Of a stretch of 40,631 bases of DNA, positions 1 to 40,631 are shown piece after piece. Source of the DNA: an uncultured Prevotellaceae bacterium (GTDB lineage: Bacteria > Bacteroidota > Bacteroidia > Bacteroidales > Bacteroidaceae); the NCBI GenBank assembly GCA_947166155.1, contig CAMVDC010000007.1:1-40631 (forward strand), read 5' to 3'. The notes under the pieces are model-generated. The model searched no databases, had not been told where the DNA came from, and was given only the letters and a program-made list of their open reading frames with translations. Within the stretch, counting starts at the first letter, position 1; each line of letters begins with the position of its first letter. Made by a program: the position numbers and the translations under genes.

Positions 1-75
1 TGGAAAATTAATGAAATTGCGTCGCAGTTTTATTAATTTGCGTCGCAAATTAAAGAATTCCTATATAAGCGCAGG

Positions 76-214
76 AAAATTAGTGCGTACTCTCAGCAAA
101 ATTAGAGCGTACTTTCAACAAAATATGGGCGCGTGCGTAGCAAAATATGGGAGTTCGCGTAGCAAAATATGAGTGTTCGCGTAGCAAAATATGAGTGTTC
201 GCGTAGCATAATAT
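76..214. repeat. 22-bp tandem array A (unit ~GCAAAATATGAGTGTTCGCGTA, about 6-7 units)
   Basis: The AAAAT anchor recurs at 76, 98, 120, 142, 164 and 186 (208 = ATAAT), an exact 22-bp spacing. A related TTGCGTCGCA pair lies at 17 and 38. Confidence 0.95.
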
Positions 215-308
215 TATCACTGTAAGGTATAACTTTGGGTAACCTCGGGGGGAATTGCAGTACCTCACAAGTACGTAGTATCCTTTCCTATATAGCAGAA
301 CCTCCCCT

Positions 309-474
309 TATTGTCATATCGAGCGCAGCGAGCATATCTTGAAGTTGCAAGGCAACTTGCGTTTTTTTGTAAAGTGCTTTGCACTTTTAAGATACCTTCA
401 GTATCATTCAGTTTCTTTCCCCCTCGCACCCCCCCTGGGGGGAGCCTTCACTTCGTTTCGTCGGGATGACAATA
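309..474. repeat. Putative extragenic palindromic/MITE-like element with imperfect terminal inverted repeats
   Basis: TATTGTCATATCGA (309-322) versus TCGGGATGACAATA (461-474; reverse complement TATTGTCATCCCGA), 12/14 matches. Internal hairpins: AAGTTGC-AAG-GCAACTT, AAAGTGC-TTT-GCACTTT, GATAC-CTTCA-GTATC and a C-run/G-run. Confidence 0.6.
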
Positions 475-501
475 CGGGTAGGCTTCTGCTAATAGGCAAG
501 T

Positions 502-575
502 TTTGTGGTGCTTGTATGGTTTGTAGTGCTTGTAAGGCTTGTCTCGCTTGTATGGTTTGTAGTGCTTCTAAGGTC
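502..575. repeat. 9-bp degenerate tandem repeat (GTGCTTGTA/TGGTTTGTA/AGGCTTGTC...)
   Basis: GCTTGTATGGTTTGTAGTGCTT occurs at 510 and 546 (36 bp = 4x9), with 9-bp units between. Confidence 0.7.
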
Positions 576-697
576 CTATAATTGTGCATGTCACATGATT
601 CGCTGTGTTTACCAGACAGCAATAGCAAAAGAAGGCCGTACTTGCAACAAAACTATTAAGTACGTGCGGTGGAGGTTGTGTGTTGGGTGGGTGTGTG

Positions 698-1189
698 TCA
701 ATATAGTTCTACCCATTCGTAGGTGTTGCCAGTGTAGTCGAGGTATCGCATGAAGTCGGCGAAGCGCAGGTTGAGCGATGCCCGGCTGTCGTTGGGGTGG
801 AACGAGAGGTGTGTGTAGTTCTTCAGGTTTTGGTCGAGAAATAGGTGTACGTGGTGTTCGGTGTCGTTTAGAAGTCCGAAGGGGCTGACCGATCCGGGTC
901 GGAGTCCGAGGTATCGCATCATGCGTTCGGGCGATGCGAAGGTGAGTCGTCCCTGGTGCAGCCGGTGTTCGAGCGAGTGTACGTCGAGTGTTTGGTCGGC
1001 TTGGAATACGACGAGATAGTGTCGATTGCCTTTGTGGTTGCGAAAGAATAGGTTCTTGCAGTGTGTTCCGGGCAGGTTGCCCCAGTATTGACGGCCTATT
1101 TCGATGGTGTCGGCTGCGGGGTGCTCGGTGTATGTGTAGTCGATTCCGAGGTCGTTGAGTGTGTCGTAAACTATTTGCTGACCTATCAT
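698..1189 (-). CDS. YbaK/ProX-type prolyl-tRNA editing (aminoacyl-tRNA deacylase) domain protein, 163 aa
   Basis: MIGQQIVYDTLNDLGIDYTYTEHPAADTIEIG...CKNLFFRNHKGNRHYLVVF...PGSVSPFGLLND matches a ProX/YbaK fold. Start taken at the ATG at 1189, not at the 504-aa extended ORF start. Confidence 0.85.
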   Translation of the reverse strand: MIGQQIVYDTLNDLGIDYTYTEHPAADTIEIGRQYWGNLPGTHCKNLFFRNHKGNRHYLVVFQADQTLDVHSLEHRLHQGRLTFASPERMMRYLGLRPGSVSPFGLLNDTEHHVHLFLDQNLKNYTHLSFHPNDSRASLNLRFADFMRYLDYTGNTYEWVELY

Positions 1190-1272
1190 TTTGTGGTTGA
1201 TATAGCTTTTGTTGGGGTTGCGGCTGCTGTGGCTGCTATGTGTAATGTGTGGTTTGTGGTGGTTGTGGGTTG

Positions 1273-2127
1273 TTAGGATTCCTCTTCTGCTTCGCGCATT
1301 TTCTTCTCTTCGATGAGTTGGAAGTCCTTTGGTCGGAGCACGAAGTTGGAGCCGAGGTATTTGTCGCGCACGATTCGGTTGGCAGCCAGTTCGGGCGGTG
1401 TGCCTTTGAATAGTATTCGTCCTTCGAACAGCAGGTATGCGCGGTCGGTGATGCATAGTGTTTCCTGCACGTTGTGGTCGGTGATGAGTATGCCTATGTT
1501 CCTGTCTTTCAGCTTCCACACTATGTATTGTATGTCTTCTACGGCAATGGGGTCGACGCCTGCGAATGGTTCGTCGAGCATGATGAACTTGGGGTCGATA
1601 GCCAGACATCGTGCTATCTCGCATCGGCGTCGTTCGCCTCCCGATAGTTGGTTGCCTCGGTTTTTGCGCACTTTCTGCAGCCGGAACTCGTTGAGCAGGC
1701 TTTCCAGCTTCTCGCGCTGGTAGCTGCGTGGCTTGCCGGTCATTTCGAGCACGGTCATTATGTTGTCCTCCACGCTCATGGTGCGGAACACCGACGCCTC
1801 TTGTGCCAGGTATCCCACTCCCTTGCGTGCACGTACGGCCACGGGGTCGTTGGTAATCTCCATGTCGTTGAGGAACACTCGCCCGGCGTTGGGCACCACG
1901 AGTCCTGTGGTCATGTAGAACGATGTGGTCTTTCCTGCACCGTTGGGTCCGAGCAGTCCTACGATTTCGCCTTGGCGCACGTGTATCGACACGTCGTTCA
2001 CCACGGTTCGTTTTCCGTAGGTCTTCATCAGGTTGCGTGTGTAGAGTGTCATCCGCTCGGGGGAGTACTCGGGTATCTCGGCGTCGCCTGCGTTGGCGAA
2101 TGCTGTAGCTCTTGTTTCGTCTGGCAT
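1273..2127 (-). CDS. lptB: LPS export ABC transporter ATP-binding protein LptB
   Basis: GPNGAGKTT Walker A, LSGGERRRCEIARCLA signature, MLDEPFAGVDP Walker B, ILITDHNVQETL. Confidence 0.93.
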   Translation of the reverse strand: MPDETRATAFANAGDAEIPEYSPERMTLYTRNLMKTYGKRTVVNDVSIHVRQGEIVGLLGPNGAGKTTSFYMTTGLVVPNAGRVFLNDMEITNDPVAVRARKGVGYLAQEASVFRTMSVEDNIMTVLEMTGKPRSYQREKLESLLNEFRLQKVRKNRGNQLSGGERRRCEIARCLAIDPKFIMLDEPFAGVDPIAVEDIQYIVWKLKDRNIGILITDHNVQETLCITDRAYLLFEGRILFKGTPPELAANRIVRDKYLGSNFVLRPKDFQLIEEKKMREAEEES

Positions 2128-2173
2128 GGTTGTAGTGGTCTTTTTGTTCTGTCAGTGCAAAGTTACGAAAGAA

Positions 2174-2194
2174 TTGATAATTGGCAATTGTCAA
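2174..2194. promoter_or_regulatory. Near-palindromic site in the lptB/mlaE divergent intergenic region
   Basis: TTGATAATT-GGC-AATTGTCAA (8/9 arm match), just upstream of the minus-strand TAACTTTG box (2158-2165 on +: CAAAGTTA). Confidence 0.45.
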
Positions 2195-2335
2195 TGGGTA
2201 ATTATTTGCCATGAAAGTGCAAAATCGGTGCTCTCAGCCCTTATTTGCTGCCCGGTGAGTCAACTTTTCGGCCTCCCGCTCTCGCTGTTTCATTCAAAAT
2301 CCCTACCTTTGCACCTTGATAATAAAAACAATGTT

Positions 2336-3082
2336 ATGCTGACACCTCGACGTGCTTTGATTGATTTGGGCCGATATGTGGAACTGATGGGACGTGTGCT
2401 CACCAGCCCCGACCGCTGGCGTATGTTCTACCGTCAGTATGTGACCGAGATGTTCCAGTTGGGCTACAACTCGATAGGCATCGTGCTCATCATCTCGTTT
2501 TTCATCGGTGCCGTCATCTGCCTTCAGATAAAACTCAACATCCAAAGCCCGTGGATGCCCCGCATGGTGGTGGGGTATACCACCCGCGAAATCATGCTGC
2601 TCGAGTTTTCGTCGAGCATCATGTGCCTCATCCTTGCCGGCAAGGTGGGGTCGAACATAGCATCCGAACTGGGCACCATGCGCATCACCCAGCAAATCGA
2701 CGCACTCGACATCATGGGCGTCAATTCGGCCAACTACCTCATACTGCCCAAAGTGGCGGGCCTCATGACCATCATGCCCATACTCGTCACCTTCAGCGTG
2801 GCGGCAGGCATAGGCGGAGCATACTGCACATCGTTTATGGGCACCACCACCATACCCGAGCTCAACGAGGGCTTCCGCTATTCGTTCAACCAGTGGTTCT
2901 TCTGGTGTGGCATCATCAAGGCCGTGGTTTATGCCTTCATCATCACATCGGTATCGGCCTACAAAGGCTATACAGTCGTGGGCGGCTCGGTCGAGGTGGG
3001 TAAGGCCAGCACCGATGCAGTCGTGACGAGCAGCATACTCATCCTGTTTTCCGACATCTTCCTAACACAAATCCTCACATGA
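2336..3082 (+). CDS. mlaE: MlaE-type ABC transporter permease
   Basis: Start MLTPRRALIDLGRYVELMG; MlaE-family features IGAVICLQIKLN, MVVGYTTREIMLLEFSS, MRITQQIDALDIMGVNSANYLILPKVAG. Upstream TACCTTTG at 2304. Confidence 0.9.
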   Translation: MLTPRRALIDLGRYVELMGRVLTSPDRWRMFYRQYVTEMFQLGYNSIGIVLIISFFIGAVICLQIKLNIQSPWMPRMVVGYTTREIMLLEFSSSIMCLILAGKVGSNIASELGTMRITQQIDALDIMGVNSANYLILPKVAGLMTIMPILVTFSVAAGIGGAYCTSFMGTTTIPELNEGFRYSFNQWFFWCGIIKAVVYAFIITSVSAYKGYTVVGGSVEVGKASTDAVVTSSILILFSDIFLTQILT

Positions 3083-3849
3083 TAAGCGTACAACATCTAT
3101 ATAAATCGTTCGACGGGCGCACCGTGCTCCACGACATCAACGCACAATTCGATAACGGCAAGGTGAACCTCATCATCGGCCAAAGCGGATCGGGCAAGAC
3201 GGTGTTCATGAACAACCTCGTGGGCCTGCTCACCCCCGACAGCGGCACTATCATGTACGACGACCGCGACTTCGTCCACATGTCGAAACGCGAAAAGATA
3301 CTGCTACGCCGCGAGATGGGCATGATATTCCAAAGCGCAGCCCTCTTCGACTCCATGTCGGTGTTGGACAACGTGATGTTTCCGCTCAACATGTTCAGCG
3401 ACAAGCCCTACGACGACCGCCGCCGCCGCGCCGAAGACTGCCTGGCACGCGTCAACCTGAGCGGCACCGGCAGCAAATTTCCCAAGGAACTGAGCGGCGG
3501 AATGCAGAAACGTGTGGCCATAGCACGAGCCATAGCACTCGAGCCGCGCTACCTCTTCTGCGACGAGCCCAACTCAGGCCTCGACCCCAAGACCTCAATC
3601 GTGATCGACGAACTCATTCAAGGCATCACCCACGAAGACCACATAACCACCATCGTCAACACCCACGACATGAACTCCGTGATGGGAATAGGCGAGAACA
3701 TCATCTTCATCTGCGAAGGGCGTGCCGAGTGGCAAGGCCCCAACACCGAAATCATGGATGCCGACAACCAGCGCCTCGACGACTTCATCTTCGCTTCCGA
3801 CATCCTGCGCCAAGTGAAGATGGCACACGATGAGGCCCGTCGCAAGTGA
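3079..3849 (+). CDS. mlaF: MlaF-type ABC transporter ATP-binding protein
   Basis: GQSGSGKTVFMNNL, LSGGMQKRVAIARAIALEP; ATGA overlap with mlaE. Confidence 0.9.
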   Translation: MISVQHLYKSFDGRTVLHDINAQFDNGKVNLIIGQSGSGKTVFMNNLVGLLTPDSGTIMYDDRDFVHMSKREKILLRREMGMIFQSAALFDSMSVLDNVMFPLNMFSDKPYDDRRRRAEDCLARVNLSGTGSKFPKELSGGMQKRVAIARAIALEPRYLFCDEPNSGLDPKTSIVIDELIQGITHEDHITTIVNTHDMNSVMGIGENIIFICEGRAEWQGPNTEIMDADNQRLDDFIFASDILRQVKMAHDEARRK

Positions 3850-4074
3850 AAATTGAAACGTCAACCCGTCATTCCCGCACTGCATATCCATGCCGTGCCA
3901 ATCGCCTCGTGATGGTCATATCCGAGCTTCACAGAGTATTTCTTCGTTCAAAACAGTAAATAATTGGCGAATGCAACTTGCTGTTTGCCGATTATTTCGT
4001 AACTTTGCAGCTCAAATTGCTTAACAGCTAAGCAAATCGTAATAAGTAAATCAGTAAATAGTAAATTAATAAGG

Positions 4075-5412
4075 ATGAATATCACATTAGAAAAGATCGA
4101 CGCAGTGAATGCTGTCGTTACGGCAGAAATCACACCTGAAGACTATCAGGAAAAGGTAAAGAAGGCCATCAAAGACTTCCGCAAGAATGCCAACATGCCT
4201 GGCTTCCGCAAGGGAATGGTGCCCGAGGGACTGATAAAGAAGCAATACGGACTCTCCATCTTGGCCGAAGAGGTGAACAAGACATTGCAGGAGTCGCTAT
4301 ATAACTACATTCGCGACAATAAGGTGAACATGCTGGGCGAACCACTCTCGAGCGAGGAAAACAACAACATCGAGCTCGTCGATGGAGGTACGTTCACATT
4401 CAAGTTCGACATCGCACTCGCTCCCGAAATGAACGTGGAGCTCACAAAGAAGGACAAAGTAGAATACTACAACGTGGAAGTGACCGACCAAATGCTCGAC
4501 CAGCAAGTCGACATGTATCGTCAGCGCGGCGGCAGCTACAAGCCAGTCGACGACTATCAGGACAACGACATGCTCAAGGGCGTGATGACCGAACTCGATG
4601 TCGAGACTCCAGTCACTGCCGAAGGCGTGGTCATGCTGCCTAAGTATATGAAGAACGACGACCAGAAGAAACTGTTCGAAGGTGCCAAGGTGAACGACGT
4701 CATACGTTTCAACCCCACCACAGCCTACGAAGGCAACGCAACCGAACTCTCTTCGCTCATGAAGGTCGACAAGGAAAAGGTTGCTGAACACAAGGGCGAC
4801 TTCAACTTCCAGATAACCGAAATCACACGCTTCGTGCCAGGCGACCTCAACGAAGAACTCTTCCAGCAGGTATTCCCAGGCAGCGACATCAAGACCGAGG
4901 ACGACTTCCGCAAGAAGGTGCGCGAAGGCATCGAGTCACGCTATCAGAAAGACTCCGACTTCCGCTTCCTCATCGACGTGCGCAACTACCTGACCAAAAA
5001 AATCGGTAAGCTCGAGTTCCCCGACGAGAAACTCAAGAAAATCATGCTCAACAACGCCAAGGGCGATGAGCAGAAGGTGGAAGAGAACTACGACAAGAGC
5101 ATCGAGGAACTGACATGGCACCTCATCAAGGAGAAACTCGTGGAGCAAACCGGTGTGAAGGTCGACGACAAAGACGTAGTCGAAATGGCTAAGGACGTGA
5201 CCCGCATGCAGTTTGCACAATACGGCATGATGAACATCCCCGACGAATACCTCGAAGGCTCGGTGAAGGAGATGATGAAGAAGCGCGAGACAGTCGATAA
5301 CCTCATCGACCGCTGCATCGAAGTGAAACTCGGCACCGCCCTCAAGGACATCGTAACCCTGAAGGAGAAGAAGGTTACTCCCGAGGAGTTCAACAAGCTG
5401 TTCGAAGAATAA
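4075..5412 (+). CDS. tig: Trigger factor
   Basis: N-terminal ribosome-binding motif DFRKNANMPGFRKGMVPEGLIKKQYG, 445 aa. Upstream TAACTTTG at 4000. Confidence 0.92.
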   Translation: MNITLEKIDAVNAVVTAEITPEDYQEKVKKAIKDFRKNANMPGFRKGMVPEGLIKKQYGLSILAEEVNKTLQESLYNYIRDNKVNMLGEPLSSEENNNIELVDGGTFTFKFDIALAPEMNVELTKKDKVEYYNVEVTDQMLDQQVDMYRQRGGSYKPVDDYQDNDMLKGVMTELDVETPVTAEGVVMLPKYMKNDDQKKLFEGAKVNDVIRFNPTTAYEGNATELSSLMKVDKEKVAEHKGDFNFQITEITRFVPGDLNEELFQQVFPGSDIKTEDDFRKKVREGIESRYQKDSDFRFLIDVRNYLTKKIGKLEFPDEKLKKIMLNNAKGDEQKVEENYDKSIEELTWHLIKEKLVEQTGVKVDDKDVVEMAKDVTRMQFAQYGMMNIPDEYLEGSVKEMMKKRETVDNLIDRCIEVKLGTALKDIVTLKEKKVTPEEFNKLFEE

Positions 5413-5470
5413 AATCGGATAGACAATAGGGCACTTGTTTAGGCCTGATGACCTGGATATAAGGTTTTGA

Positions 5471-5560
5471 GGCCTTTGTAAAGACAAAATAAGCCTTTGC
5501 TAATACAATAGAGGCCTTTGCTACGAAAAAAGAGGCAGGCCTTTGCGACGACAAATACAA
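5471..5560. repeat. ~21-bp degenerate repeat (GCCTTTG anchors)
   Basis: GCCTTTG at 5472, 5493, 5514 (21-bp spacing) and 5539 (25 bp). Confidence 0.7.
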
Positions 5561-5564
5561 AAGT

Positions 5565-5594
5565 AAGGGGACGTACCTTGAGGTGCGTCCCCTT
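5565..5594. terminator. Bidirectional terminator hairpin between tig (+) and the dehydrogenase (-)
   Basis: AAGGGGACGTACCT-TG-AGGTGCGTCCCCTT stem between convergent genes. Confidence 0.8.
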
Positions 5595-5631
5595 GCTGTG
5601 TTGATGAGCCGATATGTCGATTTGTTCCTGC

Positions 5632-6651
5632 TCAGAACTTGACGAGTATGCGGAACACACGCCCTGGATTTTCGCTCCACCAGCGCAGGGTGTCGAGTGC
5701 TTGTTCGGGGGCGATGGTGCGTGTGATGAGCTGATCGGTAGGACATTCGCCCCGCAACAGGTAGCGGATGACGGCGTTGAAGTCGGCCGGATCGGCATTG
5801 CGCGAGCCGCGTATGTCGAGTTCCTTCTGTACGAAGAGGCGTGTTGGGAGCAGTGCGTCGCTTTTTGCATAGCCGATACACACGATGCGCCCCGTGAATG
5901 CCACCTCGTTGACTGCCATCTGGTAGGTAGGCACACTGCCTACAGCCTCAATCACCACGTCGGGCCCCATGCCGCCAGTGAGGTTGGCCAGGGTTTCGTG
6001 GACATCGACGGTGCGGGTGTTGATGGTGTGTGTGGCCCCCATGCGTCGTGCAAGTGCAAGCTTGTCGTCGTCGATATCGGCAGCGATGACAGTAGCTCCG
6101 CGCAGTGCCGAGCGCACTATTGCACCCAGCCCCACCATGCCACAGCCCACTACCATGACGGTATCGATGTCGGTCACGGCACCTCGGCTCACGGCATGGA
6201 AGCCGACCGACAGCGGTTCGACGAGTGCGCATACTTGCGATGAGAGCCCTTCGGCAGGTATCACCTTCTGCCATGGCAGTGTGATGAACTGGCGCATGGC
6301 ACCGTTGCGTTGCACTCCCAGTGTCTGATTGTGCTGGCAGGCATTCACCCTCCCGCGGCGACAACTGGCACAGTGTCCGCAGTTGGTGTATGGATTGCAG
6401 GTGACGATAGCGCCGACCTTGATGTTTTCGGGCACTCCGCTACCAACGGCTTCGACCACGGCACCCACTTCGTGACCCGGTATGACGGGATTGAGTGCCA
6501 TGAGGTTGCGACCCATGAATGTGTTGATGTCTGAGCCGCAGAATCCTACGTACTCGATTCGTAGCAGTACTTCGCCTGCTGCAGGACTGGCAGGTGTGTC
6601 GATATCGATCACCCTACATTCCTGATTGTGTGATATTTCTATAGCTTTCAT
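5632..6651 (-). CDS. Zinc-dependent MDR-family alcohol/polyol dehydrogenase, 339 aa
   Basis: GFCGSDINTFMGR, PGHEVGAVVEAVG, NCGHCASCRRGRVNAC structural zinc motif, VVGCGMVGLGAI Rossmann motif. Confidence 0.9.
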   Translation of the reverse strand: MKAIEISHNQECRVIDIDTPASPAAGEVLLRIEYVGFCGSDINTFMGRNLMALNPVIPGHEVGAVVEAVGSGVPENIKVGAIVTCNPYTNCGHCASCRRGRVNACQHNQTLGVQRNGAMRQFITLPWQKVIPAEGLSSQVCALVEPLSVGFHAVSRGAVTDIDTVMVVGCGMVGLGAIVRSALRGATVIAADIDDDKLALARRMGATHTINTRTVDVHETLANLTGGMGPDVVIEAVGSVPTYQMAVNEVAFTGRIVCIGYAKSDALLPTRLFVQKELDIRGSRNADPADFNAVIRYLLRGECPTDQLITRTIAPEQALDTLRWWSENPGRVFRILVKF

Positions 6652-6654
6652 TTT

Positions 6655-6790
6655 GTCATGTATTAATCTGAAAACGCGTGTCTTATATCTTTCGTTCTGT
6701 CATGTATTAATCTGAAAACGTATTTCCTGTAGTTTCCATCCTGTCATGTATTAATCTGGGGACTTATGCCTTGTTGCCTTCATTCCGACA
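6655..6790. repeat. 44-bp (2x22) degenerate tandem repeat between the amidohydrolase and dehydrogenase genes
   Basis: GTCATGTATTAATCTG at 6655, 6699, 6743, and GACATG at 6787; exact 44-bp spacing. Half-units TATAGCTTTCATTTT/TATATCTTTCGTTCT/TGTAGTTTCCATCCT/TGTTGCCTTCATTCC also align. Confidence 0.93.
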
Positions 6791-7733
6791 TGTTTTTGAT
6801 GTATGGAAGTCGGGGCAGGTCGGTAAGACCATAGAATGCCATGGCGTTCGTGCCGAGGAATTTGCGTTTTTCTTCTTCGGTCAGTGTGTCGGCCTTCATC
6901 ACAAAGTCGTACGACATGCGATAGGTGATGGCCGTGATGGTGCGCGGATAGTCGCTGCCCCACATCAGGCGGTCCATGCCCACGAGGTCGGCGGCCTCTC
7001 TGATGCTGCGTATGGCGGTGGGGTAGGGGTAGAACTCAGAGTTGTAGAGCCATGTGATGCCTCCCGACTCAATCCTCACGTTCGGTCCCTGGCGTGCCAG
7101 CAGTATCTGTGAGCGGAACGACGGTGTGGTCACCATGCCGAAGTGTCCGATGGCTACCTTCAGCTGTGGGCATTCCTGTATCACTTCGGCCATTTCGGCT
7201 ATCTGACTTTCATCGTCGGCAAGGCACATGGAGAGTATCATGCCGTTCTGTTCCAGCAGTTTGAATAGCGACATCATCTGGTCGGAGTTGAGATGCAGTG
7301 TGGTGAATTGTGTCTCGCTGGCATCGGTGGGCACCGATAGCAATCGATGGCCGGGGATGGCAAGTCCGCGGAACCCGCTGCGTATCACTTCATGCAGTGC
7401 CTGTATGTAGTCGTTGCCGTAGCGGAATTCCACCATGCCCATGGTGAAGAAGCGGTTGGGATAGCGGCGCTGCACGTCGAGCAGGTAGTCGTTTTGGTTG
7501 CCGTCGATTATTTCCTGCACCACCACGGCAGCCCCCACTTGGGCGTAGTTCATGTTGGATATGAACACCTCGGCCGAGTTTACGCTGTCGATCATGAATG
7601 GCGGCAGCATCTGCACCTCTTCGCCGAGGAATATGCTACGTCCGTTCTTCAGGCTTCGTATTTCCTTACCCTCTACGCGAGTGTCCTGTCGCAGCCACAG
7701 GTGGCTGTGAGCGTCAATTATGTGTTCGACCAT
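6780..7733 (-). CDS. Amidohydrolase family (TIM-barrel metal-dependent hydrolase), 317 aa
   Basis: MVEHIIDAHSHLWLR N-terminal HxH, VAIGHFG, LMWGSDYPRT C-terminal motif. Start at ATG 7733. Confidence 0.87.
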   Translation of the reverse strand: MVEHIIDAHSHLWLRQDTRVEGKEIRSLKNGRSIFLGEEVQMLPPFMIDSVNSAEVFISNMNYAQVGAAVVVQEIIDGNQNDYLLDVQRRYPNRFFTMGMVEFRYGNDYIQALHEVIRSGFRGLAIPGHRLLSVPTDASETQFTTLHLNSDQMMSLFKLLEQNGMILSMCLADDESQIAEMAEVIQECPQLKVAIGHFGMVTTPSFRSQILLARQGPNVRIESGGITWLYNSEFYPYPTAIRSIREAADLVGMDRLMWGSDYPRTITAITYRMSYDFVMKADTLTEEEKRKFLGTNAMAFYGLTDLPRLPYIKNMSE

Positions 7734-8665
7734 GTCACTCTCTTTTGGTTTCCGATGATGTCTTGCACTTCGTCGATGAGTTGCTGGTTGGGTTCTTCGT
7801 TTGCCCATGCAATGTTGCGACGCACGTTGTCGGGGTTGGCCGACGAGAATAGTGTAGATGCAATGCGGCTGTTGCCCACCGAATACTGGATGGCCAGTTT
7901 CTCGATGGGGTAGTCGTTGGCCTTGCAATGCTGTGCGGCGCGTGCGCATGCCTCAACCAGTGGTTTGGGAGCCGGATGCCAGTCGGGGATTCCGCGCGAG
8001 GTGAGCAGGCCCATGCTCAGTGGTGATGCGTTGATTACACCCACTCCGTGGCTTTCGAAGAAGTCGAGGTAGTCGGTGAGTGCGTCGTCGTTGAGGCAGT
8101 AGTGGCAGAAGTTGAGGATGCTTTCCACCACTCCGCTCTTGCTATGCTCTACCACCCATTTCAGGTTTTCGAGTTGCAGGTCGGTGATTCCCACATGACC
8201 CACCAATCCCTTGTCTTTCAGTTCCACGAGTGCCGGCAGAGTCTCGTCGACCACCTTCTGCAATCCGCCTGGCAGTGATGCCTGAAATTCAATGTCGTGC
8301 ACATTGATGAGGTCGATGTAGTCGATGCCCAGGCGTTCCATGCTTTCCGTCACGCTCTCCTGAGCACGTCGTCCGCTGTAATCCCATGTGTTGACACCGT
8401 CCTTGCCATATCGTCCCACTTTGGTCGACAGGTAGTATTTGTCGCGTGGAATGTGTCTCAGGGCCTTGCCCAACACTGTCTCAGCCTTGTAATACCCGTA
8501 GTAGGGACTCACATCGATAAAGTTGATGCCACCATCGATTGCTGCCTCAACGGCTGCAATACTTTCTCCCTCGTCGGTGGGACGGAATACACTGCCCAGC
8601 GACGAAGCTCCAAATCCGAGGTTCGACAGGCGCATGCCCGTCTTGCCCAATTCTGTGTAACGCAT
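7718..8665 (-). CDS. Aldo/keto reductase (L-fucose/L-galactose dehydrogenase-like), 315 aa
   Basis: MRYTELGKTGMRLSNLGFGASSLG, INFIDVSPYYGYYKAETVLGKAL, YYLSTKVGRYG, IDLINVHDIEF. Confidence 0.87.
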   Translation of the reverse strand: MRYTELGKTGMRLSNLGFGASSLGSVFRPTDEGESIAAVEAAIDGGINFIDVSPYYGYYKAETVLGKALRHIPRDKYYLSTKVGRYGKDGVNTWDYSGRRAQESVTESMERLGIDYIDLINVHDIEFQASLPGGLQKVVDETLPALVELKDKGLVGHVGITDLQLENLKWVVEHSKSGVVESILNFCHYCLNDDALTDYLDFFESHGVGVINASPLSMGLLTSRGIPDWHPAPKPLVEACARAAQHCKANDYPIEKLAIQYSVGNSRIASTLFSSANPDNVRRNIAWANEEPNQQLIDEVQDIIGNQKRVTWSNT

Positions 8666-8903
8666 ATCTTTGTCCGTTTTTATTATTGTTGCTTATATCG
8701 ATGGCAAAGATACAGATTATTTGTCAATCGAGCAATGCAAAAAGTCATGTTTCTATGTTTCGAGTGTCATTTCAGGCTTTTTTATGTGTCGTTTTTTACT
8801 TTTTGTGTTGCAATCGAAGTGCGATGTCGGCATGCCCCATTCCCGTGTCGGTCGACCGCGATTCCATGTGTGCCTACAGGCCACTGTGGAGGGGGTGAAA
8901 AAT

Positions 8904-8990
8904 GAGTGCGCACTTTCAGGCCTGAGAGTGCGCACTCACAGGCCCGCGAGTGCGCACTCACAGGCCCGCGAGTGCGCACTCGCAGACGGC
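8904..8990. repeat. 22-bp tandem array C (unit GAGTGCGCACTCACAGGCCCGC, 4 units)
   Basis: GAGTGCGCAC at 8904, 8926, 8948, 8970. Each full core GAGTGCGCACTC is a perfect 12-bp palindrome. Confidence 0.96.
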
Positions 8991-9121
8991 CCTGTGCACA
9001 ACCATTGGAAAACGACCCCCCGATTGCCGCAAAAAAACGCTTGTAACCTTCGTCGTTTTCTGCGTTTCAACATGAGAAACGACGTAAAAAAATACTTCGA
9101 TATAAACTTTTGCTGATATTA

Positions 9122-9153
9122 TTTGTTCAACTCGCAGAAAAAGCATACCTTTG
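9122..9153 (+). promoter_or_regulatory. Bacteroidetes-type promoter (TTTG-N20-TACCTTTG)
   Basis: TTTG at 9122-9125 and TACCTTTG at 9146-9153, 65 bp upstream of the ATG at 9218. Confidence 0.75.
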
Positions 9154-9217
9154 GGGTTGAAAATGATGCATGATACACACGCATAATGCATAACGTACAA
9201 ATGATGAAGAACCAGAC

Positions 9218-11029
9218 ATGAAACGCAATTTGAATCTTATCATAACGCTCGGGGCGTTTGCCATACTCACATTCACGTATCTTGCGCTCACGGCGCAAGA
9301 CCTGGTGTATGTGGTTCATTCGCAGGACTATTTTGTCTACGACTGGACCCACCTGGCTCGCATCAGCGAACAACCGGGATGGGTGGTGCCCTATGTGGGT
9401 AGTTTCCTCACCCAGTTTGCCTATCATCCCCTGCTGGGCATAGCGTTGCTGACATTGTTGCTCACCCTGCTGGCGTGGCTCACCGTGTGGGCAATGCGGC
9501 TGCCACGATGGATGGTGCCGCTTGCAGCGGTGCCCTCGGTATTGGTGGTGATGTTCATCCTCGGATGGGATTACGGCCTTTTTTCCACCCGCCACTATGG
9601 CAATCTGTTTTCGCCTACCGTGGGCCTGATATTTGTCACCCTGCTGGTGGGGCTCTACGAGCGGATGCAGAAAATGTGGATGAGATTCGCCTGGGTCACC
9701 GTGGTCGTGGCTGTGCTCTATCCGCTCATCGGCATGTATGCCCTGCTGTCGGCAGTAGTGGCAGTGACGCCGGGCATGATACACCACAAAGACCAAATCA
9801 AAGTGGTGTCGTATGCCCTGCTGCTGGTCGTGAGCCTGCCATATATCGAGGCACATACGTTTTTCCTGAACTTCAACAGCCGTTTCGCCTTCATCGCCGG
9901 ATTGCCATTCATGGATTACTACGTAACCCAGTCGATATGGACACCACTCTATGTGGCACTGGCCACACTGCTCGTGCTGCGCTTCTTGCCCCTGCTGCTC
10001 CCAAATGCCGGCGGGCGTGTAGCTACCATAATGGCGGCAGTGGTGGCCCTGACAGCCGTGGTGTTGGTGCCCGTACATAGGAACAACGACCCGAATCTCA
10101 GCACCCTGCTGGCCGTGCGCCATGCCTACGACAAGGGACACGACGAGCGTGTGCTCCCACTGTGTGCCGCGGTCGAGCGACCCATACGCTCCATCATCAT
10201 GTATCGAAACATAGAGCTGTGGAAACGCGGCGAACTGCTCGACAAGATGTTTCAGTACACATGGGTGTCGGACACCATAAAGTCGCGCAACCTGCGCCTC
10301 AACACATACATCAGCGGTGCCGACCAATACAATCGTCTCACCTTCTGGAACTTCTCCTACCGATGGGCTATGGAGCGCACCGTGATGTTCAATCCGTCGT
10401 ATTCCGACATGAAGATAATGGCAAACGACATAGTGTATAACCGCGAACGCGACCTGGCCGAGAAATACCTGGCACAACTCGAAAACACGCTCTACTACAA
10501 AGACTACGCACGCGGGCTCAGGGCGCTGTTTGATCCCGATACCTACAATGCCGACTCGCTCGTGCAGATTCATCGGCAGATACTACTCGTGCCCAAAGGT
10601 GCGATAGACAACACTGAGTTTTGCGAACACATGTTGCTGAAATACTTCACCAACCTCTATGCACTCACCGAAGAGCGAGCAGAACTATGCCTGGCCGCTT
10701 GCATGATAATGCACAAGGAAGACGAGTTTTGGAAGATAGTGCTTGCCAAGGAACAGCAAACACCAGGCATCGAACTGCCACGTCACGTGCAGGAAGCAGC
10801 CCTGCTCTATGCCTTGAAGAAAAACAACGCCGCACTCATGACACAGATAAAACTCATGGTAGGACCACAGGGGACAGTGTGTCAGCAGTTTGAGCGCAAC
10901 CAAGACCTCTTGACACGACTGCTCGTACAGCCCACCATGGGCGATATCAACACGCTTGCAACCCTGTGCCGGGGCACATACTGGAACTATTACTTCAACG
11001 AATCGCGACAAACAACTATATTCGATTAA
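9218..11029 (+). CDS. Polytopic membrane protein of unknown function (possibly DUF6057 family), 603 aa
   Basis: Multiple hydrophobic helices in the N-terminal half, soluble helical C-terminal half. Confidence 0.75.
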   Translation: MKRNLNLIITLGAFAILTFTYLALTAQDLVYVVHSQDYFVYDWTHLARISEQPGWVVPYVGSFLTQFAYHPLLGIALLTLLLTLLAWLTVWAMRLPRWMVPLAAVPSVLVVMFILGWDYGLFSTRHYGNLFSPTVGLIFVTLLVGLYERMQKMWMRFAWVTVVVAVLYPLIGMYALLSAVVAVTPGMIHHKDQIKVVSYALLLVVSLPYIEAHTFFLNFNSRFAFIAGLPFMDYYVTQSIWTPLYVALATLLVLRFLPLLLPNAGGRVATIMAAVVALTAVVLVPVHRNNDPNLSTLLAVRHAYDKGHDERVLPLCAAVERPIRSIIMYRNIELWKRGELLDKMFQYTWVSDTIKSRNLRLNTYISGADQYNRLTFWNFSYRWAMERTVMFNPSYSDMKIMANDIVYNRERDLAEKYLAQLENTLYYKDYARGLRALFDPDTYNADSLVQIHRQILLVPKGAIDNTEFCEHMLLKYFTNLYALTEERAELCLAACMIMHKEDEFWKIVLAKEQQTPGIELPRHVQEAALLYALKKNNAALMTQIKLMVGPQGTVCQQFERNQDLLTRLLVQPTMGDINTLATLCRGTYWNYYFNESRQTTIFD

Positions 11030-11043
11030 CCGACATGAACCAC

Positions 11044-12546
11044 ATGAAAACATACATACTGACGGCAATATGCATCATGACCATCATGACCGCATGCACA
11101 ACCGAAGTGCCTCGCGACGCGCGCGCAAATAATAAAAAGGTGTCGATATTCCCCGACTACACCGAAGTGGTGCTGCCACCCAACATAGCGCCATGCAATT
11201 TCCACATCAACGACTCCGTGGCTACCGACTTCGTCACCGTGGTGACCGCCCCCGACGGGACTGAAATGGTTGTGGGCGGACAAGATGCCGTGTTTGACGA
11301 AAAAGACTGGCACAGCATGCTCGAAGCCAACAAGGGCGCCGACCTCGACGTCACCGTCTATGCCAAGACAACCAATGGGTGGGAACACTACCAGCCATTC
11401 CAGGTCACCATTGCAATGGAGCCAATCGACGAATACATCTCCTACCGATATATCGAGGCAAGCTACCGCACCTACAACGAACTGTCGATATGCCAGCGCA
11501 ACCTCACCAACTTCGACGAGTCGGTAGTGTATAGCAACAAATACCTCGGAGGCAAAAGCATGGAGCGAGAGTATCAGTGCATCAACTGCCACAACTTCCA
11601 AAACTACCACACCGACAACTTCCAGTTCCATGTGAGATATGCCAATGCAGGCACCGTCATCGTGCGCGACGGAGAACCTAAAAAATTCAACCTGAAGACC
11701 GACTCCACAATCGGAGCAGGGGTATATACCGCCTGGCACCCCACATTGCCCATCATTGCCTATTCACTGAGCCACACCGTGCAGGCATTCCTCATCAACG
11801 AACCCGACCACAAAATCGAAGTGCTCGACACTCTGAGCGACCTCGTCATCTATCACGTCGACAGCAACGAGATACAAATAGTGCAGAATGCCTTCAACAG
11901 CTTCGAGACATATCCATCGTGGTCGCCCGACGGCAAATACCTCTACTACAGCTCATCGTGGATGGACCTCGAAGGCAAAAACACCCACTATGAACTCGGC
12001 AATCACTACGACAGGATACGCTACGACATCATCCGCCAATCCTACGACGACGCCACACGCACATTCGGCGTCCCCGACACCGTAGTGAAGGCGACTGCAT
12101 TCGGACGCAGTGCCACACACGCACGCATCAGCCCCGACGGACGATACCTCATGTTCTCGTCGGGCGAGTTTGGCCACTTCATGCTACACCATTTCGAGAG
12201 CGACCTATATGTCAAAGACCTCGTGACCGACTCCATACGCCCACTCAGCGCCCTAAGCAGCAACCGGGCCGAGAGCTATCACGAATGGAGCAGCAACGGA
12301 CGGTGGATACTATTCAGCACCCGACGCGAAGACGGCACCTACACACGGCTCTACATCGCATACTTCGACCCCGACGGCCACGACCACAAAGCATTCGCGC
12401 TGCCACAGCGAGATCCACTCTACAACAAGAAACTGCTCAAGGCATTCAACCTGGGGCAATTTATGGTCGAACCTATCACAATTTCACCACAAGAATTGGC
12501 CGAAGTCATAAAAAAAGACCCCGTGCCAGCAAAATTATATAAATAA
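11044..12546 (+). CDS. Lipoprotein with CxxCH heme-type motif and TolB/PD40-like beta-propeller
   Basis: MKTYILTAICIMTIMTACTTE signal/lipobox; YQCINCHNFQNYH; SPDGKYLYYSSS and SPDGRYLMFSSGEFG repeats. Alternative ATG at 11035. Confidence 0.82.
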   Translation: MKTYILTAICIMTIMTACTTEVPRDARANNKKVSIFPDYTEVVLPPNIAPCNFHINDSVATDFVTVVTAPDGTEMVVGGQDAVFDEKDWHSMLEANKGADLDVTVYAKTTNGWEHYQPFQVTIAMEPIDEYISYRYIEASYRTYNELSICQRNLTNFDESVVYSNKYLGGKSMEREYQCINCHNFQNYHTDNFQFHVRYANAGTVIVRDGEPKKFNLKTDSTIGAGVYTAWHPTLPIIAYSLSHTVQAFLINEPDHKIEVLDTLSDLVIYHVDSNEIQIVQNAFNSFETYPSWSPDGKYLYYSSSWMDLEGKNTHYELGNHYDRIRYDIIRQSYDDATRTFGVPDTVVKATAFGRSATHARISPDGRYLMFSSGEFGHFMLHHFESDLYVKDLVTDSIRPLSALSSNRAESYHEWSSNGRWILFSTRREDGTYTRLYIAYFDPDGHDHKAFALPQRDPLYNKKLLKAFNLGQFMVEPITISPQELAEVIKKDPVPAKLYK

Positions 12547-12559
12547 TTATGCGAAAATG

Positions 12560-12590
12560 TTTGACGGTTCAAGTTTTTTTCTTACCTTTG
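12560..12590 (+). promoter_or_regulatory. Bacteroidetes-type promoter for clpP (TTTG-N19-TACCTTTG)
   Basis: TTTG at 12560-12563, TACCTTTG at 12583-12590, 55 bp upstream of the clpP ATG. Confidence 0.78.
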
Positions 12591-12644
12591 AGGGCAGAAA
12601 ACGCGTAAACGAATATAAACAAGAAAAATCAGAAGATATAAAAG

Positions 12645-13319
12645 ATGAATATGCACAACGATTTCATGCAATTTGCAACCCGACACATGGGCATCGACAG
12701 CATGGTGCTCGACGATGTAGTGAGGGCTCAATCAGGATACTTAAACCCATATATTCTCGAGGAACGACAACTCAATGTGACACAACTCGATGTGTTCTCC
12801 CGACTGATGATGGACCGCATCATATTCCTCGGTACTGAAATCAACGACTATACAGCCAATGTGTTACAAGCACAAATGCTGTATCTCGACTCGGTCGACT
12901 CGGGAAAAGACATAAGCGTATATATCAATTCTCCAGGTGGAAGCGTGTATGCCGGACTTGGCATCTACGACACCATGCAGTTCATATCGTCCGACGTACA
13001 GACAATATGCACCGGCATGGCCGCATCGATGGCTGCAGTGCTGCTCGTGGCAGGTAAGGAAGGCAAACGAAGCGCACTGCCACACAGCCGAATCATGATA
13101 CACCAACCCATGGGAGGGGCACAAGGACAAGCCAGCGACATCGAGATCACGGCACGCGAGATACAAAAACTCAAGACAGAACTCTACACAATCATTGCCA
13201 ACCACTCACATCAATCTTTCGACAAAGTGTGGGCCGATTCTGACCGCGACTATTGGATGACTGCCGAGGAAGCACGCGACTACGGAATGATTGACCAAGT
13301 ATTAGTACGCAAGCAATAG
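12645..13319 (+). CDS. clpP: ATP-dependent Clp protease proteolytic subunit
   Basis: GGSVYAGLGIYDTMQ, GMAASMAAVLL catalytic Ser region, PHSRIMIHQPMGGAQGQASDIEI. Confidence 0.95.
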   Translation: MNMHNDFMQFATRHMGIDSMVLDDVVRAQSGYLNPYILEERQLNVTQLDVFSRLMMDRIIFLGTEINDYTANVLQAQMLYLDSVDSGKDISVYINSPGGSVYAGLGIYDTMQFISSDVQTICTGMAASMAAVLLVAGKEGKRSALPHSRIMIHQPMGGAQGQASDIEITAREIQKLKTELYTIIANHSHQSFDKVWADSDRDYWMTAEEARDYGMIDQVLVRKQ

Positions 13320-13322
13320 CCC

Positions 13323-14555
13323 ATGGAGAGAGGAAAGAAATGCTCGTTCTGCGGGCGCAGCGACAAGGAAGTGAGCCTCCTTATTTCGGGCGTAAACGGA
13401 TATATATGTGACGAATGTGCCGGTGAGGCATTCCGAGTGGTGCAGGAACACAAAAAGTCGACCACATCGTTCGACCGCAAAGACCTGCCTAAACCACACG
13501 AGATAAAAGCATATCTCGACCAATATGTGATTGGACAAGACGATGCAAAGATTGCACTGTCGGTAGCTGTATACAACCACTACAAGCGCTTGCAACACGA
13601 TTCGACACGTGCCGACAACGATGTGGAGATAGAAAAGTCGAACATCATCATGGTGGGAAGCACCGGAACGGGCAAGACACTCATGGCGCGCACCATAGCC
13701 AAGATGCTCGTAGTGCCGTTCACCATAGTCGACGCAACCGTGCTGACCGAAGCCGGATATGTGGGCGAAGACGTCGAGAGCCTGCTCTCACGCCTGCTTC
13801 AGGAAGCCAACTACGATGTGAGGGCAGCCGAGCGAGGCATAGTGTTCATCGACGAAATCGACAAAATTGCACGCAAGAGCGACAACCCATCAATCACCCG
13901 CGACGTGAGCGGAGAGGGTGTGCAGCAAGGACTGCTGAAACTGCTCGAAGGCTCGAAGGTGAATGTGCCACCCTATGGCGGGCGCAAACACCCCGAACAG
14001 CAGTTCATAGAGGTCGATACACGCAACATATTGTTTATCTGCGGAGGCGCGTTCGACGGTATCGAGCGGCGCATAGCACAACGACTGAACACCCACGTGG
14101 TGGGGTACGGAGCAGTGGAGAACACAGCACGCATCGACAAAAACAACCTCATGCAGTATATCGCACCGATGGACCTCAAGTCGTTCGGACTGATACCCGA
14201 AATCATTGGCCGTCTGCCGATACTCACACACCTTGAGCCACTCGACCGCGATGCACTGCGTCGCATACTCACCGAACCCAAGAACTCGATAGTGAAGCAG
14301 TATGTGAAACTGTTCCAACTCGACGGCATCACCCTCAAGTTCGAACCCGAAGTACTCGACTACATTGTCGACAAGGCGGTGGAGTTCCGCCTCGGAGCCC
14401 GCGGATTGCGTTCTATAGTCGAGGCAATCATGATGCAACCGATGTATGATGCCCCGTCGACACAACAGAAGACCCTTACCATCAAGCTCGACTATGCTCG
14501 TTCGAGAATCGAGGCGGCGGGAGGAGTGCTCAGGGCGGCAGCCAGTGAGAGTTGA
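13323..14555 (+). CDS. clpX: ATP-dependent Clp protease ATP-binding subunit ClpX
   Basis: CSFCGRS...CDEC zinc finger, [39 protein letters not shown]. Confidence 0.96.
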
Positions 14556-14671
14556 ACCGACGCCCCACGACCGACAGATGATTAACGATGCTCAATGATT
14601 ATATTGAAGATACACATATAACCATGTACTATACAGATGTAGAACTGATACTTAACAGATGCTAACTGATT

Positions 14672-16846
14672 ATGAAGAAAAAAGACACATTGCGCGACAG
14701 CCTTAAATACTATTTTGGTTTCGACACTTTCAAGGGCGACCAAGAAGCAATCATTCGTAATCTCATGTCGATGCACGACACCTTCGTCCTGATGCCTACA
14801 GGCGGGGGAAAGTCGCTGTGCTATCAGTTGCCGGCCCTGCTCATGGAGGGTACAGCCATTGTTATTTCGCCGCTTATTGCGCTCATGAAAAACCAGGTTG
14901 ATGCCATAAAACATATAAGCGATGACGACAACGTGGCCCATTTCATCAATTCTTCGCTCAACAAGGCAAGCATCACAGCGGTGAAGGCCGACATCAAGGC
15001 AGGACGGACCAAGTTACTGTATGTAGCACCCGAGTCGCTCACCAAGCCCGAATATGTGGAGTTTCTCAAGACTATCAAAATATCGTTTTATGCTATCGAT
15101 GAGGCCCACTGTATATCGGAGTGGGGACACGACTTCCGACCCGAGTACCGACGTATACGCCCGATAATAAACGAAATAGGCAATGCTCCTGTCATAGCAC
15201 TTACTGCCACTGCTACCGACAAAGTCAGAATCGACATAAAGAAGAACCTCAACATCCTTGATGCAAAGGAATTTAAATCATCGTTCAACCGACCGAACCT
15301 TTACTATGAAGTGCGTCCTAAGACCAAGGATGTGGACAAGGACATCATAAAATACATAAAGACACATGCCCACCAGAGTGGCATCATCTACTGCCTCAGC
15401 CGCAAGAAAGTGGAGGAATTGGCCGAAGTGCTCAAGACCAACGACATTAAGGCTGCCGCCTATCACGCAGGCATGGATTCGGCAGTGCGCACAGCCACTC
15501 AAGACGATTTCATCATGGAACGCATCGACGTAATCGTTGCCACCATAGCTTTTGGAATGGGTATCGACAAGCCCGACGTGAGGTTTGTCATACACTATGA
15601 TATACCAAAGAGCCTTGAGGGTTATTATCAAGAGACGGGACGTGCCGGACGTGATGGCGGTGAGGGCCGATGCATAGCCTTCTACAGCCATCGTGACCTT
15701 CAAAAGTTGGAGAAGTTTATGGAGGGAAAGCCCATCGCGGAGCAAGACATAGGTCGCCAACTGCTGAAGGAGACTGCCAACTACTGCGAGTCGTCGGTGT
15801 GCCGACGCAAGTTGCTCCTACATTATTTTGGCGAGGAATACAAGCCATCGAACTGTGAGAACTGCGACAACTGTCTGCATCCCAAGACTCCGGTCGATGC
15901 TACGAATGAATTGCAACTGGTCCTCAAGACCATACAAGCCACTAAGGAGAACTTCAAGGCAGAGTATATCACCGACATCCTGCTTGGTAATAGCACCGAC
16001 ATGATAGAGGCCCATAAGCATCATTTGCTGCCTACGTTTGGTGCAGGTGCCAACCATCCGGCGGCGTTCTGGAATGCCACGCTGTCGCAAGCTATGATTG
16101 AGGGTTACATACATAAGGATGTCGACAACTACGGATTGCTGAAACTCAATCCGGCAGGTAAACGCTACATCAAGAGCCCTGTTGAATTCACAATAGTGGA
16201 GGATGTAAGTTTCAACGACGACAACTATCCCGACGAGTCGGCAGCCACGGGTGCTCTCGACGAGACCCTCCACTCGATGCTCATCGACCTGCGTCGTCAG
16301 TTGTCGATAAAGTACGATGTGCCACCTTACATCATATTCCAGGATCCGTCGATCAACGCTATGACTACGTTCTATCCCATCACGCTCGAGGAGTTGCAGA
16401 ACATACCAGGCGTGGGTGCGGGCAAGGCAAAACGCTACGGACAGCAGTTTGTCGACCTCATCCGCAAGCACTGTGAGGAGAACCACATAGAGCGACCGGT
16501 GGATATGCGTGTGCGCACCGTGGCCAACAAGTCGTTGACCAAAATCAGTATCATACAGAGCATCGACCGCGGAGTGATTCTCGACGACATAGCCATGGCC
16601 AAGGGTCTCGACTTCGATGAGTTGCTCTCCGAGATGGAGTCGATTGTCTATAGTGGTACGAAACTCAATATCGACTATTTCATCGACGAGGAAATCGATG
16701 AAGACAAGGTGGAGGAAATCTACGACTACTTCCGCGGAAGCGACACCGACGACCTCGATACCGCGATGCGCAACCTCTCGGACGATATATCGGAAGAAGA
16801 AGTGCGCCTCGTGAGGATTAAGTTCATTTCCGAACTTGCAAACTAA
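14672..16846 (+). CDS. recQ: ATP-dependent DNA helicase RecQ
   Basis: MPTGGGKSLCYQLPAL, AIDEAHCISEWGHDFRPEY, YYQETGRAGRDG, CRRKLLLHYFGE...CENCDNC zinc site, HRDC-like C-terminus. Confidence 0.96.
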   Translation: MKKKDTLRDSLKYYFGFDTFKGDQEAIIRNLMSMHDTFVLMPTGGGKSLCYQLPALLMEGTAIVISPLIALMKNQVDAIKHISDDDNVAHFINSSLNKASITAVKADIKAGRTKLLYVAPESLTKPEYVEFLKTIKISFYAIDEAHCISEWGHDFRPEYRRIRPIINEIGNAPVIALTATATDKVRIDIKKNLNILDAKEFKSSFNRPNLYYEVRPKTKDVDKDIIKYIKTHAHQSGIIYCLSRKKVEELAEVLKTNDIKAAAYHAGMDSAVRTATQDDFIMERIDVIVATIAFGMGIDKPDVRFVIHYDIPKSLEGYYQETGRAGRDGGEGRCIAFYSHRDLQKLEKFMEGKPIAEQDIGRQLLKETANYCESSVCRRKLLLHYFGEEYKPSNCENCDNCLHPKTPVDATNELQLVLKTIQATKENFKAEYITDILLGNSTDMIEAHKHHLLPTFGAGANHPAAFWNATLSQAMIEGYIHKDVDNYGLLKLNPAGKRYIKSPVEFTIVEDVSFNDDNYPDESAATGALDETLHSMLIDLRRQLSIKYDVPPYIIFQDPSINAMTTFYPITLEELQNIPGVGAGKAKRYGQQFVDLIRKHCEENHIERPVDMRVRTVANKSLTKISIIQSIDRGVILDDIAMAKGLDFDELLSEMESIVYSGTKLNIDYFIDEEIDEDKVEEIYDYFRGSDTDDLDTAMRNLSDDISEEEVRLVRIKFISELAN

Positions 16847-16852
16847 TGCCAT

Positions 16853-16897
16853 CCTCCCCAACCTCTTTTTTGGGGGAGTAGGGGAGGAGGTTTTTTG
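16853..16897 (+). terminator. Rho-independent terminator of recQ
   Basis: TCCTCCCC...GGGGAGGA stem followed by GGTTTTTT. Confidence 0.75.
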
Positions 16898-17032
16898 TTA
16901 TTTATAACTTATTTAAGGCATACTTGTTAATTTTTATCGTTTTATGACTTAACAATTCCCATACTTTGTTGTATTACTTATATAATTACAGTTTCACAGA
17001 TTAAATCATTCAGAACTTTAGTAAAAGATGTT

Positions 17033-18220
17033 ATGAAGCAAAAGATCCTATTCCTAATGATAGCCTTGCTCCCTGTCATGACAGCATGGGCTGATGTTGG
17101 CGATGTGTTCACCGCTTATGGCTTTAAGTTTAAAGTCACGAGTGAAAGTCCGAAGACAGTCGAACTGACTCTTTTTGACCGTGTAAGGCCTTCGGGCACG
17201 TTGGTCATTCCCGCCACGGTTAACGGCTATTCAGTGACATCAATCGGCGAAAATGCGTTCCGTGCCTGCAGAGACTTGACCTCGGTCGGCATCCCAGTCA
17301 GCGTGACTTCCATTGGCAATTATGCATTCTGCTATTGCGCAGGCATTACCTCGCTCACGATTCCTCATAGTGTGTCACAAATCGGTGATTTCGCGTTTTT
17401 TAACTGCAACGGTCTGACCTCTGTTATCATTCCTGATGGTGTGAAAAGCCTCGGGACAGGAGCCTTTTCGGCCTGCATGGGCCTGAAATCTATTTCTATT
17501 CCACCCAGTGTGGTTAGTATTGGTTGGAATGCATTCGATGGCTGTCGTAGTTTGGTGTCGGTCTACATCCCCGAGGGCGTGACTTCCCTCTTTCAGACAT
17601 TTTTGAGCTGCTCCAGTTTGGAATCCATCAACGTGGCAGAAGGAAATGAGCATTACAAAAGTGTGGATGGTGTGTTGTTCGACAAAAACATGACAACACT
17701 TGTCAAGTATCCAGATGCAAAGAAATCAGAGAACTATATCATCCCGTCCAGTGTGACAACTCTCGACAGTTTGTCATTCAACCGCAGCTCGGGTTTGAAA
17801 GCCGTAACCATTCCTGCCAGTGTTACAGACATCAATCAGAGCACCTTATCAGCATGTTTTATTCTGGAATCCATTACGGTTGCAGCCGATAATAAGTATT
17901 ACAAGAGTGTGGATGGTGTGTTGTTCGACAAAGATATGACAACACTCATCCGGTATCCTGAAAATAAGAAATCGGCGACTTACACCATCCCTGCCGGTGT
18001 GACTACGATTGGCATTGCTTTTGTCAGATGCCCAGGCTTGACAACCGTAAATATCCCTGCAAGTGTGACTACAATCAAGAGTTTGGCCTTCTCGTGTGAT
18101 GACTTGACAACTGTAAACATTGCCGAGGGTTCGAAGTTGACAACTGTTGGCAGACTTGCATTTGATGGGTGCGAAAAACTGACACCTGTCAACTTCCCTC
18201 CAGGAGTGAAGCGACAATAA
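17033..18220 (+). CDS. BspA-like leucine-rich repeat surface/secreted protein, 395 aa
   Basis: Signal peptide MKQKILFLMIALLPVMTAWA; repeated SVTSIGxxAFxxCxxLTSVxIPxSV units. Confidence 0.9.
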   Translation: MKQKILFLMIALLPVMTAWADVGDVFTAYGFKFKVTSESPKTVELTLFDRVRPSGTLVIPATVNGYSVTSIGENAFRACRDLTSVGIPVSVTSIGNYAFCYCAGITSLTIPHSVSQIGDFAFFNCNGLTSVIIPDGVKSLGTGAFSACMGLKSISIPPSVVSIGWNAFDGCRSLVSVYIPEGVTSLFQTFLSCSSLESINVAEGNEHYKSVDGVLFDKNMTTLVKYPDAKKSENYIIPSSVTTLDSLSFNRSSGLKAVTIPASVTDINQSTLSACFILESITVAADNKYYKSVDGVLFDKDMTTLIRYPENKKSATYTIPAGVTTIGIAFVRCPGLTTVNIPASVTTIKSLAFSCDDLTTVNIAEGSKLTTVGRLAFDGCEKLTPVNFPPGVKRQ

Positions 18221-18265
18221 TGAATTACTTTCCTCGTATTTTGATAATTTAAACCAGTATTTAAT

Positions 18266-19090
18266 ATGTGTAAAAACCATTTTATTTCAGTGCTTGCAGC
18301 ATTGGTGCTGTGCGCTGCATCCGAATGTGTGGCACAGACGGAAAATCCGCGTGGAGTATATAAACTTATGACAATCACTGGCAAGCAAGGCGAGGTTGTG
18401 TCGCCGTACGACCAGTATAAGATATGTCTTGACAACGTGACACTGCATGCGAACGTGGTAAATGGCCTTGTTTATATTGGCAAAAACGATGCTATTGTAT
18501 TCAACTACACGGGGCCGGAACCGAAAACACCAGATGACAAGTCGTCGCTGATCTACGATAGCGATTCGCGTCGGTTTAAACTGAAGTGGTGGAGCGAATA
18601 CACCAATCATGACATTTTTCCCGATAACGACTGGTGTATAGAGCACTATGAGTCGGGGTACATGAACACCGCATTGAAGATTTTGCTCGACGAGGTTCAG
18701 AACCTGGGTGGCACCGACAAGAAGAACCCACTGATTGGGTTGTGGAAAAGGTTGGGAGCGGTCGAATCGTTGGAGAATGCAAAAAAGGAAATCGATGTAC
18801 TGAAGGCGAATGTGCAGGGCACTACAGAGACTTACATGAAGTTCACTACCGACCATGTGGTTGAAATATTCCTGAATACATCTTACCGTCAGTTGTCGGG
18901 CAGATCGGGCAATGTGGTTTATGAATCAAAAGAATCGGTCACTTTTTATAACCTTCGACAGTCGGTCACATGGATAGACAAGACCCACGTGGTTCTCGGC
19001 ATCCCTGTCAATTATAGGCTAGCATATATTGTGTATGAGCAAGTCACTCCCGACCGTCCGTTGTGGGACAGGTTCCTCTCTTTGTTCTGA
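18266..19090 (+). CDS. Secreted lipocalin-like protein of unknown function, 274 aa
   Basis: Signal peptide MCKNHFISVLAALVLCAASECVAQ; ENPRGVYKLMTITGKQGE start typical of lipocalin-like Bacteroidetes proteins. Confidence 0.6.
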   Translation: MCKNHFISVLAALVLCAASECVAQTENPRGVYKLMTITGKQGEVVSPYDQYKICLDNVTLHANVVNGLVYIGKNDAIVFNYTGPEPKTPDDKSSLIYDSDSRRFKLKWWSEYTNHDIFPDNDWCIEHYESGYMNTALKILLDEVQNLGGTDKKNPLIGLWKRLGAVESLENAKKEIDVLKANVQGTTETYMKFTTDHVVEIFLNTSYRQLSGRSGNVVYESKESVTFYNLRQSVTWIDKTHVVLGIPVNYRLAYIVYEQVTPDRPLWDRFLSLF

Positions 19091-19174
19091 CGCATGGCGA
19101 CAGTGTCCTGATGTATGGCCGTTCTTCGTTGTGGAACGGCCTTTTTTCATGTATGTATCGACAGGCCTTTTTTT

Positions 19175-19262
19175 GAGTGCGCACTTTCGGGCCTGTGAGT
19201 GCGCACTCTCGGGCCTGCGAGCGCGCACTCTCGGGGCTGCGAGTGCGCACTCGCAGAACGGA
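19175..19262. repeat. 22-bp tandem array D (unit GAGTGCGCACTCTCGGGCCTGC, 4 units)
   Basis: GAGTGCGCAC/GAGCGCGCAC at 19175, 19197, 19219, 19241; same palindromic core as array C. Confidence 0.96.
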
Positions 19263-19467
19263 AAGTACGCGGTCGTCGGCCGACGGGCATTTGGCCGCTT
19301 TGCCGCAGAGGTGCTGACCGACACATGAAACTATGTTTCAACAACGACAAAAAACCTTGCTCAACATATAAAAAACATGTAATTTTTGTTAATAAATGAG
19401 GGCGCGGACCAGTTTCTGACTTGTAGATTTCGGCATGTGGAGAAAAAGTAGTAACTTTGCACATTAA

Positions 19468-20967
<1,500 letters not shown>

Positions 20968-21052
20968 TGAACCTTGCCTAAACCATCAGACCCCTCATTA
21001 CTCCCCCCCCAAAAAAAGGGTGAGAGACAGGCCATTCGGATGGAAATGACTA

Positions 21053-21105
21053 AATAGTTAAATTGTAAATAAAAAGTAAATCGTAAATCCGTAAATCGTA
21101 AATAA
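21053..21105 (+). repeat. Short A/T-rich GTAAAT(C) leader repeat upstream of the first PPIase gene
   Basis: GTAAAT at 21065, 21076, 21083, 21091, 21098. Confidence 0.7.
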
Positions 21106-21117
21106 ACAGACGAGATT

Positions 21118-22542
21118 ATGAAGCTACTGAGATATTTCATTCTTAACGTATCGCTTTTCGCTCTCACATCGGCCGCAATGGCGCAATCCGACCCCGTGGT
21201 GATGACCATCGACGGCAAGGATGTGAAGTTGTCGGAGTTTGCTTACAGCTTCAAGAAAAACAACTCGGAAGGTGTCATCGACCGTAAGACTGTAGAGGAA
21301 TATGTGCCACTGTTTGTGAACTTCAAACTGAAAGTAGCCGCAGCCGAAGATGCAGGATACGACACCCTGGCCAGCATGCGAAGCGACCTGGCATCGTATA
21401 AAGAAGAGATGCTGCTGCCCACATTGCGCTACGAACCCTTTATCGAACAACAGGCACGCATCACCTACGACAACACCGCCAAGCGTTTCGGTGATGCCGA
21501 CGTGATGGTGGCAAGCCACATACTGGTGCTCATGAGTCCCAATGCCACCGCAGCCGAGCAGACGGCAGCCAAGGCACGAATCGACTCCATCTATCAGGCC
21601 CTGCAGGGCGGTGCCGACTTTGCAGAACTGGCACGCAAATGCAGCGACGACAAAGCATCGGCAGTGAGGGGCGGCAGCCTCGGACAGTTTGGCAAAGGCA
21701 TGATGATTCCCGACTTCGAGAATGCCGTATTCGCAATGCAGAAAGGCGACGTGTCGGCACCTGTGAAGACCACTGTGGGTTGGCACATCATACGCCTTGA
21801 GGACCGTCACCCCTTCGGAACCTACGAATACCACCACGACAACATCATCAAGTTTCTCGAAGAAAACGGCATACGCGAGGCATCGGCAAAATACATGATC
21901 GACTCGTTGGCACGTGCCGAAGGAGTAGAGCGCGAAGTGGTCATCGACCGCCTGTTCAAACAGCTGACAGCCAAGGATGAAGAACAACGCAACCTGGCAC
22001 AAGAGTACTACGACGGCAGCCTCATGTATGAAATATGCAAGAAGGAAATATGGGACCCCGCCGATGCCGACAGCATAGGGCGCGAAAGCTATTTCAAGAA
22101 AAACAAGAAACAATACAAATGGAGTTCACCGCGCTATCGTGGCATCATCATCTATGCTAAAGACCAGGCAACAGCCGATGCCGCACTCAAACTGCTGAAG
22201 AAAGAAAAGAACTACAAGCAGTGGGAAAAACTCTTGAGCCAGACATTCAATACCGACTCGGTGAAGAACGTGGTGACAGCTCAGGGACTCTTCACCCAAG
22301 GCCTCGACCCAACAGTCGACGCACTGGCGTTCAAACAGAATACCGAAGTGAAAAAACTGACCAACTACCCCGTGGCGGTGACCTACGGCAAGATGCTGAA
22401 GAAACCAGAAAGCATCGACGACGTGATAGGCGAGGTGAAGAACGACTACCGCATGGCAAAAGAGCAACAGTGGGTCGACACGCTGAGAAAGAAATACACC
22501 TACAGCGTAAACAACGACGTACTCAAGCAGTTGGAAAATTAA
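21118..22542 (+). CDS. Periplasmic parvulin-type peptidylprolyl isomerase (PpiC/SurA-like), 474 aa
   Basis: Signal peptide; ASHILVLMSPNATAAEQTAAKARIDSIYQALQGGADFAELARKCSDDKASAVRGGSLGQFGKGMMIPDFENAVF parvulin domain. Confidence 0.9.
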   Translation: MKLLRYFILNVSLFALTSAAMAQSDPVVMTIDGKDVKLSEFAYSFKKNNSEGVIDRKTVEEYVPLFVNFKLKVAAAEDAGYDTLASMRSDLASYKEEMLLPTLRYEPFIEQQARITYDNTAKRFGDADVMVASHILVLMSPNATAAEQTAAKARIDSIYQALQGGADFAELARKCSDDKASAVRGGSLGQFGKGMMIPDFENAVFAMQKGDVSAPVKTTVGWHIIRLEDRHPFGTYEYHHDNIIKFLEENGIREASAKYMIDSLARAEGVEREVVIDRLFKQLTAKDEEQRNLAQEYYDGSLMYEICKKEIWDPADADSIGRESYFKKNKKQYKWSSPRYRGIIIYAKDQATADAALKLLKKEKNYKQWEKLLSQTFNTDSVKNVVTAQGLFTQGLDPTVDALAFKQNTEVKKLTNYPVAVTYGKMLKKPESIDDVIGEVKNDYRMAKEQQWVDTLRKKYTYSVNNDVLKQLEN

Positions 22543-22579
22543 AAACGATACATAGTTGTTGAATCAAAACCAAACAAAG

Positions 22580-23965
22580 ATGTCAAAGACAAAGTGTGGC
22601 ACCCGCCAATCATTCCTCATCATGGCATTCACCCTGTTCTCGATGGCAGCATCGGCACAGTCGGGCAGCAATGTAATCGACGAAGTGATATGGGTGGTAG
22701 GCGACGAAGCTATATACAAATCGGAAGTGGAAAACGCACGCATCGATGCACAGATGCAAGGACACCGTTTCGACGGCGACCCCTACTGCATCATACCCGA
22801 AAACCTTGCCGTGCAGAAACTCTTCATACACCAGGCAGCACTCGACTCAATCGAAGTGACCGACGGCGAAGTGATGCAGCGAGTCGATATGACCATCGAC
22901 CGCTACGTGCAGCTGCTGGGCTCAGCCGAAAAGGTGGAGCAATACTTCAAAATGCCGATGTCGAAACTGCGTGAGCAACAGTTTGAAATCATCAAAAACC
23001 AAACACTCACGCAAAAGGTGCAGCAGTCGCTGATAGAAAACACGAAAGTGTCGCCGGCACAGGTGCGCAACTACTTCAAGGACGTGCCCGAGGACAGCAT
23101 ACCATTCGTCCCAACGACCTACGAAGTGCAAATCATGACGCGTGAACCCAAAATAAGCCAAGAGGAAATCGACAGGGTGAAGGGCGAACTGCGAAGCTAC
23201 ACAGAACGTGTGAATGCCGGTACTGCCAACTTCTCAACCCTGGCCGTGATGTATTCCGAGGACAAGGGAACATCCGTAAACGGAGGTGAGACCGGATTCT
23301 TGAGCCGTGGCGAGCTGGTTCCAGAGTTTGCTAACGTGGCATTCAACCTGACCGACACCAAGACCATCAGCAAGATAGTAGAGACGGAATACGGATTCCA
23401 CATCATCCAGCTGATTGAAAAGCGAGGCGACAAGGTAAATGTGCGCCACATACTGCTGAAACCCAAGGCAACCGACGAGGCAATCAACGCATGTGTCAAC
23501 TTCCTCGACTCGGTGAGCAACGAAATACGACGTGGCGAATACACATTCGAAGACTGTGTACCATACCTCTCCGACGACAAGAACACACGCAACAACTATG
23601 GAACCATCGTATATAAAGACCCCGATACTTGGGAGACATTCACCAAGATACAGATGGTAAACCTGCCAACCGAGGTGGCACGCAAGGTGGCAAACATGAA
23701 TATCGGTGAACTCTCGGCACCATTCATCATGACCAACCAGCAAGAACGTGAAGTGGTGGCAGTGGTGAAACTGAAGAACAAAATCAACGGCCACCGCGCA
23801 ACAATGAAGGACGACTATCAAGTGCTGCGCGACGTGCTTGTCGAGAAACTCAACGAAGAGAAGATAGAACAATGGATAAAGGAAAAGCAACGAACCACAT
23901 ACGTCAAAATCAACGGCGACTGGAACCACTGCGAATTCCAATATCCGGGATGGATAAAAGAATGA
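22580..23965 (+). CDS. SurA-like peptidylprolyl isomerase, about 461 aa
   Basis: Parvulin motifs FSTLAVMYSEDKGTSVNGGETGFLSRGELVPEFANVAF and YGFHIIQLIEKRGDKVNVRHILLKP. Confidence 0.9.
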   Translation: MSKTKCGTRQSFLIMAFTLFSMAASAQSGSNVIDEVIWVVGDEAIYKSEVENARIDAQMQGHRFDGDPYCIIPENLAVQKLFIHQAALDSIEVTDGEVMQRVDMTIDRYVQLLGSAEKVEQYFKMPMSKLREQQFEIIKNQTLTQKVQQSLIENTKVSPAQVRNYFKDVPEDSIPFVPTTYEVQIMTREPKISQEEIDRVKGELRSYTERVNAGTANFSTLAVMYSEDKGTSVNGGETGFLSRGELVPEFANVAFNLTDTKTISKIVETEYGFHIIQLIEKRGDKVNVRHILLKPKATDEAINACVNFLDSVSNEIRRGEYTFEDCVPYLSDDKNTRNNYGTIVYKDPDTWETFTKIQMVNLPTEVARKVANMNIGELSAPFIMTNQQEREVVAVVKLKNKINGHRATMKDDYQVLRDVLVEKLNEEKIEQWIKEKQRTTYVKINGDWNHCEFQYPGWIKE

Positions 23966-23991
23966 CAAACCACACCACAACCCTGCACACA

Positions 23992-25608
23992 ATGATGAAG
24001 CATAGGATACTTTTCGTGAGCATCCTGTGCTTTATGGTGTGTGTTGTGGCCAATGCCCAGGTGAAGTCAGGACGCAAGACCGATTCACGCATCTTCCTCA
24101 TACACTCCGACCTGCTGTATAAGACACCACGCGAAGGCAATGCAGAGATACTGGTTGGCAATGTGAAGCTGAGCCATGAAGGCATTTACCTCGACTGCGA
24201 CAGTGCCCGCTTCTATCGCGACGACAACTCATTCGATGCCTACGGACATGTCAAGATGGTGCAGGGCGATACACTGTCACTCGTCAGCGACTCTTTGTTC
24301 TACGACGGATTCGGCATGCAGGCACATGCCCGAGGCAATGTGGTACTGATACACAACAAGTCGAAACTGACAACCAACAAACTCGACTACGACCGAGTCT
24401 ATGGTGTGGGTATGTATATCGACGGCGGTACACTCTACGATGCCGACAATGTCCTCACCTCGTATTGGGGACAGTACACACTGTCGACACATGAGGCATT
24501 CTTTACCGACAACGTAGAACTCAACAATCCCAAGTTCAACCTTGTGTCCGACACCTTATATTATTATACAGACACAGAGTTTGCGAAGATAGTGACGCCG
24601 ACCAACATAACCACTGAAGATGGAACTTTCGTCTATGGCGAAGCCGGCGACTACGATACAAAGATGTCGCGCGCAAACCTGCTCAATCGCTCGTATATCA
24701 TCAAGGATATGCGAAAAATTATAGGCGACAGCCTCCACTACGACAAAACGACAGGCATAAGCGAGGCATTCGGCGACGTAATACTGACCGACGACGAGAA
24801 CCTCTGTGCGCTGAAGGGCAACTATCTGTGGTATGAAGAAGCAACAGGCAATGCATTGGCAACCGACAATGCAGTGGCAATGGAGTATTCCAGCCCCGAC
24901 ACTCTGTATGTGCATGCTGATACGTTGCGCATGTATACCTTCAACCTCGATACCGACTCGGTATATCGCAACCTGCATGCTTACAACCACGTGCGAATGT
25001 TCAGCAACGATGTGCAGGGAGTGTGTGACTCGATGGTTACACTCGAACTCGACTCGTGTACATATATGTATGGACAGCCGATATTGTGGAACGAGCAGCA
25101 ACAAGTGTTTGGCGAGGAAATACACGTTTACAACAACGACAGCACTATCGACTGGATACACATACTGCGCCAGGCAATGACCATCGAGCAACTCGATTCA
25201 GTCAGCTACAACCAGGTATCGGCACGCGAGATGATGTGCTACTTCAAGGATGGAGAACTGGAACACAACGAAGCGCATGGTAATGTGTACGTCACTTATT
25301 TTATAGAGGAAGACGACGGCTCGCGCCTGCTTGCAAACTACACCGAGACCTCACAACTCTTTCTTTACATGCAGGACAAGAAGGTGAACAAGATATGGAT
25401 GCCCAAAGCCCAGGGCACCATGTTCCCAACCATTATGCTACCAAACGACAAGCGCTATCACGCCAACTTTGCTTGGTTTGACTACATACGTCCTGTTGAC
25501 AAGGACGACATCTTTGTGTGGAGGGGAAAAGGCGAAGGCATGATGCTCAAGTCGACACCCATACGCAACTCACCACGTCAGAAACTATCGGACATAAAGG
25601 ATAATTAA
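23992..25608 (+). CDS. OstA/LptA-like periplasmic protein
   Basis: Signal peptide MMKHRILFVSILCFMVCVVANAQ; repeated OstA-like strands (LVGNVKLSHEGIYLDCDSARFY, AYGHVKMVQGDTLSLVSDSLFYDG). Confidence 0.85.
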   Translation: MMKHRILFVSILCFMVCVVANAQVKSGRKTDSRIFLIHSDLLYKTPREGNAEILVGNVKLSHEGIYLDCDSARFYRDDNSFDAYGHVKMVQGDTLSLVSDSLFYDGFGMQAHARGNVVLIHNKSKLTTNKLDYDRVYGVGMYIDGGTLYDADNVLTSYWGQYTLSTHEAFFTDNVELNNPKFNLVSDTLYYYTDTEFAKIVTPTNITTEDGTFVYGEAGDYDTKMSRANLLNRSYIIKDMRKIIGDSLHYDKTTGISEAFGDVILTDDENLCALKGNYLWYEEATGNALATDNAVAMEYSSPDTLYVHADTLRMYTFNLDTDSVYRNLHAYNHVRMFSNDVQGVCDSMVTLELDSCTYMYGQPILWNEQQQVFGEEIHVYNNDSTIDWIHILRQAMTIEQLDSVSYNQVSAREMMCYFKDGELEHNEAHGNVYVTYFIEEDDGSRLLANYTETSQLFLYMQDKKVNKIWMPKAQGTMFPTIMLPNDKRYHANFAWFDYIRPVDKDDIFVWRGKGEGMMLKSTPIRNSPRQKLSDIKDN

Positions 25609-25621
25609 TCACAACATAACT

Positions 25622-25915
25622 ATGTCACTATTCAGAGTAAATAAGCCCCGGGGATTTCAGCACAACTACATATACTACGACCCTCGAAAGGAAAAGTTGC
25701 AAAAGATAGAAGAGAACGCAAAACGCGAGCTCGGCCTCTTGCCTGAGAAGGAGTTCGACCCTGAAGATATACGTGGCAAATTCGTTGGTGCTACGTCTCA
25801 CCTCAAGCGGAGAAAGGAGAGCGGACGCAAGCCCATCTCGTCAGGCATTTTGATTATGATCATCATCTTGCTTATCCTCGTGATGAAGTATATCTACACA
25901 GGACGCGTCTTCTGA
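25622..25915 (+). CDS. Small conserved-type protein with one C-terminal transmembrane helix, 97 aa
   Basis: SSGILIMIIILLILVMKYIYTGRVF C-terminal TM; sits tightly between the ostA-like gene and mutL. Confidence 0.7.
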   Translation: MSLFRVNKPRGFQHNYIYYDPRKEKLQKIEENAKRELGLLPEKEFDPEDIRGKFVGATSHLKRRKESGRKPISSGILIMIIILLILVMKYIYTGRVF

Positions 25916-25967
25916 CACGCTTGTGTGTGCCCTGCACGAGTTTTAACCTCTTTAATATAAATATTAA

Positions 25968-27839
25968 ATGGACGATATAATACACTTGTTGCCCGACTCG
26001 GTGGCAAATCAGATAGCTGCCGGCGAAGTGGTACAGCGGCCTGCATCAATCGTGAAGGAGTTGGTCGAAAACTCACTCGATGCGGGGGCAAGCAAAGTGC
26101 AGGTACTGGTTACCGACGGTGGCCGCACTTGTGTGCAGGTCGTCGACGATGGAAAGGGGATGTCGGAGACTGATGCACGCCTGGCTTTCGAGCGGCATGC
26201 AACATCGAAAATCCTGCAGGCAGCCGATTTGTTCACACTCACCACGATGGGATTCAGGGGCGAGGCCCTTGCTTCGATAGCAGCTGTTGCACAGGTGGAA
26301 CTCAAGACACGTAGGCCCGACGACGAACTTGGCACCCATATCGTGATAGCTGGGTCGAAGGTCGAACAACAGGAGCCGATAGCCTGTCCTGTGGGAAGCA
26401 ATTTTGCGGTAAAGAACCTCTTCTATAACGTGCCGGCACGTCGTAAGTTCCTTAAGTCAAACCAGACAGAACTGACCAATGTGATAACTGATTTCGAGCG
26501 CATTGTGCTCACTCACCCCGAAGTGTCATTCACATTGTTCAACAACGGTGCCGAGGTGTATAATCTGCCAGAAACCAACACAAGGCAGCGCATTGCCGAT
26601 GTGTTCGGAAAGAAACTGAATTCTGAACTTGTGCCGCTTGACGTCGAGACCACCCTCGTTACGATATCAGGATTTGTGGGACAGCCGGAATCCTCAAAAA
26701 AGCGCGGGCACAATCAGTTTTTCTTCGTCAACGGGCGCTATATGCGTCATCCTTATTTCCATAGTGCGGTGATGCACGCCTACGAAAATATCATTCCCGT
26801 AGGCGACCACGTGTCGTATTTCATTTATCTCAAGGTCGACCCCGCAACCATCGACGTCAATGTCCATCCCACGAAGACCGAGATAAAATTCGACAACGAA
26901 CAAGCTATATGGCAATTATTGAGTGCAGCCGTGAGGGAGGCGCTTGGGCGTTATTGCAGCATCCCGACGATCGATTTTGATACGAACGACAAACCCGACA
27001 TACCTACACTTATGTATGGCCAGGCAAAGTCGGCAGCTCCGCGTCCTGTGCCTATTACTACCGACTACAACCCATTCAACCTCGACAAGCCTACACAACA
27101 TTCTCAACGCCCCATGTCGGGCTCGAATACGTCGCATTTTGATCAGGAAACACTCACTCACAATGCTCCTGCCGATGCCTTGAGCATGTACGATGAGGCG
27201 CTATCCATGTCCCAACATCATGGTGCCGACACCCAACCACAGCTCTTCGATACGCCCACCGAACGCCCTGTGGTCGATTCATCGGTGCCTTATTTCCAGT
27301 ATAAGGGCCGTTATCTGGTGTTGCCCACAGCATCGGGATTGATAGTGGTTGACCAACATCGTGCCCATGTGTGTGTCTTGTTCGAGCAGTATTTGCAGAC
27401 ACTGTTTCAGCAGCAAGGGGTGTCGCAGGGACTCCTTTTCCCCGAGGTCGTACAGTTTACGAAGCAAGAGACCATCATCCTTGAAGACATCATGAGCGAC
27501 TTGGAGTGTATCGGTTTCGAGCTCACCAGTCTTGGCGGCGGTTCCTATTCGCTCACCGGCATTCCCTCGGGCATAGATGGCATCGATCCTCAGCGTCTGC
27601 TCCACGACCTCATTGCCCGTGCCTCCGAAAGCGGATGTGCCAAGGATCTCGTACATCGCACCATCGCACTCGGCATGGCAAAAGCCGTGGCTATAGTTTA
27701 TGGTCAGGTTCTCACCGACGACGAGGTCCGGCTTCTGCTGCAGCAACTCTTCTCGCTACCGTCATCCAAGTATACTCCCGATGGCAAACTTGTGTATGCA
27801 GTTGTCGACGATTCCGTCTTCGAAAAGAGTTTCAAATGA
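25968..27839 (+). CDS. mutL: DNA mismatch repair protein MutL
   Basis: IAAGEVVQRPASIVKELVENSLDAGA, GFRGEALASIAAVA, NVHPTKTEIKF. Confidence 0.96.
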   Translation: MDDIIHLLPDSVANQIAAGEVVQRPASIVKELVENSLDAGASKVQVLVTDGGRTCVQVVDDGKGMSETDARLAFERHATSKILQAADLFTLTTMGFRGEALASIAAVAQVELKTRRPDDELGTHIVIAGSKVEQQEPIACPVGSNFAVKNLFYNVPARRKFLKSNQTELTNVITDFERIVLTHPEVSFTLFNNGAEVYNLPETNTRQRIADVFGKKLNSELVPLDVETTLVTISGFVGQPESSKKRGHNQFFFVNGRYMRHPYFHSAVMHAYENIIPVGDHVSYFIYLKVDPATIDVNVHPTKTEIKFDNEQAIWQLLSAAVREALGRYCSIPTIDFDTNDKPDIPTLMYGQAKSAAPRPVPITTDYNPFNLDKPTQHSQRPMSGSNTSHFDQETLTHNAPADALSMYDEALSMSQHHGADTQPQLFDTPTERPVVDSSVPYFQYKGRYLVLPTASGLIVVDQHRAHVCVLFEQYLQTLFQQQGVSQGLLFPEVVQFTKQETIILEDIMSDLECIGFELTSLGGGSYSLTGIPSGIDGIDPQRLLHDLIARASESGCAKDLVHRTIALGMAKAVAIVYGQVLTDDEVRLLLQQLFSLPSSKYTPDGKLVYAVVDDSVFEKSFK

Positions 27840-28221
27840 GCTTTGCGATACATAAGTCAATGTATAAAAATATAGCTGAAACTTTGCACACTTTTGCAAT
27901 CTGTACGCAATATAATGAAGTGAAACGTTGAAAAAAACTTAAAAAAACGGCTCTTACATGAAATTTTTTTCAATAAAGTGTGTACTTGTAAACTAAAAAT
28001 TGTAAATTTGCCGTCGAAAAGTGGACTGATAGCCGATAGGAAGCAGATTTTCCATTTGTAAAATCGGTATGTTCCACAGGCGTTTCTTGCCGCATGCAAA
28101 TGATGACTACGTGAGTGAATAAAGCGGTTGGAACAGTATAGCCAATAAAAATATGTGAGAATAAACGTGAATGAAAACAAAGTAACGTAAGTAATATTAA
28201 CATTTTAAAAAGAAGTATTTT

Positions 28222-29394
28222 ATGAAGAAACTTTTGATTGCACTGGCTTTTGTCGGTCTTGGTACTGCAGCTAACGCTCAGACCACACAAATTGAAACAC
28301 CTTCTAAGTACACCGTTGCCACCAATTCATTCTGGTCAAACTGGTACGTACAGTTGGGTGTTGACATGACTGTTCAGAATCCTTATCAGAAAAATCTGAT
28401 TGACGACGGATGGCATGAAGGTCGTTCTTATGGTGTAAACGTTGCCGTTGGTAAGTGGTTTACTCCAGGTCTTGGTCTTCGTTTGAAGGCTCAGTGGGAG
28501 AATGGTGCATTTGCACACGCTTTCCGCAACACAGACCACGTAATCTATACTCCTGACTTCGAGAAGGGTGGTTACGGTGCTATCTATGGCGATGTTCAGT
28601 TCAACCTGAGCAACCTCTTTGCTGGTTATAGCGACACTCGCGTTTGGAACATCATCGCTTATCCACGTGCTGGTGTTATGCGCAACTTCGCTGCTAACCA
28701 GTACACTCCAGTACTTGGTGCAGGTTTGCAGAACACATGGAAGATCAGCAAGGCTGTAGGTGTTTACCTCGACCTCTCTTACAATGCTGCTTCTACTCGC
28801 GCATTCGGCTTCATCAACGAAGATGGAGGCGACGGAACTCGTCACCATGGCTATGCAGTAGCAGAAATCGGTGTAAACCTCAACCTGGGCAAGACTGGCT
28901 GGGACAAGGCTGTTACACTCGAGGCTTACAACGCACTTGCTGCTCAATCAGAGGCTGCACTTGCTAAACTGCGTGCCGAACTCGACAAGGAACGTGCTGA
29001 AAACGCTCGTCTGCGTGCCGAACTGGCTAAGAAGCCAACCGACACTGGTGGTTCTGTAAAGGTAGAGCGCGTAGTTGCTGCTACTACTACTTCTGTATTC
29101 TTCGACATCAACTCTACAAGCCTCAACTCAAAGAAGGACCTCATCAACCTCGAGGCTGTTGCTGCTGCTGCTAAGCAGACAGGTGCTAAGCTCGTCGTTA
29201 CTGGTTCTGCCGACAGCAAGACTGGTTCATCTGCATGGAACCAGAAGTTGTCTGAAGGTCGTGCTCAGGCTGTTGCCGACGAACTCGTTCGCCTCGGTGT
29301 AAGCCGCGACAACATCGAAGTTAAGGCTGTTGGTGGTGTAAACGAAGTATCTCCTTACACTCTCAACCGTCGTGCAGTCGTAGCTTTCAAGTAA
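28222..29394 (+). CDS. OmpA-family outer-membrane protein, 390 aa
   Basis: Signal peptide, beta-barrel N-terminus, coiled segment LAKLRAELDKERAENARLRAEL, OmpA C-terminal domain (VTGSADSKTGSSAWNQKLSEGRAQAVADEL). Confidence 0.93.
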   Translation: MKKLLIALAFVGLGTAANAQTTQIETPSKYTVATNSFWSNWYVQLGVDMTVQNPYQKNLIDDGWHEGRSYGVNVAVGKWFTPGLGLRLKAQWENGAFAHAFRNTDHVIYTPDFEKGGYGAIYGDVQFNLSNLFAGYSDTRVWNIIAYPRAGVMRNFAANQYTPVLGAGLQNTWKISKAVGVYLDLSYNAASTRAFGFINEDGGDGTRHHGYAVAEIGVNLNLGKTGWDKAVTLEAYNALAAQSEAALAKLRAELDKERAENARLRAELAKKPTDTGGSVKVERVVAATTTSVFFDINSTSLNSKKDLINLEAVAAAAKQTGAKLVVTGSADSKTGSSAWNQKLSEGRAQAVADELVRLGVSRDNIEVKAVGGVNEVSPYTLNRRAVVAFK

Positions 29395-29457
29395 TCTGAG
29401 GTTACTGACACGCAAAACACTATTTTGCCCGACTCATTTGTGGTCGGCATACAATAC

Positions 29458-29488
29458 GGGGTGCCGCTTCTGAGCGACACCCCTTTTT
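29458..29488 (+). terminator. Rho-independent terminator of the ompA-family gene
   Basis: GGGGTGCCGCT-TCTG-AGCGACACCCC then TTTTT. Confidence 0.85.
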
Positions 29489-29526
29489 GTATCCATCACA
29501 ACATACTGTAGTGATACCCGAAAAAT

Positions 29527-29714
29527 GAGTGCGCAGTCTCGACCCCGCGAGTGCGCAGTCTCGACCCCGCGAGTGCGCAGTCTCGACCCCGCGAGTGCGC
29601 GGTCTCGACCCCGCGAGTGCGCAGTCTCAGCCCCGCGAGTGCGCAGTCTCGACCCCGCGAGTGCGCAGTCTCAGCCCCGCGAGTGCGCAGTCTCAGCCCC
29701 GCGAGTGCGCAGTC
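29527..29714. repeat. 22-bp tandem array E (unit GAGTGCGCAGTCTC[GA/AG]CCCCGC, 8.5 units)
   Basis: GAGTGCGC at 29527, 29549, 29571, 29593, 29615, 29637, 29659, 29681, 29703. Confidence 0.97.
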
Positions 29715-29752
29715 ATTTCTTTTAATCCTATATTACATCATAACTTTCTAAT

Positions 29753-30871
29753 ATGAAGAGAACAATATTTGCTGCTATAGTTGCAGCGGGAGTACTTGCT
29801 GCATGTACACCCAAGAATGAAAACCAATCAAACGAAGACAATATGATAACATCGAATCTTACACAAGAGTGGGACAAAGTGTTCTCGCTCAGCGACAAGG
29901 TGAACCATCGTAAAGTGACATTCACAACCCAGTATGGCTTCACACTTGCAGCCGACCTCTACGAACCCAAAGACGCTGAAGGCACATTGCCCGGCATAGC
30001 TGTGTCGGGACCATTCGGTGCCACAAAGGAACAATCGAGCGGACTTTATGCCATGCAGATGGCCGAACGTGGATATGTAGCTATGGCTTTCGACCCCTCG
30101 TTCACCGGCGAAAGCAGCGGTGAACCGCGCCGCACGGCATCGCCCGACATCAACACCGAGGACTTCATGGCCGCTGTCGACTACCTCGCTTCACTGCCGC
30201 AGGTCGATGCCAACCGCATCGGCATCATAGGTATCTGTGGCTGGGGAGGCATAGCTCTCAATGCTGCTGCTGCCGACACTCGCATCAAGGCCACGGTTGT
30301 ATCAACAATGTACGACATGACTCGCGTGAGCGGTAATGGATATTTCGATTCCGACAACAACGAGCAGGCACGTCATGCAGCTCGCGAAGCCCTTGCTGCT
30401 CAGCGTCTTGCCGACCCTTCAGCCATGGCTGGTGGGGTGGTTGACCCACTGCCCGACGATGCACCTCAGTTCGTGAAGGACTATTACGACTACTACAAGA
30501 CCTCGCGCGGCTATCACTCTCGCAGCGGAAACTCCAACGACGGCTGGCGCTCGATTGGTACTCAGGCCTATAGCAATGCCCGATTCCTTTACTACACCAA
30601 CGAAATCCGCTCGGCTGTGCTCGTGATGCATGGCGAGAAAGCCCACTCGCGCTATTTTGGCGAAGATGCATTCAAGTATATGGTCGAGGGACGTCCCGAG
30701 GCTGGTATTGCCCCCAATCCATGTCCTGAAAACAAGCAGTTGCTCATCATCCCAGGTGCCTCACACTGCGACCTCTACGATGGTGGCTATACTGAACTTG
30801 AGGGAAAGGGTGAACCCAAGAACCTCATCCCATGGGACACACTTGCCGACTTCTTTGCTAAAAACATGTAA
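29753..30871 (+). CDS. Lipoprotein alpha/beta hydrolase (dienelactone hydrolase-like), 372 aa
   Basis: MKRTIFAAIVAAGVLAACTPKN lipobox; GIIGICGWGGIALNAA nucleophile region; VLVMHGEKAHSRYF; GASHCDLYDG. Confidence 0.88.
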   Translation: MKRTIFAAIVAAGVLAACTPKNENQSNEDNMITSNLTQEWDKVFSLSDKVNHRKVTFTTQYGFTLAADLYEPKDAEGTLPGIAVSGPFGATKEQSSGLYAMQMAERGYVAMAFDPSFTGESSGEPRRTASPDINTEDFMAAVDYLASLPQVDANRIGIIGICGWGGIALNAAAADTRIKATVVSTMYDMTRVSGNGYFDSDNNEQARHAAREALAAQRLADPSAMAGGVVDPLPDDAPQFVKDYYDYYKTSRGYHSRSGNSNDGWRSIGTQAYSNARFLYYTNEIRSAVLVMHGEKAHSRYFGEDAFKYMVEGRPEAGIAPNPCPENKQLLIIPGASHCDLYDGGYTELEGKGEPKNLIPWDTLADFFAKNM

Positions 30872-31061
30872 TCGTTGCGTAAAATACATGTAATCAGTAT
30901 AATAATTATATGTAATCAGCTTGATAAATACATGTAATTGGCATTATAAATACGTGTAATTGGCATTATGAATACATGTAATTGGCATTATAAATACATG
31001 TAATTGGCATTATGAATACGTGTAATTGGCTTTAAAAATACATGTAATCAATAGTGATCAA
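30864..31061. repeat. 22-bp tandem array F (unit ACATGTAATTGGCATTATRAAT, 9 units)
   Basis: ACATGTAAT-type anchors at 30864, 30886, 30908, 30930, 30952, 30974, 30996, 31018, 31040. The first unit contains the hydrolase stop codon. Confidence 0.97.
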
Positions 31062-31074
31062 CTATGCATAAATC

Positions 31075-31118
31075 AATATGGGTGGCGGAGAATATCTACT
31101 CCGTCACCCATATTTTCT
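31075..31118. terminator. Bidirectional terminator hairpin between the hydrolase (+) and flavodoxin (-)
   Basis: AATATGGGTGGCGGAG-AATATCTA-CTCCGTCACCCATATT then TTC/TTT. Confidence 0.85.
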
Positions 31119-31140
31119 TTCACTCTGTGGTGTCTTTCCT

Positions 31141-31953
31141 TTACCTTATCACTTCGGTAAACTCGGGTTGGGCACCTTCTGCCTTCGATTGCTGCACTTT
31201 CACTTGCAGGCTTTGTCCGTTTTCTTCGGCGGTGTAGAGGTAGTAGCATGTGTTGTCGCTCTCGGCTGAGGCCACAGCGGTTGGGGTTGCATGCAGCATG
31301 GGGTAGTCGCCACATGCAGCTTCGTAGCGCTCTTTGTCGGTATCGGTGAGTTCTGCTGATGCTGAATATTCGGGCGCAAAACCTTCACCTTCAATGTATT
31401 TGTTCAGTTTCAGGAAGTTCTCTACCTCGGCTGGTACGGCTTCCAGACGTGCGTTTCTCACTCCGTAGCCTTCAATCACGTTGGCTTCGGGTTGTGCTGC
31501 CTTGAGGTTGGCAGTGCTGGTGTTGAGGCCTCCGCTGCCGAATGTGCAGAATGTCACAATGGTCTTTCCGCTCAGGTCGGTGTTGTTGATGAATGTCTCG
31601 ACCGGTGGTGCGTAGGTTCCGAACCACACAGGGTAGCCGAGGAATATGACATCGTATTGGCTGAGGTCGGCCTCTATGGGCTTTATCTCGGGCAGTTTTC
31701 CCTCAGCTTTCTCTTGCTGACAGCGCTGTATGGTGGCTTGGAAGTCACCGTCGTAGGGTTGTGTGGCTACGATTTCCTCGATGTCGGCACCGAGTTGTGC
31801 CTGCAACTCGTTGGCCACGGTGCGTGTGGCACCCGTCTGCGAGTAGTAGAGTACTAACATTTTGGGGCTTTCTTCGCTGATTGACTGCTTCTTGTCGGTG
31901 TTGCACGACAGCATTGCAAGTGCTGCAATGGCTAAAAAGATTGTACGTTTCAT
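31141..31953 (-). CDS. Exported (lipoprotein) flavodoxin
   Basis: MKRTIFLAIAALAMLSCNTDKK lipobox; MLVLYYSQTGATRTVANELQAQLG FMN-binding loop; YDVIFLGYPVWFGTYAPPVETF. Start at ATG 31953. Confidence 0.87.
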   Translation of the reverse strand: MKRTIFLAIAALAMLSCNTDKKQSISEESPKMLVLYYSQTGATRTVANELQAQLGADIEEIVATQPYDGDFQATIQRCQQEKAEGKLPEIKPIEADLSQYDVIFLGYPVWFGTYAPPVETFINNTDLSGKTIVTFCTFGSGGLNTSTANLKAAQPEANVIEGYGVRNARLEAVPAEVENFLKLNKYIEGEGFAPEYSASAELTDTDKERYEAACGDYPMLHATPTAVASAESDNTCYYLYTAEENGQSLQVKVQQSKAEGAQPEFTEVIR

Positions 31954-32083
31954 AGGCAATGATTTATGAGTTGATACACCCTGCAAAGTTAATGAAAATA
32001 TGTGAATATTCGATTGCATGTAATAAACTTTTTGCATAAACGTGTATCTAAACATACGAATTAACTAACAAACTTTAATATTT

Positions 32084-33931
32084 ATGAATTATTTCAAGAT
32101 GTTGTTCATGGTGTTTATGGTGACAGTATCGATGAACGCACAAGATACCAACCCCGGCACCGAGACATTCAAGTCGAACTTACCGATTATTTTGATTGAC
32201 ACCGAGACTCAGCTGACAAACACCGAGAAGCGTCCCGCCCACATGAGGGTGATTTATGCTTCGGGACGCAAGCAGTACAGTTCCGACGAGACTGACTATC
32301 AGTACGATGGAACAGTTCGTATCAAGCTGCGCGGCAACAGTTCGCTCAGCTTTCCTCAGAAGAAATTCACCTTCGAAACATGCGATTCCGCCGAGAAGGA
32401 AGTCGATGTGCCCCTGCTTGGCATGCCAGCCGAGCACGATTGGGTGTTGCTCGCTCCATATACCGATGTGTCGATGATGCGCGATGCATTTGCCTTCCAG
32501 CTGTGGCGCGATATGGGCTATTGGGCTCCGCGCACAGTGCTTTGCGAGGTGGTGATCAACGGCCGATATGCAGGTGTCTACTCACTTGCCGAGTCGATAA
32601 AGCGCGGACCTGACCGCATGAATATCGACAAGCTCAAGAAGACCGACATCGAGGGCCGCGAGCTGACCGGCGGCTACCTGCTCCGTATCGACACATTCGA
32701 CGACGATGATGCCACGTTCCGCTCCAGTGTGCCCGGAGTGGGGCAGGGCATGTTTATGAGCGACATCACGTGGACATGCTTCTATCCCAAGAAGAAAAGC
32801 CTGCAACCCGAGCAACTGGCGTATATCAGCAGCTATGTCGACACGGTGGAACGCGCTATCGAGGCCGACAACTATGCCGACCCTGTCGAGGGGTATGCCA
32901 AGTATATCGACGTGCCTTCGTTTGTCGACTACCTCATCCACACCGAGCTCAGCCTCAATGCCGATGCATATAAGCGCAGTGCCTACTTCTTCAAGGAGAA
33001 GCAGAATGCCGACGGGACGGGCGGTAAGTTGCATGCGGGCACCGTGTGGGACTACAACTTGGCATACGGATGTTGCAGTTTCTGTAATGCCGACGATATC
33101 AACGCATGGGCATTCGAGGGATGCAACACCAACCCGACCCCACACATGTGGATTCGCCTGATGGGCGACAAGGCATTTGTCGACAAGGTGAAAGCCCGCT
33201 ATGCCGAGTTGCGCAAGGGTGCGCTGAGCACTAAGCACTTGTATGCCATCATCGATGGCTATGCATCGCAGCTGAAGGATGCCCAGAAGCGCCACTTCGA
33301 CCTCTATCCCGAATTGCTCGGCAGCGAGACGAAGCGCAATCCTGCGGGTAGCGGCATGATGGCCGGAATGGGCGGCGCGATGCCCGGATTCGATATGAGT
33401 CAGATGCCTGCAGGCGGTTTCCCAGGCTTCCCGGGCGGTGGTGCCGGTGGTGTGCAAGGCGGTTTCCCAGGTTTTCCTGGCGGAGCAGCAGGCTTCCCTG
33501 GTGGCGCGGCTAATGGAGCACAAGGTGGTTTCCCAGGTTTCCCCGGCGGATTCGGAGGTTTCTTCGGCGGTTTCTTTGGTCGTTTTCCTGTAGCGCCCGA
33601 TAGCGTTGCAACAGCTCAGGGAGGTGCTCCGGGCGGTTTCCCCGGCTTCCCTGGTGGCGGTGCAGGCGGTTTTATGGGCGGCTTCCCCGGTTTCCCGGGC
33701 GGTGAAGGTGGCGGTTTCGCAGGCGGATTCCCCGGCGCAGGTGGCATGCCCGGCTTTGCAGCTACGTTCGATCCATCGGGCAACGATGCCAATGCAATGG
33801 GCGGTGCGATGGGTGGCATGATGCTCTCGTGGTTCCGTTCCTACACGGTGAAGGACTATTCCGACGAGATAAAAATGCTGAAGCAATGGCTTGCCGACCG
33901 TCTGGCAGTGCTCGACGAGCGTTGGCTTTAA
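32084..33931 (+). CDS. CotH kinase family protein with Gly/Phe/Pro-rich insertion, 615 aa
   Basis: VRIKLRGNSSLSFPQKKFTFET, DWVLLAPYTDVSMMRDAFAFQL, GVYSLAESIKRGPDRMNI, HAGTVWDYNLAYG; GGFPGFPGG repeats near the C-terminus. Confidence 0.85.
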   Translation: MNYFKMLFMVFMVTVSMNAQDTNPGTETFKSNLPIILIDTETQLTNTEKRPAHMRVIYASGRKQYSSDETDYQYDGTVRIKLRGNSSLSFPQKKFTFETCDSAEKEVDVPLLGMPAEHDWVLLAPYTDVSMMRDAFAFQLWRDMGYWAPRTVLCEVVINGRYAGVYSLAESIKRGPDRMNIDKLKKTDIEGRELTGGYLLRIDTFDDDDATFRSSVPGVGQGMFMSDITWTCFYPKKKSLQPEQLAYISSYVDTVERAIEADNYADPVEGYAKYIDVPSFVDYLIHTELSLNADAYKRSAYFFKEKQNADGTGGKLHAGTVWDYNLAYGCCSFCNADDINAWAFEGCNTNPTPHMWIRLMGDKAFVDKVKARYAELRKGALSTKHLYAIIDGYASQLKDAQKRHFDLYPELLGSETKRNPAGSGMMAGMGGAMPGFDMSQMPAGGFPGFPGGGAGGVQGGFPGFPGGAAGFPGGAANGAQGGFPGFPGGFGGFFGGFFGRFPVAPDSVATAQGGAPGGFPGFPGGGAGGFMGGFPGFPGGEGGGFAGGFPGAGGMPGFAATFDPSGNDANAMGGAMGGMMLSWFRSYTVKDYSDEIKMLKQWLADRLAVLDERWL

Positions 33932-34008
33932 GCATTGCATCCGCAGACTTCACTTGTCAAACATTCGCAGACTTTAGCCCTGCGAGACACGCGACACCTT
34001 ATTGATTG

Positions 34009-34059
34009 ATGCGGCACGATTGATGGAATCCGACATGATTTCCGCCTTTCGTGCCGCAT
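34009..34059. terminator. Long inverted repeat downstream of the CotH gene (putative terminator)
   Basis: ATGCGGCACGA (34009-34019) and TCGTGCCGCAT (34049-34059), perfect 11-bp arms. Confidence 0.55.
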
Positions 34060-34094
34060 TTCTCGTGTTACAATCGCAAAAAGTTGCTAAAACA

Positions 34095-34126
34095 TTTGGT
34101 CAGTTCATAAAATAGTCGTACCTTTG
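34095..34126 (+). promoter_or_regulatory. Bacteroidetes-type promoter of the tRNA operon
   Basis: TTTG at 34095-34098, N20, TACCTTTG at 34119-34126. Confidence 0.8.
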
Positions 34127-34159
34127 CACTCGCTTTCGGAAATGAAAGCCATGAAGACT

Positions 34160-34232
34160 CGGGGTATAGCGCAGTTGGTAGCGTTCCTGGTTTGGGACCA
34201 GGCGGTCGCGTGTTCGAGTCACGCTGCCCCGA
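34160..34232 (+). tRNA. tRNA-Pro (anticodon TGG)
   Basis: CGGGGTATAGCGCAGTTGGTAGCG...CCTGGTTTGGGACCAGG...TTCGAGTC...TGCCCCGA cloverleaf. Confidence 0.95.
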
Positions 34233-34269
34233 CAATCAACGAGCGGAATCCGCCTAAGGATTTCTTCGA

Positions 34270-34344
34270 GGGCGCTTAGCTCAGCTGGTTCAGAGCGTCT
34301 GCCTTACAAGCAGAGGGTCGGCGGTTCGAATCCGTCAGCGCCCA
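34270..34344 (+). tRNA. tRNA-Val (anticodon TAC)
   Basis: GGGCGCTTAGCTCAGCTGGTTCAGAGC...CTGCCTTACAAGCAG...GGTTCGAATCC...GCGCCCA cloverleaf. Confidence 0.95.
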
Positions 34345-34353
34345 CACAGGAAG

Positions 34354-34381
34354 AGAGATTGACACGTCAATCTCTTTATTT
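34354..34381 (+). terminator. tRNA operon terminator
   Basis: AGAGATTGA-CACG-TCAATCTCT then TTATTT. Confidence 0.8.
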
Positions 34382-34408
34382 GTTTATAACCATAATCAGA
34401 CATGCCGT

Positions 34409-34741
34409 ATGAACGACTGGAAAGACCGACTGGGCGTGGTGTTTTCCACCAATCCCGACTACAACTACGAGACACAAGCCGACGAAGAGCCCGACACACT
34501 GCCCAAGAACCGACAGCGACTGAGGGTGAGCATCGAGAAAAACGGCCGCGGAGGCAAGGTGGTGACGCTGGTGAAGGGGTTTGTAGGCACAGCCGACGAC
34601 CTGAAGGAAGTGGGGCGTATGCTCAAGAGCCGCTGTGGAGTGGGTGGCAGTGTGAAGGATGGCGAGGTGATAATACAAGGCCAGCTGAAGGAAAAAGTCA
34701 TAAAGGTGTTGAAGGACGAGGGCTATTCCGACGTGAAATGA
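34409..34741 (+). CDS. yciH: SUI1/eIF1-family translation initiation factor (YciH-like), 110 aa
   Basis: RLRVSIEKNGRGGKVVTLVKGFVG...LKSRCGVGGSVKDGEVIIQGQ. Confidence 0.92.
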   Translation: MNDWKDRLGVVFSTNPDYNYETQADEEPDTLPKNRQRLRVSIEKNGRGGKVVTLVKGFVGTADDLKEVGRMLKSRCGVGGSVKDGEVIIQGQLKEKVIKVLKDEGYSDVK

Positions 34742-34801
34742 CACTGCTCTCCGACGTGTCTGAAAGCCTACGTTGATAATCAAGCAAATACATTCTCAAG
34801 C

Positions 34802-35021
34802 CGTCCCCTGTGCTTGAGAAAGTCGTCCCCCGTGCAGGGGACGACCGTTTTCTGCACGAAGTACGACCGTCCCCCGCACGGGGGACGACCCGAAAGGCCG
34901 CAGTCGCAGTGCCGAAAGGCCGCAGTCGCAGTGCCGAACGACCGCAGTCGCAGTGCCGAAAGGCCGCAGTCGCAGTGCTGAAAGGCCGCAGTCGCAGTGC
35001 CGAACGACCGCGGGCATTTTC
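34802..35021. repeat. 22-bp tandem array G (10 units in one register, two sequence families)
   Basis: Units start at 34802, 34824, 34846, 34868 (CGTCCCCCG.. hairpin family) and 34890, 34912, 34934, 34956, 34978, 35000 (CCGAAAGGCCGCAGTCGCAGTG family); every step is 22 bp. Confidence 0.95.
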
Positions 35022-35153
35022 TTTCATAGTCGCACTCATGTATAAAAACCGAGGCGAAAGATGAATAATGCAGTCGTAAATATGCATTCTTTCGCACTTT
35101 CGTTTTCGTGTTCATTCATTTTTTCGTAACTTTGCAATTCAAATTCCAAAAGC

Positions 35154-35885
35154 ATGATGAGCGTAGGACGCAGGCACACGATAGCATTGGTGAATCAGCA
35201 CAGCGGAGTGGGAAAAACCACGTCGGCGATAGGGCTGGCACAGGTTTTGGCTCGTGTGTGGCGCCAGCGAGTGCTGTTGGTGGATGCCGATCCGCTTTCG
35301 TCGCTTACCGAACGGCTCGATGTCGCTACGGCCGCTCGCCCTTTGCTCGACGACTGCATGCTTGGGCGCGCCACTGCCCACCAGTGCCTTGTGGCTGTAG
35401 GCGATGGAATCGACCTGCTGCCATGCAGTGCAGGGCTCGTGGGTTTCGAGCTTGAAGCCATCAATCGCGACAACCGTGCTTTGGTGCTCCGACAGGTGTT
35501 GGAGCCTCTCGTGCAGGATTACGACCACATCGTGATCGATACTCCGGCATCGCTCGGACAGCTCACCGTCAATGCATTGGCTGCTGCCGACGAACTGATC
35601 ATCCCGCTCCGCTGCGACTATTTCGCGAGCGAGGGCATGGCTGAACTGCTGAGCTTTGTGACCAAGATTAGAGCCGGAATCAATCCCGCCCTCAACCTCT
35701 GCACACTGCTTGCAACCCATGTAATCGACGGGTCGCGCTACGCGCAGCGCAACATGGCCGAGATTCGCAAGGTGTATGGGCCGCTGGTGGCCGATGCGGT
35801 AATCAGCGAAGGCGGCGACATGATGAAATGCTACGAGCTGTTGGTGGAGGAACTGAAATCAAAAAGAAGTCATAAGCACAGATGA
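35154..35885 (+). CDS. ParA/Soj-like P-loop ATPase with atypical Walker A, 243 aa
   Basis: TIALVNQHSGVGKTTSAIGLAQVLA, VLLVDADPLSSLT, YDHIVIDTPASLGQLTVNALAAADELIIPLRCDYFASEGMAELL. Upstream TAACTTTG at 35127. Confidence 0.88.
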   Translation: MMSVGRRHTIALVNQHSGVGKTTSAIGLAQVLARVWRQRVLLVDADPLSSLTERLDVATAARPLLDDCMLGRATAHQCLVAVGDGIDLLPCSAGLVGFELEAINRDNRALVLRQVLEPLVQDYDHIVIDTPASLGQLTVNALAAADELIIPLRCDYFASEGMAELLSFVTKIRAGINPALNLCTLLATHVIDGSRYAQRNMAEIRKVYGPLVADAVISEGGDMMKCYELLVEELKSKRSHKHR

Positions 35886-36718
35886 AACATATTGCACACA
35901 TATTCCGACTTATTGCGTTTGCGACCCTCGTGGTCGTGAGCGGTGGTGATGTGTGGGCGCAAGACACCATACAGAGCCGTGTGCCGAAAGCGCAGATACG
36001 GCGTCAACTGATGGTGGCAACAGCTGCCGACTCGGTCGCAGCCGCTGGCGGGCCGGCATCCGCCACTATGGCCGACTCGATAAAAGCCGACACTACGTCG
36101 GCGTTTGCCGATGTATCGACCGACACACTGCGTCTCTCGATGCTCAATGTCGAGCTGCCACAAGCTTCCGACGTGGCTTCAGCCTTGCAACAAGAGTCGA
36201 AGCAATTCATCCCCGACCCCAAGAAAGCCATGTGGCTCGCCATCGTGTTTCCCGGTGGCGGCCAAATCTACAACCGCAAATACTGGAAGTTGCCCCTCAT
36301 CTACGGCGGTTTCCTGGGTTGCGTATATGCCCTCAACTGGAACAACATGATGTATCGCGACTACTCGCAGGCCTATATCGACATCATGGACTCCGACCCC
36401 GCGACCAAGAGCTACGAGAATTTCGTGCCCCGCGGCTATGATATCAACCGCAACCTGACACGTGTGCAAGACCTTTTCCGCCGCAAGAAGAACTACTACC
36501 GCCGCTATCGCGACCTGAGCATGTTTATCATGATAGGCGTGTATGCCCTCTCGATAGTCGATGCATACGTTGATGCCGAGCTCTCGAGCTTCGACATCAG
36601 CCGCGAACTCTCGATGAAAGTGCGCCCATCAATCATCACCGCCGAGAAATACGAGATGGCTCAGCGCGGCTCGCTGGCCACACAGTCGTACGGTGTGAGA
36701 TGCAGCGTGAACTTCTGA
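35882..36718 (+). CDS. DUF5683-type membrane protein
   Basis: WLAIVFPGGGQIYNRKYWKLPLIYGGFLGCVYALNWNNMMYRDYSQAY; ATGA overlap with the ParA-like gene. Confidence 0.85.
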   Translation: MKHIAHIFRLIAFATLVVVSGGDVWAQDTIQSRVPKAQIRRQLMVATAADSVAAAGGPASATMADSIKADTTSAFADVSTDTLRLSMLNVELPQASDVASALQQESKQFIPDPKKAMWLAIVFPGGGQIYNRKYWKLPLIYGGFLGCVYALNWNNMMYRDYSQAYIDIMDSDPATKSYENFVPRGYDINRNLTRVQDLFRRKKNYYRRYRDLSMFIMIGVYALSIVDAYVDAELSSFDISRELSMKVRPSIITAEKYEMAQRGSLATQSYGVRCSVNF

Positions 36719-36757
36719 TAACCGGATACTTAAACCACATCGTATTACAGCCCAACC

Positions 36758-39010
36758 ATGAACGAAGACAACAACAAGGACCTGCAAGAGGAACAGATGG
36801 TCGACGATGCCTTCCAACACCTCATTGACTCATACCTGCAGACAAAGCATCGCAAGAAGGTAGACATCATACGCAAGGCATTCAACTTCGCACGCCTGGC
36901 GCACAAGGGGGTGCGCCGACTATCGGGCGAACCCTACATCATGCACCCCATTGCCGTGGCACAGATAGTGTGCAGCGAGATAGGGCTGGGATCTACGTCG
37001 ATATGTTCGGCATTGCTACACGATGTGGTCGAAGATACCGACTACACCGTCGAGGACATCGAAAACATGTTCGGACCCAAGATAGCGCAGATAGTCGACG
37101 GACTGACCAAGATATCGGGTGGAATATTCGGCGAGCATGCATCGGCACAAGCCGAGAACTTCAAGAAACTGCTGCTCACCATGAACGACGACATACGAGT
37201 CATCCTGATAAAGATGGCCGACCGCCTGCACAACATGCGCACACTGGGGTCACAACCGGCCAACAAGCGCTACAAGATATCGGGCGAAACACTCTACATC
37301 TACGCCCCGCTGGCCAACCGCCTTGGCCTCAACACCATCAAGTCGGAGCTCGAAAACCTAAGCTTCAAGTATGAGCACCCCGACGAATATGCAGCAATCA
37401 TAAAGAAACTCGAAGCCACCGAAAACGAGCGCAACACCGTGTTCGACGAGTTTACGGCACCCATCCGCACCCAACTCGACGCTATGGGCATCGAATACGA
37501 AATCAAGGCCCGCATCAAGTCGCCTTACTCCATCTGGAGCAAGATGCAGACAAAACACATACCGTTTGAGGAAATCTACGACATACTGGCCGTGCGTATC
37601 GTGTTCAAACCCCGCAAGGGAATAGCCGAACGCAACGAATGCTTCAACATCTACGTGGCACTCACGCAAATCTACTCGTCACACCCCGACCGCTTCCGCG
37701 ACTGGATAACACACCCCAAGGCCAACGGCTACAAGGCACTCCACGTCACACTCATGTCGAAGAAAGGCGAATGGATCGAAGTGCAGATACGAAGCGAATA
37801 CATGGACGAAATAGCCGAGAAAGGCTTTGCTGCCCACTGGAAGTACAAAGAAGGCAATGTCGACGGCGGTCAGGAAGAGACCGAACTCGACAAATGGCTC
37901 GTCACCATCAAGGAAATACTCGACGACCCACAGCCCGATGCCATGGACTTCCTCGACACCATAAAGCTCAACCTCTATGCATCCGAGATTTTCGTCTTCA
38001 CACCAAAAGGCGAAATACGCATACTGCCCACAGGCGCAACAGCACTCGACTTTGCTTTCTCCATACACACCGTAGTGGGAACACACTGCATCGGAGCCAA
38101 GGTAAACCACAAACTGGTGCCGATGACCTACAAACTGCAGAGCGGCGACCAGGTGGAGATACTCGCTTCGAGCAAGTCGACCGTCAACCGCGAATGGCTC
38201 AACATAGCCACCACTGCCAAGGCAACAACCAAAATCCTTGCTGCCGTGCGTAAGGAAGAACGAGCCATGCGCAAACAAGGCGACGAGATGCTCACACAGT
38301 TCCTTGCAAAACACGAACTGGTGAAAGACTCGGCAAATATCGACAAACTGTGTCGTCTGCACTCCATGGCCAAACCCGACGACCTCTATCTGGCCATCGG
38401 ACAAGGCAACATAGTGCTGGGCAACGACGACGAATCGCGCCTGAAAGAAAAAGCAGGAGGGCGAACATGGAACCGCATCCTGTCCTTCGGCCGCAAGAAG
38501 AACGCCAAGGAAAAGGAGGCCGACACATCGACTGCAGCCAACACCATGCCAACCTACGACAAGAAGAAGCCCATCGTGGTGTCGGAGTCGGTCATAGGTC
38601 AGCATTTCCATCTGTCAACTTGCTGCTCGCCAATCCCTGGCGATTCAATTATGGCATACCAAGACACGACAGGCGATATATACATACACCAGCTGAAGTG
38701 CCCCGTGGCGCTGAGACTGAAAGCCAACTCGGGCAACCGCCTCTACGATGCCAAATGGAACATGGCAGGCACGCAGCAGTTCATAGCATCAATCAAAATC
38801 AATGGTGTGGACAAGGTCGGGATGTTGAACCAAATAACACAGGTGGTGTCGCAGACACTCAATGTCAACATCCGCAAGTTGGAAATCGAGGCACGCGATG
38901 GCATATTCGAGGGAACCATCATCCTCTACGTGCATAGCACCAGCGAACTGCAAACCATTGTCAAGGACCTGAAGAAAATACCAAACATAAAACAAGTGAC
39001 TCGCATATAG
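36758..39010 (+). CDS. rel: Bifunctional (p)ppGpp synthetase/hydrolase, RelA/SpoT family, 750 aa
   Basis: HD motif SALLHDVVEDTDYTVEDI; HPKANGYKALHVTLMSKKGEWIEVQIRSEYMDEIAEKGFAAHWKYKEG; TGS (IFVFTPKGEIRILPTGATALDFAFSIH); C-terminal ACT. Confidence 0.95.
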   Translation: MNEDNNKDLQEEQMVDDAFQHLIDSYLQTKHRKKVDIIRKAFNFARLAHKGVRRLSGEPYIMHPIAVAQIVCSEIGLGSTSICSALLHDVVEDTDYTVEDIENMFGPKIAQIVDGLTKISGGIFGEHASAQAENFKKLLLTMNDDIRVILIKMADRLHNMRTLGSQPANKRYKISGETLYIYAPLANRLGLNTIKSELENLSFKYEHPDEYAAIIKKLEATENERNTVFDEFTAPIRTQLDAMGIEYEIKARIKSPYSIWSKMQTKHIPFEEIYDILAVRIVFKPRKGIAERNECFNIYVALTQIYSSHPDRFRDWITHPKANGYKALHVTLMSKKGEWIEVQIRSEYMDEIAEKGFAAHWKYKEGNVDGGQEETELDKWLVTIKEILDDPQPDAMDFLDTIKLNLYASEIFVFTPKGEIRILPTGATALDFAFSIHTVVGTHCIGAKVNHKLVPMTYKLQSGDQVEILASSKSTVNREWLNIATTAKATTKILAAVRKEERAMRKQGDEMLTQFLAKHELVKDSANIDKLCRLHSMAKPDDLYLAIGQGNIVLGNDDESRLKEKAGGRTWNRILSFGRKKNAKEKEADTSTAANTMPTYDKKKPIVVSESVIGQHFHLSTCCSPIPGDSIMAYQDTTGDIYIHQLKCPVALRLKANSGNRLYDAKWNMAGTQQFIASIKINGVDKVGMLNQITQVVSQTLNVNIRKLEIEARDGIFEGTIILYVHSTSELQTIVKDLKKIPNIKQVTRI

Positions 39011-39029
39011 ATTGCGAGTCACTTGTTTT
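38989..39029. terminator. Bidirectional terminator overlapping the 3' end of rel
   Basis: AAAACAAGTGACTCGCA (38989-39005), TATAGAT loop, TGCGAGTCACTTGTTTT (39013-39029); perfect 17-bp stem. Confidence 0.9.
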
Positions 39030-39030
39030 T

Positions 39031-40631
39031 TCACACTTTCAGTTTCACCTTACCCGCTATGTCGCGGCTCGACGTACCTACGTATATGGTGAATGTGCCG
39101 GGTTCTAAGCGCCATGCGTGAGTCGTCTCGTCGTAGAACTGCAGGTCTTGGTCGCTGATGTCGAAGCTCAGCTGCTGGTTTTCACCTGGCTTCAGCCCCA
39201 CCTTCTTGAAGTGCTTCAGTTCCTTCATGGGGCGGAGCACCGAGGCTTCATCGTCGCCTACATATACCTGCACCACCTCCTTGCCTTCGCATGCACCGGT
39301 GTTCTCCACATTGAGGGTCAGTGTGCGGCCGCTCAGTTTCACGTTCGAGATGCGGAATGTGGTGTAGCTCAACCCGTAGCCGAAGGGGAAGAGCACCTGC
39401 AACTTCTTGGTGTCGAACCACCGATAGCCCACCAATACATCCTCCTTATATACTTCTGTGCCGTTCACCCCGGGGTATGCCTCGGGACCAAACGAGTGTG
39501 CACCGCAGTCGCTCAGACGGATAGGGTAGGAGAATGGCAACTTGCCCGACGGACATGCTACGCCCGCCACGATGTCGGCCACGATGTCGCCTGCGTCGCT
39601 ACCCAGATACCATGCATGCAGTATTGCCGGCATGCGCTTCACCTCGGGCAGCTCGATGGCATTACCGCTCATCAGCACTGTGATGATGTGTGGGTTGACA
39701 TCGAGCAGTGCGCTGAGCAGTTCGTTTTGCCCAAACGGCAGAGCCATGTCCTTGCGGTCGCGGCTTTCGCAGTCTTGTCCCTCCTCTTTGTTCAGTCCGC
39801 CCACATAAACGATGATGCTGGCGTTGCGGGCTTTCTCTATTGCTTCGGCTCTCAGACTCTCGGCTTGCTGGGCATTGATGCTATAGCCTTGAGCGTAATC
39901 CACCTTGCTGCCATAGCGGTCCTTGAAAGCTTTCAGCACCGATGTCTCGTGTTGTGGGTTCAGTTCCGACGACTGTCCGCCATGCGACAGCACACGTGTA
40001 GCGTTGTCGCCTACGATGAGTATCGACTCATACTGCGATGCATCCATCGGCAGCAGTGGACTCTTGCCCACTTTGTTGTTCTGAAGCAACACCACACCCT
40101 CGTTGCCAATCTGGCGCACGATGCGCGAGTGAGCCTCGAAGTCTTGGTTGCCAAATGTGGTGCGACCGTTCATTGCGGTGCGGAAGATGAGTCGGAGCAC
40201 ACGACGGGCCTTGTCGTTGACAAGCGATTCGGGGTATGTGCCGTTCTGTAGTCCTGCGAGGAAATCGAGTCCCAGGTAGCTGTCGTCAAATCGGAATTGA
40301 CGTCCGCTTATACCTTTATCCGGTCGGCTCGAGGTGCCCATCTCGATGTCGAGACCGTTGAGCGCAGCTTCGCGAGCGTTGTGAGCACCGTCCCAGTCGG
40401 ACAGTACAGCACCGTCGAAGCCCCATTCGCCCTTCAGTATTTCCTGCAGCGTGTAGTGGTTGTGGCATGCATGTGTGCCTCGTATCTTGTTGTATGCACC
40501 CATGATTGACCACACACCGGCTTCGGTCACCGCTGCCTTGAATGCGGGCAGATATATTTCGCGCAGTGCTCGCTCGCTCACTTCCACGCTCACCCCCATG
40601 CGGTTGGTCTCCTGGTTGTTGAGGCAGTAGT
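39031..40631 (-). CDS. Glycoside hydrolase family 3 (beta-glucosidase-like), N-terminus beyond window
   Basis: YCLNNQETNRMGVSVEVSERALREIYLPAF, GAVLSDWDGAHN catalytic region, FGYGLSYTTF, FnIII-like C-terminus. Frame stays open to the window end. Confidence 0.92.
   Translation of the reverse strand, partial: YCLNNQETNRMGVSVEVSERALREIYLPAFKAAVTEAGVWSIMGAYNKIRGTHACHNHYTLQEILKGEWGFDGAVLSDWDGAHNAREAALNGLDIEMGTSSRPDKGISGRQFRFDDSYLGLDFLAGLQNGTYPESLVNDKARRVLRLIFRTAMNGRTTFGNQDFEAHSRIVRQIGNEGVVLLQNNKVGKSPLLPMDASQYESILIVGDNATRVLSHGGQSSELNPQHETSVLKAFKDRYGSKVDYAQGYSINAQQAESLRAEAIEKARNASIIVYVGGLNKEEGQDCESRDRKDMALPFGQNELLSALLDVNPHIITVLMSGNAIELPEVKRMPAILHAWYLGSDAGDIVADIVAGVACPSGKLPFSYPIRLSDCGAHSFGPEAYPGVNGTEVYKEDVLVGYRWFDTKKLQVLFPFGYGLSYTTFRISNVKLSGRTLTLNVENTGACEGKEVVQVYVGDDEASVLRPMKELKHFKKVGLKPGENQQLSFDISDQDLQFYDETTHAWRLEPGTFTIYVGTSSRDIAGKVKLKV

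Follow-up and report, generated by a model that had tools for sequence, protein, structure and literature searches.

A dispersed palindromic element with 22-bp dyad spacing, and the minisatellite attached to it in register, in a Prevotellaceae genome

Among plasmid iterons, those of R6K are 22-bp units that lie in tandem and in helical phase. In Porphyromonas gingivalis, the BrickBuilt MITE is dispersed through intergenic DNA in about 19 copies, each with a leader followed by head-to-tail 23-nt units without spacers; stem-loops are predicted in it, and copy number changes between strains by whole units (PMC4596501). Tandem repeats of 22 and 23 nt were also described in P. gingivalis W83 (Nelson et al., 2003, as cited in PMC4596501). 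REP/BIME sequences, including the CGTC- and GTAG-tagged families, are short intergenic palindromes present in tens of copies, with species-specific sequence, stems of 8-9 bp and loops of 4-5 bases; the CGTC families are reported to occur without a dedicated transposase, in Bacteroidetes too (PMC3733652). Our search of the literature for a 22-bp period or a GTAC dyad found nothing direct.

Here we compare with these systems an intergenic array from an uncultured Prevotellaceae bacterium. The window, the whole stretch of 40,631 nucleotides that was analysed, comes from a draft genome (G000) of 235 contigs, in which the copy numbers of arrays may be misassembled. On the plus strand, the array is preceded by a 124-aa open reading frame (34402-34776) that a sequence-only reading had named yciH, and which has no Pfam match at E<=0.001 and is syntenic in the nearest relative, G016. 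It is followed by a gene for a ParA-type ATPase (AAA_31 by domain match; 35154-35885, plus strand), itself preceded by a TAnnTTTG-like promoter, and DUF5683 adjoins the locus; these two features suggest Bacteroidales. Searched against a collection of named genomes, the ParA gave just a distant match in Pantoea. Its identity to the syntenic counterpart in G016, whose parA frame (L088) contains one TGA, is only 47%, against 77-92% for much of the aligned DNA around it. The units at 34802-35021 are contiguous and lack the unique spacers between repeats by which a CRISPR array is recognized. At gathering score, tRNA alone passed a search of Rfam, with a weak mir-3122 match far below the cut-off, and a search of a phage collection gave no match.

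Ten 22-mers start at 34802+22k (k = 0 to 9) and run through 35021, exactly 22 bp apart as the sequence-only reading had claimed; the tenth is only about half conserved, matching at about 12 bases. Identity at lag 22 is 0.61 over units 2-4 and 0.92 over units 5-9.5; it drops to about 0.2 at a lag of 21 or 23, and Tandem Repeats Finder (TRF) reports period 22 on either side of the change in sequence family (scores 64 and 209). The first four units had been described as mostly hairpin-like and the next six as a second type. Units 2-4 are indeed palindromes, but unit 1 forms no hairpin by itself, and the second family, though present, comes to 5.5 copies, unit 10 being a half unit. In the alignment of copies described below, unit 1 (34802-34823, plus strand) supplies a loop with its 3' arm (CTTGAGAA, 34813-34820), the 5' arm of that hairpin (TTCTCAAG, 34793-34800) being situated upstream; unit 1 is 22 bp long without being a dyad. 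There is almost no base in common between units 4 and 5, which leaves the phase of the second family relative to the first a free choice at a single locus. Thus, the unbroken register at 34802-35021 says little by itself, and other copies are needed for the test.

When the genome was searched with this region, the first family proved to be part of a dispersed element, here called A, found at about 16 loci, while the second family alone occupies a separate set of loci. Element A is built from a leader with TTGATAATCAA, a hairpin TTCTCAAG...CTTGAGAA, three 22-bp palindromes and then a CGNNCTCGCAGC unit. Three palindromes are the rule, with four and seven in two copies, and the unit length is 22 bp in every copy. 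In the window, the leader (34766-34801, plus strand) comprises the small palindrome TTGATAATCAA (34773-34783) and the 5' arm of the hairpin, and is delimited by column conservation in 22 copies and by gap-free alignment. The tri-dyad core (34822-34889) holds the 22-bp palindromes at 34824-34845, 34846-34867 and 34868-34889, which jointly form a 68-bp imperfect palindrome, as seen from conservation, alignment and a minus-strand self-match. An alignment of 21 copies of A, drawn from this genome and from two congeneric species, spans 136 columns and has no gap.

Of 24 copies of A, 13 reach a score of 10/12 or more for CGNNCTCGCAGC, and in every one of these the motif stands in the same phase (modulo 22) beyond the last dyad. 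This terminal unit is single in some copies, expanded to an array in others (C51, C25, C81, C7) and absent from still others (C48, C21 and several in G016); arrays of the second family, here called B, occur without A too. In the window, the B minisatellite (34890-35011, plus strand) has 5.5 copies of CCGAAAGGCCGCAGTCGCAGTG by TRF, and comparison of copies places its first unit where other copies of A carry the terminal CGNNCTCGCAGC unit. The change of content at unit 5 thus marks a module boundary in an inherited composite. Most likely, the B units from unit 5 onward descend from the CGNNCTCGCAGC terminal unit of A; as units 4 and 5 are unlike here, the case for this descent comes from other copies. 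A further array (L042:9315-9484) also switches sequence family in register, from TCGAACATGCTAATTCGTGGTC to TCGGGCCTGCGAGTGCGCACTC.

The sequence-only reading had proposed aligning the yciH-parA gap across related strains. Run against G016, this alignment is uninformative on register, since synteny is conserved there and both element and array are absent. A elements come and go between species: at least five further A loci of this genome are without A at the orthologous place in G016. Among this genome, G016 and G009, seven orthologous pairs share the position of an A element, with a core that is gap-free in all of them and flanks that are rich in indels. In the best-aligned pair, G009 and G016, the total difference in the B part is 22 bp. 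In the window at 6639-6758, this genome has exactly 132 bp (6 x 22) more than G016, where the sequence is single-copy, and a third locus differs by 22 bp; at the arrays L048, L046 and L044 the orthologous alignment is too diverged to read. The 22-bp and 132-bp differences, in several orthologue pairs, support change by whole units, the modularity for which the sequence-only reading had asked a test. Register-breaking indels as common as register-keeping ones, the pattern that had been named as contrary to a set spacing, were seen neither in the core of A nor in those arrays that align clearly; the flanks of several arrays are unalignable.

The build of A also recurs in other sequences. G013, of the same genus, carries CAGTACTCC...GGAGTACTG three times in 22-bp steps. 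The tri-dyad class as a whole can be written GT(A/C)C-N10-G(G/T)AC joined by 4 bp, with fixed spacing and stems that differ between species. Of 301 genomes in the family, 56, belonging to 12 of 30 genera, contain three such GTMC-N10-GKAC dyads linked by 4 bp, against 2 of the 301 genomes (3 matches in all) for the backwards control pattern; outside the family, the pattern was found in 1 of 244 genomes drawn order-wide. The window genome has 24 matches when up to 2 mismatches are allowed. The window copy is outside the matches listed; its core (GTCC-GGAC, GTTT-GTAC, GTCC-GGAC) fits with two mismatches and aligns with listed copies. With the linker left free from 0 to 14 bp, 469 exact-GTAC dyad pairs were found in 18 genomes, and with the inner spacing left free, 464 pairs in 18 genomes. 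In each case all but one among the matches listed are 10-4-10, and the two totals bound the exact 10-4-10 class at 463. If the remaining matches behave like those listed, free spacing returns the 22-bp period in about 99% of exact GTAC pairs. Density is by far the highest in G106 (genus g46), whose 3.5 Mb contain 96 tri-dyad matches and 257 exact GTAC dyad pairs. In one genus (L219, L220, L221, L223), many dyads have TTCG loops closed by C-G, a stable RNA tetraloop. The sole match on a viral contig is an 11-kb IMG/VR contig, likely bacterial flank or prophage, with four 22-bp GTAC dyads beside a terminator-like hairpin (L239:2240-2324).

We consider it probable, though well short of certain, that A is a REP-like palindromic repeat whose dyads obligatorily keep a 22-bp spacing, and that the minisatellite attached to it changes by whole units. 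The array would then be a composite, in which a copy of the dispersed palindromic element (34766-34889) is followed by a minisatellite of 22-bp units, most likely derived from the element's terminal unit through whole-unit gain. Three things would keep the register intact: the A-B junction passes on as part of the element, arrays change one or more whole units at a time, and purifying selection, visible as a lack of indels, acts on the dyad spacing. Some agent would then select for that spacing. The element most likely works like an extragenic palindrome of the REP/BIME type, that is, as a cis-acting hairpin or dyad array that usually sits closer to a gene's 3' end. Rough ORF calling places it closer to the 3' end of the upstream gene at 14 of 17 co-directional gaps (P ~0.006, one-sided). 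It may fold as single-stranded RNA or DNA, or it may bind a dimeric protein on one face of the helix, at two turns per unit. The claim of the sequence-only reading that spacing itself is set or selected thus draws support from the gap-free copies of A, the free-linker searches and the unrelated period-22 arrays considered next, though 34802-35021 does not show it by itself. Its companion claim, that the register is hard to explain by slippage, is weaker, since the A-B junction is inherited in the composite and whole-unit slippage keeps register.

The period of 22 bp extends to other intergenic arrays. In 435 kb sampled from this genome, it is 22, 44 or 66 in 56 of the 108 non-ORF arrays with periods of 15-70, counts that depend on TRF, crude ORF masking and draft assemblies, and relatives within the family show the same preference in small samples. 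About 39 of the array units are mutually unrelated by a loose criterion; roughly one in two lacks a notable dyad, and dyads are just mildly enriched. For example, the window holds 8.5 copies of the 22-bp unit GAGTGCGCAGTCTCGACCCCGC (29527-29714) and 7.6 copies of the unrelated 22-bp unit AAATACATGTAATTGGCATTAT (30882-31048), both found by TRF. Three arrays have period 44 with dissimilar halves, at 6639-6758 in the window, at L050:13357-13516 and at L039:5518-5628; because the halves are unrelated, period 44 is no obvious diverged doubling of one 22-mer. A second kind of composite (L040:19569-19837, L039:15533-15953, L056:634-955) has a central inverted repeat TTCTTTAATTTGCGACG...CGTCGCAAATTAAAGAA of 21-22 bp hairpins, with 22-bp arrays on either side in opposite orientation. 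G016 has a dispersed 22-bp family of its own, GAGGATATCCTCGCAGGGCGTT, a 12-bp palindrome plus 10 bp (L099:551-627, L100:9815-9923, L104:15997-16074, L247:2061-2140), which parallels the GAGTGCGCACTC arrays of the window genome.

Such arrays could have a mutational origin, in which replication slippage favours tandem duplications of about 22 bp and register arises without selection. The share of arrays with period 22, 44 or 66, the dominance of the period in relatives, the mutually unrelated units, the many units without a dyad, the three 44-bp arrays with unrelated halves and the 132-bp gain over single-copy sequence all point this way. We regard this origin as possible but do not favour it, since it leaves unaccounted for both the gap-free leaders and cores in 21 copies of A and the adjacent dyads of different sequence that keep 10-4-10 in many genera. 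To our knowledge, there is no slippage process that would single out exactly 22 bp whatever the sequence, which counts further against it.

As to how A may have spread, its dispersed intergenic copies, each a leader with tandem 22-mers, its limited species range and the loci occupied here but empty in G016 would suit a non-autonomous transposable element (MITE) that carries a minisatellite in the manner of BrickBuilt, with the register copied along. Several results make this rather unlikely. Column conservation over 22 copies revealed no terminal inverted repeats at the ends of A. The ends of BrickBuilt, GAGACCNTTGCA (GAGACC..TTGCA), occur as an exact pattern at 1 of 250 loci and at no A locus, and an identification of A as BrickBuilt was rejected. 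No clean target duplication was seen at the G016 places without A, where the flanks are too diverged. A search for Y1_Tnp (PF01797), the sole type of transposase sought, gave no match in G000 (about 85% complete), G016 or G009, and matches in 5 of 14 control genomes; on this evidence, a RAYT-linked REP was set aside for the present.

Covariation also counts in favour of the REP-like repeat with fixed spacing, which we prefer. In the long hairpin of A, double changes keep pairs over columns 59-102 (AU 8, GC 8, GU 4). Three separate hairpins were rejected as the structure, their covariation being no better than shuffled, and the long hairpin does better. Across 31 tri-dyad elements from the whole family, the pairing of dyad 1 with dyad 3 is well above that in shuffles and takes in the loops, although these shuffles do not control for species-specific consensus. 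G.U outnumbers A.C by 58 to 28 without two linker columns and by 58 to 56 with them; since the excess hinges on dropping these columns, the contrast does not decide for RNA on one strand.

The same dyads might instead be binding arrays for a dimeric DNA-binding protein, iteron-like and phased at two turns, with stems that follow its recognition helix. Such arrays would be consistent with outer boxes GTMC/GKAC that hold a fixed spacing in many genera while the inner bases vary, and with stems that are often imperfect hairpins with conserved boxes (for example, in G004). We find this doubtful, as the pairing of dyad 1 with dyad 3 extends into loop bases that a simple site does not need, and no candidate protein was identified. 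None of these models accounts for the 22-bp period common to many unrelated sequences of the family. A dedicated protein or enzyme of this family might measure 22 bp irrespective of sequence and impose the unit on intergenic DNA by binding, copying or selection, turning unrelated sequences into arrays of 22 bp or its multiples, which we judge distinctly unlikely. Least credible is a coincidence, in which two unrelated 22-bp arrays abut and the register comes from the choice of unit starts: units 4 and 5 do leave the phase arbitrary at a single locus, but the terminal-unit motif holds the same phase in 13 of 13 well-scoring copies, period 22 is common far beyond chance, and the G016 and G009 orthologues speak against the copies being one recent duplication.

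Tandem repeats of bacteria are usually explained family by family. In this bacterial family, a single length turns up in dozens of unrelated intergenic sequences, and a palindromic element varies in sequence between species without a change in that spacing. Were a protein or a copying step to set the spacing, a comparison of species that have the element with those that lack it could reveal the agent, which would account for a class of genome architecture covered by no model. If slippage alone is responsible, a strong length bias would be exposed in a living replication system.

How, then, does the locus compare with known systems? R6K iterons are likewise tandem 22-bp units, whereas the repeats described here are chromosomal, dispersed and palindromic, and without a known Rep protein. 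The P. gingivalis W83 repeats match in unit length and come from what is probably the same order; in the citing account, they are not described as a period common to unrelated sequences, nor tied to a tri-dyad element. Like BrickBuilt, A is a dispersed intergenic element with a leader, a near-equal unit length and whole-unit changes. Unlike BrickBuilt, with its 23-nt units, A has a unit of 22 bp, its core is three dyads in one palindrome, and the attached array is a second family. With REP/BIME sequences, A shares the form of a short palindromic intergenic repeat with species-specific sequence. Its stems are 7-9 bp with a 6-base loop in unit 2, and about 9 bp with a shorter loop and mismatches in units 3 and 4, compared with 8-9 bp and loops of 4-5 for REP. 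CGTC pairs with GACG inside the stem of A, whereas in CGTC-tagged REP it is an unpaired end tag. REPs stand singly or in pairs with an unpaired tag, whereas here three or more dyads follow one another head to tail in a 22-bp register.
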